Below the pieces are notes generated by a model. It had not been told where the DNA came from and did no database searches. It was given only the letters and a program-made list of their open reading frames with translations. From assembly GCF_016863295.1 (NCBI RefSeq), contig NZ_BOOP01000003.1:310001-374000 (forward strand): 64,000 nucleotides of DNA. Reading direction: 5' to 3'. Shown piece after piece: positions 1-64,000 of the stretch (the stretch's first letter is position 1; each line of letters opens with the position of its first letter). The translations under genes were made by a program, and so were the position numbers. This stretch comes from Planotetraspora phitsanulokensis (GTDB lineage Bacteria > Actinomycetota > Actinomycetes > Streptosporangiales > Streptosporangiaceae).

Positions 1-223
1 ACGCCTCCCGCCGCACCCTCGCGGAGCGCAGCACATCGATCGAGATCCGCGTCACCGCGGCCGACAGAAAGGCCTTGGTCGACGTGGGCCGGGTCGCCGA
101 GCCGTCAAAACGCAGCCATGTCTCCTGCACCGCGTCCTCGGCCTCAGTCACACTGCCGAGAATCCGATAGGCGATCGAAAACAGCATCGGCCGCAGTTCC
201 TCGAACTCTTCGACCTTGCTCAC
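1..223 (-). CDS. ECF41-type RNA polymerase sigma factor, N-terminal part (runs off the window)
   Basis: Only the first 74 codons are inside the window. From a GTG at 223, preceded by the strong ribosome site AAAGGAGGGG, the minus strand reads as region 2 of an extracytoplasmic-function sigma factor: the core-binding helix ELRPMLFSIAYRILGS (about residues 9-25), then AEDAVQETWLRF and AFLSAAVTRISIDVLRSARV. Such proteins redirect RNA polymerase to a small regulon. The next gene downstream of its start encodes a carboxymuconolactone-decarboxylase-like protein with a textbook ECF41 promoter, which is the characteristic pairing of the ECF41 group. Members of that group carry a C-terminal SnoaL-like domain; it would lie outside the window, so the subgroup is inferred from context. 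Confidence 0.85.
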   Translation of the reverse strand, partial: MSKVEEFEELRPMLFSIAYRILGSVTEAEDAVQETWLRFDGSATRPTSTKAFLSAAVTRISIDVLRSARVRREA

Positions 224-373
224 GCCGAATCCCCTCCTTTGATGCCCTCCCACCCGGCCGTACGCGCCGGCGCAGGCATCTTCTGGTGATCATCCGAACC
301 ACCGGCAGGCCACAGTAAGGCCCCCCGAGCCCGGGGTCCCGCATCAGGGCCCCGAGCCGGTTGCTGACGCCGT

Positions 374-847
374 TCAGTGGAACTGCCCGGGCTCGTAGTC
401 GCCGGCCGGCTGCCGGGTGATGATGTTCAGCCGGTTCGCCGTGTTCATGAACGAGATCAGGATCACCAGGGCGGTGAGCTGCTCCTGGTCGTAGTGCTTG
501 GCGGTGTACGCCCACACCTCGTCGCTGACCCCACCGGCCCCGTCCGCGACCCGGGTCCCCTCCTCCGCCAGCTCCAGCGCGGCACGCTCGGCCGGGGTGA
601 AGACCGTGGCCTCCCGCCACGCCGCGACCAGGTTCAGCCGCACCGAGGTCTCGCCGGCAGCGGCGGCCTCTTTGGTGTGCATGTCGACGCACACGGCGCA
701 GCCGTTGATCTGACTTACGCGAAGCGCCACCAGCTCCTGCGTGGCCGTCGGCAACGACGAATCCTTGAGCGCCTTGCCCGCCGACATGAAGTACTTGAGG
801 GCCTTGCCGGCCGTCGGGTCGGCGAAGTAGTTCAGTCGCGCGTCCAT
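374..847 (-). CDS. Carboxymuconolactone decarboxylase (AhpD-like) family protein
   Basis: A 157-residue all-helical AhpD-like protein. The redox motif Cys50-x2-Cys53-x3-His57 (GCAVCVDMH) is intact, as in alkylhydroperoxidase AhpD, where the two cysteines reduce peroxides and the His belongs to the proton relay. Length and the segment ELVALRVSQINGC match the CMD family. The gene is next to the ECF sigma gene, same strand, and has its own ECF41-type promoter ending about 40 bases before the ATG, so it is the likely main target of that sigma factor. The physiological substrate cannot be read from the sequence; an oxidative- or electrophile-stress role is inferred. Confidence 0.9.
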   Translation of the reverse strand: MDARLNYFADPTAGKALKYFMSAGKALKDSSLPTATQELVALRVSQINGCAVCVDMHTKEAAAAGETSVRLNLVAAWREATVFTPAERAALELAEEGTRVADGAGGVSDEVWAYTAKHYDQEQLTALVILISFMNTANRLNIITRQPAGDYEPGQFH

Positions 848-887
848 GCTGTGCTCCTCTGTGGTCGCCAGTGGCTACACCCCCTGA

Positions 888-914
888 GACGGGGTAGCGC
901 GCCCCCCTGTGACA
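888..914 (-). promoter_or_regulatory. ECF41-type promoter
   Basis: On the minus strand TGTCACA (914-908), a 16-base spacer and CGTC (891-888). These are the -35 and -10 elements described for ECF41 sigma factors, placed 40 bases upstream of the AhpD-like gene. A second TGACCT/TGTGACC-like stretch beyond it (about 924-930) is not a full site. Confidence 0.8.
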
Positions 915-1425
915 TGGACGAATGTGACCTGCGTCTCCCGGCTGCCGAGCCAGGCCGGCTGGTCGCCGGTCAGACCGCGCTCTGCGCAGTGGCGCCGCTG
1001 TCGTCGAGCACGGTGACCGCGTGCCGTTGACTGCCCCAGTCCCGGCATCTCTTAATGAGCGATCGCCCAAACCCCGTGCGACGGCGCCGAAGTGGGCAGT
1101 TGTCACGGTCTTTCCGTCTGCGGAGTCATGAATTACAGAAACGCCAATGGCTTCTCGCGACCTGACCGAAAAGGCGCTCGGGGTCGCTGCCGCACGAGGA
1201 CGACTTCGTCCGGCCAAGGGGACGACGGTAGGTGGCGTAGCAGCAAGAAGTGGGCAAGTATCGCCTCTTATTCCTTTTCATTCGAACTTGACTTATTTGT
1301 GTTTAGTAGGCAAATATCCCAGTGAAGATCGGTCTCACGCACCGCCGCCTACGCTAAAGTCGCCGACGGTTAAGTCACCCATGGCGGCCCACCTCCCCCC
1401 ATACATTTCTCTCGAAGGAGCGTTC
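915..1425. other. Intergenic region without a recognised gene
   Basis: About 510 bases separate the ECF41 promoter from the ABC lipoprotein gene. No convincing coding pattern was seen on either strand. The part from 1255 to 1330 is noticeably AT-rich for this genome and holds a possible promoter reading rightwards: TTGACT at 1288-1293 and AAATAT at 1312-1317 (18-base spacer). In-frame codons upstream of 1426 exist but carry no signal-peptide or family similarity, so they are taken as leader. Confidence 0.4.
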
Positions 1426-2406
1426 ATGAAGTTCGCTCGTCTACGCCGCGCCTCACTCGGAGGGGCACTGGCCATCGCGCTCGCCCTCGCGAGTGCGGCC
1501 TGTGGCGGCAGCGACTCGGAGAAGTCCCCCAACGGGCTGGAGAAGACCAACCTCAACGTCGGCGTCATGCCCATCATCGAGGGCGCCGCGGTCCAGATCG
1601 CGATCACCAAGGGGTACTTCAAGGCCGAGGGGCTGACCGTCAACCTCAAGCAGATAGCCGGTGGCGCCGCGGCCATCCCGCAGCTGAAGAGCGGGCAGCT
1701 CGACATCAGCCAGGGCGGGCACGTGGGCTGGCTGCTGGCGGCGGACAGCGGCACACTGAAGCCGAAGATCATCGCCGAGGCGTCCTCGATGACGAAGAAC
1801 CTCAACGCGATCCTCGTCGCCAAGGACTCCACGATCAGCAGCCCGAAGGACCTGGTCGGCAAGAAGATCGCCACCAACGCCAAGCACGACCAGATCGCCC
1901 TGCTTGTCCGCTCTGCCCTCGCGCCCTACGGGGTCCAGATTGACGAGGACAAGGACTTCCAGCTCATCCCGTTCCCCAATCAGGAGGCGGCGCTCAAGGA
2001 GAAGAAGGTCGACGCCGTCGTCGTCCCCGAGCCCTTCGTCACGCAGATACAGCAGAACATCGGCGCGCGGCTGCTGACCGACTTCTCGACCGGTGTCACC
2101 AAGGACATCCCGATCACCGGCTACGCGGCCTCCGAGGACTTCGTGAAGGAGAACCCCAAGACGGTGGCGGCCTTCCAGCGCGCGATCGTCAAGGCCCAGG
2201 CCGACGCCGCCGACCGCGCCGTTCTCCAGGAGGTCGTGCCCAAGTACACGAAGCTCCCGCCGGCCGTCATCAGCGTCGTCGCGCTGAACGACTTCCCCAC
2301 GTCGACGAGCGCCTCCCGGATCCAGCGGGTCGCGGACGTGATGAAGCAGTTCGGCTACCTGAAGCACGACATCGACGTGAACTCGATCGTCGTGCAGAAC
2401 GGATGA
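1426..2406 (+). CDS. ABC transporter substrate-binding lipoprotein (NMT1/SsuA-like)
   Basis: A 326-residue binding protein. The start at 1426 is chosen because it has GAAGGAG upstream and begins directly with a lipoprotein signal: basic MKFARLRR, a hydrophobic run and Cys26 in ALASAACGG. The mature part has the NMT1/THI5-SsuA fold signatures, with GVMPIIEGAAVQIAITKGYF near the N-terminus and later KDLVGKKIATN and VDAVVVPEPF. It would sit on the outer face of the membrane and deliver a small organic ligand (sulfonate, pyrimidine precursor or aromatic acid type) to the permeases that follow. The next gene overlaps its stop by four bases. The actual ligand is unknown; the adjacent flavin monooxygenase suggests an aromatic or heterocyclic compound. 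Confidence 0.9.
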   Translation: MKFARLRRASLGGALAIALALASAACGGSDSEKSPNGLEKTNLNVGVMPIIEGAAVQIAITKGYFKAEGLTVNLKQIAGGAAAIPQLKSGQLDISQGGHVGWLLAADSGTLKPKIIAEASSMTKNLNAILVAKDSTISSPKDLVGKKIATNAKHDQIALLVRSALAPYGVQIDEDKDFQLIPFPNQEAALKEKKVDAVVVPEPFVTQIQQNIGARLLTDFSTGVTKDIPITGYAASEDFVKENPKTVAAFQRAIVKAQADAADRAVLQEVVPKYTKLPPAVISVVALNDFPTSTSASRIQRVADVMKQFGYLKHDIDVNSIVVQNG

Positions 2407-3182
2407 CGAACCGGGCGCAAGTCGTCCGTGGCGCGATCGGGGTCGCGGGAGTGGTCGCGGTCGCCGAGCTGGTCTCCAGGGCCGGGCTCGCCGACCGCAC
2501 CACCCTGCCGCCCGCGTCCACCGTGCTGCTGCGGGCCGCGGAATTCTTCGGCGACACCGAGTTCCTCACCGCCGTGGGGAGCACGCTTGAGGCATGGGTC
2601 CTCGGGCTGCTGCTCGCCACCGTGGTGGCGGTGGCGGTCGGGGTCGCTCTCAGCACCACGCCCTGGCTGAACCGGGCCACCCGCGTGCTGGTCGAGTTCA
2701 TGCGACCGATCCCGTCGGTGGCGTTGATCCCGCTGGCCATCGTGAGCTTCAGCTCGATCACCGAGTCGAAGGTCTCGTTGGTGTTCTACTCGGCCTGCTG
2801 GCCGATCCTGATCAACACGCTCTACGCGCTGCGCGACGTCGACCCCTTGGCCAAGGAGACGCTGCGCAGCTTCGGCTTCGGCAAGGCGGCCGTTCTGCTG
2901 CGGGTCAGCCTGCCGAGCGCCGCGCCGTTCGTGGCCACCGGCGTCCGGATCTCGGCCGCGGTGGGCCTGGTCGTGGTGGTCAGCTTCGAGCTCGTCGCGG
3001 GCAATGGCGAAGGGATCGGCGGCTACCTGTCGCAGACCCAGTCCGGGGGCGGCCGCCCCGACCTGATGCTGGCCGGCGCGATCTGGGCAGGCGTGCTGGG
3101 CGCGCTCATCAACGTCGGGCTCGTCGCGCTGGAACGGCGGGCGTTCCGGTGGCACACGGTCCGGACCGAGGCGTCGGCATGA
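2403..3182 (+). CDS. ABC transporter permease (SsuC/TauC-like), first of two
   Basis: A 259-residue integral membrane protein with about six hydrophobic segments. The cytoplasmic EAA-type loop that contacts the ATPase is visible at about residues 150-175 (LAKETLRSFGFGKAAVLLRV, then LPSAAPFVATG). The ATG overlaps the stop of the lipoprotein gene (ATGA), so translation is probably coupled. Two different permease genes occur side by side here, implying a heterodimeric channel rather than the single-gene homodimer of many Ssu/Tau systems. Family membership (BPD_transp_1) is clear; substrate is not. Confidence 0.9.
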   Translation: MTNRAQVVRGAIGVAGVVAVAELVSRAGLADRTTLPPASTVLLRAAEFFGDTEFLTAVGSTLEAWVLGLLLATVVAVAVGVALSTTPWLNRATRVLVEFMRPIPSVALIPLAIVSFSSITESKVSLVFYSACWPILINTLYALRDVDPLAKETLRSFGFGKAAVLLRVSLPSAAPFVATGVRISAAVGLVVVVSFELVAGNGEGIGGYLSQTQSGGGRPDLMLAGAIWAGVLGALINVGLVALERRAFRWHTVRTEASA

Positions 3183-3201
3183 CCGGGCGGGAGAGCGCGA
3201 C

Positions 3202-4080
3202 ATGACCGCCATCACCGGCGACCACCAGGCCGAACGGCCCACCAGGCCTGCCGGCCGGCGACGCCGCCCCACCAGCGTGCCGGGCCTGCGGATCCTCACC
3301 GGCGGCGTGGCCCGGCTGTGGCTGGTCGCACTGCTGGTCGGCTGCTGGGAGATCATCACCCGGATCAAGCAGGATGCCTACTTCCCCCCGCCGTCCACGA
3401 TCGTGCGGGTATTCCACGAGTTGTGGTTCTCCGGACCGGCCACGCACCTGTTCCTCACCGACAAGGCGCTCGACGACTTCCCGCCGAGCTTCGTCAATCT
3501 GTTCTGCGGCTGGGCGCTCGCCGCAGTCGTCGGCCTCGCGCTCGGCGTCCTGCTCGGCAGCTCACGCGTGGCGCGCGAGATCCTGGACCCGGTGCTCCAG
3601 TTCGGCCGGTCCGTCCCGCCGCCCACCCTGATCCCGTTCTTCATCGTCGTGTTCGACTTCGGCGCCCAGATGCAGATCTCGACGATCGCCTTCGGCGTGA
3701 TCTGGCCGGTGCTGCTCAACACCGCCGACGGGGTGCGCACCGTGGAAAAGCTGCAACTCGAGACGGCCGAAGTGTTCGGCGTCACCGGCGCCGCCCGGCT
3801 GTTCCGGATCATCCTGCCCGCCGCCGCCCCGAAGATCTTCGCGGGCCTGCGGGTCAGCCTGGGGTTCGCCCTGATCCTGATGGTCATCTCCGAGCTCATC
3901 GGCAGCACGACCGGGATCGGCGCGCATCTGATCAGCTCGCAACAGGGTATGGAGCTGCCGGAGATGTGGGCGGGCATCGTGCTGCTCGGCATCCTCGGGT
4001 GCCTGTTCAACGCGGTGTTCGTCCTGGTGGAGCGCCGCTTTCTGTCCTGGCACAGCAGTGCCCGCGGACTCGACTCGTGA
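3202..4080 (+). CDS. ABC transporter permease (SsuC/TauC-like), second of two
   Basis: A 292-residue permease with an Arg/Pro-rich cytoplasmic N-terminus (about 40 residues, containing RPAGRRRRPTS) before the first membrane helix. The EAA loop lies at KLQLETAEVFGVTGAARLFR followed by IILPAAAPKIFAGL. Nineteen bases separate it from the first permease, and its stop TGA shares bases with the ATG of the ATPase gene (TGATGG at 4078-4083). It is the presumed partner subunit of the preceding permease in the import channel. Confidence 0.9.
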   Translation: MTAITGDHQAERPTRPAGRRRRPTSVPGLRILTGGVARLWLVALLVGCWEIITRIKQDAYFPPPSTIVRVFHELWFSGPATHLFLTDKALDDFPPSFVNLFCGWALAAVVGLALGVLLGSSRVAREILDPVLQFGRSVPPPTLIPFFIVVFDFGAQMQISTIAFGVIWPVLLNTADGVRTVEKLQLETAEVFGVTGAARLFRIILPAAAPKIFAGLRVSLGFALILMVISELIGSTTGIGAHLISSQQGMELPEMWAGIVLLGILGCLFNAVFVLVERRFLSWHSSARGLDS

Positions 4081-4865
4081 TGGTGGTTCGAGTGCTCGAA
4101 GTAGAAGACCTGACCCACGCCTACGGCGATGCTCCTCCCGTCCTCTCCAGCATCGACCTGGAGGTCAAGCCGGGCGAGCTGGTCAGCATCGTGGGCCCCT
4201 CCGGCTGCGGGAAGTCGACCCTCTTGCGTTGCATCGCCGGGCTGCAGGCACCCACTGAGGGCCGGGTCCGGCTGGACGGGAAGCCCGTCGAGCGGGTCCC
4301 GGACAACCTCGCCGTGGTCTTTCAGGACTACAGCCGTTCGCTGTTCCCATGGATGTCGGTGCGCGACAACGTCGCGCTGCCGCTCCGCCGCCGCGGCATG
4401 AACCGGGCCCAGCGCCACGAGAACGCCCTGAAGGCGCTCGAGTCGGTCGGGCTGCCCGACGCCGCGGCGAAGTATCCCTGGCAGCTGTCCGGCGGTATGC
4501 AGCAACGCGTGTCGATCGCCCGCGCCCTGGCCTACGGGCCGGAGTTCCTAATCATGGACGAGCCGTTCGGCTCCGTTGACGCGCAGACCCGCGAGGACCT
4601 CGAGGACCTGCTGCTGCGGGTGCGAGGCAACAGCGGCATGACGATCCTGCTGGTCACCCACGACATCGACGAGAGCGTCTATGTCGGCGACCGGGTCGTC
4701 GTACTGAGCAAGGGGCCCGCGCGCGTCCGCGCGGACCTCTCCGTCGGCCTACCCACGGTGCGCGACCAGATCACCACCCGTGAGCTGCCCGAATTCGTCC
4801 ACCTGCGCGCCGAGGTCGGCCGGCTGGTACGCGGCCGCGAGGCGGCTGACGAGCCGAAGTCCTGA
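4080..4865 (+). CDS. ABC transporter ATP-binding protein (SsuB/TauB-like)
   Basis: A 261-residue nucleotide-binding subunit with every functional motif: Walker A GPSGCGKST (39-47), Q-loop FQDYSRSLFPW (81-91), signature LSGGMQQRVSIARAL (136-150), Walker B FLIMDEP (156-162) and the switch His194 in LVTHD. The FQDYSRSLFPW Q-loop is typical of the nitrate/sulfonate/taurine importer group. The ATG at 4080 overlaps the upstream permease stop; a GTG two codons later is an alternative. It completes a four-gene importer operon that continues into the monooxygenase 85 bases downstream. Confidence 0.92.
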   Translation: MVVRVLEVEDLTHAYGDAPPVLSSIDLEVKPGELVSIVGPSGCGKSTLLRCIAGLQAPTEGRVRLDGKPVERVPDNLAVVFQDYSRSLFPWMSVRDNVALPLRRRGMNRAQRHENALKALESVGLPDAAAKYPWQLSGGMQQRVSIARALAYGPEFLIMDEPFGSVDAQTREDLEDLLLRVRGNSGMTILLVTHDIDESVYVGDRVVVLSKGPARVRADLSVGLPTVRDQITTRELPEFVHLRAEVGRLVRGREAADEPKS

Positions 4866-4949
4866 CACTGCGCCGCCATACCGCCCGCCTCTGGGCCGCT
4901 CCCCGGCCGTCCTGCCGGCCGCGGCCGTCCGATCGATGAGAGGTCCACC

Positions 4950-6212
4950 ATGCGAGTACTGATCGTGGGCGCCGGGATCGGAGGGCTCACCACCGCCCTC
5001 AGCCTGCACGCCGCCGGAGTCGACGTCGAGGTGGTGGACTCCGTACGGAAGTTGCGCCCGCTCGGCGTGGGCATCAACCTGCTCCCGCACGCCACCCGGG
5101 AGCTCCTCGAGCTCGGCCTAGGCGACGCGCTCGCCGAGTCGGGCCTGCCCGTGGAGTCGTTCGCGCACTTCGACCGGCACGGGAACCGGGTCTGGGGCGA
5201 GCCGCGCGGGCTCGCCCTCGGCTACCGGTGGCCGCAGTACAGCATCCATCGCGGCGGGCTCCAGATGCTCCTGCTGGCGACGGTGCGGGAGCGGCTGGGC
5301 GCGGACGCGGTGCGGACCGGCATCGCGTTCGTCCGGTTCGTCGACGGACCCGACCAGGTCTCCGCCACGCTGCGGGACCAGGCGACCGGTGAGGAGTTCG
5401 TCGAGACGGCCGACGCGCTCGTCGGCGCGGACGGGTTGTACTCCGCGGTGCGCGCCCAGTTGCATCCCGTCGAGGGCCTTCCGCTGTGGAACGGTGTCCG
5501 GTTATGGCGCGGCGTCACCGAGGCCGACGCGTTCCTCGACGGCCGCACGATGGCCGTCCTCGGCACCAGATTCCTGGAAAAGTTCGTCGTGTATCCGATC
5601 TCCCGGCCGGACGAGCGAGGCCGGGCCTCGCTGAACTGGCTGGCCGAGGTCCAGTCGGCCACCGGGCGGCTCACCGAGATGCCCGACTGGAACCGGGCCG
5701 GTCGGATCGAGGACGTGCTCCCGCACTTCGCGGACTGGAACGTCGGCTGGCTCGATGTGCCCGGACTGATCAGCGGCGCCGAAGAGATCCTCGAGTACCC
5801 GATGGTGGACCGGGACCCGCTGCCGTTCTGGAGCCGGGGCCGGGTCACCCTGCTGGGCGACGCCGCGCACCCGATGTACCCGGTCGGCTCCAACGGCGGA
5901 TCCCAGGCGATCCTCGACGCCCGGGCGCTCGCCTACGAGCTCACCCGGGCGGACTCCCCGGCCGCCGGGCTCGCGGTCTACGAGGCGGTACGGCGCGAGA
6001 CGGTGAACGCGATCGTGCTGGCCAACCGCACCAACCGCGGGGACACCATCATGGAGACCGTCGCGCGGCGGGCGCCCGACGGGTTCGACCGTGTGGATGA
6101 GGTGCTGTCGGAGCAGGAGCTCGCCGCGCTGGCGAACGGCTACCTGTCGATCTCGCACACCGACGGCCTGAACCTGCCCTCGCCGTGGACGCCGGTGCCT
6201 CGCACCCGGTAG
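4950..6212 (+). CDS. FAD-dependent aromatic monooxygenase (PhzS/salicylate hydroxylase type)
   Basis: A 420-residue class A flavoprotein monooxygenase. The FAD-binding GAGIGG lies at residues 7-12, the DG motif at VGADGLYSAVR (D161) and the GD motif at LLGDAAHPMYP (G303-D304). Overall sequence resembles the PhzS-like flavin-dependent oxidoreductases, which hydroxylate aromatic rings using NAD(P)H and O2. It has its own GATGAGAGG ribosome site but lies in line with the ABC importer genes, so the likely scenario is uptake followed by ring hydroxylation of the same compound. That link is inference from gene order; the substrate is not visible. Confidence 0.88.
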   Translation: MRVLIVGAGIGGLTTALSLHAAGVDVEVVDSVRKLRPLGVGINLLPHATRELLELGLGDALAESGLPVESFAHFDRHGNRVWGEPRGLALGYRWPQYSIHRGGLQMLLLATVRERLGADAVRTGIAFVRFVDGPDQVSATLRDQATGEEFVETADALVGADGLYSAVRAQLHPVEGLPLWNGVRLWRGVTEADAFLDGRTMAVLGTRFLEKFVVYPISRPDERGRASLNWLAEVQSATGRLTEMPDWNRAGRIEDVLPHFADWNVGWLDVPGLISGAEEILEYPMVDRDPLPFWSRGRVTLLGDAAHPMYPVGSNGGSQAILDARALAYELTRADSPAAGLAVYEAVRRETVNAIVLANRTNRGDTIMETVARRAPDGFDRVDEVLSEQELAALANGYLSISHTDGLNLPSPWTPVPRTR

Positions 6213-6362
6213 CTCACGTGGCGCCGGCGTAGCAGGCGACGACCGTGAGATCCTGCGCCCCGTCCAGCTGCGACTCGCAAGCTGAATCAACCTATGAGGA
6301 CGTTGCCGTCAGTGGTGCCGTCGACGGTGCCCGGCGTGTGCCTGTGGTGGCCGACATCGCCG

Positions 6363-6764
6363 TCAAGCCCCGGCGACGGGCTGGGTCTCGTGGACGCTGA
6401 TGTCGGTGCTCGGGTGATCGGGGAGGTCCCGGTCGGCGTGGTCGGCGTGGAACAGCGCTTCGTCCAGTAGCCGGCGTACGTGGACGTCCGCGGCGGAGTA
6501 GTAGACGAAGGTGCCTTCGCGGCGGCCCTTGACCAGCCCGGCCAGTCGCAGCTTGGCGAGGTGCTGGCTGACCGTGGTGGGCGTGGCGCCGACGAGTTCG
6601 GCGAGGCAGGCCACGGATGATTCGCCCTGCAGCAGCGCCCACAAGATCTTCATCCGGGTGGGGTCGGACAGCAGCCGCAGCGACTCGGCCGCCAAGTGCA
6701 CCTGCTCCTCGTTCGGCATCTGGAAGTCCGATATGGACGTGTGCATTTCCTCAGAGTACGCCAT
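6363..6764 (-). CDS. ArsR/SmtB metalloregulator, NmtR-like
   Basis: A 133-residue winged-helix repressor. The DNA-recognition helix is around residues 57-75 (ELVGATPTTVSQHLAKL). The helix alpha5 metal site is complete: Asp93, His95, His106 and His109 (D-x-H-x10-H-x2-H), as in CzrA/NmtR, and the C-terminal tail adds His117 and His125, comparable to the tail ligands by which NmtR selects Ni/Co. It is divergent from a P1B-4 ATPase with 47 bases between them, the same partnership as NmtR-CtpJ in mycobacteria. It should release the operator when Ni or Co binds; metal identity is inferred from ligands and partner. An ATG at 6743 is a possible alternative start. Confidence 0.9.
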   Translation of the reverse strand: MAYSEEMHTSISDFQMPNEEQVHLAAESLRLLSDPTRMKILWALLQGESSVACLAELVGATPTTVSQHLAKLRLAGLVKGRREGTFVYYSAADVHVRRLLDEALFHADHADRDLPDHPSTDISVHETQPVAGA

Positions 6765-6811
6765 AGTCGACTACTTGAATACCTGCGTGACTACGCATAT
6801 ATGATGATGCG
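6764..6811. promoter_or_regulatory. Divergent operator/promoter of the NmtR-like regulator and P1B ATPase
   Basis: The 47-base divergent gap holds TAGTCGACTA (perfect palindrome, 6764-6773), TGCGT-gact-ACGCA (6784-6797) and the hexamer GACTAC repeated exactly 20 bases apart (6769 and 6789), i.e. on one face of the helix. Rightward promoter candidate: TTGAAT (6775-6780) with TATATG (6798-6803) or TATGAT (6800-6805). The -10 ends so close to the GTG at 6812 that the ATPase mRNA is probably leaderless. Metal-free repressor bound here would cover both promoters. Confidence 0.55.
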
Positions 6812-8800
6812 GTGATAGCCAGTAAGGGCGCTGACGTGCTCGAACGTACCGATACGCCGAGAGATCCTTTGTCAGCACAGCCACGCCGCACCCGCTTACT
6901 GCGCTTGGCGGAGGTCAGGTGGGCACTGGCGGCGACTCTGCTGTTCGCGGGCGGCGGCATCGGGCAGCTGGCCGGAGCGCCCACCTGGCTGTGGTGGGCC
7001 CTGTACCTGGCCTGTTACGCCGCAGGCGGATGGGATCCGACGCTGTCCGGGCTGCGGGCGCTCGCGGAACGCCGGCTGGACGTCGACCTGCTGATGGTGG
7101 CCGCGGCCATCGGAGCCGCGGCGATCGGGCAGATCACCGACGGCGCCCTGCTGATCGTCATCTTCGCCACGTCAGGAGCGCTGGAGTCGTACGCCACGCA
7201 ACGGACCGAAGACTCCGTGCGCGGGCTCCTCGACCTGACGCCGGATACGGCGACCGTCATCCGCGGCGATGGGACCGAACAGGTCGTGCCCGCCTCGGAC
7301 CTGGCGGTCGGGGACGTGATTCTCGTCCGCCCGGGAGAACGTGTCGGCGCGGACGGCCAGGTCCTCGCCGGGGCGAGTGACGTCGACCAGGCCACCATCA
7401 CCGGAGAGCCGCTCCCCGCACCCAAACAGGTCGGGGACGAGGTGTTCGCCGGCACCGTGAACGGCACGGGAGCCCTCCGCGTGCGGGTCGAACGACCCGC
7501 GGGTGACACCGTCCTCGCCCGGATCGTCGCCATGGTTCAAGAAGCCAGTACGACCAAAGCCCGCACTCAACTGTTCATCGAGAAGGTCGAGCAGCGCTAC
7601 TCGGTCGGCATGGTCGTCGCCACCCTGCTGCTGTTCGCCGTCCCGCCGGCCTTCGGCGCGGACTTCCAGCCGACCCTGTTGCGGGCGATGACCTTCATGA
7701 TCGTCGCATCGCCCTGTGCGGTCGTCCTGGCGACCATGCCGCCGCTCCTGTCGGCGATCGCCAACGCCGGACGGCACGGCGTCCTCGTCAAATCCGCCGT
7801 CGTCCTCGAACAACTTGGCACCAGCACTGTGGTCGCGTTCGACAAGACCGGCACCCTGACCGAGGGCACTCCCCGTGTAACGGAAGTCCGGATCATGCCG
7901 GACGTCGTCGGCGGTGAAAGCGAGTTGCTGGCTCTGGCCGCCGCCGCCGAGAACCCGTCAGAGCATCCCCTCGCACGCGCGGTGGTGGCCGCGGCTCACA
8001 AGGCCGGTCTTCCTCTGGAGCACGCGGAGGAGTTCTCCGCCCTGCCGGGCCGCGGTGTCCGTGCCCGTGTCGCCGGTCGAGTGGTCGAGGCCGGCAGCCC
8101 GGCACATCTGCTCGGCACGGTCGGGCAGGACGACGTCGTCGTCACAGACGTCGCGACTCTGGAAATGGACGGCCAGACCGCGGTGGTCGTACGCGTGGAC
8201 GGACGTGTCGCCGGTGTCGTCGGTCTGGCCGATCACCTCAGGCCCGGGGCCGCGCAAGCCGTCCAGCAGATCACCACACTCACCGGAACCGGCCCGATCG
8301 TGCTGACCGGCGACAACCCACGCGCGGCGCGCCGGATCGCATCCGAACTCGGCATCACCGATGTCCACGCCGGACTGCTCCCCCACGAAAAGGTCGACGC
8401 CGTACGCGCGCTGGAAGCCGACGGGCACAAGGTCATGCTGGTCGGAGACGGCATCAACGACGCCCCGGCACTCGCCGCGGCGCACACCGGACTCGCCATG
8501 GGACGGGCCGGGTCCGACCTCGCCCTGCAGACAGCCGACGCGGTCATCGTCCGGGACGACCTGGCGACGATTCCCGCCATCATCGCCCTGTCCCGCCGAG
8601 CCCGGCGGCTCGTCACCGCGAACCTGATCATCGCAGCGGCGTTCATCACGGTCCTGGTGGCGTGGGACCTGCTGGGAGACCTGCCGCTTCCCCTCGGCGT
8701 CGCCGGGCACGAAGGGTCCACCATCATCGTCGGGCTCAACGGGCTACGCCTCCTGCGAGCGGCGGCCTGGCCTACTGCCACGAACGGAAAGGGCGCCTGA
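6812..8800 (+). CDS. P1B-4-type heavy-metal-exporting ATPase (CtpD/CtpJ-like)
   Basis: A 662-residue P-type ATPase. The phosphorylation motif DKTGT is at 344-348, the actuator motif TITGEP at about 195-200, the class-defining His-Pro in SEHPLARA and the hinge GDGINDAPAL. The metal-site helix has Ser-Pro-Cys (300-302) rather than Cys-Pro-Cys, and the last membrane region contains HEGST; this SPC plus HEGS/GT pair marks the P1B-4 subgroup, known for Co, Fe or Ni export. There is no N-terminal metal-binding domain, also typical of P1B-4. The GTG at 6812 is favoured because a -10 box ends just upstream; a GTG at 6836 is an alternative. It exports metal under control of the divergent NmtR-like sensor. 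Confidence 0.93.
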   Translation: MIASKGADVLERTDTPRDPLSAQPRRTRLLRLAEVRWALAATLLFAGGGIGQLAGAPTWLWWALYLACYAAGGWDPTLSGLRALAERRLDVDLLMVAAAIGAAAIGQITDGALLIVIFATSGALESYATQRTEDSVRGLLDLTPDTATVIRGDGTEQVVPASDLAVGDVILVRPGERVGADGQVLAGASDVDQATITGEPLPAPKQVGDEVFAGTVNGTGALRVRVERPAGDTVLARIVAMVQEASTTKARTQLFIEKVEQRYSVGMVVATLLLFAVPPAFGADFQPTLLRAMTFMIVASPCAVVLATMPPLLSAIANAGRHGVLVKSAVVLEQLGTSTVVAFDKTGTLTEGTPRVTEVRIMPDVVGGESELLALAAAAENPSEHPLARAVVAAAHKAGLPLEHAEEFSALPGRGVRARVAGRVVEAGSPAHLLGTVGQDDVVVTDVATLEMDGQTAVVVRVDGRVAGVVGLADHLRPGAAQAVQQITTLTGTGPIVLTGDNPRAARRIASELGITDVHAGLLPHEKVDAVRALEADGHKVMLVGDGINDAPALAAAHTGLAMGRAGSDLALQTADAVIVRDDLATIPAIIALSRRARRLVTANLIIAAAFITVLVAWDLLGDLPLPLGVAGHEGSTIIVGLNGLRLLRAAAWPTATNGKGA

Positions 8801-8904
8801 GTTCACCACGCATCGACTCCCCGGCCCACGTCCGATCGGAGGACGCGGCGTCCGCCTTCTTATTGCGGCCCACCCGCGAGGCCCTCGCTGCGCGTCGCCC
8901 AGGG

Positions 8905-9702
8905 TCAACGGTAGCGGTCCAGCTCCCACGGATCGTGAGCACTGATGACCGAAACCTCATCGCCGTGGTCGCGAACGAGTTCGCGCAGCCGGGCCTGGGT
9001 GCCGAGCCGGAGTTCGTGGTGGACTTCCGAGCTGGTCTGCACGATATCAAGGATGGGGTGCGGATGCGGATCTTGGTCGAGTTCCCGGTGGTAGTAGTAG
9101 GCGTCACCGCAGTGCAGGAGCCAGCGATCGCCTTCGCGCACGGCGACTCCGGTATGGCCGGCGGTATGACCGCCGAGCGGGACCAGCCGGATCTCCGCCG
9201 GCAGGCCCTTCGGCTGGACGGAGGTGAACCCGAACCACTCCTCGCTCGGCTCGGGGGTGTAGGGAACCCACTTCGGGCCATGTGCCCAGTGGGCCGGGCG
9301 GTAGCGGAAGCTGGGCGCCTCGGTGGTCGCTGCTTCGAGTTCGGCGGCAAGGACATGGACCTGGGCATCTGGAAAGTCGGGCAGGCCACCGCAATGGTCG
9401 ACGTCGAGGTGGGTCACGATGATGTGGCGTACATCGTCGAGTGAGTACCCCAACCGGGCGACCTGGCGAACGGCGGTCTCCTCCTCGGCCAGTACGGGCT
9501 GGGCCATCTCGACCCAGTCGGAGCCGAGGGTGTCGCCTGGGTTGCGGACGTCGTCGAGGCCGAGGCCGGTCTCGACGAGGACCAGGCCGTCAGAGTCGGT
9601 CTCGACCAGCAGACAGTGATTGACGGCGTGCGCGGGAGACGGGCCGTCGTAGGTGGCCTCGATCTGCCGTACGGACCCGCAGTTGAGGTGATGGATCTTC
9701 AT
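8905..9702 (-). CDS. Metallo-beta-lactamase-fold hydrolase (lactonase-like)
   Basis: A 265-residue MBL-fold enzyme. The metal motif is HLDVDH (98-103; a variant of HxHxDH with Asp in the second position), followed by His179 (GGHTAGHTG), Asp200 (HCGDAYYY) and His256 (SAHDPWE), so a dinuclear zinc site is plausible. Architecture resembles AiiA-like lactonases and related esterases. The ATG at 9702 lies 8 bases after the -10 box of a MerR-type promoter, so a leaderless transcript is likely. It is divergent from the MerR gene across a 24-bp palindrome and is probably that regulator's target. The substrate is unknown; quorum-signal lactone hydrolysis is possible but unsupported. Confidence 0.87.
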   Translation of the reverse strand: MKIHHLNCGSVRQIEATYDGPSPAHAVNHCLLVETDSDGLVLVETGLGLDDVRNPGDTLGSDWVEMAQPVLAEEETAVRQVARLGYSLDDVRHIIVTHLDVDHCGGLPDFPDAQVHVLAAELEAATTEAPSFRYRPAHWAHGPKWVPYTPEPSEEWFGFTSVQPKGLPAEIRLVPLGGHTAGHTGVAVREGDRWLLHCGDAYYYHRELDQDPHPHPILDIVQTSSEVHHELRLGTQARLRELVRDHGDEVSVISAHDPWELDRYR

Positions 9703-9709
9703 GGCGGCT

Positions 9710-9740
9710 AGTCTGTGACTTGAAGCGCGCTTCAAGTCAA
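9710..9740 (-). promoter_or_regulatory. MerR-type promoter with 24-bp perfect palindrome
   Basis: Positions 9716-9739 form a perfect palindrome with half-site TGACTTGAAGCG. On the minus strand it fills the 19-base spacer between TTGACT (9740-9735) and CAGACT (9715-9710). The overlong 19-base spacer with a centred dyad is the hallmark of MerR-activated promoters. The -10 places the start of transcription at or next to the ATG of the MBL-hydrolase gene. Confidence 0.8.
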
Positions 9741-9747
9741 GGGGGAC

Positions 9748-10167
9748 GTGGTGGCCGAATCGCTGCTGGACATCGCCGAAGTGGCCGAGCGTTCCGGGCT
9801 GGCGCCTTCGGCGCTGCGGTTCTATGAGAACAGAGGCCTCATCGCCTCGGCGGGTCGCAACGGCCTGCGCCGCACCTACCGGCCCGACGTTCTCGAGCGC
9901 CTCGCACTCATCGCCTGCGCCCGCGGCGCCGGGTTCACGATCGCCGAGATCGCCAGGTTCCTCCTGGCCACACCCGACGACACCAAGCTGCGTGCACACA
10001 TGGCGAAGAAGGCGCGGGAACTGGAGGAAGACATCGCCCGGCTCACTCGGATGCGCGACGGTCTCCACCATGCCTCGATGTGCATGCACGAACCACTCGT
10101 AGAGTGCCCCGACTTCAAGCGCACATTCGAAAGCTCCGCGACTCTCACGCCATCCCCTGGCCGCTGA
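9748..10167 (+). CDS. MerR-family transcriptional activator
   Basis: A 139-residue MerR regulator. The N-terminal winged helix is typical (DIAEVAERSGLAPSALRFYE at 8-27, then GLRRTYRPDVLERLALI), followed by the dimerisation helix (about 78-105). The C-terminal effector region has Cys112, His114 and Cys120 in MCMHEPLVECPDF, suggesting a metal or redox ligand set, though it is neither the SoxR Fe-S cluster pattern nor the CueR/ZntR loop. GTG codons at 9748 and 9751 are both possible starts after AAGGGGG. It is divergent from the MBL hydrolase over a perfect operator and 43 bases upstream of the CadD-like exporter, either of which may be regulated. Confidence 0.88.
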   Translation: MVAESLLDIAEVAERSGLAPSALRFYENRGLIASAGRNGLRRTYRPDVLERLALIACARGAGFTIAEIARFLLATPDDTKLRAHMAKKARELEEDIARLTRMRDGLHHASMCMHEPLVECPDFKRTFESSATLTPSPGR

Positions 10168-10210
10168 AGCCTGTCCGGCGATCCCCCGTTTAGTAGGAGT
10201 CATCCCTCTC

Positions 10211-10813
10211 GTGAACTTGGGCATCATCGGGCAGGCGACAGGCCTGTTCGCCGTGACGAACGTCGACGACATCCTGATTCTGGCCTTGTTCTTCGCACAG
10301 GGGACCGGACGGCATGGCGCGACTGCTCGAATCGTGGCCGGTCAGTATCTCGGCTTCTCGGGCATCCTCGCTGCCGCCGTTGCCGCGGGCTTCGGCGCGG
10401 CCTTCCTGCCTGAGGGGATCATCCCCTATCTCGGTCTGCTGCCGCTCGCGCTGGGCCTCAGGGCCGCATGGCAGGCATGGAGGAACCACCGCAGCGACCC
10501 TGGCCGAGAGACCGCCGTAGCGACCGAAGGCGGGCCGAAGACATTGGAGGTGGCTGCGGTCACCTTCGCCAACGGCGGCGACAACATCGGCGTCTACGTG
10601 CCGGTCTTCGCCACTGCAGGCATCGGTTCCACGACTGTCTACGTCGTGGTCTTCCTGGTTCTGGTCGCCGTCTGGTGCCTGGCCGGCCGATTCTTCGCCA
10701 CCCGTCCCATCGTCGCCGGAGCCCTCAGCCGATGGGGGCACATCCTGTTGCCCGTCGTCCTGATCGGCATCGGCGTGCTCATCCTCATCGAAGGCGGCGC
10801 CTTCGGGCTCTAG
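10211..10813 (+). CDS. CadD-family cadmium resistance transporter
   Basis: A 200-residue membrane protein of the CadD/LysE-superfamily type. Two conserved family segments are visible: FAVTNVDDILILALFF near the N-terminus and FANGGDNIGVYVPVF in the middle, each placing Asp residues inside a hydrophobic helix; a short hydrophilic loop rich in Arg/Glu lies between the halves. CadD proteins reduce cytoplasmic Cd. It starts at GTG 10211, 44 bases after the MerR gene on the same strand, so the regulator and transporter may form a unit. Metal specificity is inferred from the family only. Confidence 0.85.
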   Translation: MNLGIIGQATGLFAVTNVDDILILALFFAQGTGRHGATARIVAGQYLGFSGILAAAVAAGFGAAFLPEGIIPYLGLLPLALGLRAAWQAWRNHRSDPGRETAVATEGGPKTLEVAAVTFANGGDNIGVYVPVFATAGIGSTTVYVVVFLVLVAVWCLAGRFFATRPIVAGALSRWGHILLPVVLIGIGVLILIEGGAFGL

Positions 10814-10841
10814 TCACGCCGTAGTGCGCTCGCGTGACGGG

Positions 10842-11141
10842 TCACCCTCGATCTACAGGATCGGCCAGGTAGGCCCCGGCCATGAAAGTGGAATACGCCA
10901 GGAAGAGTGCATAACTGACCAATGCACCGTCGACAGCCATCACCGCGATGCGCTTGAGGACGGAACAGCGACCGCTGATGCGGGGCACGATCACGAATGC
11001 ATCATGAAGCTTCTCGGTGGTGCGCTCGGGAATGATCAGCAGGGCCAGGCCCACGCCGAGAAGTCCGATGATGACCATCGCGAAGTAGACCAAAGTGCCT
11101 GCTCCACCACGCATAGCGGTCATCTTCACGCGTGAAGCCAT
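10842..11141 (-). CDS. Small two-helix membrane protein, unknown function
   Basis: A 99-residue protein with two clear hydrophobic segments (LVYFAMVIIGLLGVGLALLI and MAVDGALVSYALFLAYSTFM) joined by a basic, hydrophilic loop of about 30 residues (PERTTEKLHDAFVIVPRISG). I do not recognise a family. Start is uncertain: ATG 11141 has no good ribosome site, and ATG codons at 11123 or 11111 would shorten the basic N-terminus. A 14-bp palindrome (CTTCACGCGTGAAG, 11124-11137) overlaps the N-terminal codons and could be an operator if the later start is right. It is convergent with the CadD gene, ending 28 bases from it. Confidence 0.55.
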   Translation of the reverse strand: MASRVKMTAMRGGAGTLVYFAMVIIGLLGVGLALLIIPERTTEKLHDAFVIVPRISGRCSVLKRIAVMAVDGALVSYALFLAYSTFMAGAYLADPVDRG

Positions 11142-11271
11142 AGGCCGACCAGTCTCCTGACTCAGCTCTGGCGGCTTCTTGATGCCGTTCCTACGGCACC
11201 GCGTCCTGCTCGTTCTGTGCCTTCAGTTGGTTGAAGACCTCGGCGTTCGCCGTGTCCTTCCGTGCTTGTGC

Positions 11272-11967
11272 TCAAGGACGTCTCAGCCTCACCGCGAGGA
11301 AGCATGGCGCTTGGTGAAGCTTGTCGTAGGCGGCTTCGTCGATGTCCCGCAGGCCGGCCGTGGGGCGAGGCTCGATCAGTTGCTCCAGCACGAACCCGGC
11401 GGTCAGGAGCTCGCCCAAGAACGTCTCCAATGGCATCCGCTGGTAGTGGATCGAGAACTCGCCGGCCGCGACAGACAGGTCGCTCCACTCGTGGCTGAAG
11501 TACGAGCCTCCGAAGTGGCGCCAGTCGGCTGTGGGATGGGTGGTCGATAACAGCAGCCATCCCCCTGGCCGCAGGACGCGGCGCAGTTCGCCCAACAGTT
11601 GCGCACGGTTCTTGACGTGATGGAGTACTAGGGCGCACACCGCTCCGTCGAACGATGCGTCAGCGGCGAAATCGAGTGGCTCTTCCAGATCATGAAGAAG
11701 TAATTCTGCATGCCCGTTAACGCGTTCTCGCGCATGGCGCAGCAGCGTGGCGCTGCCCTCGATTCCGACCACCTGGGCGCCGCGGGCGAAAAGTTCGGCC
11801 GCATAGTGTCCTGCTCCACAGCCGACGTCCAGGATTCTGAGCCCGGAGACATCGCCCGCCAGTCGCAACATGGCGGGTCTGTCGGTGTAGGCGTTGTAGG
11901 GGCTCGTATCGGCATTCTTGGCGAAGAAGTCGCCGAGTGCGTCGTGGTAAGCGGTCGCCCTGCGCAT
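11272..11967 (-). CDS. Class I SAM-dependent methyltransferase
   Basis: A 231-residue enzyme with the Rossmann SAM site ILDVGCGAGHY (45-55), the acidic ribose-binding end of strand 2 (VVGIEGS), motif II ASFDGAVCALVLHHV and motif III LRRVLRPGGWLLLSTTHP. This is the Methyltransf_11/25 type acting on small molecules; no substrate clue is present. The start at 11967 is chosen because the family begins about 40 residues before motif I; upstream codons add an unrelated Arg-rich stretch. It stands alone, with no partner in an obvious operon. Confidence 0.85.
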   Translation of the reverse strand: MRRATAYHDALGDFFAKNADTSPYNAYTDRPAMLRLAGDVSGLRILDVGCGAGHYAAELFARGAQVVGIEGSATLLRHARERVNGHAELLLHDLEEPLDFAADASFDGAVCALVLHHVKNRAQLLGELRRVLRPGGWLLLSTTHPTADWRHFGGSYFSHEWSDLSVAAGEFSIHYQRMPLETFLGELLTAGFVLEQLIEPRPTAGLRDIDEAAYDKLHQAPCFLAVRLRRP

Positions 11968-12208
11968 CGGGCCATCATGGCGTAGCCACAAGTTTCGTCG
12001 CCATTGAGTTCTAGCCGAGACGGTGAATGGCCGTCCGGGACATGGTGCGAGCCCCCCTGAACTGCCCGAATACGCTGCCGACCTGCGTTGAGCGTCCACA
12101 ATCTTCCGTCACTGTCCGGCGTCGTCAGTTGGCGTCATCACGCAGTCGGTCACGCAGCGATCGCCCGCTGCGGCGGTTAACGGCTCGAGGGAACGTGGCT
12201 GTTTGCGT

Positions 12209-12565
12209 ATGGTCGGTCGCGTGGCCAGTGATCACGAGCGAGACCAGCTCGCCGCGCAGCTCATGACGTTGCCGGTCAATGAACTCGTCGACGTCCTGCG
12301 GCGCGTCCTGCCGCAGTACACCGAAGAGGGGAACGGGCTTCGAACGAGTCTGGTCCTGGCTACTGCGACCGAGTATGAGGACGAACCCGACGGCATCGAC
12401 GTCACTCTGGTTGCTTGGCCTGATCGCGACTACTACGACGGTGGCCTGGGACCTGACCAAGGTCTGTGGGAGGACGGCGACTGTGGGAAGTGCGGCACGG
12501 AGGTGTCTTCGAACGCCAAACGTGCGTTCTGCCCGGTTTGCGGTTCTGGGTGCGGACTGACCTGA
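12209..12565 (+). CDS. Small hypothetical protein with C-terminal zinc ribbon
   Basis: A 118-residue protein (ATG 12209; TTG 12203 or GTG 12221 are alternatives). The N-terminal half is helical and acidic (ERDQLAAQLMTLPVNELVDV). The C-terminus carries Cys92-x2-Cys95 and Cys108-x2-Cys111, a CxxC-x12-CxxC zinc ribbon, with a further Cys115. I know no named family for the whole protein. Zinc ribbons of this size usually bind nucleic acid or protein partners. It stands alone between a methyltransferase and the YceI gene. Confidence 0.6.
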   Translation: MVGRVASDHERDQLAAQLMTLPVNELVDVLRRVLPQYTEEGNGLRTSLVLATATEYEDEPDGIDVTLVAWPDRDYYDGGLGPDQGLWEDGDCGKCGTEVSSNAKRAFCPVCGSGCGLT

Positions 12566-12656
12566 CCTTGTCCTGATCTCCCGGCCGCTGTCGACCTGCC
12601 GCGCCTTTCCGGACTGACGATATGGCAGGTTTCCTGCAGGTTTGAGCCCGCCCCGG

Positions 12657-12674
12657 GGTGTACCTAGGCACACC
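12657..12674. promoter_or_regulatory. Inverted repeat upstream of the YceI gene
   Basis: GGTGTACCTAGGCACACC is a near-perfect 18-bp palindrome (one mismatched pair) 58 bases before the YceI start. Just upstream GCAGGTTT occurs twice, 11 bases apart (12625 and 12636). Together they look like an operator; no regulator gene is adjacent, so its owner is unknown. Confidence 0.35.
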
Positions 12675-12731
12675 CTCGAACGGTAGCCAACCGGCTTCTT
12701 GCGGATCGCCCCGCTCCGTAGCGTCGTCGTC

Positions 12732-13289
12732 ATGAAGACGACAGAAACAGGCCACTCCACGACGTCCCCCACCCTGTCGCCTACGAATGCCCAGCCCGCC
12801 CCGGGCCTGTACCGCATCGACCCCGGGGCCACGGAGATCAGGTTCCTCACACGGCATGTCTTCGGCCTGCTGCCCGTCACCGGGTCGTTCGCGCTGGATC
12901 ACGGCGAGTTGCGGATCGCCGAGTCCGCCGCGGACTCCACGATCGACGCGGTCGTGCGCGCGGGCAGCTTCGCCAGCGGCATCGCGGCGCGCGACCACAA
13001 GGTCAAGTCGGACGTGTACCTCGACGCCGCCGCCCATCCGGAGATCGTCTACCGCGGGCTGCGCGTCGAGCTGTCGCCGGACGGGGCGCGAGTACACGGC
13101 ACGCTGACAGTCCGCGGCGTGACCCGTCCGGCCGTCCTGACCCTGACCTCCCTGGTCGTCGAGGACGGCGTGCTGCGGGCACGGGCCGAGACCACTGTCG
13201 ACCGCTACGCTTTCGGCCTGACCCGGGAGAAGGGCATGACCGGGCGTCACCTCCACCTCTTCCTCACGGTCACCGCCACCGCGGATTGA
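12732..13289 (+). CDS. YceI-family lipid-binding protein
   Basis: A 185-residue lipocalin-like protein of the YceI family. The hallmark segments are visible in order: GLYRIDPGATEIRFLTRHVF, DAVVRAGSFASGIAARDHKV, SDVYLDAAAHPEIVYRG, the central GTLTVRGVTRPAVLTLTS and the C-terminal ARAETTVDRYAFGLTREKG. Members bind polyisoprenoids or other hydrophobic ligands inside a beta-barrel. There is no signal peptide, so it is cytoplasmic like most actinobacterial copies. It is preceded by a palindrome (12657-12674) and convergent with the nitronate monooxygenase, 30 bases away. Confidence 0.9.
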   Translation: MKTTETGHSTTSPTLSPTNAQPAPGLYRIDPGATEIRFLTRHVFGLLPVTGSFALDHGELRIAESAADSTIDAVVRAGSFASGIAARDHKVKSDVYLDAAAHPEIVYRGLRVELSPDGARVHGTLTVRGVTRPAVLTLTSLVVEDGVLRARAETTVDRYAFGLTREKGMTGRHLHLFLTVTATAD

Positions 13290-13319
13290 GGGCACCAGCG
13301 CGCCGAGCAGAGCATGGGG

Positions 13320-14285
13320 TCAGCGGCGCCCCGCTCGGGTCAGGGCGTCCTGGGCCTGGGTGGCCATGGCGGTGACCAGATCCTCCGCCGAGGGCAGGTC
13401 GGTGATGAGGTCTACGGCCTCGCCCGCCCAGACCGGCAGCGGGGGCACCGCGCCACGTGCCACGTCGTCCTGGTAGGCCTGACGGGCTTGGGGATCGGCG
13501 GCGAGCTCGGCCTCTCGGCCGCGCCAGCGGTCGAGGTAGGGATGGCCGAGGGTGCGGGCGGGGTACTTCGACGGCCACCGGGATCCGCGCGCGATGTCCA
13601 GCACCGTGCTGCGCTCGGTGTCCTGCCCCCGCCCCTCGAGGATCGCCTTGGTGATCGAGGGATCGACCAGGGCCTCGGTGGTGGCCTGGAAGCGGGTGCC
13701 GATAAGCGCTCCGGCGGCACCCAGCACGAGAGCCGCCGCCACACCGCGTCCATCGGCGATCCCGCCCGCTGCCAGTACCGGCACCGGAGCTACGAGATCC
13801 ACCACCGCGGGCACGAACGGCAACGTGGACCGCCCGCGCGCGGCTCCGTGCCCACCGCTCTCGGCTCCCTGCGCCACGATCACATCCGCTCCCAGGTCCA
13901 CCGCCTGCTTGGCCTCCTCCAGATCGGTGACCTGGAGGATCAAGAGAGCCCCGGCCTGGCGGACGTGCTCCGCGTATGGACTCGGATCGCCGAAGGACAA
14001 CATCACGGCGCTGGGGCGGTAGCTCAGCGCCAACTCCACCGCGGCGAGATCGATCCCCCAGGTCAGGAATCCGACACCCCATGGCCCTTCGGTGCCCGCG
14101 ACGATCGGCACCTCACGTGCCAGCCACTCCGGGTCCCCGTACGCGCCGCCCAGAATCCCGAACCCGCCACCCCGGGAGACGGCTGCGGCCAGCGCACCCC
14201 CGGCCGACCCGCCCATCGGCGCCAGTGCGATCGGGTGCCGCACGCCGAGCATCTCCGTGAACGCCGTCGACAACGCCATGCCCAC
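13320..14285 (-). CDS. Nitronate monooxygenase / FMN-dependent 2-nitropropane dioxygenase family
   Basis: A 321-residue TIM-barrel FMN enzyme. Family signatures include PIALAPMGGSAGGALAAAVS at the N-terminus, VIVAQGAESGGHGA in the middle (its His is in the position of the catalytic base of nitronate monooxygenases) and PVLAAGGIADGRGVAAAL plus GALIGTRF for phosphate binding. The GTG at 14285 is preferred over ATG 14279 because AGGAGG sits six bases before it. It follows the divergent TetR gene on the same strand, 95 bases downstream, so the regulator may control it. It would oxidise nitronates or a related substrate to carbonyls. Confidence 0.88.
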   Translation of the reverse strand: MGMALSTAFTEMLGVRHPIALAPMGGSAGGALAAAVSRGGGFGILGGAYGDPEWLAREVPIVAGTEGPWGVGFLTWGIDLAAVELALSYRPSAVMLSFGDPSPYAEHVRQAGALLILQVTDLEEAKQAVDLGADVIVAQGAESGGHGAARGRSTLPFVPAVVDLVAPVPVLAAGGIADGRGVAAALVLGAAGALIGTRFQATTEALVDPSITKAILEGRGQDTERSTVLDIARGSRWPSKYPARTLGHPYLDRWRGREAELAADPQARQAYQDDVARGAVPPLPVWAGEAVDLITDLPSAEDLVTAMATQAQDALTRAGRR

Positions 14286-14380
14286 ATCATGCCTCCTCAT
14301 CCGACGGGCGTGATCACCAAGGCCGTTCCGGCCCGACGACATGGCGGACGGCGGGACGCCAGGCCCCCCGAGGAGGAACC

Positions 14381-14974
14381 TCAGCCGCGTACCGATGCGA
14401 GAGACAGCAGGGCCGTGTCCACGGCGGAGACGAGGCGGCGTGGGTCGGAGTCGGCTTTCACGATCACCTGCAGTCCTTCGAGGAGCATGGTGAGCATGGC
14501 GGCGGCGGCGGGAAGGTCGAGTTCGGAGGAGATCTCTCCCTGCCGGGCGGCGGCTCGCAGACCTTGCAGGAAGCCGTCCTCCACAGCGGACAGGACGCCG
14601 CGCACGCTGCGGGCGACCTCTTCGTCTCCGGGGAGGCATTCGCCCGCGGTGTTGGCGATCAGGCATCCGCGGGGCTGGTCCTGCTGTACGGCCAGGTCGA
14701 TCCAACCGATCAGTACGGCCCGGATCCGCGGCAGGACCGGGCCTCCCTCCAGCAGCGTGGGAGCGAAGCCGTCGACCAGGCGTTCGTTGTAGTGGGCGAG
14801 TGCGCGCAGGAACAGCGCGTGCTTGTCGCCGAAGACGCGGTAGAGCGTGCCCGGATGTACGCCGAGCGCCTCGGTCAGGTCGGTGATCGACGTCGTCTCG
14901 TAGCCCCGCGTCCAGAACAGTTGCATGGCGCGGTCGATGACGTCCTGCTCGTCGAAGGTTCGGGGTCGGGCCAC
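14381..14974 (-). CDS. TetR-family transcriptional repressor
   Basis: A 197-residue TetR protein. The helix-turn-helix is at about residues 23-45 (TSITDLTEALGVHPGTLYRV), after RPRTFDEQDVIDRAMQLFW. The ligand-binding half contains QDQPRGCLIANTAGE and a helical C-terminus, similar to the TetR_C_16/YxaF-like group. The GTG at 14974 gives the usual short N-terminus. Three similar dyads lie in the 180-base divergent gap to the NADP oxidoreductase, so it probably represses both itself and that gene; the nitronate monooxygenase downstream may be in the same transcript. Confidence 0.88.
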   Translation of the reverse strand: MARPRTFDEQDVIDRAMQLFWTRGYETTSITDLTEALGVHPGTLYRVFGDKHALFLRALAHYNERLVDGFAPTLLEGGPVLPRIRAVLIGWIDLAVQQDQPRGCLIANTAGECLPGDEEVARSVRGVLSAVEDGFLQGLRAAARQGEISSELDLPAAAAMLTMLLEGLQVIVKADSDPRRLVSAVDTALLSLASVRG

Positions 14975-14992
14975 GAGCGAACGATACCTCAA

Positions 14993-15072
14993 TTTGAACG
15001 CTCACTCTCAAACCTGCTACCGTCCCATTTGAGAACGCTCACTCCTAAACTCATTTGAGAGCGATCGTTCAA
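14993..15072. promoter_or_regulatory. Three tandem TetR-type operator sites
   Basis: Three related dyads share the pattern TTTGA-(g)-GCTCACTC-TAAA or its mirror: 14993-15012, 15028-15049 and 15054-15072 (the last, TTTGAGAGCGATCGTTCAA, is the most symmetrical). They fill the divergent gap between the TetR gene and the NADP oxidoreductase, so they are the natural operators of that TetR. Confidence 0.6.
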
Positions 15073-15152
15073 CTACTGGCGGCCGGCTGCCGGCATGCCG
15101 GGAAGCGATCACTTCGCCGATTCAGCGTCAACTACCTGAGGAGCACGTGCAC

Positions 15153-15752
15153 ATGAGCATCGGAATCATCGGCGCCGGCGCCATCGGTTCGGCGATAGCC
15201 GAGATCCTGTCCCGGGCGGGCATCGACGTCACCGTTTCCAACAGCCGTGGGCCGGACACGCTCGCCGATCTCGCGAAGCGTCTGGGACCCCACGTCCACG
15301 CGGGGACTCGGGAGCAGGCGGCTGAACAGGACATCGTGTTCGTCGCGGTGAACTGGTCGAAACTGCCTCGCGCCATGGCGGGCCTGCCCGACTGGAACGG
15401 CCGGATCGTCATCGACACGAACAACTCCATCGAGGCGCCGTTGTTCCAGCCGTTCGAACTGCACGGCAAGACGTCGAGCGAGGTCTTCGCGGGCATGGTC
15501 CCCGGCGCCCGTGTCGTGAAGGCCTTCAGCCACCTGAGCCCCGACCTGCTCACCGCCGATCCCGCCGCGCGCGGAGGTCGCCGGGTCCTCTTCCTGTCGG
15601 GAGACGACCGTGAGGCGCGGCAGACGGTGCGAGCGCTGATCGACCGCCTCGGCTTCTTCAGCCTGGACCTCGGTCCGCTCGCCGTCGGATCCCGTCTCCT
15701 CCAGTTCCCCGGCGGCACGCTTCCCGCACACCACCTGGTGAAGGTCGATTGA
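15153..15752 (+). CDS. NAD(P)-binding oxidoreductase, F420-dependent NADP reductase-like
   Basis: A 199-residue Rossmann protein beginning with the dinucleotide motif GIIGAGAIGSAIA (Gly7, Gly9, Gly12), then VTVSNSRGPDTL where Ser-Asn-Ser-Arg after strand 2 suggests NADP preference. The middle contains DIVFVAVNW and VIDTNNSIE, as in the NADP oxidoreductase coenzyme-F420-dependent family (NpdG-like). Start: ATG 15153 has GAGGAG nine bases upstream. It is divergent from a TetR gene with three operators, the likely regulator. Directly after its stop, in the same frame, lies the tail of a lost dehydrogenase. Confidence 0.88.
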   Translation: MSIGIIGAGAIGSAIAEILSRAGIDVTVSNSRGPDTLADLAKRLGPHVHAGTREQAAEQDIVFVAVNWSKLPRAMAGLPDWNGRIVIDTNNSIEAPLFQPFELHGKTSSEVFAGMVPGARVVKAFSHLSPDLLTADPAARGGRRVLFLSGDDREARQTVRALIDRLGFFSLDLGPLAVGSRLLQFPGGTLPAHHLVKVD

Positions 15753-15812
15753 CGTGCGGCCCGGGCGACCGGCGCCGCGCTGCCCGTCGACGGCGGCTTC
15801 CTGCTCGCCTGA
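15753..15812 (+). pseudogene. C-terminal remnant of an SDR dehydrogenase
   Basis: Immediately after the preceding stop and in the same frame, twenty codons read RAARATGAALPVDGGFLLA and stop. A 'TGAALPVDGGFL' ending is the standard C-terminus of short-chain dehydrogenases (TGxxLPVDGG). No start or other SDR segment precedes it. It is best explained as debris left after deletion of an SDR gene next to the oxidoreductase. Confidence 0.6.
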
Positions 15813-15905
15813 CCTGCGCGAACGCCGGGCGGCAGCCCAAGAGGTGACAGAAACGGACGGCCTTGGCTTGGTTGGGGCTCGTCCCAACGGCCTGCGCTCG
15901 GTGAG

Positions 15906-17498
15906 TCAGCGCAGGTCAGCGACCACATCGTCGGGTTCACGGCTGTTGCCGACGGAACCCTGCGGCCGTTGCCGCGGACCTCGCGCGAGAACGTAGACGA
16001 ACAGGACCGCCATGACTGCCGCGCCCGCCCACATGGCCTGCTGCCAGCCGTCGACGAAGGCCTCCTGGGCGGCTCGGGTCAGCGCCTGCGCCTGAGGACC
16101 GACCCCGTCGGCGGCCGCGAGGGCGTTGGCGACGCCCTCGCGGGCGGTGACGGCGGTGCCGTCCGGCATTCCGGCGAGCCGCGAGTCGACGGCCCTGCGG
16201 TAGCCGGCGGTCAGGACCGCTCCGAGCAGCGCGACACCGAGCGCGGTGCCGAACTCCCGGGTGACGTCGTTGAGCGCGGACGCGACCCCTTGACGCTCAC
16301 GCGGCAAGGCGGTGGTGATGGCCTCGGTGGAGGGCGTCATCGTCAAGCCCATGCCGAGTCCCATGGAGAGCATGCCGGGGAGGATCGAGAGGTAGCCGCC
16401 GTCGACGGAGACGAGGGTGGCCATGATGACCAGCCCCGCGCCGCCCAGGAAGATCCCTGAGGCCATCGTGGAGCGGCTGCCGACGCGCGCGGCCACCCGC
16501 GGGGCCAGGCCGGAGGCGAGCATCATCAGCAGCGCCATCGGCATGAGCGCCAGGGTGGAGCGAAGGCCGGACCAGCCGAGCACGGCCTGGAAGTACGGAA
16601 AGAGGACGACGAAGATCCCCGCCTGCACGCCGAAGACCGTCAAGAGCGACACGGAACCGCTCGCGAGACCTCGCTCGCGGAACAGGCGGACGTCGAGGAG
16701 TGGAGCCTGCCGGCGCAGCTCCCAGGCCACGAATCCGGCAGCGGCGATGACACCGACGATGAGGCTCAGTAGCGTCGCGGGCGCGGTCCAGCCCCGTTCG
16801 GGGCCCTCGTGGAGAAAGAAGACGAGCCCGACCACCGCGACCACGGACGACAGCGAACCGACGGCGTCGAACCCGCGCCCTGACGCCTCGCGCGAGTTCG
16901 GGATGGATCGCAGCGCCATGACGATGGCGACGACGACGAGCACGACCGGCAGGACGAAGAGCCACCGCCAGCTCGCCAGGTCGACCAGGACGGCCGACAG
17001 GTACATCCCCAGGATGCCTCCGCCGCCGGCGATGCCGGTCCACGCGCCGATAGCCTTGGAGCGCTCCTCGTCCGGGAAGGTCGAGGTGATGACGGCGAGG
17101 GTGACCGGCATGATCATCGCTGCGCCCACGCCGCTCAGGAAACGCGCGGCGAGCATGATCTCGGACGACGTGGCGAGGCCGGCCGCCGCACTCGCCGTTC
17201 CGAAGACGAGCAGGCCTGCGAGCAGCACCGGCCTGCGGCCCCACCGGTCGCCCATCGCGCCGAGCGGCAGGAGCAACGCGGCCAGACTGATGGTGTAGAT
17301 GTTGATGAACCACAGGACCTCGGTTTGCGAGGCGTCGAACGCGACGGTGAGCTGCGACTGGGCGACGTTCAACCCGGACACCGACGCGATGACCGCCATG
17401 AGCGCGACGCAGACCCCGGCCAAGATCGCACGTCGTCGTCGGGGGTCTTGGATGGTTTCACCGGGGGCTCCCGCGTCCGAGGACCGGTTCGTACTCAT
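15906..17498 (-). CDS. MFS drug-efflux transporter, DHA2 (14-helix) family
   Basis: A 530-residue proton-coupled exporter. Motif A is visible as GAMGDRWGRRPVLLAG and motif C-like glycines in GAAMIMPVTLAVITSTF; EVLWFINIYTISLAALLLP is typical of the EmrB/QacA DHA2 branch, and the length fits 14 helices. Start: ATG 17498 with GGAAC upstream; further upstream codons are Pro/Arg-rich and not conserved. It follows the methyltransferase gene on the same strand (73-base gap), suggesting a two-gene transcript controlled from the divergent XRE-cupin side. The drug or metabolite exported is unknown. Confidence 0.9.
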   Translation of the reverse strand: MSTNRSSDAGAPGETIQDPRRRRAILAGVCVALMAVIASVSGLNVAQSQLTVAFDASQTEVLWFINIYTISLAALLLPLGAMGDRWGRRPVLLAGLLVFGTASAAAGLATSSEIMLAARFLSGVGAAMIMPVTLAVITSTFPDEERSKAIGAWTGIAGGGGILGMYLSAVLVDLASWRWLFVLPVVLVVVAIVMALRSIPNSREASGRGFDAVGSLSSVVAVVGLVFFLHEGPERGWTAPATLLSLIVGVIAAAGFVAWELRRQAPLLDVRLFRERGLASGSVSLLTVFGVQAGIFVVLFPYFQAVLGWSGLRSTLALMPMALLMMLASGLAPRVAARVGSRSTMASGIFLGGAGLVIMATLVSVDGGYLSILPGMLSMGLGMGLTMTPSTEAITTALPRERQGVASALNDVTREFGTALGVALLGAVLTAGYRRAVDSRLAGMPDGTAVTAREGVANALAAADGVGPQAQALTRAAQEAFVDGWQQAMWAGAAVMAVLFVYVLARGPRQRPQGSVGNSREPDDVVADLR

Positions 17499-17571
17499 GA
17501 GGTTCCTTTCGAAGAAGGCAGGGGGAATCGGCGCCGGAGCAGCAGGCCCCGGCGCTGTTCGGATGGTGTGA

Positions 17572-18198
17572 TTACCGGCGTCGGGTGGCGCGCACGACGA
17601 CATCGTGGAGGGGGACCGCTCGGCCCCCGTCGCCGGTGAGCGTGCGGAGATGCTCTTCGGCGGTGACGATGTCCCACTCCATGCCGTCCATGCGCGCGGT
17701 GATGGCCGCGGAGGTGGCCGACGCTTCGGCAGGAGGGTGGTGCCCGTGGCCGGTAGAGCCCGGGGTGTGCAGGTGCCCCACGATGAGCAGCGTGCCGCCG
17801 GGAGCCACCCAGCCGCCGATGCGGTCGTAGAACTCCAGTTGGGGCATCGCCGGATGGGCGTAGTGGGTCATGACCAGGTCGAACCGCACACCCGGGCTCC
17901 AGGCGCTCAGATCCGCCTCGACCCACTGCACACGCTCGGAGGCCTCGCTCGTGGCCGCGCGCTCGGCAGCGTGGGCGAGGGCCTCGGACGAGATGTCTGC
18001 TGCGGTGACGTGCCAGCCGTGGGAGGCGAGCCAGATCGCCTCGGCGCCGCCGCCGCACCCCGCGTCCAGTGCCGTGCCCGGTGTCAGGTCGCCGGTCTCA
18101 CGAGCGAGGTACGGGTTCGGCGGATTGCCGCCCATGGATCCGGGACCCCCGGCTCGCCAGTGCCGCTCCCAGTAGTCCTTGTCGAATCCGTGCGTCAT
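17572..18198 (-). CDS. SAM-dependent methyltransferase (thiopurine/tellurite TehB-like)
   Basis: A 208-residue class I methyltransferase: N-terminal FDKDYWERHWRAGGPG, SAM motif ALDAGCGGGAEAIWLASHGW, then VTAADISSEAL, motif II VRFDLVMTHYAHP and motif III GGWVAPGGTLLIVGHLH. The FDxxYWExHW opening resembles TehB/thiopurine-type methyltransferases that act on small nucleophiles. ATG 18198 has GGAGGAC as ribosome site. It is divergent from the XRE-cupin regulator and upstream of the MFS exporter, so methylation and efflux of one compound may be linked; this is inference. Confidence 0.87.
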   Translation of the reverse strand: MTHGFDKDYWERHWRAGGPGSMGGNPPNPYLARETGDLTPGTALDAGCGGGAEAIWLASHGWHVTAADISSEALAHAAERAATSEASERVQWVEADLSAWSPGVRFDLVMTHYAHPAMPQLEFYDRIGGWVAPGGTLLIVGHLHTPGSTGHGHHPPAEASATSAAITARMDGMEWDIVTAEEHLRTLTGDGGRAVPLHDVVVRATRRR

Positions 18199-18373
18199 CG
18201 ATCGTCCTCCTCGAGTCGCGATGATCTCTCCGCCGTAGCCGGTGACTCGTGCGGTCACGTGCCGAGAGCTCCGCCGGGCTCACCCGCGCCGGCAGATCGT
18301 GCACCCCTCTGCGGGTGCGTTCCTCGGTTCGTTCTTCATGGTGCTGACAGAGAACGCGGATGCGCAAACGTTG

Positions 18374-18387
18374 TTGCCGAATGGCAA
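18374..18387. promoter_or_regulatory. Palindromic site upstream of the XRE-cupin regulator
   Basis: TTGCC-gaat-GGCAA, a perfect 5-4-5 dyad, ends ten bases before the GTG of the regulator and overlaps the likely transcription start. A related GCAAACGTTGTTGC lies just upstream. This is a good autoregulatory operator candidate in the gap to the divergent methyltransferase. Confidence 0.5.
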
Positions 18388-18396
18388 AATGGAGGG

Positions 18397-18993
18397 GTGG
18401 ACGAAGCCATTGACCGCACTCTCGACGCCGTCGGACCGAGGTTGAAACGCCTTCGGCTGCATCGAGACGTCACGCTCGCCGACCTCGCGGAGGAGACCGG
18501 CATCTCCACCAGCACCTTGTCCCGGCTCGAGGCGGGCCTGCGACGTCCCACGCTCGAGCAGTTGCTTCCGCTGGCTCGCGCCTACGGGGTCACACTCGAC
18601 GAGCTCGTCGACGCGCCGCCGACCGGCGACCCCCGCATCAATCTGCGTCCCATCCCCTGCGGCGACGGCTCGGTCATCCTGCCGTTGACCCGTAGGCCCG
18701 GAGGAATCCAGGCCTACAAGTTCGTCCTCCCGACCGGAAGCGACGACGCCGAACCCGACCTGCGCACCCACGAGGGCTACGACTGGGTCTATGTCCTCAA
18801 CGGAACGCTCCGCCTTGTGCTCGGGGAACACGACCTCATCCTCAGGCCCGGGGAGGCCGCGGAATTCGACACGCGCACCCCGCACTGGTTCGGGGCCACC
18901 GGGGCCGGCCCCGTCGAGTACCTGAGTCTCATCGGGAAACAAGGCGAACGGGCACACGTCCGCGCGGCACCGAGACAGGGCCCGGCCGAGTAA
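18397..18993 (+). CDS. XRE-family regulator with C-terminal cupin domain
   Basis: A 198-residue protein. Residues 14-68 form a lambda-repressor-type HTH (RLKRLRLHRDVTLADLAEET, then GISTSTLSRLEAGLRRPTL). The second half is a single cupin barrel: THEGYDWVYVLNGTLRLVLG, then LRPGEAAEFDTRTPHWFGA, containing the usual His/Glu-like ligands in part (His in THEGYD, His in TPHWF). Such HTH-cupin proteins sense small ligands and often repress neighbouring pumps. GTG 18397 follows GGAGGG. It is divergent from the methyltransferase-MFS pair, its probable target. Confidence 0.9.
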   Translation: MDEAIDRTLDAVGPRLKRLRLHRDVTLADLAEETGISTSTLSRLEAGLRRPTLEQLLPLARAYGVTLDELVDAPPTGDPRINLRPIPCGDGSVILPLTRRPGGIQAYKFVLPTGSDDAEPDLRTHEGYDWVYVLNGTLRLVLGEHDLILRPGEAAEFDTRTPHWFGATGAGPVEYLSLIGKQGERAHVRAAPRQGPAE

Positions 18994-19258
18994 GTAGCGC
19001 CGACCCCGAGATCCGCGCCGCCCGACACCGCCGCGGCAGTGCCGGACGCCGTGGGCAGGCCTGATCAGATCCCCGCTCGACTGGACCGGCGACACCACCG
19101 CCCTGGTGCTGCCCGCCCACTTCAGCGGCCGATCAGCCCTGGAGATCGCGCGTCACGCCGAGCCCTACGCCGTCAAGCAATGGGCCCTTTCAGCCGGTAC
19201 TGACCGCTCCCCCTCCGGCGCCTCGTCATTCCGCCGCTCTTCCGCGCCTCGGGCAGTC
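18994..19258. other. Intergenic stretch with a possible unidentified coding remnant
   Basis: Between the XRE-cupin gene and the convergent CocE gene one rightward frame (19065-19200) reads DWTGDTTALVLPAHFSGRSA and continues with EIARHAEPYAVKQWALSAG. It has gene-like codon use but no start, no family I recognise, and is probably a remnant. No terminator hairpin was obvious. Confidence 0.3.
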
Positions 19259-21040
19259 TCACGCCCGGCCTGGGCGGCGGCGGGGTGCGGAGCGGCGGCG
19301 CGTGGTCCGCGGGACGAAGGGCAGGAGGAGCGAGGACGGCCGGGCCCGATCCGACACGAGCGTGGTCGTGCCGCCGAACCGGTCCTCCGGACGATCATGC
19401 GGATCGGTGTGCAGGAACATCCCGTGCCCCTTCATCGGCACGCCGTACGTGGCGGGCCAGGGGCCGTCACCGGGGAACTCGAAGTCCCGGCCCCGCACCG
19501 TGCAGGCGAGCCGGTGGCCGGCCGGGATGACCACGGAGGTGGGCCAGATCTCGACGTCGAGCTGGACGACCTCGCCCGGCGTCAGCGGATCGGCGTGGTC
19601 GTGCGGGTGCCAAGGCCGATGGGGCAGGCTGCGTTCTGGATCGACGGCGCGGTGTGACGCGCGCAGCCACCCGGCGGCCACGACACCCGCCGGGTCAAGC
19701 CCGCTGACGAACGTCACGTCCGTGCCGGCCGGGTCGAGGACGCGCAGGGTGAGGAAGATGTCCGCGTCGGCGGTCGTGGAGGACACGAACAGGCGGGCGG
19801 CGGCGGGCCCGGTGATCTCGACCTCCTCCGCGAACGGCTCGGTGGTGAAGGTGACGCCGTCGCCCAGCGCCGCGAAGTCCAGGCGCCCGCCGTCGGCCGG
19901 GGCCCGCTCTGCCAGGGCGAGACCGTCCGGGTGCAGGTGAAGCGTCGTCCACGTGGTGTCGGGCAGGGGCCAGGCCTGCTCGGACCGCAGTTCGAACGAG
20001 CCGTCGACATGGCGGGCGTTGAGCTGCACCGGCGGTTGACGGTCCCAGCCTGTGTCCGCGCCTTTGAGGAAGTGCCCGAAGAACCGTTTCTGCAGGCCGA
20101 CGCCGTAGTCGGTGTAGAACTCGGCGAAGTGCTCGAGTCCGTGGACCTCCAGCCACTTCTGCTCCGAGCTCACCCGGGAGTAGGCCTCGAAGTTGCCGCG
20201 GGTGTGCAGGGCGTGGGCCCAGTTCGCCGCGGACAGCACCGGCACGGTGATCTGCTCGAGCGCCGCGGAGCGCTGTCGGTAGTACGTGTCGTCGAAGGGG
20301 TGTGCGCGGAGTTGCGCGGGCGGGTCGCCGCGCAGCGCGACCAGGTCCTCCGCCGGAACCGTCTCGGGCCCGGCGACCGGCTCGCCGGTGTTGGGGTTGC
20401 GGGCCCCGCGCTCACCGACGCCGTGCTGGACGGCGCCGACCTGCACCGGATACCAGACAGAGGTGAAGATGTTCAGGATGCCGCCGTGGTGGGTGAACTC
20501 CCGGTAGTGGTCGGCCGCCCCTTCCCACGGGCAGATGGCGGCGAGGTGGGGCGGTCGCAGCGCGGCGACCTGCCACTGGTTCATGGCGTAGTACGAGATG
20601 CCCAGCAGGCCGACCTTCCCGTTGCTCCACGGCTGGACGCCGGCCCATTCGACGCAGGTGTAGTAGTCGTGCGTCTCCTGCACGGAGAAGATGTCCAGAT
20701 ATCCCGGGGAGCGTCCGGAGCCACGTGAGTCGACCCGGATGCAGACGTAGCCGTCAGGCACCCATTTCTCCGGGTCGACGGTCTCCCAGTTCTGGTACTT
20801 GTTCGAGGACCCGGCCACCGCGTCGGGGTACTTCGTGGACAGGGGTTTCCACATGCCCGCGTAGCCCTGCTGGAAGGCGAGGCCCTTCGCGTACGGCCCA
20901 TGGGTCATGATGACCGGGTAGCGGCCCTCGGCGACCGGGCGGAACACGTCGGCCCGCAGCACGGTGCCGTCCGGCATCGGGATCGGCACGTCCCACTCCA
21001 CGCGCATGCCGTCGCGGATTTCCGAGATGTGTCGGTGCAT
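19259..21040 (-). CDS. CocE/NonD-family hydrolase (X-Pro dipeptidyl-peptidase-like)
   Basis: A 593-residue serine hydrolase. The alpha/beta-hydrolase half has TVLRADVFRPVAEGRYPVIM, the oxyanion region CIRVDSRGSGRSPG, and the nucleophile Ser149 in GLLGISYYAMNQW; VHGLEHFAEFY probably contains the catalytic His. The C-terminal jelly-roll half (from about 370) has the XPP beta-sandwich pattern RLFVSSTTADADIFLTLRV and GEVVQLDVEIWPTSVVIPAG. CocE-type enzymes hydrolyse esters or amides such as cocaine or acyl compounds. ATG 21040 has AGGGAAG upstream. Its promoter region is an inverted duplicate of that of the divergent SnoaL-like gene, so the two genes are probably co-regulated. Confidence 0.9.
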   Translation of the reverse strand: MHRHISEIRDGMRVEWDVPIPMPDGTVLRADVFRPVAEGRYPVIMTHGPYAKGLAFQQGYAGMWKPLSTKYPDAVAGSSNKYQNWETVDPEKWVPDGYVCIRVDSRGSGRSPGYLDIFSVQETHDYYTCVEWAGVQPWSNGKVGLLGISYYAMNQWQVAALRPPHLAAICPWEGAADHYREFTHHGGILNIFTSVWYPVQVGAVQHGVGERGARNPNTGEPVAGPETVPAEDLVALRGDPPAQLRAHPFDDTYYRQRSAALEQITVPVLSAANWAHALHTRGNFEAYSRVSSEQKWLEVHGLEHFAEFYTDYGVGLQKRFFGHFLKGADTGWDRQPPVQLNARHVDGSFELRSEQAWPLPDTTWTTLHLHPDGLALAERAPADGGRLDFAALGDGVTFTTEPFAEEVEITGPAAARLFVSSTTADADIFLTLRVLDPAGTDVTFVSGLDPAGVVAAGWLRASHRAVDPERSLPHRPWHPHDHADPLTPGEVVQLDVEIWPTSVVIPAGHRLACTVRGRDFEFPGDGPWPATYGVPMKGHGMFLHTDPHDRPEDRFGGTTTLVSDRARPSSLLLPFVPRTTRRRSAPRRRPGRA

Positions 21041-21146
21041 CGCGTCTTCCCTTCTGCGTCGCCGGGCGCCGGGCTACGGACGCCATGCGCGCGGTGTCGA
21101 TGCGCCGGGTGCCTCTCGGATCATCACGCTGTGGAGTCCCCGCACG

Positions 21147-21237
21147 GCGCCACTACCTGTGGCAACGAGCCTGGCCCACCCGTCGATGCCGGCTCTGCCG
21201 GACCTGATGGAGATGTGTTCCATCTCCGATGGAGATA
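21147..21237 (+). repeat. Promoter duplicate, copy A (for the CocE gene)
   Basis: About 91 bases that recur, inverted and roughly three-quarters identical by eye with a one-base indel, at 21339-21430. The outer end GCGCCACTACC, the middle GCTCTGCC and the inner TTCCATCTCCGA are shared. It holds the dyads ATCTCCGATGGAGAT (21222-21236) and GGAGATG-tgttc-CATCTCC (21209-21227). It begins 107 bases before the CocE start. Confidence 0.7.
21222..21236. promoter_or_regulatory. LysR-type box in copy A
   Basis: ATCTCCGATGGAGAT is a near-perfect dyad that fits the T-N11-A rule of LysR-type regulators. The equivalent site in copy B is ATCTCTGTCGGAGAT (21340-21354). A LysR gene lies 1.2 kb downstream. 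Confidence 0.45.
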
Positions 21238-21338
21238 TTCGGCGGACGCCCCGGCAACGAGGCTGATCATCGGCGCCGACGACGAGGCCCCTGCGGCGGC
21301 ACGGCGCCACGGGCGATGCCGGAGCCTCACGCCATGAC

Positions 21339-21430
21339 CATCTCTGTCGGAGATGGAATGCATCTCTTCCAGGCGCGGCAGAGCTGACATGGGTGAGCGG
21401 CTCCAGCTGGTTGCCGCCGGTAGTGGCGCT
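21339..21430 (-). repeat. Promoter duplicate, copy B (for the SnoaL-like gene)
   Basis: Inverted partner of 21147-21237. It contains ATCTCTGTCGGAGAT (21340-21354) and GAGATG-gaatg-CATCTC (21350-21366). It ends 94 bases before the start of the SnoaL-like gene, nearly the same distance as copy A from the CocE gene, so both genes carry the same regulatory cassette pointing away from each other. Confidence 0.7.
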
Positions 21431-21523
21431 GTGGAGGTCGTCATCATCCGGAGCCGCCCGGCTCCGGCCCCGCGCGGCAGAGACGGCCCACGATGACGCA
21501 GGAACCCACGACGGGAGAATCCC

Positions 21524-22423
21524 ATGAACGAAACCCCAGCTCACACCGCCGGCACGGTCCGGATCCTCGGCCATGAGGTCGACGTGACCCGGGCCACCCC
21601 CGATGTGGTCCGCTTCTTCGAGTCCTACTTCGAGGCGAAGTCGGGCGACGACGTCGACGCCCTGATGGCGCACTTCTCGCGAGAATCGGTCACCTACGGC
21701 GACGCCACGGTCGGCTGGGTCTTCCGCGACTGGAAGGTTCTGTACGACCAGTTCGCCGACCTGCTGGACAGCTGGCCCGAGGCGGCCGTCGCGTATCCGA
21801 CCCGGATCATCGGCGACTTCACCAGCGCCGTGGTCTTCTTCGTCGACTCGCCGGAGATGTTCGGCCGTGAGGTCCGCGCCGTGGGCACCGTGGACTTCCA
21901 AGGCGGCAGGGCCGTGCGCTGGGTCGACCACTGGGACGGGCGCTCGCTCACCGTGGCGGGCGTCGAGAAGTTGCGCGTCCCAGTCGACCGGTTCCCCGCC
22001 GACTTCGGGGAGCAGGCGGTCGGCGAGACGGCGGCACCGGCCCTCCTGCCGGCCGTCCAGAAGCTCGCCGCCGCGCTGACCGCAGGAGACGCGGCGCAGG
22101 TCGCCTCCCTCTTCGACACCGACGTGATCCTCGAGGACACCGCGCTGCACACCCTCGTGACGGGGCAGCTCGCGGTCCAGTCCTTCCTCAGCCGCACCCT
22201 GCCGGAACTTCCCTACGGACAAGGGGTCTCCGTACGGCATGTCGTGGGCGGTGCCCTGGGCGGTGCCTTCGAGTGGAGCAGCCGTTCGGCGGTGCCGCTG
22301 GGGACCACCGCACTCGAACTCGGCCACAACGGCCTGATCACCCGGGTGACGTCGACCTGGGACGGCTCGTTGTGGCGGGAAGAGGCGATCACCGAGGCCC
22401 AGCTCGCCACGCTCCCGGGCTGA
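21524..22423 (+). CDS. Tandem SnoaL/NTF2-like protein
   Basis: A 299-residue protein made of two SnoaL-like (NTF2-fold) units: residues about 20-140 (VVRFFESYFEAKSGDDVDAL, then VRAVGTVDFQGGRAVRWVDHW) and about 170-295 (LAAALTAGDAAQVASLFDTD, then TALELGHNGLITRVTSTWDG). Each unit has the cone-shaped fold's typical 'helix-DxD-sheet' order. Function may be an isomerase/hydrolase on a polyketide- or steroid-like ligand, or ligand binding only. ATG 21524 follows ACGGGAGAA. It shares an inverted duplicate promoter with CocE and precedes a LysR gene on the same strand. Confidence 0.82.
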   Translation: MNETPAHTAGTVRILGHEVDVTRATPDVVRFFESYFEAKSGDDVDALMAHFSRESVTYGDATVGWVFRDWKVLYDQFADLLDSWPEAAVAYPTRIIGDFTSAVVFFVDSPEMFGREVRAVGTVDFQGGRAVRWVDHWDGRSLTVAGVEKLRVPVDRFPADFGEQAVGETAAPALLPAVQKLAAALTAGDAAQVASLFDTDVILEDTALHTLVTGQLAVQSFLSRTLPELPYGQGVSVRHVVGGALGGAFEWSSRSAVPLGTTALELGHNGLITRVTSTWDGSLWREEAITEAQLATLPG

Positions 22424-22483
22424 CGCACGGTCCACGCCGACCCACCACATGCGGGACGGGGTCGCCTTGTTACCTTGGCGTTC

Positions 22484-23311
22484 GTGGACCGTCTGGAAAC
22501 GCGCGAGGTGGAGTACTTCGTCACTCTTGCCGAGGAACTGCACTTCGGGCGGGCGGCCGAGAGGCTCGGGATCGCGCAGCCACCCCTGTCGCGGGCCATC
22601 GGACGGCTTGAACGGCGGCTCGGTGTGCGGTTGTTCGAGCGGACCAGCCGCCGGGTGGAGCTGACCGCCGCGGGCGGCGTCTTCCTGGCCGAGAGCCGCC
22701 GGGTGCTCGACGCGATGGACTCCGCCGTACGGCGGACCCAGCGGGCCGCGCAGCGGCAACGCCTGGTCGTCGCCACCAGGCCGGGGACCGGGCCCGGGCT
22801 GATGGCGAGGACGGTCCGGGCGTACGAGCGGCTGGCCGGGGCGGTGCCGGTCGAGCTCGTCTTCACCAATGACCAGGTGGGCGCGCTCCACAGCGGCGCG
22901 GCGGACATCGGCCTGATGTGCGGTCGCGGTGACCTGGACGGGATGGCGAGCGTCGAAGTGGCCCAAGAGTCCGCGGTCGCGCTGCTGCCGCCCGAGCACC
23001 GCCTGGCCGGGCGATCCGCGGTGACGTTCGCCGAGTTGGCCGGGGAGGACACCTACCGTGAGCTGTGCCCGGCCGACACCCTGGACCAGATCGTCGAGCT
23101 GGTCTCCCTCGGCCAGTTGATCGTGGTGGCCGGTGCGAGCGTCGTCCAGCGCATCGGCACCACGGTCGTGGCGGTGCCCGTCACGGACATCCCGGCCACC
23201 CGGCTGGTGCTGGCCTGGCCGGGTGGCACCCGGAACGCGGCGCGCGCACTCTTCGTCCGTACGGCGAAGGCCGCCGCGGCCGATGACGGCAGCCTGGACC
23301 GGGCGTCCTAG
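22484..23311 (+). CDS. LysR-family transcriptional regulator
   Basis: A 275-residue LysR protein: N-terminal HTH REVEYFVTLAEELHFGRAAE, then RLGIAQPPLSRAIGRLERRL, followed by the effector domain starting at RQRLVVATRPG and containing LHSGAADIGLMCG and EVAQESAVALLPPEHRLAG. The GTG at 22484 is favoured: TACCTT (22471-22476) is a plausible -10 box whose start point would fall at this codon, implying a leaderless mRNA. It lies after the SnoaL-like gene and tail-to-tail with an SDR gene: the two TAG stop codons overlap in CTAG (23308-23311). The T-N11-A boxes in the duplicated promoters are its likely sites. Confidence 0.88.
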   Translation: MDRLETREVEYFVTLAEELHFGRAAERLGIAQPPLSRAIGRLERRLGVRLFERTSRRVELTAAGGVFLAESRRVLDAMDSAVRRTQRAAQRQRLVVATRPGTGPGLMARTVRAYERLAGAVPVELVFTNDQVGALHSGAADIGLMCGRGDLDGMASVEVAQESAVALLPPEHRLAGRSAVTFAELAGEDTYRELCPADTLDQIVELVSLGQLIVVAGASVVQRIGTTVVAVPVTDIPATRLVLAWPGGTRNAARALFVRTAKAAAADDGSLDRAS

Positions 23312-24084
23312 ACGAGCCCGAAGCCGAGCTGGGTCGCTCCCCCGTCGGCCGCCAGCTCGACTCCCGTGATGTAGCTGCTCTCCGGAGAGGCGAGGAAGAG
23401 CGCGGCCGCGGCCTGCTCCTCGGGGCGGGCCAGCCGGCGCAGCGGGATCGCCGCCGAGTGCTCCACCCGCCACTGGTCGCGTGCCGCCGCGTCCAGGCCG
23501 GACGCCTCCAGGGCGGAGTCCACCGCGGGCGTGAGCGTGCCGCCGGGTGCGAGCGCGTTGACGCGGATGTTGCGCCCGCTGAGCTCGTTGGCCCACGAGC
23601 GGGCGAAAGATCGGACGGCGGCCTTGGACGCGGAGTAGACGCTCAGGCCCGTCTGGCCGCTGGTGGAGGCCATCGAGGTGACCAGGACGATCGATCCGCC
23701 ATCGTTGAGCAGCGGCAGCGCCTTCTGCACCGTGTACAGGGTGCCTTTCACGTTGATGTCGAGGATCTTGTCGATGTGCTCCTCGGTGACATCGGCAAGC
23801 CCGGCGAACTCTCCGAAGCCGACGTTGGCGACCACGGCGTCGATCCGGTGGCCGTGCTCGGACACCGTGGCGTACAGGCGATCCACCTCTTCCGGCCGGG
23901 TGACGTCGCCCCGTACGCCGACCGCGCCGTGACCGATCTTCGCGACCGCGGCGTCCAAATCCTGCTGTCTGCGGCCGGTGATGTAGACGAGCGCGCCCTC
24001 CTCGGCGAACCGTTGGGCCGTGGCGAGCCCGATCCCCGCGCTGCCGCCGGTGACGACGGCGACCTTGCCGGCAAGCTTTCCCAT
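23308..24084 (-). CDS. Short-chain dehydrogenase/reductase (SDR), paralogue 1
   Basis: A 258-residue classical SDR. The cofactor motif TGGSAGIG is at 12-19; TGRRQ after strand 2 suggests NADP. Catalytic residues are Ser137, Tyr150 and Lys154 (SVYSASKAAVRSF). The usual NNAG appears as VANVG. ATG 24084 has AGGAG six bases upstream. With the genes at 27952 and 46853 it forms a close paralogue set sharing the segments EEHID, NVKGT, TVQKALPLL and KAAVRSFAR. It is convergent with LysR and lies upstream of nothing in its own direction. Substrate unknown; quinone or aldehyde reduction would suit the many stress regulators here. Confidence 0.9.
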   Translation of the reverse strand: MGKLAGKVAVVTGGSAGIGLATAQRFAEEGALVYITGRRQQDLDAAVAKIGHGAVGVRGDVTRPEEVDRLYATVSEHGHRIDAVVANVGFGEFAGLADVTEEHIDKILDINVKGTLYTVQKALPLLNDGGSIVLVTSMASTSGQTGLSVYSASKAAVRSFARSWANELSGRNIRVNALAPGGTLTPAVDSALEASGLDAAARDQWRVEHSAAIPLRRLARPEEQAAAALFLASPESSYITGVELAADGGATQLGFGLV

Positions 24085-24259
24085 GTGAAACTCCTGGTGG
24101 TGATGCCAAAGCGAACAGGTCGAGTCCACCACCGGGATCGCCGGGGACCAATGAGCACTCAGGTATCGGGCGATGCGGTCGGAGGTATGGATCGCGACCC
24201 GCCAGCGCCCGGGCCGCCAACCCGGATGAGCGCCGGCGGTTGAGGAAACTGGTGTTTCG

Positions 24260-25414
24260 TCACGCCGTAGCGCGGCGCGCAGCCGTTTGACCGGCCGTCA
24301 GCGCGATGACCAGACCGACGATGGCGAGGCATGCGCCGACCAGGGCGCAGGACGTCCATCCCCATCCCGAGGCGATCGCCACGCCCCCCAGCCAGACCCC
24401 TCCGGCGTTGGCGAGGTTGAAGGCCGAGTGGTTGGAGGCCGCGGCGAGTGTGGGCGCGTCGGAGGCGAAACGGATGACCATGGTTTGAAGCGGCGCGGTC
24501 ATGAGGAAGCCGACGGCGCCGAGCAGGACGACCATGACCATGGCCACCCATGTGATGTGGGCGGTGAAGGCGAAGGCGATCAGGACCGCGGCGAGGCCGC
24601 CGAGACCGGCGTACGCGGTGGGGAGGGCCGCGCGGTCGGTCAGCGGTCCGGCCGCCGCCACACCGATGGTCATGCCGACGCCGCACAGGGCGAGCACCCA
24701 CACGACCGAGGACTCCTCCAGTCCCATCACGTGCGTGGCGATCGAGGCGAGGTAGGCGTAGGTCGCGAACACTCCGGCGAAGCCGAAGACCGCGGTGGCC
24801 AGCACCAGCAGGACCCGCCGGTCGCGGAAGGCCCGCAGCTCACGGCCCAGACTCTGTTGCGGCCGCGCGGGTTCGTACGGCACGAGCGCCGCGAGGGCCG
24901 AGACGGCGACGACGCCGATGCCGGTGACCACCAGGAAGGTGGCGCGCCAGCCGACGTCCTGCCCGAGCAGGGTGGCTGCGGGGACGCCGACGATGTTGGC
25001 GAAGGTCAACCCGAGCAGGACGGTGGCCACTGCCCGCCCCTCGCGGCCCTCGCGTGCGAGACTGGCGGCCACGACTGATCCGGCGCCGAAGAACGCGCCG
25101 TGCGGCAGGCCCGCGATGACGCGCCCGGCCACCAGCCAGCCGAAGTCCGGCGCGAGCGCGGAGAGCAGGTTCCCCGCGACGAAGACGCCCATCACCACGA
25201 TCAACAGGTGTTTGCGGGACATGCGCACGCCGACCACCGCGAGCAGCGGGGCGCCGACGACTACGCCGATCGCGTACGCGGAGACGAGGTTGCCCGCGGT
25301 GAGCACCGAGGTGTGCAGGTCCGCCGCGACGTCGGGCAGCAGGCCCATGATGACGAACTCGGTGGTGCCGATCCCGAAGGCGCTGATCGCGAGCGCGAGA
25401 AGTGCCAGGGGCAT
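24260..25414 (-). CDS. MFS transporter, DHA1 (12-helix) family, AraJ/Cmx-like
   Basis: A 384-residue MFS exporter. The N-terminal segment ISAFGIGTTEFVIMGLLPDV and motif C-like GRVIAGLPHGAFFGAGSVVA are characteristic of the DHA1 AraJ/chloramphenicol-exporter (Cmx/CmlR) branch; the C-half SNHSAFNLANAGGVWLGG is also typical. ATG 25414 has GAAAGG upstream. It follows an SDR gene (117-base gap, same strand) and a TetR gene further up, so TetR-SDR-MFS may form one detoxification unit: modify and export. The exported compound is not evident. Confidence 0.9.
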   Translation of the reverse strand: MPLALLALAISAFGIGTTEFVIMGLLPDVAADLHTSVLTAGNLVSAYAIGVVVGAPLLAVVGVRMSRKHLLIVVMGVFVAGNLLSALAPDFGWLVAGRVIAGLPHGAFFGAGSVVAASLAREGREGRAVATVLLGLTFANIVGVPAATLLGQDVGWRATFLVVTGIGVVAVSALAALVPYEPARPQQSLGRELRAFRDRRVLLVLATAVFGFAGVFATYAYLASIATHVMGLEESSVVWVLALCGVGMTIGVAAAGPLTDRAALPTAYAGLGGLAAVLIAFAFTAHITWVAMVMVVLLGAVGFLMTAPLQTMVIRFASDAPTLAAASNHSAFNLANAGGVWLGGVAIASGWGWTSCALVGACLAIVGLVIALTAGQTAARRATA

Positions 25415-25531
25415 GGGGAGCCTTTCGACGAGCAGGGTTGTGCGGAGACGGGGGCCGCGGTCATGACGGGGTCTGTCACGTGCCCGTGCCCGTTGGAGGC
25501 CCGGGCCGGCCGCGTGGCGTGTGTCGTCTGG

Positions 25532-26266
25532 TCAGCCCATGCCGAGGTGTCCGCCGTCGACTTCGAGGACCACTCCGGTGATGTAGCTGGCGCGTTCTGA
25601 GGCGAGGAACACGACCGCTTCAGCGACCTCCTTCGGCTCGGCGACGCGCCCCATGGCGGTGGTCTCCGCGATCGTCTTGAGCTTGGTGGGGTCCATGTCA
25701 TCGGTTCCCGGCGTGCGCGTGGGGCCGGGCGCCACGGCGTTGACGCGCACGCCCCTGCGCGCGTATTCGGTGGCCCAGACCTCGGTCAACTGCTCCAGGG
25801 CGGCCTTGGACGCGGAGTACATGCCGGTCCCCTTGGTGACCACCGAGGCGGCCAGGGTGCTGATGTTGACGATGGACCCGTGACCGCGCTGGGCCATGCC
25901 GGGAGCGAGTTCGCGCACCAACAGATAGGGGGCCTTGGTGTTGAGGTCCATGTGCAGGTCGAACAGCTCGTCCGTCATCTCCGACGTGGGCAGGAACTTG
26001 TAGACGCCCGCGTTGTTGATCAAAATGTCGACCTCGCCCGCCTCTTCGGCCAGGCGAAGCACGTCGCCGGTGTCGGCGAGGTCGGCCTGGACGAAGCGTG
26101 CCGACCCGCCGTCGGCCTCGATCGCGGCGACGACCTCTTTTCCACGGCGGGCATCGCGACCGTGGACGACGACCTCGGCGCCCTCGTGTGCCAGCTGGAC
26201 GGCCACGGCGCGGCCGATGCCCGCTGTGGCGCCCGTGACGAGGGCGGTGAGCCCGGACAGTTCCAT
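25532..26266 (-). CDS. Short-chain dehydrogenase/reductase (SDR)
   Basis: A 244-residue classical SDR: TGATAGIG (11-18), INNAGVY (83-89), Ser136, Tyr150 and Lys154 (GMYSASKAALEQL) and the C-terminal GVVLEVDGGHLGMG. HGRDAR after strand 2 suggests NADP. ATG 26266 has GGGAGAA; upstream in-frame codons MDSPRWEKD overlap the operator leader and are not conserved. A near-perfect 26-bp palindrome and a TTGACA promoter lie just upstream, followed further up by a TetR gene on the same strand. The MFS exporter follows it, so regulator, enzyme and pump appear to be a unit. Confidence 0.9.
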   Translation of the reverse strand: MELSGLTALVTGATAGIGRAVAVQLAHEGAEVVVHGRDARRGKEVVAAIEADGGSARFVQADLADTGDVLRLAEEAGEVDILINNAGVYKFLPTSEMTDELFDLHMDLNTKAPYLLVRELAPGMAQRGHGSIVNISTLAASVVTKGTGMYSASKAALEQLTEVWATEYARRGVRVNAVAPGPTRTPGTDDMDPTKLKTIAETTAMGRVAEPKEVAEAVVFLASERASYITGVVLEVDGGHLGMG

Positions 26267-26294
26267 GTCTTTCTCCCATCGAGGTGAGTCCATT

Positions 26295-26320
26295 AATCGA
26301 TGCAGGATCCTTCATCGATT
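26295..26320. promoter_or_regulatory. 26-bp near-perfect palindromic operator
   Basis: Half-sites AATCGATG (26295-26302) and CATCGATT (26313-26320) flank AGGATCCT; only one base pair breaks the dyad. It lies 29 bases before the SDR start and just downstream of the promoter TTGACA (26373-26368) with GATGCT (18-base spacer) on the minus strand. The TetR encoded immediately upstream is the best candidate to bind it. Confidence 0.65.
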
Positions 26321-26362
26321 GACGGATCTGAACCATTGATGGAAGCATCAGACCATCGTCGT

Positions 26363-26378
26363 TGGAATGTCAATTCCA
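26363..26378. promoter_or_regulatory. Dyad overlapping the -35 box of the SDR-MFS promoter
   Basis: TGGAAT-gtca-ATTCCA is a perfect 6-4-6 inverted repeat that contains the minus-strand -35 box TTGACA (26373-26368). It is distinct in sequence from the 26-bp palindrome downstream, so it may be a second operator for another regulator. Confidence 0.45.
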
Positions 26379-26452
26379 GTCGTTGACCTGCTCGGATGCC
26401 CCTGCCTCCGGAGCATTGCCGCCAAGGCTCACGCGTGGCGCACGTCGGCGCG

Positions 26453-27082
26453 TCAGGCGCTGAAACTGCGGATGTAGGCGAGGACGGCGTCCAATGCCGA
26501 GGCGAGATGCTCGGGATCGCGGTGGATCTGCGTCAGCAGGACGCCGCCCTGCAGCGCCGCGAGCAGCGCCGCCGCCAGCCGGTCCGGGTCGGCGTCCGGG
26601 CGGAGTTCGCCCCGCTCGCGCATGGTGTGCAGGCCGGAGCGGATCGGCTCCAGCCACCGCGTGAAGGCCGCCGCCAGGTACTCCCTGGCCTCAGGGCTGG
26701 ACTCGACCAGCTCACTGGCCAGCGCGCCCAGCTCGCAGCCCCCTGCGCAGCCGTGCTGGATCTGCAGGGCGACCCGCTGGTCGCGCCAGCTCTGCAGGGC
26801 GGCGAAGCCGTCCAGGTGATCCAGGTAGGGCTGCTGGCGCTCGAGGGTGGCGTCGGTCTGGTACGTGATGACAGCGCGGACGAGGCCCCGTTTGTCGCCG
26901 AAGTAGTGGTAGACCTGCGAGGCGCTGACGCCCGCGGTCTCCATGACGTCCTCCATGGTGGTGCGCGCGGCGCCGTGCTCGGCCATCAAGTCGGCGGCGA
27001 CCTGGAGGATGCGGTCCTTCGTGGCCCGTCCCTGCGCGGTCAGGCGGGGTGCCGGCGCCGGCTTCCGGGCGATCTGGGCCAT
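26453..27082 (-). CDS. TetR-family transcriptional repressor
   Basis: A 209-residue TetR protein. HTH: RILQVAADLMAEHGAARTTM, then EDVMETAGVSASQVYHYFGD. The ligand-binding half begins with KRGLVRAVITYQTDATLE and contains two neighbouring cysteines in HGCAGGCELGALASEL, a pattern seen in TetR_C_16/AcrR-like electrophile sensors (redox sensing is inference). The ATG at 27082 is chosen since the family starts about 20 residues before the HTH. It is divergent from the MarR gene and upstream of the SDR-MFS pair on the same strand. Confidence 0.87.
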   Translation of the reverse strand: MAQIARKPAPAPRLTAQGRATKDRILQVAADLMAEHGAARTTMEDVMETAGVSASQVYHYFGDKRGLVRAVITYQTDATLERQQPYLDHLDGFAALQSWRDQRVALQIQHGCAGGCELGALASELVESSPEAREYLAAAFTRWLEPIRSGLHTMRERGELRPDADPDRLAAALLAALQGGVLLTQIHRDPEHLASALDAVLAYIRSFSA

Positions 27083-27146
27083 GGAGCTCAGGCTACGCCC
27101 CGTGCTCCGGAGCACCTCCGCCGTGCGGAGGCGCCCGTCACGCATG

Positions 27147-27162
27147 CCTTCATAATTGAAGG
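27147..27162. promoter_or_regulatory. Inverted repeat between divergent TetR and MarR genes
   Basis: CCTTCA-taat-TGAAGG, a 6-4-6 dyad, sits almost midway in the 144-base gap between the two divergent regulator genes. It is a likely operator, more probably for the MarR protein (16-bp AT-centred dyads are usual for that family), but ownership is not decidable by eye. Confidence 0.5.
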
Positions 27163-27226
27163 ACCCTGCATCCGTACAGCGTAGGGTGACCGGCAGGAAG
27201 CCATGCGAGGCAGTGAGGAAGCGGCC

Positions 27227-27733
27227 ATGACAGAGACCTCCGCCACCCGGACGCCGCGCTCGGCGCAGCCCGCCCGACGGCGGGAGACGGTACAGAGCGG
27301 CCCGCCGGAAACGCTCGGCTTCCACCTCAAGCGCGCCGAGCAGGCGCTGATCGCCCGCAAGGCCGGTGCGGTGCGCGCCCTCGACCTGACCGAGCCTCAG
27401 TGCAAGGTCCTCGGCTACCTCGCCGACGGCTCCGCCAAGTCCTGCACCCAGCTCTCGCGGGAGGCGCTCGTCACCTCCCAGACCATGACCGGCATCGTCA
27501 AGAACCTCGAGAGCAAGGGCCTGGTCGAGCGCCACGCCTCCCCCGACCACAGCCGCGTGATGCTGGTCTCCCTCACCGACGCCGGCGCCGAGCGCGCCGC
27601 CGCCGCCTCAGACCTGTCGCGAAGAGTCGAAACCAGGCTGCGCCAGGCGATGACCGACGAGGACTACACCCGACTCATCCGGCTGCTCGGCCGCGTCGCC
27701 GAGGTCACGTCCGATCTCGCCCTCGACGACTGA
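27227..27733 (+). CDS. MarR-family transcriptional regulator
   Basis: A 168-residue MarR protein after an unusual disordered N-terminus of about 30 residues. The winged helix is clear: LTEPQCKVLGYLADGSAKSC, then TQLSREALVTSQTMTGIVKN and LESKGLVERHASPDHSRVML with the wing. Cys in KSCTQL is next to the recognition helix and could be an oxidation sensor, which is speculative. ATG 27227 has GAGGAAG upstream. It is divergent from the TetR gene and convergent with an SDR gene, separated from it by a strong hairpin. Confidence 0.88.
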   Translation: MTETSATRTPRSAQPARRRETVQSGPPETLGFHLKRAEQALIARKAGAVRALDLTEPQCKVLGYLADGSAKSCTQLSREALVTSQTMTGIVKNLESKGLVERHASPDHSRVMLVSLTDAGAERAAAASDLSRRVETRLRQAMTDEDYTRLIRLLGRVAEVTSDLALDD

Positions 27734-27842
27734 CGCCTCATCCTCCCCGGCCGGCCGTACGTCCGTGACATGGCGCTGCCGTGATGATGAGTTCGGACCC
27801 ACGGGCGAGGGGGGCGACGAGGACAGCGCAGGGCGACAAAAC

Positions 27843-27888
27843 GTGAACCACCGAGATGACCTTCAAGGGCCGTCTCGATGGTTCTCAC
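27843..27888. terminator. Stem-loop between convergent MarR and SDR genes
   Basis: GTGAACCACCGAGA pairs with TCTCGATGGTTCTCAC across a 16-base loop, with one G-A type mismatch and a one- to two-base bulge. It lies in the 218-base gap between two convergent genes, as expected for a bidirectional terminator; no U-tract is present, which is common in actinomycetes. Confidence 0.5.
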
Positions 27889-27951
27889 AGCCCTGATCCT
27901 CCAGCGCGGCCCAGCCGTACCAGCCCTCGACTGCCGCGGTCGCGCTGCAGG

Positions 27952-28686
27952 TCAGACCTGCGCGACTCCACCGTCGACGAACAGTTCAGTGCCCGCGACG
28001 AAGCTGGAGTCCGACGAGGCGAGAAACAGTACGGCCCGGGCGATCTCATCAGGAGTGCCGTAGCGTCCCAACGGCACCATCGAGGCGATGAGGTCCTTCG
28101 TCGCCTCAGGGAGGTCCTCGACCCCCGGGGTGTCGATCGGTCCGGGGCTGATCACGTTCACGCGGATGTCACGATCCTTCAGTTCCGCGGTCCACGTGCG
28201 CGCAAATGATCGCAGCGCGGCCTTGCTCGCCAAGTAGACCGTGCTGCCCGGCACGCCCTTGCTGGCGCCCGCGCTGCTGTTGAGCACGATCGACGCGCCA
28301 TCGGACAGCAGTGGCAGCAACTTCTGCACGGTGAACAGGGTGCCGCGCACGTTGATATCGAAGACGTGGTCGAACGACTCCTCGGTGACCGCGTTCAGCG
28401 GTTCGTTCAGCAGGCCGTTGCCTGCGCTGGCGAACAGGATGTCGACCCGGCCCCTCTCTTCGCGGATGGTCCCTGCGAGGCGGTCGAGATCGGCGAGGTC
28501 GCCCGAGTCGGCCTGCACTCCGGTGACGTTGGGACCGAGTTGTGCGACAGCGGCGTCCAACTTGTCCTTCCGGCGTCCGGTGATGAAGACATGGGCGCCT
28601 TCGGCGACGAACGCCCTGGCAGTGGCCAGGGCCATGCCGGAAGTCGCGCCGGTGATGACGGCGACCTTTCCTTCGAGCTTGGACAC
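27952..28686 (-). CDS. Short-chain dehydrogenase/reductase (SDR), paralogue 2
   Basis: A 244-residue SDR close to the genes at 23308 and 46853. Catalytic Tyr151 and Lys155 (TVYLASKAALRSF) and the C-terminus GTELFVDGGVAQV are normal. The cofactor motif is unusual: TGATSGMA (12-19) instead of TGxxxGIG, so the third Gly is Ala19, and NNAG is replaced by ASAG. GTG 28686 follows GGAAAGG. It is divergent from the TetR gene at 28829 across three operator repeats, which makes it the obvious target of that repressor. Confidence 0.9.
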   Translation of the reverse strand: MSKLEGKVAVITGATSGMALATARAFVAEGAHVFITGRRKDKLDAAVAQLGPNVTGVQADSGDLADLDRLAGTIREERGRVDILFASAGNGLLNEPLNAVTEESFDHVFDINVRGTLFTVQKLLPLLSDGASIVLNSSAGASKGVPGSTVYLASKAALRSFARTWTAELKDRDIRVNVISPGPIDTPGVEDLPEATKDLIASMVPLGRYGTPDEIARAVLFLASSDSSFVAGTELFVDGGVAQV

Positions 28687-28734
28687 GATGGGCCTTTCCG
28701 ATTGGGGATGTGCCAGTCATAGAGACACCGATAG

Positions 28735-28809
28735 TGAGGGGTGCCTCGACTTCGGTGACCGTATCACTATGATGAGGGGTGCCTCAACATAATCATGAGG
28801 GGGCTCTCA
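28735..28809. promoter_or_regulatory. Three tandem TetR operators between SDR and TetR
   Basis: Three copies of TGAGG-GGTG-CCTCA type: 28735-28748 (TGAGGGGTGCCTCG), 28773-28786 (perfect dyad) and 28796-28809 (TGAGGGGGCTCTCA). Spacings are 38 and 23 bases. TAATAT (28816-28821) is a good -10 box for the TetR gene, whose ATG at 28829 would then be the first transcribed codon. On the minus strand TTGAGG with TACGGT is a possible SDR promoter inside the array. Confidence 0.7.
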
Positions 28810-28828
28810 CCTTGGTAATATCGCTGGT

Positions 28829-29515
28829 ATGGAGCACAGGGACGACGATCACCTCGACCAGGCTCAAGTCGGCCCGTCAGGCAGGGTGGCCGTGCCGCGC
28901 CGGCGGGACGCTCGGCGCAACCGCGAGCTGCTCACCGCCCTCGCACAGGAGGCGTTCGCCGAGCACGGCGTCGATGCGTCCCTGGAGCAGATCGCGCGGA
29001 AAGCGGGCCTGGCGATCGGAACCCTTTACCGGCACTTCCCGACCCGGGTCGATCTCCTGCTCGCCGCGTTCGAACCGAAACTGTCGGAATTCATGACGGC
29101 CGCCGAGGCGACGCTCCTGATGGAGGACCCGTGGGAAGGGTTCTGCACGTTCCTGGAAGCCTTGTGCGCCACGCAGGCCGGAGACCGCGGCTTCAACGAC
29201 TTCATCTCAATGAGGTTTCCCAACAGCCAGGCCACCGAGGCGATGCACGACCATCTGTGTCGCCTGGCCAGTGAGGTCATCGAACGCGGTCAAGCCGCCG
29301 GAGTGGTACGCCCTGACATCACCGACGCCGACATCATCAGCCTCGTCTGGGCCAACAGCCGCATCATCGACGCGACCAGAGGCGCCGCACCCAACGCGTG
29401 GCGGCGCAACCTGCACATCATGATCGACGGCTTCCGCGCCGCTCAGCACCCGCTACCCGAACCCCCGCTCACCGAGGCGCAGCTCTACCAGGCGATGGTC
29501 AACCTCACGACCTGA
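28829..29515 (+). CDS. TetR-family transcriptional repressor
   Basis: A 228-residue TetR protein with a 25-residue acidic extension before the HTH. The DNA-binding part is RRNRELLTALAQEAFAEHGV, then SLEQIARKAGLAIGTLYRHF, and the C-terminal domain (PWEGFCTFLEALCATQAGDR) resembles the TetR_C_33/SbtR group. Its promoter box TAATAT lies eight bases before the ATG, so translation is probably leaderless. It is divergent from SDR paralogue 2 and surrounded by three operator copies, so a self-limited repressor/SDR pair is likely. The inducer is unknown. Confidence 0.9.
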   Translation: MEHRDDDHLDQAQVGPSGRVAVPRRRDARRNRELLTALAQEAFAEHGVDASLEQIARKAGLAIGTLYRHFPTRVDLLLAAFEPKLSEFMTAAEATLLMEDPWEGFCTFLEALCATQAGDRGFNDFISMRFPNSQATEAMHDHLCRLASEVIERGQAAGVVRPDITDADIISLVWANSRIIDATRGAAPNAWRRNLHIMIDGFRAAQHPLPEPPLTEAQLYQAMVNLTT

Positions 29516-29526
29516 AAGGATTTTGA

Positions 29527-29547
29527 ACCTGCGGCCCCTTGACGCCC
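29527..29547 (+). repeat. 21-bp direct repeat, left copy
   Basis: ACCTGCGGCCCCTTGAC followed by one variable base and CCC recurs in the same orientation at 37711-37731 (20 of 21 identical), 8184 bases away. Read on the minus strand it resembles a tRNA T-arm (GCAGGTTCAAAATCC), but no tRNA body is attached. It might be a pair of recombination scars flanking the intervening accessory genes. Confidence 0.4.
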
Positions 29548-29712
29548 GCACATGGACTGATCGATTTTCGAGCCAGGGGGACCAATCATCCCTGTTGCGC
29601 TCCTCCGCGTGTCCTTGTGATGGCGACGTTGTCCGCGTTGTCGTCGAACAGATGCCCCTGCGATGCTTCCCGTGTGAAGACTGCAGGACCGTCAACGAGA
29701 AGGGACACGGCA

Positions 29713-30183
29713 ATGGGCGACAGACATCCTGCACTCGCGCGGCTCGACGCTCTCGTCGGCCGCTGGGCGGTACAGCCGAAGGTTCCCGGCCTCGGCAGCG
29801 CATGGACAGAGTTCGCCTGGCAAGACGACGGCGCGTTCCTGCGGCAGGAGTCCGACATCGATTCCATGCCGGCCACAGCGCCGAAGGTGTGGCAGGAGAA
29901 CGCCCCGTTCCCGACCCTCGCTCTGATCGGGCTGGATGACGCCGGCGAGGAGTTCACGATGCTGTACGCCGATGCCCGCGGCGTACACAGGGTGTACCGG
30001 ATGACATTCGCCGAGGGTGAGTGGCGGATGTGGCGGGACGCTCCTGGGTTCAACCAGCGCTTCGCTGGAACGCTGAGCCCGGACGGCGACACCGTGGAGG
30101 CGCGATGGGAGATGTCGACCGACGGCGTGACCTGGTCCCTCGACTTCGAGCTCACGTACTCGCGGGTGCGAGACTCCCTCTAA
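29713..30183 (+). CDS. DUF1579-like small protein, unknown function
   Basis: A 156-residue protein. It opens with HPALARLDALVGRWAVQPKV, continues with WTEFAWQDDGAFLRQESDID and ends in EARWEMSTDGVTWSLDFEL followed by TYSRV. This order (Leu-x2-Leu-x-Gly-x-Trp opening, central WQDDGAFLR, closing WExSxDGxxWxxDF) is that of the DUF1579/SnoaL-neighbour beta-barrel proteins. No catalytic residue is evident. ATG 29713 has AAGGGA upstream. It stands alone after the TetR gene. Confidence 0.7.
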   Translation: MGDRHPALARLDALVGRWAVQPKVPGLGSAWTEFAWQDDGAFLRQESDIDSMPATAPKVWQENAPFPTLALIGLDDAGEEFTMLYADARGVHRVYRMTFAEGEWRMWRDAPGFNQRFAGTLSPDGDTVEARWEMSTDGVTWSLDFELTYSRVRDSL

Positions 30184-30235
30184 TTCGGCTGGACCGCATG
30201 CCCCCGGCTGAACGCCTATGGCCGGTTGGGCATCT

Positions 30236-31255
30236 TCAGGCTGTCCCCATGTGGCCCGCGGTGCGGCTGGTCGAGGACGTACGGGTCGACACCAACCAGC
30301 GGATGGCGATCGCGGCGATGAAGGCGGTGATGGCGGCGACGACGAGCCACGCCCACAGTCGCCACAGCACGGGGTGCGTCATGGTGAGCCAGTCGACCGT
30401 CTGCCGGGCCACGGCGGCATACGGGAAGGTGAACGACCAGAATCCGGTCGAGAAGGTCAACCGCCGGTAGGCCGGGATGAGCCCGACCTGCATCAGTGTG
30501 AGCACCACGGTGAGGCCGGCGAGGCAGTACGCGACGAGATCCTCCCGGCCTCCGTTCAGACTGAACCACGCGAGCCCGCCCACCGCGGGCGGCGCGACGT
30601 AGATCGCGAGCGTGGGCGCCAGCGGGGCGGGAAGCGGCCCCTTGACGGCGACGCGGACGAGAATGAGCGCGCTGACGACGATCCAGAAGAAGACGCCGAC
30701 GGCGAAAGCGCCCAACGCGAACCCGTGCAGCCCGACTTTCGCGGCCGAATTGGCGGCGATGAATGCGGCGGCGACCGTCGGGAGGAAGTATCCGCCGTGG
30801 ACGTCCTCAATATGGAACAGTCCCTGTGACCATTGCGCCAGCAACCAACCGGCGAACAGCGCGGCGACCACGATGAAAGCGACCACGAGCCAGGACCCCA
30901 GCGCGGGAACGTAGTCGTACACCTCGCCGCCGACGAGCATTCCCACAATCGGAACGAGGGCTGCGATCGGTCCCTGTGCCGGGTTCCGCAACTGGTCGAC
31001 GAGACGCCGCCCCGACCGACGCCCGGCGACCGCATGGGTGACGATCAGCCAGACCCATGCGATCGCGGTGAGCGCCCACAGCCCGACCGCGACGGCCGCA
31101 GGTGCGCCGAGCACGCCGTCCGCGAGAGACCAGGTGGCAGCCAGTCCGGCGAACCCGAATGCGATGGCGAACGTATTCATCGGGACACGCGTCACGGGCG
31201 AGGCCACGAGAGCGTCGACCGCGGGTTTCTGCCGATCCGGCGTATCGATGCTCAC
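30236..31255 (-). CDS. TDT-family transporter (TehA/SLAC1-like)
   Basis: A 339-residue membrane protein with about ten hydrophobic segments. The family motifs PMNTFAIAFGFAGLAATWSL near the N-terminus, GGYFLPTVAAAFIAANSAAK in the middle and FSTGFWSFTFPYAAVARQTV near the C-terminus are typical of the tellurite-resistance/dicarboxylate transporter (TDT) family, which includes anion channels such as SLAC1 and TehA. The GTG at 31255 follows GAGGGTGG. It has no evident operon partner. Likely substrate class is small anions; tellurite resistance is only a historical family label. Confidence 0.87.
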   Translation of the reverse strand: MSIDTPDRQKPAVDALVASPVTRVPMNTFAIAFGFAGLAATWSLADGVLGAPAAVAVGLWALTAIAWVWLIVTHAVAGRRSGRRLVDQLRNPAQGPIAALVPIVGMLVGGEVYDYVPALGSWLVVAFIVVAALFAGWLLAQWSQGLFHIEDVHGGYFLPTVAAAFIAANSAAKVGLHGFALGAFAVGVFFWIVVSALILVRVAVKGPLPAPLAPTLAIYVAPPAVGGLAWFSLNGGREDLVAYCLAGLTVVLTLMQVGLIPAYRRLTFSTGFWSFTFPYAAVARQTVDWLTMTHPVLWRLWAWLVVAAITAFIAAIAIRWLVSTRTSSTSRTAGHMGTA

Positions 31256-31612
31256 TAGGTGGCCACCCTCAGATATGGGGACATCTCATGCCTCTCATAA
31301 GGAAACGCGACTCAAGAGCTTGGCCGGGAGGTGATCGATGTCCCGCTCTCGCGGAGGCCTGTTCTCTTTCGCGACACGAGGAGTGTGCCAGCTGGTGACC
31401 GAGCGCCGTCGAGTGGGTCCCCACGCCCCCTACGTGGGGGAACCGCCCCGGCCGACGGGAACCGCTCCTCGCCGAGGATGCTTCCTCGGTTGATGTCGAC
31501 GCGTAGACGGTCGCGGGCCGTGGAGTGAACGGCCTTTGATCACACCGGTCTCGAATCCATCGTCGCGGTCTTGCTCGCGACGGCGAGAGCATCCGATGTC
31601 GTCGGGCAGCCG
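31256..31612. other. Intergenic stretch with a single GC-rich hairpin
   Basis: No gene seen. The only clear structure is CCCCACG-ccccta-type stem at 31419-31439 (CCCCACG, seven-base loop, CGTGGGG). It may terminate transcription from the DUF302 remnant side or be decayed DNA. One copy only. Confidence 0.35.
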
Positions 31613-31824
31613 TTCAAGAAGCCACCTCGCGGAGGGTGTCCTCAAGAAGGACGTCGAGGTCTTTCGCCACTGCGTCCACGTCCGGGTCGCCGAGTTGCCC
31701 GAAAACGTCGCTCGGACGGTCGTATTCGAATGCGACTTCGCCCTCACGGCTTTCCCGCAGGAGGACCCGGAGGGGTGACCGAGCCGTGTCCCCCCGGCAC
31801 CGGCCACCACAACCATGTCGCTCA
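31613..31824 (-). pseudogene. Frameshifted remnant of a DUF302 gene
   Basis: On the minus strand, two frames together read like the C-terminal half of a DUF302 protein: MVVVAGAGGTRL in one frame, then, after a shift, PLRVLLRESREGEVAFEYDR, and a tail PSDVFGQLGDPDVDAVAKDL ending in LLEDTLREVAS and TGA. The usual N-terminal half is missing, and the first segment overlaps the 3' end of the NmrA-like gene. No start codon or ribosome site serves it. It is therefore scored as a decaying gene. DUF302 proteins are small, widespread and poorly understood. Confidence 0.6.
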
Positions 31825-32745
31825 TCTGCCGGAGGGCCACGAAGCGGGGACGAAGTTGGGGCCGCTGGTGCCGAAGTCGGGCTTGTTCTCGAGGACGAAC
31901 TGTTCGACGGACAGCGGGGCGTGATGACCGATCTTCTCGACGTTGTCGTTCGTGCCGGCGAACACGCCGTTCTGATAATCGATGGCGACGTTGCTCAGGT
32001 GCTGGATGCGGTGCGCGGGCATACCTCGTTCCGCCATGGCCGTGGCGAACTCCTCGACGCTGATCGGCTCGTAGTGCACCGGGATGCCGAGCGTGCCGGA
32101 CATGGCCTGGGCGATGTCATGGTGGTTCAGCTCGACCGGACCGTGCAGGGAGTAGACCGCGCGGTCGTGCGACTCGGGGTCGAGCAGCACCGCGGCGATC
32201 ACGTGGGCTTCGTCGACCGAGGCGATCGGCGCGTGCCGGCCTTCGCCGAACGGAAGCCGCAGGTACCCCTCGCCGTCCCGTAGTTCCCACCAGAACTTCA
32301 GCCACTCGGCGAAGAACGTGGGCCGCAGGTGCGCGGTGAGCAGGTTCGTCCGGTCGAGCAGGCGCTCGCACAGCCAGTGCTGCCGGGCGGCGTTGCTGCC
32401 TGCCTCGCGGCGGGCGGAGATCTGCGACATGTTGACCACAGACCGGACGCCGGCCTCGGACGCCGCCTGGGCGAAGTAGGTGGTCGCCTCGATGAGGCCC
32501 GGGAGGATCGGGTAGCACAGGTAGGCGCTCGTGACGCCCTCCAGCGCCGCAGTCACGCCGTCCAGGTCGTGAAAGTCCGCGACGACGACCTCCGCGCCGG
32601 CCTCGGCCAGCGAACGGGAGCGCTCGTCGTCGCGGTGCACCATCGCCCGGACGCGGTGACCGCGCTGCAGCAGCAGGTGGATCGTGCTGCTCCCGGTCTT
32701 GCCGGTCGCGCCGGTGACCAGGAACAGCCTGTCGTCGTTGGTCAT
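31822..32745 (-). CDS. NmrA-like NAD(P)-binding protein
   Basis: A 307-residue atypical SDR. The dinucleotide motif GATGKTGSS is near residue 12, followed by RGHRVRAMVHRDDERSRSLA and ADFHDLDGVTAALEGVTSAY, as in NmrA/HSCARG and SDR_a5 proteins such as NAD(P)H:quinone-like azoreductases. There is no SDR Tyr-x3-Lys, so it may be a redox sensor or reductase. ATG 32745 follows GAGGTG. It lies downstream of a promoter bearing two HxlR operators (33014-33072) and the mini-gene at 32899, so it is probably induced with the HxlR regulon. Confidence 0.88.
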   Translation of the reverse strand: MTNDDRLFLVTGATGKTGSSTIHLLLQRGHRVRAMVHRDDERSRSLAEAGAEVVVADFHDLDGVTAALEGVTSAYLCYPILPGLIEATTYFAQAASEAGVRSVVNMSQISARREAGSNAARQHWLCERLLDRTNLLTAHLRPTFFAEWLKFWWELRDGEGYLRLPFGEGRHAPIASVDEAHVIAAVLLDPESHDRAVYSLHGPVELNHHDIAQAMSGTLGIPVHYEPISVEEFATAMAERGMPAHRIQHLSNVAIDYQNGVFAGTNDNVEKIGHHAPLSVEQFVLENKPDFGTSGPNFVPASWPSGR

Positions 32746-32898
32746 CTGAACACCTCGGCGAACTTCTTCTGGGAATAGTGACGGTTGTTCATGCGCGGGC
32801 TCCCTCAGGGCGGATGTGGTCGTCGGCGAAATCGACGGTGATGTCGGTGAAGTTCGCGGTGATGATCGGTGTGGGGCCGGAGCAGCCGTCCTGGACGG

Positions 32899-32982
32899 CT
32901 ATATCTGCGTCTTCTCGGTCACTCGAACGAAGCCAGTCAAGTGCCCTGGTTGGACGGTGAAGGCGACCAGGAACAGGTACAC
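32899..32982 (-). CDS. 27-codon mini-ORF, N-terminal fragment of an ABM-type monooxygenase
   Basis: From GTG 32982, with GGGGAGG seven bases upstream, 27 codons read MYLFLVAFTVQPGHLTGFVR and VTEKTQI before TAG. 'Hydrophobic strand - F-TV-PGHL-GF' is the N-terminus of antibiotic-biosynthesis monooxygenase (ABM) domain proteins, normally about 95 residues. After the stop, a different frame continues with PTPIITANFTDITVDFADDH and ends at 32789, so this may be a frameshifted gene of which only the start is intact. It is the first coding unit after the HxlR-controlled promoter, in front of the NmrA-like gene. Confidence 0.5.
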   Translation of the reverse strand: MYLFLVAFTVQPGHLTGFVRVTEKTQI

Positions 32983-33013
32983 CGAGCAGCCTCCCCGAAC
33001 TCGACACCGTACA

Positions 33014-33072
33014 GTTCACTGACTGAACCGCCATTGGCGATACCGTAGCACGCAGCAGTTCACTGAATGAAC
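33014..33072 (-). promoter_or_regulatory. HxlR-type operator pair and promoter for the NmrA side
   Basis: GTTCA-CTGAC-TGAAC (33014-33028) and GTTCA-CTGAA-TGAAC (33058-33072) are 44 bases apart centre to centre. Between them on the minus strand lies GCGTGC-TACGGT, whose TACGGT (33047-33042) is the -10 box. The same arrangement, 45 bases apart, is found at 33917-33976 beside the HxlR gene. Confidence 0.75.
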
Positions 33073-33191
33073 CGACCTGATAGAGGCGGGCCTACCCGCT
33101 TTCGGCAGCGGCGATGGCGCCACCATGGGACTCGTGCGGGGCCGGGACGAGCACGACGTGCCGGCGGCCCTGCGCACGGCCGAACTGAGGG

Positions 33192-33332
33192 TTCGACAAG
33201 CTCGCCATGCGTCACGAAGCAACCGCCCTCGTCGCTGCGATCAACGAATGGCTCCAAGTGGCCCACGCAGCACCCCCTCAGCGGGCCCGCACAGGCGGAC
33301 CTCGAAGCGGGTTAGTCCGCGCGTCCGGTTGA
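33192..33332 (+). pseudogene. Possible transposase C-terminal remnant
   Basis: An open frame without a start reads FDKLAMRHEATALVAAINEW, then L, and runs on to a stop at 33330. The pattern FDKLAxRxEATxxVAAIxxWL is familiar as the extreme C-terminus of IS5-type transposases in actinomycetes, but I could only recognise about 20 residues. No upstream DDE domain and no terminal inverted repeats were found. It overlaps the 3' end of the HxlR gene by 21 bases. Confidence 0.4.
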
Positions 33333-33896
33333 GCGCGTCGCGCTGAGTTCGCCTTCGCCGGCCGAGGGTGTGCGCGGTCGCACGATCGGTTCGAGGAGTC
33401 GTCGTGGTGTGTTGATCGCGTTGGACACGGGATCGAGGTCGGAGTCTGTTCGACAGAATCCGGGCCCGGGTTCGATCCGGATCTCCGGGACCGGGACCGC
33501 CAAACCGCAATCCTGGCAGCGTCCCTCGCGGTCGAGAAGACCTCCGTCCTGATCATGGCGCTGGGCGCGCTTCACTCCAGACGGAGAGTAGAAGGTGTCC
33601 CCCCAGTTCATGAATGCACGCACGACCGGCCACAGCCCGACGCCCTTGGCGGTCAGCCGGTACTCCACACCTCCGGTCGCCTCCTCGTCACGTATGAGCA
33701 CGCCTTCCTGCACAAGCAACTTCAGCCTGTTGGTCAGGACGGCGCGGGGGATCTTCAGCTGAGTGGCGAAGTCTCCGAATCGTCGCACCCCGAAGAACGC
33801 GTCACGAATGATGAGGAGCGTCCACCGCTCTCCGACGATCTCCAACGATCGCGCCAGTGAGCAGTTGCGGTCCGCGTAGGTGCTCGGGAGTGTCAT
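33312..33896 (-). CDS. HxlR-family redox/electrophile-type regulator
   Basis: A 194-residue winged-helix protein of the HxlR/DUF24 family: the conserved NCSLARSLEIVGERWTLLII (with Cys12) and FGDFATQLKIPRAVLTNRLK are intact. Cys12 is the position used by thiol-based HxlR sensors such as HypR and YodB. It has a longer C-terminus than usual (about 80 residues) with a CQDCG pair that may bind zinc. TAGAAT (33908-33903) ends seven bases before the ATG, so the mRNA may be leaderless, and an operator overlaps its -35 region: autorepression is likely. Divergent target: the SDR at 34021; second target: the NmrA side. Confidence 0.9.
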   Translation of the reverse strand: MTLPSTYADRNCSLARSLEIVGERWTLLIIRDAFFGVRRFGDFATQLKIPRAVLTNRLKLLVQEGVLIRDEEATGGVEYRLTAKGVGLWPVVRAFMNWGDTFYSPSGVKRAQRHDQDGGLLDREGRCQDCGLAVPVPEIRIEPGPGFCRTDSDLDPVSNAINTPRRLLEPIVRPRTPSAGEGELSATRSTGRAD

Positions 33897-33916
33897 GGTG
33901 CGATTCTACCTCCCCA

Positions 33917-33976
33917 GTTCACTCATTGAACTGACGCGTGCTACGGTCTCCACCAGCAGTAGTTCAGTCAATGAAC
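33917..33976. promoter_or_regulatory. HxlR-type operator pair between HxlR and SDR
   Basis: GTTCA-CTCAT-TGAAC (33917-33931) and GTTCA-GTCAA-TGAAC (33962-33976), 45 bases apart, flank the rightward -10 box TACGGT (33942-33947) preceded by GCGTGC, exactly as in the NmrA promoter. The left copy also overlaps the -35 region of the HxlR gene itself. Confidence 0.78.
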
Positions 33977-34020
33977 TCGTGCATGGCTCATGCTCATGGC
34001 ACACGAACCAAGGGATTGAA

Positions 34021-34752
34021 GTGAGCAAGAAGATCGTCCTCATCACCGGAGCCAGCAGCGGAATCGGCGCCGCCACCGCGCGGCGTCTCGCCGCTTCGGG
34101 GCATCATGTGGTGCTCGGCGCCCGCCGCACCGACCGGCTCGCCGCCCTGGCAGCCGCCATCCGAGAGGACGGCGGCTCCGCCGAGCACACGACCCTCGAC
34201 GTGACCAGCGCGGACAGCGTCGACTCCTTCGTCCAGGCGGCCCACAGCCGGCATGGGCGCATCGACGTCCTCGTCAACAACGCCGGTGTGATGCCCCTGT
34301 CCCGCCTCGACGCGCTGCGCGTCGAGGACTGGAACCAGATGATCGACGTCAACCTCCGCGGCACCCTGCACGGCATCGCAGCCGCACTCCCCCTGATGCG
34401 CGCGCAACGGTCGGGTCACGTGATCAATGTGTCCTCCACCCTCGGCCACGAGGTCGTACCGAGCTCCGCCGTCTACAGCGCCACGAAGTTCGCGGTCCGC
34501 GCGCTGGCCGAAGGGCTCCATAAGGAGCAACAGGACATCCGGGTCACCGTGATCAGTCCGTCGTTCACCGAATCCGAGTTGAACACCCTGGGCGGCGATC
34601 CCGACACCATGGCCTGGGTGCGCACCATGGCGGACAAGCTCAACATGCCCGCGGGCACCGTGGCAGACGCCATCGCCTACGCGATCGCGCAACCCGCCTC
34701 CATCGATGTCAGCGAGATCGTCATCCGTCCCATCGTCGAAGCCGCACTCTGA
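34021..34752 (+). CDS. Short-chain dehydrogenase/reductase (SDR)
   Basis: A 243-residue classical SDR of the YdfG-like group: ITGASSGIG at 8-16, GARRTDRL (NADP-type Arg-Arg), VNNAGVM, and the catalytic AVYSATKFAVRAL with Tyr and Lys. GTG 34021 has AAGGGA upstream. It is divergent from the HxlR gene and preceded by two HxlR operators, then followed by an MDR oxidoreductase (84-base gap) and a third SDR-type gene. Members of this group reduce serine-type or aldehyde substrates; here a role in detoxifying electrophiles sensed by HxlR is inferred. Confidence 0.9.
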   Translation: MSKKIVLITGASSGIGAATARRLAASGHHVVLGARRTDRLAALAAAIREDGGSAEHTTLDVTSADSVDSFVQAAHSRHGRIDVLVNNAGVMPLSRLDALRVEDWNQMIDVNLRGTLHGIAAALPLMRAQRSGHVINVSSTLGHEVVPSSAVYSATKFAVRALAEGLHKEQQDIRVTVISPSFTESELNTLGGDPDTMAWVRTMADKLNMPAGTVADAIAYAIAQPASIDVSEIVIRPIVEAAL

Positions 34753-34836
34753 CACGGCGGCGGACGTCTGACCGGCCGCGACGGCGGTCCGCGCCCGGCG
34801 GGACGTGTCGGTGGGACAAGAAAGCAGGAGATATCC

Positions 34837-35862
34837 GTGTCCGAAACCACGAAGCGAACCCGTCGTTACGTTCTCGCGGAGCGCCCCGCCACACCCACCG
34901 GGTCGCTGCAGAAAGGCGTCCTGCGCTACGAGGAAGACGTTCCCGTGCCGCGGCTCCAAGCGGAACAGGTTCTGGTGAAGGTCGAGTGGATGTCGCTGGA
35001 CCCCGCCACCCGGAGCTGGATGAACGACACCCCCAGCTCCCTTCCGCCGTCGCCGCTGGGCGAGACCATGCGCGCCCTGGGCGCCGGCACGGTGAGCGCA
35101 TCGGAGCACCCGGATTTCGCAGTTGGGGACCGGGTATGCGGCTTGCTGGGCTGGCAGGAGGATGCCGTGGTGAACGGCTCGATCCTGCGGCGGGTGCCCG
35201 AAGGGGTGCCGCTGAACGCCTCCCTGAATGTCCTGGGCATCGCCGGGCAGACTGCCTGGCTGGGAATGCACGACATCGGACGGCCGAGGAAGGGCGAGAC
35301 GGTCGTCGTCACCGCGGCGGCCGGCAGCGTGGGTTCCGTCGCCGTCCAACTGGCGCTCGCCTCAGGCGCACGAGTGATCGGCGTCGCCGGAACGCCGGCC
35401 AAATGTACATGGGTGCGGGAGCTCGGCGCCGACGAGTGCGTCAACTACCGCGAAGACAACGTGTCGGCGGCGTGCTCTCGGCTGTGTCCTGACGGAATCG
35501 ACGTCATTTTCGACAACGTCGGTGGGGCGATGCTCGACGCGCTACTCCCGTACGTGGCGGTCAATGCCCGTGTCGTCCTGTGCGGTGCGATCTCCCGGCA
35601 CGACGGCGGACGCGGTCCTGCCCCTCTGCACAACTGGTTTCACCTGTTGTTCAACAGGGTCCGGATGGAAGGTTTCATCTACATGGATCACGAGGCTCGC
35701 TTCGACGAGATCGAGGCCGATCTCCTCCCCCGCCTGCGCACCGGCGAGCTGCGCAGCCGGGAGCACGTGGTCGAGGGACTGACTGCAGCCCCAGCGGCGC
35801 TTCACACGCTCTTCGACGGCACGAACACCGGAAAACTGCTCGTGCGCGTAGGTCATTCCTGA
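34837..35862 (+). CDS. MDR-superfamily NADP-dependent oxidoreductase (2-alkenal reductase/CurA-like)
   Basis: A 341-residue medium-chain dehydrogenase without zinc ligands. The N-terminal part has VLVKVEWMSLDPATRSWMND, typical of leukotriene-B4 dehydrogenase/CurA-like enal reductases; the cofactor site is VVVTAAAGSVGSVAVQLALA, and later DVIFDNVGGAMLDALLPYV is the family fingerprint. These enzymes reduce alpha,beta-unsaturated aldehydes and ketones with NADPH. GTG 34837 follows CAGGAG. It lies in line after the HxlR-controlled SDR, so it is probably part of the same electrophile response. Confidence 0.9.
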   Translation: MSETTKRTRRYVLAERPATPTGSLQKGVLRYEEDVPVPRLQAEQVLVKVEWMSLDPATRSWMNDTPSSLPPSPLGETMRALGAGTVSASEHPDFAVGDRVCGLLGWQEDAVVNGSILRRVPEGVPLNASLNVLGIAGQTAWLGMHDIGRPRKGETVVVTAAAGSVGSVAVQLALASGARVIGVAGTPAKCTWVRELGADECVNYREDNVSAACSRLCPDGIDVIFDNVGGAMLDALLPYVAVNARVVLCGAISRHDGGRGPAPLHNWFHLLFNRVRMEGFIYMDHEARFDEIEADLLPRLRTGELRSREHVVEGLTAAPAALHTLFDGTNTGKLLVRVGHS

Positions 35863-35932
35863 CCCCGTCCACTGCGCCGCGCAGAAACCGGGGCCGCTCG
35901 AAAGCAATCAACTCATGATGAGGAGATCCGTC

Positions 35933-36700
35933 ATGTCGTCTGTGCTCATCACCGGTGCGTCCAAAGGCATCGGCCGGGCCATCGCGATCGAACTGTCAGA
36001 CCGGGGCCACCGGGTGATCGCCACCGCACGTCGTCCGGAAACACTGGCCGACCTGCCTGTCGACCAGCGCCTGCGCCTTGATGTCACCGATCAGGAAAGC
36101 GTCGACCAGGCCATTCAGGACGCCCGCGACATCGATGTGGTGGTCAGCAACGCCGGCGAGACGGTGCGCGCGCCTTTGGAGAGCGTCCCACTCTCGGAGG
36201 TCGAACGACTCTTTCAGCTCAACACCCTGGGTGCGCTGCGGGTGGCGCAGGGCGTGCTTCCGGCGATGCGTGAAAGAGGAGCGGGCCGCCTCGTCTTCGT
36301 CTCCAGTATCCAGGGGCGGCTGGTGCTGCCGATGGTCGGCCCTTACGGCGCCAGCAAGTGGGCGCTGGAGGCGCTCGCGGAGACGCTCGCCATCGAGACG
36401 GGTCACTTCGGTATCAAGGTGAGCGTGGTGCAGCCCGGTGTGGTCTCCTCGGGTGGCGCTCAGCGCGCGAAGGTGTTCCTGAAGGAGAACGACCCGTACA
36501 CCCCGCTGTATGAGGCGCTCGATGTCCTCCGTGGCGAGTCCGTCACCCCAGAGGAGGTGGCCGCCGCGGTGGCCGACACGATCGAGCAGCCTGAACCTCC
36601 GCTGCGCGTGCCGGTCGGTGCACCCGCCAAGCGGGTCCTGCAGGCCCGCAAAGACGCCCCGGAGAGCGAGCCGTTCCTGATGGCCGAGATCAATTGGTAG
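35933..36700 (+). CDS. Short-chain dehydrogenase/reductase (SDR)
   Basis: A 255-residue SDR: LITGASKGIGRAI, ATARRPETL (NADP type), VSNAGE in place of NNAG, and catalytic GPYGASKWALEALAETL. The C-terminal 40 residues (PPLRVPVGAPAKRVLQARKD) resemble 'SDR family oxidoreductase' proteins related to 1-acyl-DHAP/retinol-type reductases. ATG 35933 is used rather than 35915 because AGGAG is eight bases before it. It is the third gene in line downstream of the HxlR operators, 70 bases after the MDR gene. Confidence 0.88.
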   Translation: MSSVLITGASKGIGRAIAIELSDRGHRVIATARRPETLADLPVDQRLRLDVTDQESVDQAIQDARDIDVVVSNAGETVRAPLESVPLSEVERLFQLNTLGALRVAQGVLPAMRERGAGRLVFVSSIQGRLVLPMVGPYGASKWALEALAETLAIETGHFGIKVSVVQPGVVSSGGAQRAKVFLKENDPYTPLYEALDVLRGESVTPEEVAAAVADTIEQPEPPLRVPVGAPAKRVLQARKDAPESEPFLMAEINW

Positions 36701-36842
36701 TTGTCGCGTGGCCAGACGGGAGTCCGGCCACCACCGGTGGATTCATCGAAACGCGGCCGAAGGCTGAGCTGAAAATGGGACGTTCGAGCCGGGCTCGGTC
36801 GCCATGGTGAATTCCGAAAGGTGCTAAAAAAGTGGATCTTGG

Positions 36843-37565
36843 GTGGTGTCAGCCATGGTAGGGAACTCGGCTGGTTTTCCGATGGGACAATCACATCCGC
36901 TGGACAATTCCGTCTACTCGGCGCTGACCGGGCCGCACGCCCACTTCGCGCAGCGACGGGGCAACGCACTGCGCTACCCGTTGGACGTGTCACCGTTCAT
37001 GGCGCTGCCGGACTCCCCTGACGACGCCGACTGGGCGGACATCGCAGCACTCGCTGGTCCCGGTGGAGGCGTCACGCTGACCGGCCTCACGGTCGATCCG
37101 CCGGATGGCTGGGAGGTCGTGATGCGAGGGGCCGTGTTTCAACTCATCGACGACGGGATCGCCGCCGTGCCGGACGAGGAGGCCGTCCCCCTCACCCAGG
37201 CGGACGTTCCGGAGATGCTTGCTCTGACCGAACGCACCAAGCCGGGACCGTTCCTGCCGCGCACGATCGAGATGGGCACCTATCTGGGTATCCGCCACGG
37301 CGGGCGTCTCGTGGCGATGGCCGGTGAACGACTGCGCCTTCCGGGTTGGACGGAAATCAGCGGAGTCTGTACCGACCCGGACTGGCGCGGACAGGGGTTG
37401 GGGACCCGGCTGGTGCTGGCTGTCGCAGCCGGCATCCGCAAGCGCGGCGAGACCCCGTTTCTGCATGTGGTCGCGTCCAACACGAACGCCGTCCGGCTGT
37501 ACGAATCTCTGGGATTCCGACCTCACCGCACTGCAGCCCTTGTGGTCACCCGGCCGCCGGCGTAA
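36843..37565 (+). CDS. GNAT-family N-acetyltransferase
   Basis: A 240-residue protein with a C-terminal FR47-like acetyltransferase domain: ISGVCTDPDWRGQGLGTRLV is the acetyl-CoA motif (R/Q-x-x-G-x-G), followed by LHVVASNTNAVRLYESLGF. The N-terminal 110 residues (LRYPLDVSPFMALPDSPDDA) are typical of the group and contain no second acetyltransferase domain. Several starts are possible (GTG 36843, ATG 36855, ATG 36882); none has a strong ribosome site. The substrate is unknown. Confidence 0.85.
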   Translation: MVSAMVGNSAGFPMGQSHPLDNSVYSALTGPHAHFAQRRGNALRYPLDVSPFMALPDSPDDADWADIAALAGPGGGVTLTGLTVDPPDGWEVVMRGAVFQLIDDGIAAVPDEEAVPLTQADVPEMLALTERTKPGPFLPRTIEMGTYLGIRHGGRLVAMAGERLRLPGWTEISGVCTDPDWRGQGLGTRLVLAVAAGIRKRGETPFLHVVASNTNAVRLYESLGFRPHRTAALVVTRPPA

Positions 37566-38257
37566 GTACGCCACCGCAAGGCATGAAATCACCGTCTCCT
37601 ACAAGGGACGCCTCCCATTGCCCTGCCCCTTCAGACGAGCTCAGTTGTCATCCGGCCCCGATTCACACACAGAGGACGGCAGTTCCGGCTCGCGCTGGAG
37701 CGAATCTCTGACCTGCGGCCCCTTGACCCCCAGAACGATGGCGGCGTGACCGACGACTCCCACCGCCACCGTGATCACCTGGGCGGTGCAGGTGTCCATC
37801 CCGGTGGCGGCGCATTCGACCGGCCACGCCTCGGTGCCTTGTGCCGGTCACCGGCGGACGGGATGGAGCGTGCGGTTTGGGCGCGGTGGATGGCGGCCGG
37901 GGCGGTGGCCTCACCGGCCACAAAACGGCGATGGTAACAATCGCGGAGATCGTCAAAAGGACGCCCGCCAGAACTTCGAGAAGCACAGTGGTCGACATCG
38001 AGCCCTCCCCGCGACCTCGCTGTGGACATGTGACCACGAGGACGAAGGTCTTCCCACACTCCCATGTCGCGTAAGAAGGCCCCCCGCCGACTCCTGCTCG
38101 GGGCCGTAACGGCGATCGGAGTCTCGGACGGCGGGCACTCCCCTCCACCCTGATTCCAATATCCGCGCAGGTCAGGACCTGGTCAAATGCCCGAGATCGT
38201 TCCAGGCTCCTGCTCAGGGTGGAGAAAGCCCGGCTCAGGGATCGGCCTACGCTAGAT
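37566..38257. other. Gene-poor stretch with two dubious small ORFs
   Basis: No confident gene. On the minus strand, ATG 37999 (after GGGGAGGGCTCG, a good ribosome site) opens a single-membrane-helix peptide, MSTTVLLEVLAGVLLTISAI, then turns into Pro/Arg-rich sequence that looks out of frame. Further on, 37799-37641 (minus) could encode 52 residues with VITVAVGVVGHAAIVLGVKG. The two hydrophobic pieces may be fragments of one small membrane-protein gene broken by a frameshift. Confidence 0.35.
37711..37731 (+). repeat. 21-bp direct repeat, right copy
   Basis: Same orientation and 20 of 21 bases identical to 29527-29547. The two copies bracket 8.2 kb carrying the TDT transporter, the HxlR regulon and the GNAT gene. 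Confidence 0.4.
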
Positions 38258-38382
38258 ATGAGGGGAGTACTTCCCAAGTGCCGATCCGGTCAGTACGGAC
38301 GTGCCGGAACGTCCCCGGGCGGCCGCCCGCACAGTGCGGGTGAAGGAGACCTCGAGCAGCCGAGCGCGTTCGAGGAGGTCTC
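38258..38382 (+). ncRNA. yybP-ykoY manganese riboswitch (upstream of the TerC-family gene)
   Basis: The leader has the two invariant patches of the yybP-ykoY aptamer: GGGGAGTA (38262-38269) and GAGACC (38346-38351), with the perfect hairpin CCCGCAC-a-GTGCGGG between them. The outer stem P1 can form from GAGG (38260-38263) and CCTC (38350-38353). The sequence GAGACCTC (38346-38353) is also exactly complementary to GAGGTCTC (38375-38382), which contains the Shine-Dalgarno GGAGG and abuts the GTG. So the aptamer's 3' side either pairs with its own 5' side (metal bound, ribosome site free) or hides the ribosome site. Control at translation initiation is inferred from this. Confidence 0.82.
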
Positions 38383-39420
38383 GTGCCCGCCGAAGCAGCC
38401 CTGACAGTAGCCGATCTTGAAACGATCGGTTCGCCGAGCCTGTGGACGATCACCATCGCCGCTCTGGTGCTGCTGCTGGCCATCGACTTCATCGTGACAC
38501 GCCGCCCGCACGAGGTGCGGATGGGCGAAGCGGTGGGCTGGTCGCTCTTCTACCTCGCGCTGCCTGTGATCTTCGGTGTCTTCATTTGGGGAGCCTTCGG
38601 GTCCCGCGTTTCGATGGAGTTCTTCACCGGCTACGTCGTGGAGAAATCGCTCTCGGTGGACAACCTGTTCGTGTTCATGCTTCTGCTGTCCTCCTTCGCG
38701 GTCCCGCCCGCGCTGGCCCGCCGGGTCCTGCTGTACGGCATCGTCGGGGCACTCGTGCTACGCGGGATCTTCATCGCGCTGGGGGCGGCCGTCCTGCAGA
38801 GCGGCACATGGGCATTCCTGCTGTTCGGCGGGATACTGATCGTCACCGCAGGAAAGATCTTTAAGGAGGCGATAAGCGGGAAGGCACAGGAGGTCGACAT
38901 CGCTTCCATGCGCACGATCCGGCTGCTGCGGCGCTTCGTGCGGGTCACCGACGATTTCCGCGGCACCCGCCTGGTCGTTCGCGATGGCGGCCACCGCGCC
39001 CTGACCCCGCTTGCACTGGCCATTGTGGCCGTCTTCGCCACCGACATCGTCTTCGCCGTCGATTCGGTGCCCGCGGTCTACGGCGTGACCCAGGACCCCT
39101 TCCTCGTCTTCGCCACCAACGCCTTCGCCCTGCTGGGCCTGCGGGCGCTCTACTTCGTGCTTCTGGGAGCCCTGACGAAGCTGCGGCACCTGAACCACGG
39201 ACTCAGCGTCATCCTGGCCTTCATCGGGATCAAGCTCGTCCTCCACTGGGCACACGGCCTATGGGCGTGGGTCCCGCAGATTTCCACTCTGGTCTCACTG
39301 GGAGTCATCGTCGGGGTCCTGACCACCGTCACGATCACGAGCATGCACGCCAACCGCCGCGACACCAAGCCCGACTCCTCACCCGCCGAACGCGAACCCC
39401 GCTCGCGGCCGTCGCGCTAG
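38383..39420 (+). CDS. TerC-family membrane protein (Alx/MeeF-like, manganese-associated)
   Basis: A 345-residue protein with eight or nine hydrophobic segments. The family signatures GYVVEKSLSVDNLFVFMLLL and AIVAVFATDIVFAVDSVPAV contain the paired intramembrane acidic residues (Glu-x5-Asp-Asn and Asp-x6-Asp) thought to bind metal. The 30-residue C-terminal tail is polar. TerC proteins of the Alx/MeeF type export Mn or load secreted proteins with it. Placement directly behind a manganese riboswitch supports a Mn role here rather than tellurite resistance. GTG 38383 follows GAGGAGG. Confidence 0.92.
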   Translation: MPAEAALTVADLETIGSPSLWTITIAALVLLLAIDFIVTRRPHEVRMGEAVGWSLFYLALPVIFGVFIWGAFGSRVSMEFFTGYVVEKSLSVDNLFVFMLLLSSFAVPPALARRVLLYGIVGALVLRGIFIALGAAVLQSGTWAFLLFGGILIVTAGKIFKEAISGKAQEVDIASMRTIRLLRRFVRVTDDFRGTRLVVRDGGHRALTPLALAIVAVFATDIVFAVDSVPAVYGVTQDPFLVFATNAFALLGLRALYFVLLGALTKLRHLNHGLSVILAFIGIKLVLHWAHGLWAWVPQISTLVSLGVIVGVLTTVTITSMHANRRDTKPDSSPAEREPRSRPSR

Positions 39421-39588
39421 GAGCGCAGTTCTCCTGGTCTGTCCTCGATGACTACGCGGCCGGCTGGTGACACTCTTGGTAGTTGATCATTCAGGTACGG
39501 CAGCCCGCCGCATCTGACGCATGCTGACCATGAGAGTGATGCGTAGCATCTACCCGCCTGTCGCTTGCATCCGGAAGAGGACCTGCTC

Positions 39589-40092
39589 GTGTCGACATCT
39601 GCTTACCAGCGAGCGCTGCAGAAGGCTGAAGAGCAGTCGCGGCGCCGACAGGCCCGCAAACTGACGGGCACCCACGTGGCTGCCCTGGCCCTGGCCGCGT
39701 GCTTGTCATTGGTGGCCTTCATCGCGCTGCTCATGTCATTACCCGATGCCGTGTCCGCCGCACAGGGAAAGGGTAGGGCCGGTACTTTCGTCCTTCACGA
39801 GTTGCGCGAGGGCAAGAACAGCGGGTGGTTGGGGTCGTTCACCTCGGACGACGGAAAGGTGATCCTAAAAGAGAGCTTTGTCTCTCATCGCGACGTCCCC
39901 AGCAACGCGAAGCCGGGCGACCGCGTCCGCCTCCTCGAGATTGACGGGGAACTCTGGGGCTCGGGGTCCAAGGACTGGATCTGGATGTCGATCGTCCTGG
40001 TCGTCATCGCCGTGATCGTTGTCTTCCTGATCTGGGCTGTCGCTGTGGCAACAAGGCGGTGGATGGCAACGGGTTCGGTATCGGCCACCTAA
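39589..40092 (+). CDS. Two-helix membrane protein, unknown function
   Basis: A 167-residue protein. A basic N-terminus (QKAEEQSRRRQARKLTG) leads into helix 1 (ALALAACLSLVAFIALLMSL), an extracytoplasmic-looking loop of about 65 residues (GTFVLHELREGKNSGWLGSF and DGKVILKESFVSH), and helix 2 (IWMSIVLVVIAVIVVFLIWA). The loop contains an SH3/OB-like beta pattern (FVLHELREG..GWLGSFTSDDG). I do not know a named family. GTG 39589 has GAGGAC upstream; ATG 39565 is less likely. A 5-3-5 dyad GATGC-gta-GCATC (39538-39550) lies in its promoter region. Confidence 0.7.
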   Translation: MSTSAYQRALQKAEEQSRRRQARKLTGTHVAALALAACLSLVAFIALLMSLPDAVSAAQGKGRAGTFVLHELREGKNSGWLGSFTSDDGKVILKESFVSHRDVPSNAKPGDRVRLLEIDGELWGSGSKDWIWMSIVLVVIAVIVVFLIWAVAVATRRWMATGSVSAT

Positions 40093-40209
40093 GGCAATGC
40101 AGAGGGAGCGACGTTGCCTGCTGGCCGGCGAGATGCGTCGCCTGTCACCGGCGCAGCGCACTCGACGTTGTGCCCGCGCGTCCGCCCGTCCGAGGCTAAT
40201 GTCGTCGAT

Positions 40210-40893
40210 ATGGGCGAGTTTGTGACGGTGTCTGCCTTCCGAACGCAGGACACCGAAGCGGTGCGGGATGCAGTGATCGGGTTCTTCTCCGCACACTCGT
40301 GGCCCGCCGAGCCCTTACACAGTGCCGGTCCGGTGACTGAAGACGACGTGCTGATCTATCCCCCGGTGAACGGGTGGACGGTCGTCATGTGGTCCGGCTA
40401 CTTCACCGAACTTGCGGCAGTGGAGTACATCTCCCGGCAGCTCGGCATCGTGACGAGCACCGTGCGCATTCACGACGGTGACTACTGGAGCCACGCACTG
40501 CTGCGCGACGGCGTCGTGCTGGACCGGTTCGCGACCATGCCGGACTACTTCACCGATGATCCAGACGAGATCGCCCGTCTCCGCGCCAAGTACGCCGGGC
40601 AGCCGGCCGTCGTCGCCGAGGCGATCGGCCGTCCAGTGGAACAGGTGGCGCCCTACCTCGTGCAGGTGAACCTGGAAGACGGCGAGGACGAGGACGGCTA
40701 CTACGTCGACGAGCCGGAGCTGGGCAAGGCGTTTCCAGACGACGAGTTCGAGCTGGACTCCCCCTGGGTGTTCGTCGACTTCTGGAAACGGCTCGGCCCT
40801 CGCTACCCGGAGGACCCGTCGGCATACCTGGTACGGATCCGGCCGGCCTCCGGCTGGTCGAACAAGCTCCCCACCGGCGACGCCGAGCTCTGA
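40210..40893 (+). CDS. Hypothetical cytosolic protein, SUKH-associated
   Basis: A 227-residue acidic protein without membrane segments. ATG 40210 is chosen because codon use upstream is poor. It begins FVTVSAFRTQDTEAVRDAVI and has an Asp/Glu-rich central stretch (LEDGEDEDGYYVDEPELGKA). The order resembles small actinobacterial proteins that sit beside SMI1/KNR4 (SUKH) genes, but I cannot assign a family. It is followed after 34 bases by a SUKH-domain protein, and the pair may be immunity-like proteins; no toxin gene is visible. Confidence 0.65.
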   Translation: MGEFVTVSAFRTQDTEAVRDAVIGFFSAHSWPAEPLHSAGPVTEDDVLIYPPVNGWTVVMWSGYFTELAAVEYISRQLGIVTSTVRIHDGDYWSHALLRDGVVLDRFATMPDYFTDDPDEIARLRAKYAGQPAVVAEAIGRPVEQVAPYLVQVNLEDGEDEDGYYVDEPELGKAFPDDEFELDSPWVFVDFWKRLGPRYPEDPSAYLVRIRPASGWSNKLPTGDAEL

Positions 40894-40927
40894 CGAGCGC
40901 ACCGGATGCGACCGGAACGGATACACC

Positions 40928-42109
40928 ATGGCATCTACTGACGGCGCACGTTCTGTTGAGCAGTGGCGCCGCTATCTCGCCGAGTACAGCGCCGACGTGT
41001 TGCGGGTCGCTCGCGAGGACGAGCTGCACGAGGTCAGCGACGTGCAGCGGGCCGCTGGTTGGCTGGGCTTCGACGGCGCCGGCGAGGGCAGGCTCGCTGC
41101 GCTCGAGCAGCGTCTCGGCACTCGCCTGCCGCGGAGCTACCGGTCGTTCCTCGCAGCGTCGGACGGGTGGCTCAACATCGGCCCGTTCATGTGGACGATG
41201 CGCACCAGCGGCGACGTCGGCTGGCTCCGTGATGTCGATGCTGATTTGTGGAAGATCCTCCGGGAGGAGGCCACGCCTGAGGAAACCGCGCTCGTGGACC
41301 GTGCGCTGCTGGTCTCCGGTGATGGCGACGCCCAGTACTGGCTGCTCGACCCCGGTGATGTGTCGGCCGACGGCGAATGGGCGGCGTACGTCTGGGCCAG
41401 TTGGTATCCCGGTCTCGGGGACCGATACCACTCGTTCGCCGCGTTGGTGGACGCTGAACGCGCGTCCTTCGAAGACCTGAGCGGGCGCGATGGCCGTCCG
41501 CTTCACCCGGACGGTGCGGACGACCTGGTGGCCGAGGGTCGCGAACGGGCCCTGCAGGGCGATGTCCGCGCCGCCGTGGACGCTTTCGCGCGCGCTGCCG
41601 TCAATGGCTCGGGCGCCGGTGCGTACCTGGCCGTCATCCTGAACGCGTTCCTCGATCCGAACCACACCCACCACGAGATCCGCAACAACATCTTCGGCCA
41701 CCCGCACGTGCTCGAGGCGGTCGGTCTCGAGCAGGTGCGCGCCGAAGCCGTGCCGCTGTTCCTGTACGGGCTGGCCCGCAGCGGATCATCGGTTGCCCCG
41801 TATCGCCGGCTCCTCTCCGGGATCCTGACCGACGGGGAGATCGAGCGCATCGACGCGCTCGTCCCGCCATTGCTGCCCGAGCCGCCAGATTTCCAGACGG
41901 CGCTGCACCAAGCGCGCACCCTCGCACGAGATGGCGCCGCCGACCGGGCTTGGGCCGTCCTGGAAGCCGCCCTGCCCCAGTGGCACTCCGACTCCCCGTA
42001 CCGCATCGCGCCAGTCGTACTGCTCACCGACCCGACGCTGCGCGACCTGGTCACTCCCGAGCGAGCCCGAACCATCGTCACCGTACCGCGCGGCAACGAA
42101 GACTCCTGA
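40928..42109 (+). CDS. SMI1/KNR4 (SUKH) family protein
   Basis: A 393-residue protein. The N-terminal 190 residues form a SUKH domain: GEGRLAALEQRLGTRLPRSY, then RSFLAASDGWLNIGPFMWTM, and later DGDAQYWLLDPGDV and YPGLGDRYHSFAALVDAERA. The C-terminal half is helical with repeats of the kind LAVILNAFLDPN and LPEPPDFQTALHQARTLARD, resembling tetratricopeptide-type helices. SUKH proteins are frequent immunity factors against nucleic-acid-targeting toxins. Here no adjacent toxin, Rhs or ESX gene exists, so an orphan immunity or housekeeping role is equally possible. Confidence 0.85.
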   Translation: MASTDGARSVEQWRRYLAEYSADVLRVAREDELHEVSDVQRAAGWLGFDGAGEGRLAALEQRLGTRLPRSYRSFLAASDGWLNIGPFMWTMRTSGDVGWLRDVDADLWKILREEATPEETALVDRALLVSGDGDAQYWLLDPGDVSADGEWAAYVWASWYPGLGDRYHSFAALVDAERASFEDLSGRDGRPLHPDGADDLVAEGRERALQGDVRAAVDAFARAAVNGSGAGAYLAVILNAFLDPNHTHHEIRNNIFGHPHVLEAVGLEQVRAEAVPLFLYGLARSGSSVAPYRRLLSGILTDGEIERIDALVPPLLPEPPDFQTALHQARTLARDGAADRAWAVLEAALPQWHSDSPYRIAPVVLLTDPTLRDLVTPERARTIVTVPRGNEDS

Positions 42110-42171
42110 CAACTCGCGCTCGGCACGGCGACTGGCCGCACGGCCCGCCGAGTCGATCGGCGGGAAAATGG

Positions 42172-42343
42172 TTGGACGGGACGACGTTCGGGCCGATAGT
42201 TTGCCGCAGACCGTGACATCACGCGAGGAGGTGAGACCCATGAACGCTGTATCGATGTGGGTGCTCCCCTCGTCACGGTCGGGCGATTGACGTAGGTGTC
42301 GCCGGGAGCGCCGCGAAAAGGCAATCCCGAAAGGCAACGACCT
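42172..42343 (+). promoter_or_regulatory. Promoter with leader-peptide attenuator candidate
   Basis: TTGGAC (42172-42177), 17-base spacer, GATAGT (42195-42200) forms a good promoter. The leader contains a 16-codon ORF and, overlapping its end, GGCGA paired to TCGCC, then CGGGA-gcgcc...ggc-aaTCCCG just before the ribosome site of the GNAT gene. This arrangement is that of ribosome-controlled attenuation, as in antibiotic-resistance leaders. Confidence 0.5.
42240..42290 (+). CDS. 16-residue leader peptide upstream of GNAT
   Basis: ATG 42240 follows a near-ideal ribosome site (GAGGAGGTGA) and encodes MNAVSMWVLPSSRSGD, then TGA. It is too short for a functional enzyme and lies 54 bases before the acetyltransferase ORF in the same transcript. 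A strong initiation signal on a tiny ORF before a possible resistance gene is the signature of translational attenuation; the peptide sequence itself is not one I recognise. Confidence 0.55.
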   Translation: MNAVSMWVLPSSRSGD

Positions 42344-43141
42344 ATGAATTCTGCGCATTTAAGTTCGGGCATGGGTGAGCATGCCGTAGTGATCACGCGG
42401 GTCGCGGAGAGGCAATGGCACGCTGTGGAGGACGACCGGGTGGTCGGCCGCGGCGATACTGCACGCAGGCCCGACGGACGGATCTTTCTCAGCGTCGACG
42501 CGTGGCACGACGCGGTCTTCGACCAGCTCGCCGATGCCATGCTGGCGGACCTGCCGAAGCCGTTGTACACGGTGGTCGACGAGGCTGACCTCGACCTGAC
42601 GTCCAACTGGGAGCGAGCCGGCTTCACGACCCGACGTCGCGAGTGGGAGTACCTCGTGCCCACCGACCCGCGGGTCACGGGACTCGGCTCAGTGTCACCG
42701 CCGTCAGGCGTGACGATGGTGGCCGTCGGCGAGGCGGAGGAGGGCCCTCTGCGCGAGTTGGACCGCGTGATTCGCCACGAAGTCGAGGCCACCGTCGGAT
42801 GGCAGGAGATGCCGGCTGAGGTGTTGCCCCGCCCGGACGGCGCCACCCTGCTGGACCCGTCGAAGTACGCGGTGGCAGCACAGTCCGATGAATACGTGGG
42901 ACTGGTCCGGGTGGGGCCGGTGATCCGGCAGCCCCGGATCGGGCTGATCGCAGTCCGGTCCGACCAGCACCGCCGCGGCATCGCTCGGGCGCTGCTCGCC
43001 CACGTGCTGGGTTCGCTGCACCGCTGCGGAATCGAAACGGCATCGGCCGACGTCAACGAATCCAACAAGGGGGCCATGGCGCTGTTCGAGGGCGTCGGCG
43101 CCCGGCGTGCGAGCAGCAACCTGGAGTTGGTCCTCCGCTGA
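42344..43141 (+). CDS. GNAT-family N-acetyltransferase
   Basis: A 265-residue protein. The C-terminal acetyltransferase domain has [20 protein letters not shown] (acetyl-CoA motif) and [20 protein letters not shown]. The N-terminal half ([20 protein letters not shown], then [20 protein letters not shown]) looks like a degenerate second GNAT unit, as in tandem-domain aminoglycoside- or mycothiol-type acetyltransferases. ATG 42344 follows AAAGG. The leader peptide and promoter upstream suggest induction by a ribosome-targeting compound, which is inference. Confidence 0.85.
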
Positions 43142-43359
43142 CGCCCACCGCATCACCGCGCGAGGGGACCAGGCCGGAAGCACACGCGGCACAGGCCGAC
43201 CTGATGAGCGACCATCGATTCCCTCAGCGCGGGGGACGGCCGGTCGCAGCCCACCGTCCGCGACAACCGCGTCTACCGAGGCGCCTCGATCACGGGTGCG
43301 TCAACGGATTTCGTTTCATCACCGACCTCACAGTCACCGACCGGAGAAGTGCGAGAAAT

Positions 43360-43584
43360 ATGGCAAGAGCAGCAGACGGCATCGAAGTAGAGGGCACCGT
43401 CATCGAGTGCCTGCGCAACGCCACCTTCCGGGTGGAACTCCAGAACGGGCACAAGGTGCTCGCGCACATCAGCGGGAAAATACGGAAGAACTACATCAAG
43501 ATCTTGCCGTACGACCGGGTGCTGGTGGAGCTCAGCCCGTACGACCTCAATCGCGGCCGGATCCTTTTCCGATACAGGACGTAG
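43360..43584 (+). CDS. infA: Translation initiation factor IF-1 (paralogue)
   Basis: A 74-residue OB-fold protein with the IF-1 sequence throughout: [40 protein letters not shown] and [20 protein letters not shown] ending in RYRT. IF-1 blocks the ribosomal A-site during initiation. The chromosomal housekeeping infA normally lies with rpmJ, rpsM and rpsK; none is here, and substitutions such as Cys in IECLRN and IRKNYIK for MRMHYIR mark this as a divergent second copy. ATG 43360 has GGAGAAG. The 220 bases upstream contain no gene. Confidence 0.92.
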
Positions 43585-43827
43585 CGGCCACCGTTGGAAG
43601 GCCGGAAGCGCCGGATCTCTTGAAGCCGGCGAAAACAGAGCTCGACCTGAGGCCGCTGCACGGACAGCGGCTTCAGGTTCCGCTCGGCGCATCCGAAGAT
43701 CGAACTCGGTGTACATCCGAGACGTCCCCATGTAGCGGGCAAGGTGGGCAACGGTCGCCATCCGCACCGGATCAGCGTACCGACCGCCCACCATGCGGCA
43801 TCGCCGGACGTTCCGCCGGGAGCCGCC

Positions 43828-43833
43828 TACGCT
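43828..43833 (+). promoter_or_regulatory. -10 box setting a leaderless start
   Basis: TACGCT lies six bases before GTG 43840 of the YjbR-like gene. With no ribosome site present, the mRNA probably begins at the start codon. Confidence 0.45.
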
Positions 43834-43839
43834 GAGGCT

Positions 43840-44268
43840 GTGTCCGATGATGACGGAAGCCGGCCGGCCCGTGTCGAGGACGTGCACGAGCTGGCTCTAG
43901 CCATGCCGCACGTCACCGTCGAGTACGGGACCGGCGGCAATCCGGTCTACCAAGTGGGTGGGAAGTCGTTCGTCTTCTTCCGCAACCCCCGGCCGGATGC
44001 GGTCGACCCTGACACCGGGGAGCGCTATGCGGATGTGATCGTCTTCTGGGTCGAGTCCGAGGCGGACAAGCAGGCGCTGGTTCAGGACGAGGCGTCGCAG
44101 TTCTTCACGACCGCGCACTTCGATGGTCACCCGTCGGTGTTGCTGCGGGCCAGTCGGATCGGTGAGCTCACCCGGAACGAGCTGGCCGAGGTGGTCCAGG
44201 ACGCGTGGCTGTCGCGCGCATCAGCGCGCAGAGCGGCAGCCTGGCTCCGCACACATGATCCAGCATGA
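43840..44268 (+). CDS. MmcQ/YjbR-family DNA-binding-like protein
   Basis: A 142-residue protein of the MmcQ/YjbR family (CyaY-like fold): EDVHELALAMPHVTVEYGTG, YQVGGKSFVFFRNPRP, then ASQFFTTAHFDGHPSVLLRA and ELAEVVQDAWLSRASARRAA. The family binds DNA in some members but its role is unsettled. GTG 43840 is chosen because a -10 box (43828-43833) fixes the transcript start there. It is convergent with the secreted-protein gene across a strong hairpin. Confidence 0.87.
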   Translation: MSDDDGSRPARVEDVHELALAMPHVTVEYGTGGNPVYQVGGKSFVFFRNPRPDAVDPDTGERYADVIVFWVESEADKQALVQDEASQFFTTAHFDGHPSVLLRASRIGELTRNELAEVVQDAWLSRASARRAAAWLRTHDPA

Positions 44269-44343
44269 TCAAACCCTGATCCCCGGCGCGAGACGGCGTC
44301 CAGGTCGGCGAGGTTCAGGGGCCGAACGGCCAGCGGGAACGCC

Positions 44344-44366
44344 GGGCATCCCACGAAGGGATGCCC
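44344..44366. terminator. Bidirectional terminator hairpin
   Basis: GGGCATCCC-acgaa-GGGATGCCC, a perfect nine-base-pair stem with a five-base loop, lies between the convergent YjbR-like and secreted-protein genes. Confidence 0.75.
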
Positions 44367-44392
44367 TGCGCCCGAAGGTATGCCGTCAGTCC

Positions 44393-45259
44393 TTACTTAC
44401 GGACGTCGACATAGACGTCGGCCGTCGTGGCCGCGCCGGTCGTGGAGTCGCCCGGGAAGTACCAGCGCCAGTAACCGTCGGTCGAGGCCTTCACGGAGGT
44501 GTTGAGACCGCCGGTGCGCTCGGTCGTGATCGACCTCACCGTGGAGTAGTTGTGCGTACCGGCCTTGCGGAACTGCAGTTGTACGGTTCGGCCGGCGTAG
44601 CCGCTGTAGGTGCCGTTGTCCCAGTCGGCACGGGTGAGCTTGCCCGTGGCACTGATCTTGCCCTTCTTCCCGGAGAGACCGGCCTTCAGCTTCGCCTCAC
44701 GCTTCACCTGTGTGGTCGTCGCGAAGTCCTGGTAGAGACGCGCGGCGGTCACATTCGCCATCCAGGGGCCGCCGGCCATGGCGTTGTGCAGGTGGCCCTT
44801 GATGTAGATCCAATTGGTGAAATCGCAGGTCATGGTGGTGGAGCTGGGGTGCGTGCAGTCATAGCGGGGGGCTATGCCGCCGATGACTCCGCCCTCGCCC
44901 TGCCACGTCCCGTGCCACAGGTTGGCGCTGATGGGGCCCGCGAAGGCGCCACTCGGGTCGGTGACGGTGAACGACATGGTGAAGGTCGAGTCTTCGGTGC
45001 CGACGACGATGTCCTTGCCGCCGTTGACGACGACGCGGTCGAAGTGCGGTTGGTCATCCGCCTTGGCGACAGGCGTGGAAGGGACCGGGGTGCTGGAAGC
45101 AGCGGCCTGGCCCGGCTCTGCCGGAACAGTGTCGGCGATAGCGACGCCACCGAGGCCACCTGCCACTGCACTGAACGTCATGGTCGTAACCGCCAACAGG
45201 CCCTTCCATGAAGACAGGGCAGTGGGCTGCATGGGGCGCGAAAAGAGTACGTTTTTCAC
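44393..45259 (-). CDS. Secreted protein, unknown function, C-terminal beta domain
   Basis: A 288-residue exported protein. GTG 45259 has AGGAGAAAAA directly upstream. The signal peptide (about residues 1-43: ALSSWKGLLAVTTMTFSAVA then GGLGGVAIAD) is followed by an Ala/Pro/Ser-rich linker, a beta domain (FDRVVVNGGKDIVVGTEDST) and a C-terminal module GKLTRADWDNGTYSGYAGRT followed by VQLQFRKAGTHNYSTVRSIT and DGYWRWYFPGDSTT. That C-terminal module is common in streptomycete secreted proteins but unnamed as far as I know. Two cysteines (DCTHPSSTTMTCDF) may form a disulfide. Confidence 0.8.
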   Translation of the reverse strand: MKNVLFSRPMQPTALSSWKGLLAVTTMTFSAVAGGLGGVAIADTVPAEPGQAAASSTPVPSTPVAKADDQPHFDRVVVNGGKDIVVGTEDSTFTMSFTVTDPSGAFAGPISANLWHGTWQGEGGVIGGIAPRYDCTHPSSTTMTCDFTNWIYIKGHLHNAMAGGPWMANVTAARLYQDFATTTQVKREAKLKAGLSGKKGKISATGKLTRADWDNGTYSGYAGRTVQLQFRKAGTHNYSTVRSITTERTGGLNTSVKASTDGYWRWYFPGDSTTGAATTADVYVDVRK

Positions 45260-45778
45260 TTTTTCTCCTAGTTTTATGCACGCGGTACGCGCGAAATGTG
45301 TTCGGTTTCAGGGTCTGCGCAGCGCTGGGATCAGGGCTGCCGTGATTCGAGGACGTCGACGCCTTGCCGGCGGCACCGGTGACCTATCGGTGAGGCAGAT
45401 GGCTCCTCACCGCATGGAACGGCGCAACGCACAGGCCGGGGTGAGGGCCGGCGAGCGGCGGTCGCATTCCGAGGTGATGGTCGAGCGCCCTAAAGGAGGG
45501 GCGTGATCAGCAGCCGCCCGGCCGAGTTCAGTTCACGGGCCAGCCGGTGTTGTCAGCTTCGACGTGACGGCTACACAGCCTGTGCACGTCAGAAATATTG
45601 AGGTCAGGCCACTGGAGGCCGTCGCCCGGGCCAAATGCACGGTGAAGGCGTCAAGGCCTGCCGCGAGCTGACCGTCTGGACTCGTGGATGCCCGGCTGGC
45701 TCGACGGGGAGGGCGGCGCCTGCCTGCTCGACGAGAACCCGACGCCTACCGGGTGCTGCCGGCGGTCAGGCGTTCTCG
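45260..45778. other. Intergenic region, no gene seen
   Basis: About 520 bases between the secreted-protein start and the cupin stop. A rightward frame near 45650-45760 reads DSWMPGWLDGEGGACLLDEN but has no start or family. I see no promoter clear enough to call; a GTTCAGTTCACGG motif at 45529-45541 resembles half an HxlR site and is not counted. Confidence 0.35.
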
Positions 45779-46291
45779 TTAAGAGAGGTCGGGGAGGTTG
45801 ACGACCTCGGCCAGCCTGATCATCGTCTCGAACCGGGCGATCTGCGCGTCGTCCGGTGGCGGCGGCGTCTCGCCGTCCCTGGCGGGCATCGCGTAGTCGG
45901 CGATGACCTGCTCGGGCCCAGCCGGGGTGAACATGAACAGCATCCTCGCCGCATGCTTGCGCTTGTTCAGGAAGCAGTGGCGGATGCCCCCTGGAACGTG
46001 AATGAAGTCACCCGCGACGGCGGTGAACCGGTGGTCCCCGTCCAGGAACTCCAGCTCGCCGTCGAGCATGTAGAAGGACTCGTCCCTCGGGTGGGCGTGC
46101 GGCTGCGGTCCCCCGCCCGCCGGGACGGTGGCCTCGATGAGGCCCAGACCGCCGTTCGTCTGCGCTCCCGTCGCCTTGATCGTGTAGACGTCGCCGACCG
46201 TCCACACGGTCGGGCCTTGCCCGGAAGGTACGTGGAGCGCGCCACGAGTGGTGTATCGAGGGTCGTCGGAAGGCTGTAAGGGAAGGCTCAC
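45779..46291 (-). CDS. Cupin-domain protein
   Basis: A 170-residue single-domain cupin. Motif 1 is GGGPQPHAHPRDESFYMLDG (His-x-His ... Glu) and motif 2 is VAGDFIHVPGGIRHCF, giving the usual three-His-one-Glu metal site. Such proteins are often quercetin-dioxygenase-like or sugar-binding. GTG 46291 follows AAGGAGC. It is divergent from an HxlR regulator gene with 119 bases between, the typical layout for a regulator-target pair. Confidence 0.88.
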   Translation of the reverse strand: MSLPLQPSDDPRYTTRGALHVPSGQGPTVWTVGDVYTIKATGAQTNGGLGLIEATVPAGGGPQPHAHPRDESFYMLDGELEFLDGDHRFTAVAGDFIHVPGGIRHCFLNKRKHAARMLFMFTPAGPEQVIADYAMPARDGETPPPPDDAQIARFETMIRLAEVVNLPDLS

Positions 46292-46410
46292 GCCAAGCTC
46301 CTTGTTGTGGTGCTGAAGGTGGTTTGGGGGGCCAGGACTAGGCTGCCGACCTCCCGAGACGCCCGCAAGAATGCAGTTTTTTGTGCGTTAGTACCTAGAA
46401 GGGAAGCGAT

Positions 46411-46788
46411 ATGGCGGAAATCGCCGAGCCGGCAGCGGAGGTGGAGTCCTCCTGCGACGAGGTCCGGAGCATCCTGTCGCGGGTGGGCGAGAAGTGGGCG
46501 CCCCAAGTGATGTCCGAGCTCCACTCCGGGCCGCGGCGCTTCAACGAGCTGCTCCGACTGGTGGCGCCTATCACTCCCCGCATGTTGACCGTCACCCTTC
46601 GCGGCCTGGAGTCCGATGGGCTGATCACCCGGACCGTGCACCCCACCGTCCCGCCCCAGGTCGAGTACGGCCTCACTCGAGCAGGGCGGAAGCTGTTCGG
46701 CATCGTCAGCGCTGTCGTGGGCTGGACCGACGAGAACCTCGCAGCAGTCCACGCCGCCCGCGCGGCGTACAAGACCACCAACGGCTGA
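46411..46788 (+). CDS. HxlR-family transcriptional regulator
   Basis: A 125-residue HxlR/DUF24 regulator: SILSRVGEKWAPQVMSELHS, then GPRRFNELLRLVAPITPRML and the wing TVHPTVPPQVEYGLTRAGRK. The conserved Cys is present early (ESSCDEVRSIL). ATG 46411 has GAAGGGAAG. It is divergent from the cupin gene and followed, 65 bases on, by an SDR; both are candidate targets. The intergenic segment GTGCGTTAGTACCTAG has partial symmetry but no convincing operator. Confidence 0.9.
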   Translation: MAEIAEPAAEVESSCDEVRSILSRVGEKWAPQVMSELHSGPRRFNELLRLVAPITPRMLTVTLRGLESDGLITRTVHPTVPPQVEYGLTRAGRKLFGIVSAVVGWTDENLAAVHAARAAYKTTNG

Positions 46789-46852
46789 CCCTCCAGCGAC
46801 TGGCGGCCGGTCGGCGGTCGGCTGGAGGTGGCAACACCCTCGGGGGGAATTG

Positions 46853-47605
46853 ATGGGACAACTCGACGGCAAGACCGCGGTGGTGACCGGCGGCTCGACG
46901 GGGATCGGTCTAGCCGGTGCCCGCCGCTTCGCCGAGGAGGGGGCCCACGTCTACCTCACCGGCCGGCGGCAGGAGGTGCTCGACGCCGCCGTCGCGTCCA
47001 TCGGACGGAAGGCGACCGGTGTCCGCGGCGACGTCGCCGTGCCGGCCGACCTGGACCGCCTCTACGAGCGGATCGCCGCGGACGGCCGCCGAGTGGACGT
47101 GCTGTACGCGAACGCCGGACTGGGCGCGGTCGCGACGCTCGCGCAGGTCACGGAGGAGCACCTCGACCTCCTGCTCGGCGTGAATGTGAAGGGCACCGTC
47201 TTCACCGTCCAGAAGGCACTGCCACTACTGAACGACCACGCCTCGATCATCCTGTCGGCCTCGATCTGGACGGTCGAGGGCCCCGAGGGCTTCGGCGTTT
47301 ATTCGGCCACGAAGGCCGCGGTGCGGTCCTTCGCCCGCACCTGGGCCAACGAGCTCAAAGGCCGGGGCATCCGGGTCAACGCCATCAGCCCAGGGACGAT
47401 CGACACGCCCGAGCTCAACAGGAACATCGACGTCGGCACGGAGCAGGGCAGGCAACTGAAGGAGTTCCTGGTCTCCCGGATCCCGCTCGGCCGGATCGGC
47501 CAGCCGGAGGACGTCGCGGACGTGGCCCTCTTCTTCGCTTCCGACCAGAGCCGTTTCGTCACCGGTACGGAACTCTTCGTGGACGGCGGCACCGTGCAGG
47601 TCTGA
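46853..47605 (+). CDS. Short-chain dehydrogenase/reductase (SDR), paralogue 3
   Basis: A 250-residue SDR very like the genes at 23308 and 27952. TGGSTGIG (12-19), LTGRRQEVLDAAVASIG, the NNAG position reads YANAG, and the catalytic segment is GVYSATKAAVRSFARTWANE. It keeps NVKGTVFTVQKALPLLND and ends GTELFVDGGTVQV. ATG 46853 follows GGGGGGAA. It lies directly downstream of an HxlR gene in the same direction, so this paralogue is under a different regulator family from the other two. Confidence 0.92.
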   Translation: MGQLDGKTAVVTGGSTGIGLAGARRFAEEGAHVYLTGRRQEVLDAAVASIGRKATGVRGDVAVPADLDRLYERIAADGRRVDVLYANAGLGAVATLAQVTEEHLDLLLGVNVKGTVFTVQKALPLLNDHASIILSASIWTVEGPEGFGVYSATKAAVRSFARTWANELKGRGIRVNAISPGTIDTPELNRNIDVGTEQGRQLKEFLVSRIPLGRIGQPEDVADVALFFASDQSRFVTGTELFVDGGTVQV

Positions 47606-47674
47606 CGCTCACGCGGTCAGGGGCTGTCCTGGCGATCATGAGAGGAGCCAGATGACGAGTGCCAAGCGCGCGTT

Positions 47675-48448
47675 TTACGCGTTCGGGTCCCAGTCTGCGA
47701 GCTGCTCCATCGGCTCGGTGTCGCCGGTGGTCTCCAGGCCGTCGAGCGGGACGCGCTCGTAGAAGTAGAGGACCAGTTCACTCGCTGCGCCTCGCATCGC
47801 CATGTCGCCCGGCTCCGCGTCGGCGGCGAGGTCGTCGCAGCGGACGCCGTCGGCGTTGAGGGTCAGGCGCCAGGAGCGGCCCTCGGTCGTGTGCAGGTCG
47901 ATGGTCGCCGGCTTGAACGGCCACGGGACGGTCGTCGCCGCGACGGTCGTCAGGAACTCGTCGACGCCCTCGACCGCGACGTCCGTCGGAAGCGGCTGTG
48001 CGGCCCCCTGGGTGAGCTGGGCGTCGTAGGTGTGGACGGCGATCTCCTGGATCTGGTGCCGGGCCACGGCTCCGCTGGTCTCCGGGGCCTGCGAGCGGCC
48101 CCACCAGGTCCAGCAGCCGCGGTCCGGGCCGGCCTCGCGCATCGCGTCGAGCATGAGCTCGGTCGACTCGGCGAGCCAGGCGTCCAGGGCTTCGCGGTCG
48201 CGGGGCGCGGTCGGGGCGCCCTTCGGGTCCGTCCTCGCCGGGGGCTCAGCGCCCGGGCCCGCCGCGACGATGGCGGCCTGGCGGCGGCGGCCGTCACCGA
48301 GGTGCTGCGCCAGTTCGCGCAGCGTCCAGTCGGGGCAGGTCGGGACCTGGACGTCAAGGTCGGGGGCGGACGCGATCGCAGCGCGGAACGCGGCCGAGCG
48401 GTCTTCGATCAGCCGCAGGACCTCGGGGAACTCCAAGATGTTTTGCAC
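47675..48448 (-). CDS. DinB-fold maleylpyruvate isomerase/TIGR03083 family protein
   Basis: A 257-residue protein with the actinobacterial mycothiol-dependent DinB fold: VPTCPDWTLRELAQHLGDGR carries the first metal His, ARHQIQEIAVHTYDAQL provides the second and third (H-x6-H), and the C-terminal MDMPI_C-like domain ends with RGAASELVLYFYERV. Members use mycothiol or bind Zn; enzymatic roles vary. GTG 48448 is preceded by a plausible start of transcription with no ribosome site, so it may be leaderless. It is convergent with SDR paralogue 3. Confidence 0.85.
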   Translation of the reverse strand: MQNILEFPEVLRLIEDRSAAFRAAIASAPDLDVQVPTCPDWTLRELAQHLGDGRRRQAAIVAAGPGAEPPARTDPKGAPTAPRDREALDAWLAESTELMLDAMREAGPDRGCWTWWGRSQAPETSGAVARHQIQEIAVHTYDAQLTQGAAQPLPTDVAVEGVDEFLTTVAATTVPWPFKPATIDLHTTEGRSWRLTLNADGVRCDDLAADAEPGDMAMRGAASELVLYFYERVPLDGLETTGDTEPMEQLADWDPNA

Positions 48449-48509
48449 GGCGGTTGTGTATCACAGCGTTCCGGCCGCCGGGTAGCGAATTTGTCGGACG
48501 AACGCGTGG

Positions 48510-48653
48510 ACGGCCGGGCGGAGCGCCGGCGCCGAAGCCGTCCTGAAACTCCGCGCACTGCTCGCCAACGGCGACTTCGACCGCTACTGGACCTACCATC
48601 TGGGCCAAGAGCACCAGCGCAACCACCAGGCCCGCTACCAACTCGCTGCTTGA
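48510..48653 (+). pseudogene. C-terminal remnant of an ISKra4-type transposase
   Basis: A frame without start reads [20 protein letters not shown], then [20 protein letters not shown] and LAA before TGA at 48651. The string [20 protein letters not shown] is characteristic of the C-terminus of ISKra4-family transposases in actinomycetes. Only about 45 codons remain, with no catalytic domain and no inverted repeats, so this is a dead fragment. Confidence 0.65.
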
Positions 48654-48753
48654 CCTACGAAGTCGCTCCCAGCAATCCGCACCCCTGGCCGATGTCAGCG
48701 GCCTGAGTAGTGTGCGGCCCGGCGGCGCCAGCGCCAGAGGAGTGAAACGAGAG

Positions 48754-49353
48754 CTAGGCGAGCAGTCCCCACCGCTTCCATGACGGCACGCCCACGTCCC
48801 GCTCCAGCGTCTTGTCCAACTGCTCGAGACAGTCCCGCGCGTACGCGAACGGCCCGCCGGGCAGCAGCGTCATCTGCTGGAGGGCGGCCAGGTCGTGACG
48901 GTCGATTTCCTCAACGATGCACAACCTCAACTCGGTGATGTCCAGGCGCCGGTTGACGTCCTCGGCCGAGTTGCGCCAGTCCAGCAAGGCGCGCAGGAGT
49001 TCCGCGTCCCGTGGCCCGCTGAAGACCCCCGAGATGAATGTGGTGTCGACGGCGCCGAGCATCAGCCGGGGGTAGATGAGGCTTTCACCCTGCCTGTCGG
49101 GAAGGAAGCGGGGGTCGGCGAGCACCTCCCGGTTCTTGTCGAGCTCCCGGCACAGGGCTGCGACAGTCTGGCGCCGCTGCTCGGCGGTGGCGGCCCACCG
49201 GTCTGCCGGGATGCCAGAGATGGCGGCGAGCAGCGCAAGTGTGGTGCTGACCCCCTCCCACGCCCCCCACGAGGTGATGGTGCCCACGATGGCCACCACC
49301 AGCGCCCCACCCAACGATGCGAAGGTGATGAATCGGATGGCCAGGCGCAACAT
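48754..49353 (-). CDS. Membrane-anchored hypothetical protein, partner of the EgtD-like gene
   Basis: A 199-residue protein. Two hydrophobic segments at the N-terminus (ITFASLGGALVVAIVGTIT and GVSTTLALLAAISGIPAD) form a hairpin anchor. The rest (from RWAATAEQRRQTVAALCREL to EIDRHDLAALQQMTLLPGGP) is helical and cytoplasmic-looking. I recognise no family. ATG 49353 starts six bases after the stop of the methyltransferase gene, so the two proteins are almost certainly co-expressed. The EgtD-like enzyme may act on, or at, the membrane with it. Confidence 0.7.
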   Translation of the reverse strand: MLRLAIRFITFASLGGALVVAIVGTITSWGAWEGVSTTLALLAAISGIPADRWAATAEQRRQTVAALCRELDKNREVLADPRFLPDRQGESLIYPRLMLGAVDTTFISGVFSGPRDAELLRALLDWRNSAEDVNRRLDITELRLCIVEEIDRHDLAALQQMTLLPGGPFAYARDCLEQLDKTLERDVGVPSWKRWGLLA

Positions 49354-49359
49354 CGGGAC

Positions 49360-50532
49360 CTAGCCGGTTCTCATGGGGGGAACGGTCTGCGGCCCCCACA
49401 CCTTGCCCAGCTTCGAAGGTTGCTGCCCCTGCGGCTCATACTTGAGCACCATGAGGGCGAGGCCGAAGCCGGCGTGCTCGGCACCCGGCAGGTCGTCGCT
49501 CCGGCGGGCGGTCGCCTCCACGCTCAGCTCGGACAGCCCCGCCACCGAGAAATGCCTGCGCAGCCCGTCCAGCGAGTACTTCCGCCCGAGGAGGACACGG
49601 ATACCTTCCTGAGCGGCGTAGGGGATGGTCTCGCCGTTGGGCAACATCATCGGGATCGTCTGGCCGCTCTTGTTGAGGTAGCGGCCCTCGACCCGCACGG
49701 CGTGCTCCTCCTCGATGCTCCCCGTGAACTCCAGCCAGTTCGTGTCGATGGACAGATTGGTGTACATCCCGAGAGCCGCTGTCGCGAACTCCTTGTAGCT
49801 ACGGCTGACGTCTCGCTCCCGCGCCGCCTCCGCGGCCGCGGCGGCGTCGAGCCGTTCGGTCGTGCCCACCTCCACGGCCAGCCGGTCCTGCGGGCGGAGC
49901 AGCGCGGTCAACGTGCGGGTGAACTCGAGATCCCGGTCCATGTTGCCCAAGGTGTTGCCCAGCAGACTGAACAGGATCGGCTCGTGGTCCACCAGGCTGT
50001 CGAGAAGTTCACGAAGCGCCCGGATGCTCTGGCCACCCTCGAAATCGAGCTCAATCGGGAGGACCCTCCCCGGCATCCGATGCGTCGCCTCAGAGGTGCC
50101 CAGGCGCAGCATGTGAGAGCTGATGTCGATGCCGATGTAGAAGCGGTCTGAGCCCTCGAGTCCCAGACGATCGATCACGTGACGGTCCTTGTTGCCGTCG
50201 CCGACACCCAGGCTCACGTAGTGGTACGGGGTGTCTTCGTCCAGGGCCGCCTGGCCGAGGTCCCAGAGCCGGGCGAACGACTCGTTGCTGTCGTACGCCA
50301 CGGGATAGGACGGATCACTGGCGCTCTGCAGCCACGTGATGGTCGGCCGCAGCCCGATGTACCGATGCCTGTTCTCGATCTTCTTGCCGCCTGTGGTGCC
50401 CTTGAGGCCTAGAACGAGGTCGGCGAGGAACTTGCGCGGATCCTCGCCTTCCAGGTTCAACGACCACCATCGGTCCTGCCGCTTCCTCTCAGCGAGAGTT
50501 CGCTCAAGACGCACAAGAAGGCCTTCTGCCAA
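49360..50532 (-). CDS. EgtD-like (histidine-specific methyltransferase fold) SAM-dependent methyltransferase
   Basis: A 390-residue protein. The middle is similar to EgtD/Methyltransf_33: YHYVSLGVGDGNKDRHVIDR takes the place of the SAM-binding GSG motif, RFYIGIDISSHMLRL follows, and ILFSLLGNTLGNMDRDLEFT is the family's FLGSTIGN element. EgtD trimethylates histidine in ergothioneine synthesis, but EgtB, EgtC and EgtA are absent, and the first 60 residues and last 100 differ, so the substrate is likely another. A TTG start at 50532 fits an AGGGGAG ribosome site; a later GTG is possible. It forms an operon with the membrane protein that follows. Confidence 0.8.
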   Translation of the reverse strand: MAEGLLVRLERTLAERKRQDRWWSLNLEGEDPRKFLADLVLGLKGTTGGKKIENRHRYIGLRPTITWLQSASDPSYPVAYDSNESFARLWDLGQAALDEDTPYHYVSLGVGDGNKDRHVIDRLGLEGSDRFYIGIDISSHMLRLGTSEATHRMPGRVLPIELDFEGGQSIRALRELLDSLVDHEPILFSLLGNTLGNMDRDLEFTRTLTALLRPQDRLAVEVGTTERLDAAAAAEAARERDVSRSYKEFATAALGMYTNLSIDTNWLEFTGSIEEEHAVRVEGRYLNKSGQTIPMMLPNGETIPYAAQEGIRVLLGRKYSLDGLRRHFSVAGLSELSVEATARRSDDLPGAEHAGFGLALMVLKYEPQGQQPSKLGKVWGPQTVPPMRTG

Positions 50533-51210
50533 TCCGTCACACTCCCCTTGGAATGGAGTACGCCGAAGCGAACCCGGAAACCAACCTGGAATTTCGAGAG
50601 AGGTTGGAAATATCTACAATCTATATTTTGCGCCAGCGCGTGCGTCATGTCGATCTTTAAAACCAAGAGGTTCGCCCGCGCGGTGAAAACCTCCCCAAGC
50701 GATCATCCGCTGGGCCGCTGTCGCCGGCCCTGTCCCCCGGATCACCCGCGGCGAACCGGCCCGCCGTCAGACGCGACGGATGTTCACCCTGGACCTGATC
50801 AACAGCCTCTTGACGCCCTCTTCGCGGTAAACGCGTAAAAATCGATGCCGCCGGCGTAGTGATCGCGTCTGAAACCCTTGCCCACCGGCCGCCACGCGCT
50901 TACATAGCTGATGCCCGGTCGGCAGATGAGCGCCAAATGGCCATAAGGAGCGAACGATGGAGCGGATCCGGACCTCGGCGCCGAGATGCGGCGCGGCCGG
51001 GTACCCCCTTCGTCGCGGCCTCCGCCCGCCCGACCGCGATCGAGTCGACCACAACTGAGCCGACCGTGATCAAGCAGCCGTGAGCGGATCGACTGCCGGA
51101 CCCGCTGCCGTCCTGGACTGACCGCCGCGGTCCGGTCCGGCGATGCATGGTTCGACGGGCGCTCCGGCCACGCCGGTTCCCTGCTTCATTCCCTCCACCC
51201 TGAGGCCTCG
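50533..51210. other. Intergenic region between the EgtD-like operon and kdpA
   Basis: About 680 bases. The part 50600-50635 (AAATATCTACAATCTATATT) is the most AT-rich run nearby and probably holds the leftward promoter of the EgtD-like operon. No kdpF-like small hydrophobic ORF precedes kdpA. An open frame at 50859-51083 (+) has poor codon structure and is not accepted. Confidence 0.4.
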
Positions 51211-52869
51211 ATGAGTTCGTTCGACGCTGGTTTGATCTTCGTTCTTTCGCTGTTCGCCGCGCTGGCCGTGGCTTATCGCTACCTCGGTGACTACGTGTTC
51301 CGAGTCGTCACCGGTACCCGGCACTCGCGTGTCGAGCGTGGGGTCTACCGGCTGTTCGGTGCCGACCCCGCCCGCGAACAGTCGTGGGTCCAGTACGCGG
51401 GTAGCCTGCTGGCCTTCTCAGGGATCTCAATCCTCTTCCTGTACGCGTTCCTGCGGTTGCAGGGCAAGCTTGGCTGGCTTTCGAACGGGCTGCCCGGCGT
51501 ACCCGATCATCTCGCCTGGAACGTGGCGGTCAGCTTCGTCACCAATGCCAACTGGCAGGCGTACTCGGGTGAGTCGACCATGGGACACCTGGTGCAGATG
51601 ACCGGGTTCGGCGTACAGCAGTTCGCCTCCGCCGGGGTCGGCATCGCCGTGGCGGTCGTCCTCGTCCGGGGCTTCGCCCGCAGCCAGACCGACCGGCTGG
51701 GCAACTTCTGGGTCGACCTGACCCGGATCATCCTGCGGATTCTGCTGCCGTTCAGCGTCCTCATCGCCATCGTGCTGATCGTGGGCGGCGTGGTGCAGAA
51801 CCTCTCCGCGGGCGCGGAAGTCTCGACGTTGACCGGCGGGTCGCAGACGATAACCGGCGGGCCGGTAGCCAGCTGGGAGGCCATCAAGCTGCTGGGTACG
51901 AACGGCGGCGGTTTCTACAACGTCAACAGCGCCCACCCGTTCGAGAACCCGAGCGGCTGGACCAACTGGCTGGAGCTGTTCCTACTGCTGTGTATCCCGG
52001 TCAGCCTGGTACGGGTGTACGGCCGGATGGTCGGGCAGAACCGGCAGGGATACGCGATCCTGGCCGTGTTCGCGATCCTGGTGCTCGCCAGCGGCACCCT
52101 CCTCAACATCTTCGAGTCGGCCGGTCATGGCACGGTGCCGCAGGCGGTGGGTGCGGCACTGGAGGGCAAGGATGTCCGGTTCGGTGTCCAGCAGTCGGCC
52201 ATCTTCGCCGCGTTGAACACGGTGGGGTCAGGTGGCGTGGCCATCTCAAGTCACGACTCGTACACCGCGTTGGGCGGAGGGCTCCTGATGTTGAACATCA
52301 TGCTCGGCGGGCTCGGCATCGGCGCTGTCGGCACCGGCCTGTACGGCTATCTGATTTTCGCCATGACGACGGCCAAGCTGGCCGGCCTGATGGTCGGCCG
52401 GACCCCGGAGTTCCTGGGCAAGAAGGTCAGCGTTCGAGAAATGAAGCTGGTGTCGCTGTATACGCTGGTGCCCCCGGTACTGACGTTGACGGGTACGGCG
52501 GCGGCGTTCATGACCGGCCACAACTCCACCGCGCTCAACGTCGGCCCGCACGGCCTGTCCGAGGTGCTCTACGCGTTCACCTCGGCGAGCACCGCCAACG
52601 GCTCGTCGTTTGCCGGCATCGCTGTGAACACGCCCTGGTGGAACGTCGCGTTGGGCCTGATCATCTTGTTCGGCCGGTTCCTAGCGATCATCGTCGTGCT
52701 GGCACTCGCGGGCACCCTCGCGCGCAGGCAGACGATCCCGGTCTCGGCCGGCACGCTACCGACGGACACGCCGTTGTTCGTGGGGATGGTCGTCGCCGTC
52801 ACGGTGATCCTGACATCCCTGACCTACCTGCCCGCCCTGGCTCTCGGCCCTCTCGCGGAAGCACTGTGA
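51211..52869 (+). CDS. kdpA: KdpA, potassium-translocating subunit (orphan)
   Basis: A 552-residue K+-channel-like subunit of the Kdp P-type ATPase. All four selectivity-filter-like loops are recognisable: [33 protein letters not shown] and [14 protein letters not shown] 51211 follows GAGG and the length is normal, with no frameshift. What is missing is the rest of the operon: kdpB and kdpC do not follow, kdpDE are not nearby, and the next gene is convergent across a long hairpin. Without KdpB it cannot pump by the known mechanism, so it is either the remains of a broken operon or works with a distant kdpBC. Confidence 0.93.
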
Positions 52870-52902
52870 GGCTCGGTCGTCAACACATCGCCGTTGAACA
52901 GT

Positions 52903-52938
52903 GCAGGCTGAATTCAGCACATCCTGAATTCAGCCTGC
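52903..52938. terminator. Long perfect hairpin between kdpA and the ZIP-like gene
   Basis: GCAGGCTGAATTCAG (52903-52917), a six-base loop and CTGAATTCAGCCTGC (52924-52938) make a 15-base-pair perfect stem. It lies between convergent genes and should stop transcription in both directions. Its length also makes it a candidate recombination scar at the point where kdpB would have begun. Confidence 0.8.
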
Positions 52939-52955
52939 GGCCCTGTAATGCCGAA

Positions 52956-54155
52956 CTACTCGCTCAGCCCTTCGAGAAGCTTCTGCCGCTGCGGTTCGCT
53001 CAGAGTGTCGATCCGCTGGTTCTCGGCGATGCCGCCGGCTGTGAGCACGGCGCTGATCTGTTCTGACGTGTGACGAGGCAGAACTCGGACGATGCGCCCG
53101 ATCCCGGTGCCCTTGGTGACCTCGTCGTCGCGGCGGAACACGTCGGCCAGGCTGAGTCGCCCTGATCGGACCGCGGCGCGAAGTTGCGCCTGCGTGAGAG
53201 CGGCGGTCTTGAAAGGCGAAGGAGTCGGATTCCGCGTTGGTGTCGTAGGCCGCGGGGTCGGGTGAGGTGAGGGGCTGGCGGAAACCTTTGTCGTTTGACC
53301 GACTGAGGTCGATGTGGCCTCTGCCGGTTCTTCTTCGTTGAAGGTGTGAGCAGTGGCGAGCAGCACCCCGGCGGTTGTGGCGGCGGTGGCGGCGATGGCG
53401 ATCTGGCGGGTGGACAGGCGCCCGTTGCGTTGTTTGCTGGCCGCGAGTTTCATGCCGACGATCGCGGTGCGAAGGAGGACGCCCATCACCATGCTCAACA
53501 GGATGGGGACCATCTGAGGCGGGAGCGGGCTGAGGGTGGCGGTCGCGACGCCGACGGCGGGACTGGCGCAGGAGACGACGAGCCAGGGCGTTAGGCGTTG
53601 CCGGGCGATGTCGAGCAGCGCGGCCAGGGCGAGCCCTTCACTGGCGGAGTGAACGGTGAGGGCGATGACGACAACGATCGAGGCGGTCAGTGCCAGGGTT
53701 GCGCCCTCGATGGCGCGGTGCATGGTCAATGCCGCCGCGGTCCCCATTCCGCCGTACACGGCGGCGCCGACGCCTTGTTTGACTCGCCGGTGGATGCCGG
53801 GCGCGTGCGAACCGTAGCGGGACGGTTCGTCGTCGGGGCAGGCGCAGCCCCTACGGGTGAAGTAGGTGATGACGAGGAATCCGAACGCGGCCGCCAGCGC
53901 CGGCTCCCACAAGGGGACACCGGTCTCTCCGGCTTCGGCGTACGCGTCGGGCAGCAGGTCGACGAGGGCCGTGACGATCATCATGGCCGAGGCGATCGCC
54001 AGCCACAGGGTCATCCGTTGGCTGTTGCGCCGCGCGAGCCATGCGCCGGCGAGCGTGGAGGCGCAGACGAGCAGCACTGCCGCCCAGGCCTCCTGTCGGG
54101 CGGGTTGTCCTTCCAGCACCGGCTCCATGGCCTGTGCCCATGCGGATAGGGGCAT
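52956..54155 (-). CDS. ZIP-like metal transporter fused to an mIHF/H2TH-like C-terminal domain
   Basis: A 399-residue protein. The first 250 residues hold about seven hydrophobic helices with ZIP-type metal motifs: His-x3-Glu-Gly in TMHRAIEGATLAL and again in VHSASEGLALAAL. A disordered Pro/Thr/Ser linker follows (PSPHPTPRPTTPTRNPTPSP). The last 85 residues, from LTQAQLRAAVRSGRLSLADV to RIDTLSEPQRQKLLEGL, follow the mycobacterial integration host factor closely: 'LxxVx...V..G.GIGRIVRVLP..........GIAENQRIDTLSEPQRQKLL'. A transporter with an mIHF-like tail is not a fusion I know. ATG 54155 has AGAGGTG. Metal uptake or export role and tail location are unresolved. Confidence 0.8.
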   Translation of the reverse strand: MPLSAWAQAMEPVLEGQPARQEAWAAVLLVCASTLAGAWLARRNSQRMTLWLAIASAMMIVTALVDLLPDAYAEAGETGVPLWEPALAAAFGFLVITYFTRRGCACPDDEPSRYGSHAPGIHRRVKQGVGAAVYGGMGTAAALTMHRAIEGATLALTASIVVVIALTVHSASEGLALAALLDIARQRLTPWLVVSCASPAVGVATATLSPLPPQMVPILLSMVMGVLLRTAIVGMKLAASKQRNGRLSTRQIAIAATAATTAGVLLATAHTFNEEEPAEATSTSVGQTTKVSASPSPHPTPRPTTPTRNPTPSPFKTAALTQAQLRAAVRSGRLSLADVFRRDDEVTKGTGIGRIVRVLPRHTSEQISAVLTAGGIAENQRIDTLSEPQRQKLLEGLSE

Positions 54156-54265
54156 TGATGAGCACCTCTGGTCGATCTGTCCGCCAAGGCTCGGCGGCGC
54201 GGATGGGATCCCGGGGCCGGTATTGAAGGCGTGGTCATCCACGTGTGTCGGTCAGTCGTGGAGCC

Positions 54266-54931
54266 TCAGGTCGCGGGGCGCGGGGCGGCTTCGCCTGCCG
54301 CGGGGTTGCCGTGGAACTGCGGCGTCGGGGATTCGCCGTGGTGGTGGAGCTGGTCGAGCAGGTTCCGCATCTGGGTGATTTGACCGTCGAGCGTCTGCTT
54401 CATATGGGAGTCGAAGTCGACGATGAAGGCGTGCAGTGTCTGTATCCGCCGACCCAGCGCTTCCTTGTGGGTCTCGTGGGTGCTTGCGCGGTGGAGTGCC
54501 GCACCTGTTTTCAGCACGTCGTGTTGCAACTGTTCGGCTCGGGCACGCGCTTGGCTGAGGATGGTGTTCGCTTCCTGATGGGCCTTGGCGACGGTCCGTG
54601 CGGCGGTTTCGTGGGCGAGCTCGATGATGCGGGTCGCGCTGTCACCCGATGGGATCGGCTGCGGAGCCTCATCAGTTCGAAGCGAGCGTCCCCGTAGTTC
54701 CTGGTTCTGTTGAAGGATCGTGGTCAGGGCGGTCTCCACGAGGCCCAGGAACGCGTCCACTTCGGCCAGGTCGTAGCCTTCGCGAAGGCGCACCACGGTG
54801 AAGACCTGGTTGCGCACGGCCACCGGGTTCAGCAGTCCGTCCGGGCCTTGTGGGTCAAGGGCCCGTGCAGTCGATTCGTTCGATGCGGCATCCGCCGAAT
54901 GGCCGTGCCCGTGTCCGTGGTCTTCACCCAT
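54266..54931 (-). CDS. DivIVA-domain coiled-coil protein with His-rich N-terminus
   Basis: A 221-residue protein. It begins MGEDHGHGHGHSADAAS, a metal-binding His-Gly repeat. Residues about 33-72 match the DivIVA N-terminal domain (LLNPVAVRNQVFTVVRLREG, then YDLAEVDAFLGLVETALTTI). The rest is a long coiled coil (TAARTVAKAHQEANTILSQA, RARAEQLQHDVLKTGAALHR) ending in HHHGESPTPQF. DivIVA-type proteins bind curved membranes and organise poles. A His-Gly tail on one is unusual and suggests metal responsiveness or storage. It lies between the ZIP-like gene and the His-rich peptide gene, all on one strand. Confidence 0.85.
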   Translation of the reverse strand: MGEDHGHGHGHSADAASNESTARALDPQGPDGLLNPVAVRNQVFTVVRLREGYDLAEVDAFLGLVETALTTILQQNQELRGRSLRTDEAPQPIPSGDSATRIIELAHETAARTVAKAHQEANTILSQARARAEQLQHDVLKTGAALHRASTHETHKEALGRRIQTLHAFIVDFDSHMKQTLDGQITQMRNLLDQLHHHGESPTPQFHGNPAAGEAAPRPAT

Positions 54932-55068
54932 GAGAGTTCACCGATCCTTTCGATGGGATGAGAGCACCGGCGCGCGAATCTCGCGTTATGCCGGTACGGT
55001 CGAATGCTGAGTGCTATTTCTACGCTTATCGTCGCTCGGCGATAATTCCTTGTCCCCCTGAGGGCGGA

Positions 55069-55102
55069 CCCGTTTCCGAGGCACGTGAATCTCGGAAACG
55101 GG
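55069..55102. terminator. Hairpin after the His-rich peptide gene
   Basis: CCCGTTTCCGAG (55069-55080), ten-base loop, CTCGGAAACGGG (55091-55102): a perfect 12-base-pair stem 86 bases past the stop of the minus-strand His-rich gene. It suggests that gene is transcribed separately from the DivIVA-like gene. Confidence 0.7.
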
Positions 55103-55187
55103 CCGCGCTCCCGGAGGTCGGCTATTTCTCGTTGCCGGCCTGACCCGCTATCCGGAGTTGATTCTTGGCGGTTCGGGTGCGTGCCGG

Positions 55188-55340
55188 CTAGTCGTCAGCG
55201 TGGCAGTGCCCGTGGTCGTCGTGGTGGTCTCCCTGGTGCTCGTGGCCGTGATCGGCGTGAGTATCCGCCTGGCCGGCGTCGGTGCAGGGGGCGTCGATAC
55301 ACGACGAATGTGCGTGCTCGCCATGGTTTTCTGGATCCAT
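55188..55340 (-). CDS. 50-residue His/Asp/Cys-rich peptide, probable metal-binding protein
   Basis: A small gene with a good ribosome site (GGAGG five bases before ATG 55340). The product begins MDPENHGEHAHSSCIDAPCT and ends DHHDDHGHCHADD. Of 50 residues 12 are His, 3 Cys (14, 19, 46) and 13 Asp/Glu; there is no hydrophobic core, signal peptide or membrane helix. Such a composition is that of Ni/Zn/Co storage peptides such as Hpn or HypB tails, or of metallothionein-like buffers, but the sequence itself matches no family I know. It is followed by its own terminator and lies between the SH3b and DivIVA-like genes in the metal locus. Confidence 0.75.
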   Translation of the reverse strand: MDPENHGEHAHSSCIDAPCTDAGQADTHADHGHEHQGDHHDDHGHCHADD

Positions 55341-55668
55341 TGGAACCTCCATTTCAGATGTGGGTTCGCAGTTGCGCTTTGCGTGTCCCGATCACCGAGC
55401 AGGAAATGCGGAGAACCGCTGACCGTGCCGGCCGCTTGCGCGTGATGGGCGGCATATTCGCGCTCGCGCCGGAACAGAGTTGATTGGATCCGCGGCTGCG
55501 CGGCGCCACTATTCGGGATCGGTTGGTTGTGGCGAGAATCGGTCACAGTGGGTGTGGCCTCGTATCGCCGCGGAGGGTTGCGATCCGTTAGGTGGCTCCG
55601 CCCTCGATGTGGCGGGAGGCCGGGGGCGGGGTGTGGTGCGAACCGTGAGGGAATCTGGCTGATCGCCG
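55341..55668. other. Intergenic region upstream of the His-rich peptide gene
   Basis: About 330 bases. It presumably contains the promoter of the peptide gene (minus strand), but no convincing -35/-10 pair or dyad was found. A 33-codon minus-strand frame (from ATG 55455 to about 55357) ending just before the ribosome site is too ordinary in composition to claim. Confidence 0.35.
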
Positions 55669-56244
55669 CTATCCGGCGACCTTGTGCAGGTAGTAGGCCG
55701 ACGCCCAGCCGGAGCGAGCGTTGGAGGACTTGACGGCGATCCAGCCTCGGCTGGACGTGCATCCTCCTGCGAACCGTCCGTCGGACACTCGAAGTGCCCC
55801 GATCCGCCGCGCGCCGACCCCTGGCGCCGTGCGCACGTTCAGATAGCTGCTTCGCCGGACGTTGGCGACCTGGTAGGTGCACGCCAGGGAGGGACGCGTG
55901 GTGGTGGTGCGATGTGTCGGGGTGCTCCTTCGCAGGTAGTGGGCGTAGGCCCAGCCGGAGCGACCGTTGGAGGATCTGACGGCGATCCAGCCTCGGGTGG
56001 ACGCGCACCCGCCGGTGAGCCGTCCGCCCGACGCCCGCAGGGTCCCGACCGGCCGCGAATTGAGAGCGGGTGCCGTCCGGACGTTGACGTAGCCGCCCGG
56101 TTTGACGTTCGTGAGCTGGTAGGTGCATGCCGGGGCCGGGTGGACGGACGCGGAGGTCGCCTGGGCAGGGGTGGCGATGACCGTGAGCCATCCTGCGGCG
56201 GCGCAGACGGCCAGCGCGGGGGTCACCCGCTTGGTGATGTTCAC
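55669..56244 (-). CDS. Secreted protein with two SH3b repeats
   Basis: A 191-residue exported protein. Signal peptide: TKRVTPALAVCAAAGWLTVI ending ATPAQA. Two SH3b (SH3_3-type) repeats follow: CTYQLTNVKPGGYVNVRTAP ... RGWIAVRSSNGRSGWAYAHY and CTYQVANVRRSSYLNVRTAP ... RGWIAVKSSNARSGWASAYY. Each has a Cys pair (CTYQ ... GGCAS or GGCTS) likely to form a disulfide. SH3b domains bind peptidoglycan or cell-wall ligands. GTG 56244 follows GAAGGGAG. It is divergent from the ArsR-CDF pair, with an ArsR-like operator in the gap, so metal-linked wall binding is possible but inferred. Confidence 0.87.
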   Translation of the reverse strand: MNITKRVTPALAVCAAAGWLTVIATPAQATSASVHPAPACTYQLTNVKPGGYVNVRTAPALNSRPVGTLRASGGRLTGGCASTRGWIAVRSSNGRSGWAYAHYLRRSTPTHRTTTTRPSLACTYQVANVRRSSYLNVRTAPGVGARRIGALRVSDGRFAGGCTSSRGWIAVKSSNARSGWASAYYLHKVAG

Positions 56245-56362
56245 GATGTCTCCCTTCTGTTCGCATCGCTTTGCCTGGGGTGGCCAGTGTGGTGGTCGAA
56301 GTCAGGGGACCCGACCTGCGATGCTCACCATGTGTAGTTCTACGATTACCCTACGCTTACAC

Positions 56363-56381
56363 ATATGAGCAATCGTTCAAT
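56363..56381. promoter_or_regulatory. ArsR-type operator, distal copy
   Basis: ATATGAGCAATCGTTCAAT (core TGAGCAATCGTTCA, 56366-56379) resembles SmtB/CadC operators (TGAA-N-TTCA). The same pattern, TGAATAGTCGTTCA, is at 56485-56498, 119 bases away; a longer stretch, TACA-ATxTGAxxAxTCGTTCAA, is common to both. This copy is nearer the divergent SH3b gene. Confidence 0.55.
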
Positions 56382-56448
56382 CGTTTCTTTTACCTGCCGA
56401 CGGGGGGTGTAGCGATAACCATGTGCAATTGAGTGTTCACCGAACGTC

Positions 56449-56498
56449 TTGACATGGGGCACGCTCACCATATGCTTGTACATGTGAATAGTCGTTCA
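56449..56498 (+). promoter_or_regulatory. Promoter and proximal operator of arsR-CDF
   Basis: TTGACA (56449-56454), 16-base spacer, TATGCT (56471-56476) is a near-consensus sigma-70-type promoter. Transcription should begin about 56483-56484, at GTG 56484, so the mRNA is leaderless and ATG 56472, inside the -10 box, cannot be used. TGAATAGTCGTTCA (56485-56498) sits on the start site: bound ArsR would block transcription. Confidence 0.75.
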
Positions 56499-56888
56499 AA
56501 TGTCGTGTCGATCGCCGCGGATGCGTGCTCGGTATCCGTCACGGACGCCGATCGGGTGGCCGCCGTGCAGCGGGCGCTGCCGTCCGAGGAGTGCGTGCAG
56601 AACCTGGCCCACGTCTTCGGGTTGCTCGCCGACCCCGGGCGGCTTCGCCTCATCTCCGCCCTGCTGGAGGGTGGTGAGATGTGCGTGTGCGACCTGGCCG
56701 CGGCGACCGGGCAGAGCATGTCTGCCGCCTCGCACGCGTTGCGACTGCTCCGCGCCGACCGAGTGGTGAAGGTCCGCCGGGCCGGGCGGATGGCCTACTA
56801 CCGGCTGGCCGACTCGCATGTGCGGATGTTGTTCGACCTGGCCATCACCCATGTCGGACACGAGGACGGGGAACACGGCGATGGCTGA
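56484..56888 (+). CDS. ArsR/SmtB metalloregulator with alpha3N and alpha5 sites
   Basis: A 134-residue repressor. It has both known metal-site types: an alpha3 pair in GGEMCVCDLAAATGQ (Cys-x-Cys, as in CadC/ArsR), an upstream N-terminal Cys in ADACSVSV, and the complete alpha5 site DSHVRMLFDLAITHVGH (D-x-H-x10-H-x2-H). The tail adds His in EDGEHGDG. The HTH is SMSAASHALRLLRADRVVKV. The promoter fixes GTG 56484 as the start. The gene overlaps the CDF gene by eight bases. It should sense Cd/Pb and Zn; which site is used cannot be read off. Confidence 0.92.
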   Translation: MNSRSNVVSIAADACSVSVTDADRVAAVQRALPSEECVQNLAHVFGLLADPGRLRLISALLEGGEMCVCDLAAATGQSMSAASHALRLLRADRVVKVRRAGRMAYYRLADSHVRMLFDLAITHVGHEDGEHGDG

Positions 56889-57900
56889 CCGGGCTGTTCA
56901 CGCCAGACCGGGCGACGCGGAACACGTGGGTTCGGAAAGGGATCGTGCCCATGGGCATGGGCATGGGCACGGTGTCAGTGCGGAGGCGGACCGGCGCCAC
57001 CTGTCCGGTGCTCTCGCGCTGATTGTGGGGTTCATGGCCGTTGAGGTGGTCATCGGCTTCATCGCCCAGTCGCTCGCGCTGATCTCCGATGCGGGTCACA
57101 TGCTGACCGACGCCATCGCGATCGTCTTCGCCCTGATCGCCATGAGGATCGCAGCCCGGCCTCCTCGTGGGGGCTTCACCTACGGCCTCAAGCGCGCTGA
57201 GATCATCTCCGCGCAGATCAACGGAATCACGCTACTGCTGCTCAGCGCTTATTTCGTCTACGAAGGCATCCGGCGGCTGATCGTCCCACCCGAGGTCGAA
57301 GGTCTGTACGTGGTCGTCACGGGATTGGCGGGCATCGCCGTCAACCTCGCCGCGACCTGGCTGCTCAACAAGGCCAACCGGTCGAGCCTCAACGTCGAAG
57401 GCGCCTTCCAGCACATCCTCAACGACCTGTACGCCTTCATCGCCACCACCGCGGCCGGCGCCGTCGTATGGCTCACCGACTGGGGCAGGGCCGACGCCCT
57501 CGCCGCCCTCGTCGTCGCGGCGCTGATGCTCAAGGCCGGCTGGGCTCTCGTCCGCGACTCAGGCCGCGTGTTCATGGAAGCCGCGCCCGCCGGCATGAAC
57601 CCCGCCGAGATCGGCCGCAGGACCGCCACCATCGATCAGGTCACCGAGGTGCACGACCTGCACATCTGGGAGGTCACCTCCGGCTACGCGGCCATGTCCG
57701 CCCACATCCTGGTCGAGCCGCGAGCCGACTGCCACCGAGTGCGGCAAGCGGCCGAGCGGCTCGTGCACGACGAATACGGCATCAGCCACACGACCCTCCA
57801 GGTCGACCACGCCGCTGCCGGACGGCCCGCCGACGACCGTACCGAGCGCCATTGCGCTGATCCCCACGGTCCGATTCACACAGCACAGGCTCCGCGTTGA
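56881..57900 (+). CDS. CDF-family cation diffusion exporter (CzcD/ZitB-like)
   Basis: A 339-residue exporter. The cytoplasmic N-terminus has a His-Gly repeat (AHGHGHGHGVSA). The six-helix domain carries both zinc-site motifs: His-x3-Asp in ISDAGHMLTDAIA and FQHILNDLYAFI. The C-terminal ferredoxin-like domain has VTEVHDLHIWEVTSGYAAMS with the conserved His and Asp. These exporters exchange Zn, Cd or Co for protons. ATG 56881 overlaps the arsR stop (ATGGCTGA), implying translational coupling: sensor and pump are one unit. Confidence 0.94.
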   Translation: MADRAVHARPGDAEHVGSERDRAHGHGHGHGVSAEADRRHLSGALALIVGFMAVEVVIGFIAQSLALISDAGHMLTDAIAIVFALIAMRIAARPPRGGFTYGLKRAEIISAQINGITLLLLSAYFVYEGIRRLIVPPEVEGLYVVVTGLAGIAVNLAATWLLNKANRSSLNVEGAFQHILNDLYAFIATTAAGAVVWLTDWGRADALAALVVAALMLKAGWALVRDSGRVFMEAAPAGMNPAEIGRRTATIDQVTEVHDLHIWEVTSGYAAMSAHILVEPRADCHRVRQAAERLVHDEYGISHTTLQVDHAAAGRPADDRTERHCADPHGPIHTAQAPR

Positions 57901-57947
57901 CGCATCACCCACGATGGCGCGAACCAGTCGACCCGACATAGCCGCGG

Positions 57948-58841
57948 TCAGGCTTCGGCGGTGTGCCAGCGGACACCGGTGAGCTGCTGCGAGCGCTCCC
58001 ACAGGCGACGGCCGAGTTCTGGATCTTGGGCTGCTGCCGACAACTGCACGAGTTCGGGATGTCCAGACCGTCCGCCCCGACCGTCAGGTCCGATGTAGGA
58101 GCCGCCGGCGAGATCGGGCTCGGTCGCCGCGAAAAGCTGGGGCAGAGCTCCCATCTCCGGACTCTGCGCCAAGAGCTTGCCGGAAACGCGCATGGCGATC
58201 CCCGTGATCCCGGTGCCTTTGCTCTGCATCGGCGTGTTGCTGTAGCCCGGGTGCGCGAGAATGCTGGTGATCGGCGACGATGACGACTGCTCGCGCCGGG
58301 CGAGTTCCACAGCGAAGACCGCGTTGGCCAGCTTCGATGCCGAGTAGGCAGCGATAGGCGTGTACTTCCGCGACCACGCGACGTCGTCCAGATCAAGTTC
58401 GCCCTTCTCGTGCAGGTACGACGTCACGGTGACCACCCGCGGCGCCGGCGACCGGCGCAGCGCCGGTGCCAGCAACGCCGTGAGCGCGAAGTGGCCAAGG
58501 TGATTCGCGGCGAGATGGTGCTCTGCGCCCTGCGCGGTCACGGAGTGCCCGACCATGGAGATGCCCGCGTTGTTGACCAGAACGTCGACGGACTCCTCCT
58601 CGCCGATTTCCTCCGCGGCCCGGCGGATCGAGTCCGAATTCAGCAGATCGACCTGACGCACCTCTACCTCAACCCCGGGATTCGCCCTACGCAGCGAGGA
58701 CGCCACCTCTTCTCCCCGTGCCGCGTCACGAACGGCGAGCAGTACCCGACCGCCGTGCGCCGCGAGCTCGCGCGCCGTCACCAGACCGAGACCGCTGGTC
58801 GCACCCGTCACGACGAAGGTACGGCCCTTCTGTTCGGCCAT
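57948..58841 (-). CDS. SDR oxidoreductase (retinol-dehydrogenase/WWOX-like group)
   Basis: A 297-residue SDR of the longer group: VTGATSGLG at 11-19, AVRDAARGEEVASSLRR (NADP type), VNNAGISMVG, HLGHFALTAL and the catalytic AAYSASKLANAVFAVELARR. It ends GRRLWERSQQLTGVRWHTAEA. The start at 58841 has no clear ribosome site; the promoter is about 125 bases further up, at the MerR-type site, so a longer N-terminus is possible. It is divergent from the MerR gene and almost certainly activated by it. Confidence 0.88.
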   Translation of the reverse strand: MAEQKGRTFVVTGATSGLGLVTARELAAHGGRVLLAVRDAARGEEVASSLRRANPGVEVEVRQVDLLNSDSIRRAAEEIGEEESVDVLVNNAGISMVGHSVTAQGAEHHLAANHLGHFALTALLAPALRRSPAPRVVTVTSYLHEKGELDLDDVAWSRKYTPIAAYSASKLANAVFAVELARREQSSSSPITSILAHPGYSNTPMQSKGTGITGIAMRVSGKLLAQSPEMGALPQLFAATEPDLAGGSYIGPDGRGGRSGHPELVQLSAAAQDPELGRRLWERSQQLTGVRWHTAEA

Positions 58842-58973
58842 TCGGTCCACGGTCCATCCGCCACCGCCCGGCTTGCTTGCGTTCGTTCTGGAACACGTCG
58901 GCATCTCTTGATCTCACATTCTTGTTGACGCGGTCTTGATCAACCCGCTTCGGCAGATCTGGGAACGCGGAAA

Positions 58974-59004
58974 AGCTAAACCTTTCCATTAATGTGAAGG
59001 TCAA
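58974..59004 (-). promoter_or_regulatory. MerR-type promoter for the SDR gene
   Basis: On the minus strand TTGACC (59004-58999), a 19-base spacer and TTAGCT (58979-58974). The imperfect 22-bp dyad ACCTT...CATTAATG...AAGGT (58980-59001, two mismatched pairs) fills the spacer. Overlong spacer with a cent­red dyad means activation by the divergent MerR. Confidence 0.8.
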
Positions 59005-59082
59005 GCGGCCGACGGCGCGGTCGCCCACAGGTGCGACGGCGAGGCGCACCGTCCGCACGAATGCCGAGTTGAGGAGAGCGAA

Positions 59083-59490
59083 TTGAAGATCGGAGACCTG
59101 GCCGCGAAGACGGGTGTCGCGCCGCGGCTGCTTCGTTACTACGAAGAGGTCGGCATCCTGCACCCGTTCCGGAGCGGCAACGGATACCGCACTTACGGCG
59201 AGCCTGCTATCGACCGTGTACTGCAGATTCGCGAACTTCTCGAAGCCGGCTTCACGACGGAGATGATCCGCGAGGTCCTGCCCTGTCTCGAGGCCGCGAA
59301 AGAAGAAACGAAGGCCCCGGAATGCCCGGCGGTAAAGGATCTGGACGGACTGCGACGTCAACTCAGCAGCATCGAACGACGCATCGACGTGCTACAACGC
59401 AACAAGCACGCGATCGAGACATATCTGCGCGCCTGGGAGGACGCCACGGCTACAGCAGCCGATGGAGTCCCAGTCCCGGTTGCGGAGTGA
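59083..59490 (+). CDS. MerR-family transcriptional activator
   Basis: A 135-residue MerR protein: MKIGDLAAKTGVAPRLLRYY, then EEVGILHPFRSGNGYRTYGE and a coiled-coil dimer helix (LRRQLSSIERRIDVLQRNKH). The effector region between has Cys in LPCLEAAKEETKAPECPAVK: two Cys 14 residues apart, too few for a classical metal loop. TTG 59083 follows GAGGAGAG. Its 19-base-spacer promoter is on the other strand, in front of the SDR, so it is likely that SDR's activator and that the signal is a compound the SDR reduces. Confidence 0.9.
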   Translation: MKIGDLAAKTGVAPRLLRYYEEVGILHPFRSGNGYRTYGEPAIDRVLQIRELLEAGFTTEMIREVLPCLEAAKEETKAPECPAVKDLDGLRRQLSSIERRIDVLQRNKHAIETYLRAWEDATATAADGVPVPVAE

Positions 59491-59581
59491 CAGCGGCGAC
59501 ATGCCGAAATGCCCGCAGGACGTCGCCGTACGGGCAGTTGGCCGTCGTGCCCTGAGCCGTTATGCCGGGGCCTGACGGAGG

Positions 59582-59597
59582 AAGTCTCGCAAGACTT
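59582..59597. terminator. Short hairpin between MerR and the PHP gene
   Basis: AAGTCT-cgca-AGACTT, a six-base-pair stem, followed by a larger GAGCCCGGCC ... GGCCGGGCTC pairing at about 59604-59670. It sits between convergent genes, as expected for a terminator. Confidence 0.5.
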
Positions 59598-59727
59598 GCG
59601 GGTGAGCCCGGCCTCTCCTGGGACAGGGGCATGTGTGGGAGGGGCCGGGCTCGGCATGGCCGCTACGCGGCTGGTCCCGCGACCACGGCCGGGCCTACCC
59701 AGAGGCAAGCCCAGCCTGGTCAGACGG

Positions 59728-61230
59728 CTAGCGGACCTCGACGAAGACGGGGTTGGAGTAGAACCACAGGTCGTCCCACGGGCTCTCCTTGCCGTCGGCC
59801 AGCGGCTCGGCCTCGTCGGTGCTGGTGCCGCGGACGCGGGCGTACAGGTCGGTCTCCACGTTCCGCAGGGTGTGGCGGATGACGTAGTCCTGGCCGGACT
59901 TGTGCCAGTCGCGGGGACCGAACCGCGCCACGACCTTCGTGGTGGGGTTGGTGTCGGAGTCGAGGTTGGCCGCCGGGCCGGTGACCTGGCCGACGATGAG
60001 GTCGACGCGCCGGACCTCCGGGCGGTCGCCGTTTCCGTTCTTGCCCTGCAGCGGCCGGAACCGGATCTCGATCTCGACGTCGCTGCGGTTGCGGCGGCTC
60101 ACGACGAGGGTCTCACCCGAGGCGGCGTCGCGCCCCTGGCTCTTCGCCGTGACGTCGAGGCTGGTGATGAGGTCGCCGGTGGTCACCCAGATGCGGCCGT
60201 TGCGCAGGCCGTCCATGATGTCGGCATAGTCCTGCCTGGCGTGCACGTAGGTCTTGCTGTACTCGCCCGGCCAGAAGTCGGATCCGCCGCGGGTCCAGTG
60301 GACGTGCGAGTCCGAGGTCGCGGTGATCCACCAGCGCCGGCCCTCGCCGAGCAGCGAGTCCCACAGGCCGCCGACGCGGGCGGTCATCTGGTCGAAGCCG
60401 CCGTAGGTCGGGTGGTTGCCGTACCCGCCGCGTGCGCCGCCGTTGAGCGGGCCGGCCTGGTGGCCGGGGGCGCCCTCGAAGCCGACGTAGATCTCCGGAG
60501 CCGCGTTGTTGCCGTTGCGGAACTCGTGGGGGGTGTCCTGCCCGTAGACGCCCAGGCCCGTGGCCGACCGCGCGGCGTGGTGGGCGATCACGAGCGGCTT
60601 GTGCGGCATGCCCTTGGCGGTCTTGAGGAACTCGATGAACTTGGCCTCGGTGTCGCGGGCCGGGTCCGTCGGGAACGCGTCGAACTTGTTGAAGCGGCTC
60701 TCCAGCTCGAACAGCTGCTGCGCCTCGTCGTCGTGGCGGGGGATCATCAGCGTGTGGTGGTCCAGAGCCGGGGTGTCGAACTCCATGCCCCAGAACTGCA
60801 GCACCTCAGGAACCAGCACGCGCGAACGCAGCAGGTCGGGGTAGGCCTGCTCGAGGTTCACCTTGGAGTGGTTCGGGCCACCGTGGTCGGTGCACATCGC
60901 CCAGGTGAGGCCGAAGTACTTGGCCATGATCGCGTTGGTGACGATCGGGTAGACCGCGTCCGCGCCCTTGTGGAACACCGGGGGGTTCTTGGTGGTGTCG
61001 AACTCGCCGCTGTATTCGGAGTGCACGTGGTGGTCGCCGGCGCGCCACACCCGGTTGCGGGAGTCGCCCTTGCCCTGGTTCTTGTCGTCGTCGCGGTCGT
61101 GCGCCTGCGCCGTGCCACCGCCCACGAACGGGGCCGCGGCGACGAACGTGGCGCCCACACCCGCGTACTTGACCAACTGACGCCGCGAAATCGCGGACCG
61201 CTCGGAATCTTCGCTCTTCTTGCCCTGCAT
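59728..61230 (-). CDS. Tat-exported PHP-domain metal-dependent phosphoesterase
   Basis: A 500-residue secreted enzyme. ATG 61230 is preferred over GTG 61248 because GAGGGG is six bases before it. The Tat signal is SRRQLVKYAGVGATFVAAAP with the twin Arg. The mature part begins with the PHP motif WRAGDHHVHSEYSGEFDTTK (His-x-His), then MCTDHGGPNHSKVN, PLVIAHHAARSATGLG and ITATSDSHVHWTRGGSDFWP, which supply the trinuclear metal ligands. PHP phosphoesterases release phosphate from nucleotides or polymers. It is a single transcription unit between MerR and MFS genes. Confidence 0.9.
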   Translation of the reverse strand: MQGKKSEDSERSAISRRQLVKYAGVGATFVAAAPFVGGGTAQAHDRDDDKNQGKGDSRNRVWRAGDHHVHSEYSGEFDTTKNPPVFHKGADAVYPIVTNAIMAKYFGLTWAMCTDHGGPNHSKVNLEQAYPDLLRSRVLVPEVLQFWGMEFDTPALDHHTLMIPRHDDEAQQLFELESRFNKFDAFPTDPARDTEAKFIEFLKTAKGMPHKPLVIAHHAARSATGLGVYGQDTPHEFRNGNNAAPEIYVGFEGAPGHQAGPLNGGARGGYGNHPTYGGFDQMTARVGGLWDSLLGEGRRWWITATSDSHVHWTRGGSDFWPGEYSKTYVHARQDYADIMDGLRNGRIWVTTGDLITSLDVTAKSQGRDAASGETLVVSRRNRSDVEIEIRFRPLQGKNGNGDRPEVRRVDLIVGQVTGPAANLDSDTNPTTKVVARFGPRDWHKSGQDYVIRHTLRNVETDLYARVRGTSTDEAEPLADGKESPWDDLWFYSNPVFVEVR

Positions 61231-61389
61231 GTGTTGCCCCTCGTTCACCTGTCGTGGGTATCGACCTGAGAACTCTCTGAGGGTGCGCTGAACGTAGGCT
61301 GAACAAAGATCGGGAACGGCGGGAACAAACCACTCCAGCAGGCTGAAATCACCCAGATGGCTGTGCCTGCCGACCGGGTCCGCGATGCC

Positions 61390-62637
61390 TCAGGGCTTGT
61401 GCGTCAAAGGTTGGGCGTGCGCCTGGTCCGTGAGTCGGCCCCCGCGATGCAGCAGGTGCATGCCGTACGCGGATCCCAGACCGGCCAGCACCAGGAGCAG
61501 CCACGGCAGACCGTCCGAGCCTGTTCCGTTGGCGATGTCGAGCGAGAGGCCGACGAGCAGGTTCCCGATGAGGATGCCGATCCCGGAGATCAGGTTGTAG
61601 AGGCCGTAGTAGGTGCCGATCAATCGGTCGCCGGCCAGTCGCGCGATGGTCGCCATCTCGAACGGGAAGACGAGCAGTGTCCCGAGCGTGAGAACGGTGA
61701 CGCACGCGACGACAAGAACCATGCCGACCGGGCCGGACAGGCGACCTGCGGGGATGAGCAGTCCGAACGACAGTCCCATCAGTGCCAGTCCGGCGGACAT
61801 GGCCTGGGCTGGTTGCCATCTGCGCTCGCACCAGGTCGTGACGGGGAGCTGAGCGAAGATCCCCAGCAAGGCGGAGATCACGTACAGAACTGGAACGCCT
61901 GCCTCACTACCTGTGAGCCGCCGTACCTCCAGCGGCAGCCCGAGATAGATCTGATACGACAGGGCGTAGTAGGCGAACATCGTCACGGCGAAGCGGGAAA
62001 AGGGGCGATTGCCGAGTGCTTCGCGCCAGTCGGCGAGTACCGCTCCCGAACCGGCCGCGGCCCCGGTTCGTGGGGGCAGATGCCGCCATTGCAGTGCGGT
62101 GAGGGCCGCGAAGACCGCGGCAGCGGTCAGGCACATGACACGGAAGTCCAGGTTGATCAGCGCGATGCCGATCAACGGGCCGATGAGGATCCCGGTCTGG
62201 TAGAAGACGTTGAAAAGCGCGAAGGCCTCGACCTTGCGCTCCCCTGCCTCGTGGGCCAGGTAGGCGCGGGCGGCGGGGTTGAACAGGGCTCCCGCGAATC
62301 CCGTCAGCACCGCGGCTGTGATCATGGCCGGCAGGGCGACCGAGAGGGCGAACATCGCGAACGCGACGGTCCGGAGAGCGCACCCCGCCATGATGAGGGG
62401 CCGGTAGCCGAGCCGGTCGGCCATGGTGCCGCCGATGAGGAACATCCCCTGCTGGCTGACGTTGCGCAGCCCGAGGACCAGCCCGGCCGCCCAGATCGCC
62501 AAGCCGGCCTGGGCGGTCAGGTGATCGGCGAGGTACGGCATGAGCATGTAGAAGCCGATGTTGATGCCGAGCTGGTTCACGAACAGGACCCGCGCCGCTG
62601 GACTGAACGAACCTGCTGCTCGCAGCGTGCCGATCAC
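61390..62637 (-). CDS. MFS exporter, partner of the cysteine-synthase-like gene
   Basis: A 415-residue MFS protein. The N-terminal half has [20 protein letters not shown] and [20 protein letters not shown] (motif A), and the middle [20 protein letters not shown] and [20 protein letters not shown]; this order is typical of the DHA1 MdtH-like group. GTG 62637 overlaps the stop of the preceding gene (GTGA), so the two are translationally coupled. Coupling a biosynthetic PLP enzyme to an exporter suggests that the product of the enzyme leaves the cell. Confidence 0.88.
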
Positions 62638-63722
62638 CGGATCCGCTCCAGCGGGTCGGTGACCACTCGGCAGCGGGTCCAGCGGGTGACCTCTCGTTCG
62701 CCGGCGTGACCGATCTCGTCCGGCCCGTCCACAGGCATTCCGTCCAGCAGGTCGTGCGTCGAGCAGTAGTCGTCGCTGTAGACGGTGTTCCAGTAACGCC
62801 ATGGGCCATCGGGGAACACCGCGACGATGACGTGGTCCGCGCTCAGAGTCACGGCCAGCCACCGGGCCACCAGCGCCACCGCACCGGTGCTCCAGCCACC
62901 GGAGACGTTGAGGCCCGCGGCGAGTTGCCTGCATGCCCATACGGCTTCGGCCGGGCTGACCCAGTGCACCTCGCTGAAAGCGTCGTAGGCGACATTGCGC
63001 GGGTGGATGCTGCTGCCCAGCCCGCGCATGATGCGGTCGCGGGGAGGTTGACCGAAGATGGTCGAACCCACCGCGTCGACGCCGACGAGCCGGAGTCCGG
63101 GAAAGCGTCGCCGCAGGACACGGTGGATCCCCGAACTGTGTGCGCCGGTTCCCACGGAGCAGACCAGAACGTCTATGCGCGGAAACTGCTCGGCCAGCTC
63201 GCGGGCGAGTCCTGCGTACGCCTCGACCAGATCCGGGTTGTTGTACTGGTCGGGACAGTACGCGCCTGGCAGGCGTGACATCAGCTCGGCTACCCGGTCG
63301 CGGCGCGCCTGCTGCCAGCCCCCATGAGGATGCGGGCTTTCGACGATCTCCACGCGTGCGCCGTAGGCCCGCAGCATCTGCCGCATGATGGGCTCCAGAC
63401 CGGCGTCGGCGACAAGGGTGACAGGGTGCCTGTAGACCGCACCCGCGCGCGCCAGCCCGAGCCCGAACGTCCCGCTGGTCGACTCGACGATCATTCCGCC
63501 GGGCAGGAGCTCGCCGCGCGTGCGGGCCTGGTGGATCACGTGCAGCGCGGCTCGGTCCTTGATTCCTCCCGGGTTGAATCCCTCCAGCTTCGCCCAGAAG
63601 CCTCTTCCGGCCGGGACGAACGGTTGATCGACATACATCGAGGGTGTGTGGCCGACGACGGCCGTCGAAGAAGTCACCCGCTCAGGTGACCTGGCCTGAG
63701 GGAAACCGGCGTGAATAGTCAT
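62634..63722 (-). CDS. PLP-dependent cysteine-synthase-family enzyme
   Basis: A 362-residue fold-type-II PLP enzyme. The Schiff-base Lys is in [20 protein letters not shown], the pyridoxal-binding loop in [20 protein letters not shown], and the phosphate loop in [20 protein letters not shown]. The segment [20 protein letters not shown] lies before the C-terminal [20 protein letters not shown]. This pattern is that of the cysteine synthase/SbnA-like group, which includes 2,3-diaminopropionate-forming and other non-canonical beta-substitution enzymes. No cysE is adjacent. ATG 63722 has GGAAGA. It overlaps an MFS exporter gene. Confidence 0.87.
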
Positions 63723-64000
63723 TTCGCATCTTCCGGATATGAGGGCATTTCATAGGGGGCTGCCGTCCGTGCACAGGCAGGAACCGATGCCGACACCCGA
63801 CTCATCGACGCGATCTCCTGCAGGAACACGGCTCAACGAAATACGTCATAAATAGGTGGAATTCTCCAAATTTCCGCACTTCCCCTGCAGGCGAGTCGTG
63901 ACCCTCGATCTTCGAATCCCGTCCGGCCGGTATTCAACTTGAAGTTCGCGACAAACAGGACGAAGCCAGCCAAGTCGATTTGCAAAATTTCGATTGAGAG
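63723..64000. other. Right-edge non-coding stretch
   Basis: Upstream region of the PLP-enzyme gene, continuing beyond the window. It is AT-richer than its surroundings from 63835 to 63880 (AAATACGTCATAAATAGG), where the promoter probably lies. No coding frame was recognised. Confidence 0.4.

Follow-up and report, generated by a model that had tools for sequence, protein, structure and literature searches.

Do the six genes at positions 52956-57900 of this stretch of Planotetraspora phitsanulokensis DNA (64,000 nucleotides, hereafter the window) belong to one metal-handling system, and if so, what might such a system build? An earlier note had proposed a metal system gathered around a single sensor. 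All six open reading frames were re-found where that note had put them, and the grouping is genuine. The features are as follows.

52903..52938, no strand: perfect 15-bp inverted repeat between kdpA and the ZIP gene, a possible two-way terminator
52956..54155, minus strand: ZIP-like membrane protein, 399 aa, with a predicted single metal site, a HAPGxHRR-type cytosolic loop, a PT-rich linker and an mIHF-like C-terminal domain
54266..54931, minus strand: DivIVA-domain protein (PF05103), 221 aa, with N-terminal HGHGHGH
55069..55102, no strand: perfect 12-bp inverted repeat between the peptide and DivIVA genes
55188..55340, minus strand: His/Asp/Cys-rich peptide, 50 aa, a probable metal buffer
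55669..56244, minus strand: SH3b protein, 191 aa; its N-terminus is signal-like, and it has two SH3_3 repeats
56362..56383, no strand: operator 1, on the SH3b side, CATATGAGCAATCGTTCAATCG (27.5 bits; word outside the training set)
56454..56888, plus strand: ArsR/SmtB sensor with CVC and DxHx10HxxH motifs
56481..56502, no strand: operator 2, on the arsR side, CATGTGAATAGTCGTTCAAATG (31.9 bits; a training word)
56881..57900, plus strand: CDF exporter, 339 aa, with HMLTD and HILND sites and an N-terminal His-Gly run

Most of the family assignments made in the earlier note hold. The sensor matches HTH_metalloreg (NF033788) at E 3e-24, with 84.5 bits against a cut-off of 55, and its CVC and DxHx10HxxH motifs are what we take to be CzrA/CadC-like metal sites; among the ArsRs of the neighbourhoods, CxC is present in 20 of 22 and the alpha5 motif in 21 of 22. 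The start of this gene is uncertain and may lie inward, at 56484 or 56505, because operator 2 sits where the gene would begin. Its neighbour is indeed a CDF (TIGR01297, E 1e-71, 241.6 bits against a cut-off of 82; the ZitB model matches at 2.5e-59, under that model's cut-off), and the HxxxD sites of TM2 and TM5 read HMLTD and HILND, as expected of a Zn-type exporter; of 27 CDFs, strict patterns for the two sites recognised 23 and 19. The His-Gly tail that had been ascribed to it is in fact a run near the N-terminus. On the leftward side, the SH3b call is borne out by SH3_3 (2.6e-11), and the gene is again divergent from arsR in loci L063, L066, L072 and L081 and on a plasmid of Streptomyces CdTB01. 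The peptide does have 50 residues and 12 His, along with 3 Cys and 10 Asp; L056 has a homologue at 76% identity and L063 one at 51%, and the CdTB01 plasmid counterpart is 66 aa long. The DivIVA-type protein, said to start HGHGHGH, begins MGEDHGHGHGH and matches PF05103 at 1e-11 (45.4 bits against a cut-off of 28), as do 22 of 22 aligned cassette members.

The genes co-occur well beyond the P. phitsanulokensis strain, which speaks for a system, since the earlier note would have counted confinement to one strain as a refutation. The ZIP-like protein is encoded in 23 of 120 genomes of the family Streptosporangiaceae (12 of 68 genera), and in all 23 a DivIVA gene adjoins at least one ZIP copy. In the reverse test, 24 of the 24 best DivIVA matches in the 120 genomes adjoin a ZIP-like gene, with both gene orders occurring. 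Within 4 kb of the ZIP gene at 42 loci we found DivIVA in 33, CDF in 20, ArsR in 14, SH3b in 11 (one spurious) and a His-rich peptide in 7 by script, to which tblastn adds L056; small His-rich ORFs numbered 2 in 523 kb of background. The 9 loci without a nearby DivIVA and the 22 without a nearby CDF count against the efflux patch proposed below. The near-constant core is thus the DivIVA-ZIP pair alone, and ArsR, CDF, SH3b and the His/Cys-rich peptide are recurrent partners, none of them obligatory. The source genome (9.17 Mb) has five DivIVA-domain genes, one of them under the Pfam cut-off, and two of the five adjoin two of its three ZIP-like genes; since this pairing recurs elsewhere and the operators described below are nearly confined to cassette promoters, the grouping exceeds what chance would give.

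Linkage of the cassette spans 13 or more genera within the family and reaches a Streptomyces plasmid, that of CdTB01, which carries all six gene kinds in a different order. A plasmid search with protein P0002 returned two records, CdTB01 and Nonomuraea gerenzanensis, and five other Streptomyces plasmids have the ZIP-like gene without partners. The CdTB01 plasmid comes from a cadmium-tolerant isolate, whose genome paper is cited in PMC9195940. A class-wide search with the Streptomyces ZIP reached 19 of 148 genomes at E 1e-6, the source genome included; matches outside the source genome were weak (27-33% identity, at most 37 bits), and we take them to be ordinary ZIPs.

A shared operator motif joins these genes further. 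The two operators of the divergent gap have cores starting at 56366 and 56485, exactly the 119-base spacing that had been noted. A motif trained on 13 arsR-promoter sites matched strongly, at 19 bits or above, 41 times in 871 kb. Of these matches, 40 lie in cassette promoters, which make up 6.5% of the bases; the 41st lies at another arsR, one missed by the gene caller, and five mononucleotide shuffles gave no strong match. Among operator words outside the training set, 25 of 26 fall in cassette promoters, and 11 of these occupy cassette-promoter gaps about 8 kb or more from any ArsR gene. Five orthologous Planotetraspora loci account for seven of the 11 and a single genus (g33) for three more, which leaves about three independent cases. 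ArsR probably binds these candidate sites.

Could the locus be no more than an ordinary ArsR-CDF pair lying beside unrelated genes, brought together by coincidence in GC-rich, His-prone sequence? Every part is common on its own, the five Streptomyces plasmids carry a partnerless ZIP-like gene, and more than half of the loci lack a CDF within 4 kb. Yet the linkage recurs from genus to genus and extends to a plasmid from a different family, ZIP and DivIVA promoters bear operators away from any ArsR, and the reverse DivIVA test was without exception. We reject coincidence on linkage and operators and consider it scarcely credible. With conserved linkage, shared operators and recurring His-rich parts, the proposal that a conserved metal system surrounds a single sensor stands as far as it can be tested here, and a co-regulated metal module is very probable.

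The window's ZIP-like protein, whose start is best set at 54155, matches PF02535 at E 2.7e-6 (27.3 bits, under the Pfam cut-off of 35.1), and its paralogue at C7 exceeds that cut-off with 37.6 bits; of 32 aligned members, 31 match with an E no higher than 0.01. Hydropathy and charge predict eight TMs with both ends outside. The M1 ligands H146, E150, H169 and E173 are invariant in all 32 and align to ZupT H119/E123/H148/E152 and, via ZupT, to BbZIP, whose metal-site ligands are given in PMC9873690. The M2 ligands (N178, D208 and E240 in BbZIP) are absent: R147 and S170 stand in the alignment instead, and the third position is P199, placed by eye beside TM6 of ZupT and BbZIP, outside the aligned stretch. 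On this alignment, the protein keeps one predicted metal site, M1, and has lost the second. In the CdTB01 ZIP, G and D stand in TM5 in place of the His and Glu of the second site, so that transport may not matter there, a point against the efflux patch proposed below. AlphaFold2, run on six rows, gave a mean pLDDT of 46 for the whole protein and 41 for the core, so we make no claim about the fold of the core.

The kept M1 ligands and the family profile would also suit an ordinary metal importer, in which case the cassette would balance uptake against efflux as a futile cycle or a metal filter. Such an importer would, however, be made under excess metal, as its promoter has the exporter's operator, and it would have to work with R147, S170 and P199 at the M2 positions and, in CdTB01, without the TM5 His; we consider it improbable. 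Because the promoter of this gene has the same operator as that of the exporter and only one of the two metal sites is left in the protein, we think that the ZIP is a single-site exporter or facilitator, or else a membrane anchor or sensor.

The mIHF-like tail claimed for this protein is supported by actino_IHF NF041260 (9e-8; 32.5 bits, under the cut-off of 60) and by a profile match to mIHF 6tob (E 4e-8), and is present in 24 of the 32 aligned ZIPs. Profile and predicted fold agree with the S13-like H2TH fold of mIHF, and the four best Foldseek rows are sIHF/mIHF with probability 1.00 at E 0.06-0.2. In DNA-binding mIHF proteins, the GVGK element has a role in DNA contact. The G(V/I)GK element was not found in any of the 32 aligned rows, 24 of them tailed, and predicted topology puts the tail outside the cell, unlike cytoplasmic mIHF. 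A role as a DNA-binding regulator is therefore unlikely. Net charge was dropped as a criterion, as it does not separate the tails (mean +3.5, range -1 to +15) from true mIHF (+5 in both references).

The HAPGxHRR-type loop is the feature that may tie the ZIP to the DivIVA-domain protein. It is present in 31 of 32 aligned ZIPs, in exact form in 27, and also in the ZIPs of loci L087 and L101-L103; it was not found in six ZIPs, those of L092 and L104-L108, none of which has a nearby DivIVA. Loop and DivIVA thus occur together, although for 6 of the 32 aligned ZIPs the locus has loop or ZIP yet no local DivIVA, which counts against a scaffold. Together with the PacL precedent discussed below, the DivIVA domain and the conserved ZIP loop suggest that metal storage or export may be spatially organised.

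We propose that ArsR would repress from both operators of the divergent gap until excess Zn(II), and probably Cd(II) too, binds it and releases both sides. Rightward, this would yield ArsR and the CDF exporter; leftward, the SH3b protein on the wall side, the His/Cys peptide as a cytoplasmic metal sponge, the DivIVA-domain protein and the ZIP-like protein. The DivIVA protein would assemble on the membrane, dock on the cytosolic HAPGxHRR loop and gather ZIP and CDF into one cluster, where the HGHGHGH arm and the peptide would collect metal and pass it on. That the locus is a metal-stress regulon building such a DivIVA-scaffolded membrane metal-efflux patch seems to us evenly balanced. In a fuller version, metal would induce a His-armed DivIVA, which would attach by way of a dedicated loop to a ZIP paralogue with one metal site and form a polar or septal effluxosome with the CDF, the His/Cys buffer, an extracytoplasmic non-DNA-binding mIHF-like domain and SH3b; this effluxosome would be unrelated to PacL and partly plasmid-spread. 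We put this version forward tentatively, as a possibility.

Alternatively, the parts of the regulon may be helpers that work independently: the exporter, the wall protein and the buffer peptide would act directly, and DivIVA would tune tip growth or septation under metal stress, organising no transporters. DivIVA proteins are growth and division scaffolds, SH3b is a wall-type domain, and many cassette DivIVAs (g27, g33, g50) lack the His arm, all of which would fit. However, this DivIVA subfamily is tied in its 24 best matches to ZIP rather than to growth genes, and the ZIP loop accompanies it; we regard the independent-helper reading as rather unlikely.

If the scaffolded patch is real, a DivIVA subfamily passed on along with metal-resistance genes, and under the same operator, would have acquired a new job for a scaffold, metal homeostasis would be tied to hyphal polarity, and membrane metal-efflux platforms would have evolved more than once. 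Some soil actinomycetes keep these genes together, probably under one switch, as a recurring set that suggests an organised membrane patch against zinc or cadmium poisoning, and in such harmless soil bacteria the cassette offers short testable parts in the loop, the His arm and the operators. In the accessible portions of the open-licence PMC literature on DivIVA with metal resistance, CDF, or ArsR and cadmium, no such cassette is described, and nothing in the open-licence PMC literature joins DivIVA, zinc and histidine-rich; ZIP, CDF and DivIVA; or integration host factor and ZIP in actinobacteria. PMC11431748, on Planotetraspora genomes, makes no mention of zinc, heavy metal or DivIVA, and a 2022 paper (PMC8836040) states that it found no studies of heavy-metal stress and a DivIVA-domain protein.

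Several known systems invite comparison. The CVC and DxHx10HxxH ArsR, divergent TGAA-N6-TTCA-type operators and Zn-type CDF resemble ArsR/SmtB-controlled CDF exporters, presumably those of the CzrA-CzrB, ZiaR and CadC types, whereas operators of the cassette serve SH3b, DivIVA and ZIP promoters too. ZupT and BbZIP share with the cassette ZIP the TM4/TM5 H/E motifs at M1 and the eight-TM pattern with both ends outside; the cassette protein differs in its replaced M2 ligands, the extra loop and the frequent tail. That tail resembles the nucleoid proteins mIHF/sIHF (PDB 6tob, 4itq, 6bek) in profile and predicted fold, but is fused to a membrane protein and predicted outside. Like the polar scaffolds DivIVA/Wag31, the cassette DivIVA has the N-terminal domain and a coiled-coil-type tail; unlike them, it is shorter, often His-armed and ZIP-linked, and scores 56.5 on the Wag31 model, far under its cut-off of 260. 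Finally, PMC9374683 and PMC13043812 describe the PacL/Ctp platforms of Mycobacterium tuberculosis as metal-inducible, with a membrane scaffold bearing a metal-binding motif beside an exporter, PacL being a small transmembrane scaffold and the pump a P1B-ATPase. Neither a PacL-type transmembrane scaffold nor a P1B-ATPase partner was found at the cassette, where the scaffold candidate is DivIVA-type, and the window's sole P-type ATPase motif lies at 7841, more than 40 kb away. The cassette instead has a DivIVA-domain protein, a ZIP-like protein and a CDF, and we claim no homology. The likeness lies in a metal-linked gene set where, again in an actinomycete, a scaffold candidate with a putative metal-binding motif neighbours an exporter, and the PacL/Ctp platforms indicate that such logic exists, which we count in favour of a DivIVA scaffold.

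All six genes that the earlier note had grouped are present, four reading leftward and the ArsR and CDF genes rightward, in a genome of 9.17 Mb; of its named relatives, Planotetraspora thailandica and P. kaengkrachanensis are the closest. The window spans positions 310001-374000 of contig C3 in this genome, G000. The His-Gly run described there as a tail of the CDF protein is actually N-terminal. The features of this proposed metal-resistance cassette are:

56244-55669, leftward: SH3b protein
55340-55188, leftward: 50-aa His/Asp/Cys peptide
55069-55102: hairpin with a perfect 12-bp stem, between the genes for the peptide and DivIVA
54931-54266, leftward: DivIVA-domain protein
54155-52956, leftward: ZIP-like protein with an mIHF-like tail
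52903-52938: perfect 15-bp inverted repeat between the ZIP gene and the convergent kdpA
rightward pair: ArsR and CDF exporter

The leftward genes are separated by gaps of 110, 256 and 328 bases, wide enough that a single transcript is not assured, and the hairpin might act as an attenuator or terminator and so uncouple the amounts of peptide and DivIVA. The start of ArsR is uncertain, since operator 2, the arsR-side member of two ArsR-type sites in the divergent SH3b–arsR gap, falls at the expected beginning of the gene. The neighbouring kdpA is full-length (51211-52869; TIGR00680, 597 bits); no kdpB lies beside it, and the sole DKTGT motif in the window belongs to a heavy-metal P-type ATPase at 7841.

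The proposal that these genes form a system gains from their recurrence beyond this strain, as a DivIVA–ZIP pair in 13 genera and with all six gene kinds on a Streptomyces plasmid. Among 120 Streptosporangiaceae genomes, counting ZIP-like proteins at a minimum of 80 bits over the ZIP part, 23 genomes and 12 of 68 genera have one (counted from search matches), commonly in two or three copies, and one further genome, G098, holds a remnant. Matches of any kind occur in 55 genomes, and in many of these genomes they are to the mIHF domain only. A search across the order added two genomes of genus g65, bringing the pair to its 13 genera. We compared 42 ZIP neighbourhoods (the window, loci L024 and L025, and 39 of 40 further stretches), leaving uncounted L022, L023 and L026, which duplicate L063, L056 and L068, and L053, an ArsR–CDF unit without a ZIP gene. 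Within 4 kb of ZIP lie DivIVA in 33 loci, CDF in 20, ArsR in 14 and SH3b in 11, one of the last (L076) overlapping the DivIVA gene and looking spurious; these counts are not independent, because 13 of the 42 loci come from Planotetraspora. No DivIVA lies within that distance in L055, L058, L060, L062, L065, L069, L073, L089, whose ZIP is a remnant, or L092; in L024 it is 3 kb away. DivIVA mostly precedes ZIP, with the reverse arrangement in genera g27 and g33, so the adjacency has survived rearrangement. By script, a His-rich small ORF lies within 4 kb of ZIP in 7 of the 42 loci, versus 2 in 523 kb of background; a second one listed for L063 is doubtful, and a clear homologue of the peptide in L056 (76% identity) was overlooked. 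Cys, like His, is common to the peptides, which are therefore better named His/Cys buffers. Parts of the cassette decay in P. kaengkrachanensis (L056) and P. thailandica (L063), in both of which the first ZIP copy stops before the mIHF-like domain (L056 9472-10461; L063 9657-10613), and the SH3b gene of L056 is reduced to a 26-residue trace.

The reverse search, which used the DivIVA of the window as query in these 120 genomes and judged ZIP adjacency by the coordinates of the forward search, placed all 24 of the 24 best matches (476.8 to 52.8 bits) next to a ZIP-like gene, and every one of the 23 ZIP genomes has at least one DivIVA–ZIP pair, which argues that this DivIVA subfamily travels with ZIP. 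Below the best 24, most matches are to DivIVA proteins some 300 aa long, at about one per genome, and a few weaker cassette DivIVAs are interspersed; the window genome has five DivIVA-domain genes in total, one below cut-off. Most of the Planotetraspora copies have an HGH-type N-terminal arm, as do those of L025, L066, L067, L072 and L087; the copies of g27, g33 and g50 lack it.

Streptomyces sp. CdTB01, called 'a bacterium tolerant to cadmium' in the title of a reference, carries all six kinds on plasmid NZ_CP013744 in an order unlike that of the window: an ArsR gene divergent from SH3b, together with genes for a protein of 335 aa, a His/Cys/Asp peptide of 66 aa, CDF, a ZIP-like protein and DivIVA. 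Its ZIP has no tail and has G and D at the TM5 His and Glu positions, its ArsR lacks CxC and keeps DxHx10HxxH, and its DivIVA is without an HGH arm. On five further Streptomyces plasmids a ZIP-like gene occurs without partners within about 6 kb, save a weak SH3b match in L108, and the Nonomuraea match, a more distant ZIP-like gene, likewise lacks them.

A 22-base matrix trained on 13 arsR-promoter sites and scanned over all 871 kb gave 41 matches of at least 19 bits, 40 of them inside cassette promoters, which, with those of arsR and CDF counted in, make up 56.5 kb or 6.5% of the scanned DNA. The 41st (L063:14047) marks the start of an arsR gene skipped by the gene caller and recovered by tblastn; five mononucleotide shuffles gave no matches. 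For words absent from the training set, 25 of 26 matches fall inside cassette promoters, some of these arsR-proximal and near training words. The telling ones are 11 matches in gaps without a nearby ArsR: those in the CDF–DivIVA gaps of L054, L057, L059 (two), L061 (two) and L064 and at the ZIP promoter of L073, all in 20-kb loci that contain no ArsR, and those at the ZIP promoters of L084-L086, with ArsR–CDF about 8 kb away. They represent about three independent cases, because the first seven come from Planotetraspora loci that are orthologous to one another, and a single genus supplies the last three. The two best words of the CdTB01 locus, of 20.1 and 18.1 bits, lie in its ArsR–SH3b gap; in L102 a word of 20.2 bits precedes DivIVA, and no such word stands at the solitary Streptomyces ZIP genes. 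No good operator was found at the cassette in L055, L058, L060 and L062 (SH3b–ZIP gap), L071, L074, L076, L078, L079 or L082. The 119-base spacing of the window operators is found again in L063 and L066.

CxC is present in 20 of 22 neighbourhood ArsRs and DxHx10HxxH in 21, and the CDFs match strict HxxxD patterns in 23 of 27 (TM2) and 19 of 27 (TM5), motifs that we take to point to Zn or Cd. CDF or ZIP adjoins a polar amino-acid ABC transporter, whose c7 and c10 occur together in 8 loci; two of four binding proteins scanned are nearest a cystine model and two a Lys/Arg/Orn model, all below curated cut-offs, and a role in supplying thiols during metal stress would fit, as a guess. Just past the window, about 17 kb from the first, lies a second ArsR–CDF unit (L053 2049-6097, G000:C3:374049-378097). 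It has an operator of its own (29.4 bits), and a polar amino-acid ABC transporter of cystine type comes after it; in P. thailandica (L063) the two units are adjacent, the first CDF broken. A further divergent pair, ArsR and a Zn/Cd-type P-type ATPase (6363-8800), has a cassette-operator match of only 11.2 bits in its gap. Between the cassette and the second unit lies a MerR-family regulator (59083-59490; best models CueR/ZntR, below cut-offs). At 61390-63638 an MFS exporter adjoins an SbnA-like PLP enzyme (2,3-diaminopropionate synthase family, below cut-off), and L063 too has an SbnA-like gene from that cluster, downstream of ZIP; exporter and enzyme could belong to a metallophore pathway.

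PF02535 matches 31 of 32 aligned ZIP-like members, in which H146xxxE150G and H169xxxE173G are invariant. These motifs align with the ligands of the first metal site (M1) of ZupT, at an hhalign probability of only 58% (E 1e-4), and via ZupT with those of BbZIP, as given in PMC9873690; at the second site (M2) stand R147, S170 and, by eye, P199. The charge distribution fits a predicted ZIP topology with both ends outside, which would put the PT-rich linker and mIHF-like domain on the wall side. That tail, present in 24 of the 32 rows, resembles the mIHF fold; none of the 32 has the G(V/I)GK element of 6tob/4itq. The cytosolic loop H(A/R/L/T)(P/A)GxHRR occurs in 31 of 32 (exactly HAPGxHRR in 27) and in the ZIPs of L087 and L101-L103; it is absent from those of L092 and L104-L108, none of which has DivIVA nearby. 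Five loci with the loop and no local DivIVA (L055, L058, L060, L069, L073) belong to genomes G000, G001, G002, G107 and G081, which have a cassette DivIVA elsewhere. The ZIP-mIHF gene of L055, L058, L060 and L062 is a third Planotetraspora paralogue; an SH3b gene is divergent from it, and beyond that gene lies a Cu/Zn superoxide dismutase-like gene (SodCMycob best, below cut-off). This paralogue has neither DivIVA nor CDF within 4 kb and no operator match of at least 19 bits, and may represent a wall-side branch.

We consider de-repression followed by assembly of a DivIVA–ZIP patch the most likely mechanism, its steps after de-repression being inferred. Metal would release ArsR; the exporter would then be produced together with the peptide, DivIVA and the ZIP-like protein; DivIVA at the membrane would hold ZIP through the loop; and His-rich segments in the patch would gather metal for export. 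A regulon of independent helpers is the main rival reading. We found no account of such a cassette in the parts of the open-licence literature covered. The nearest working precedent is the PacL/Ctp platform (PMC9374683; PMC13043812), which follows the same logic with different proteins.
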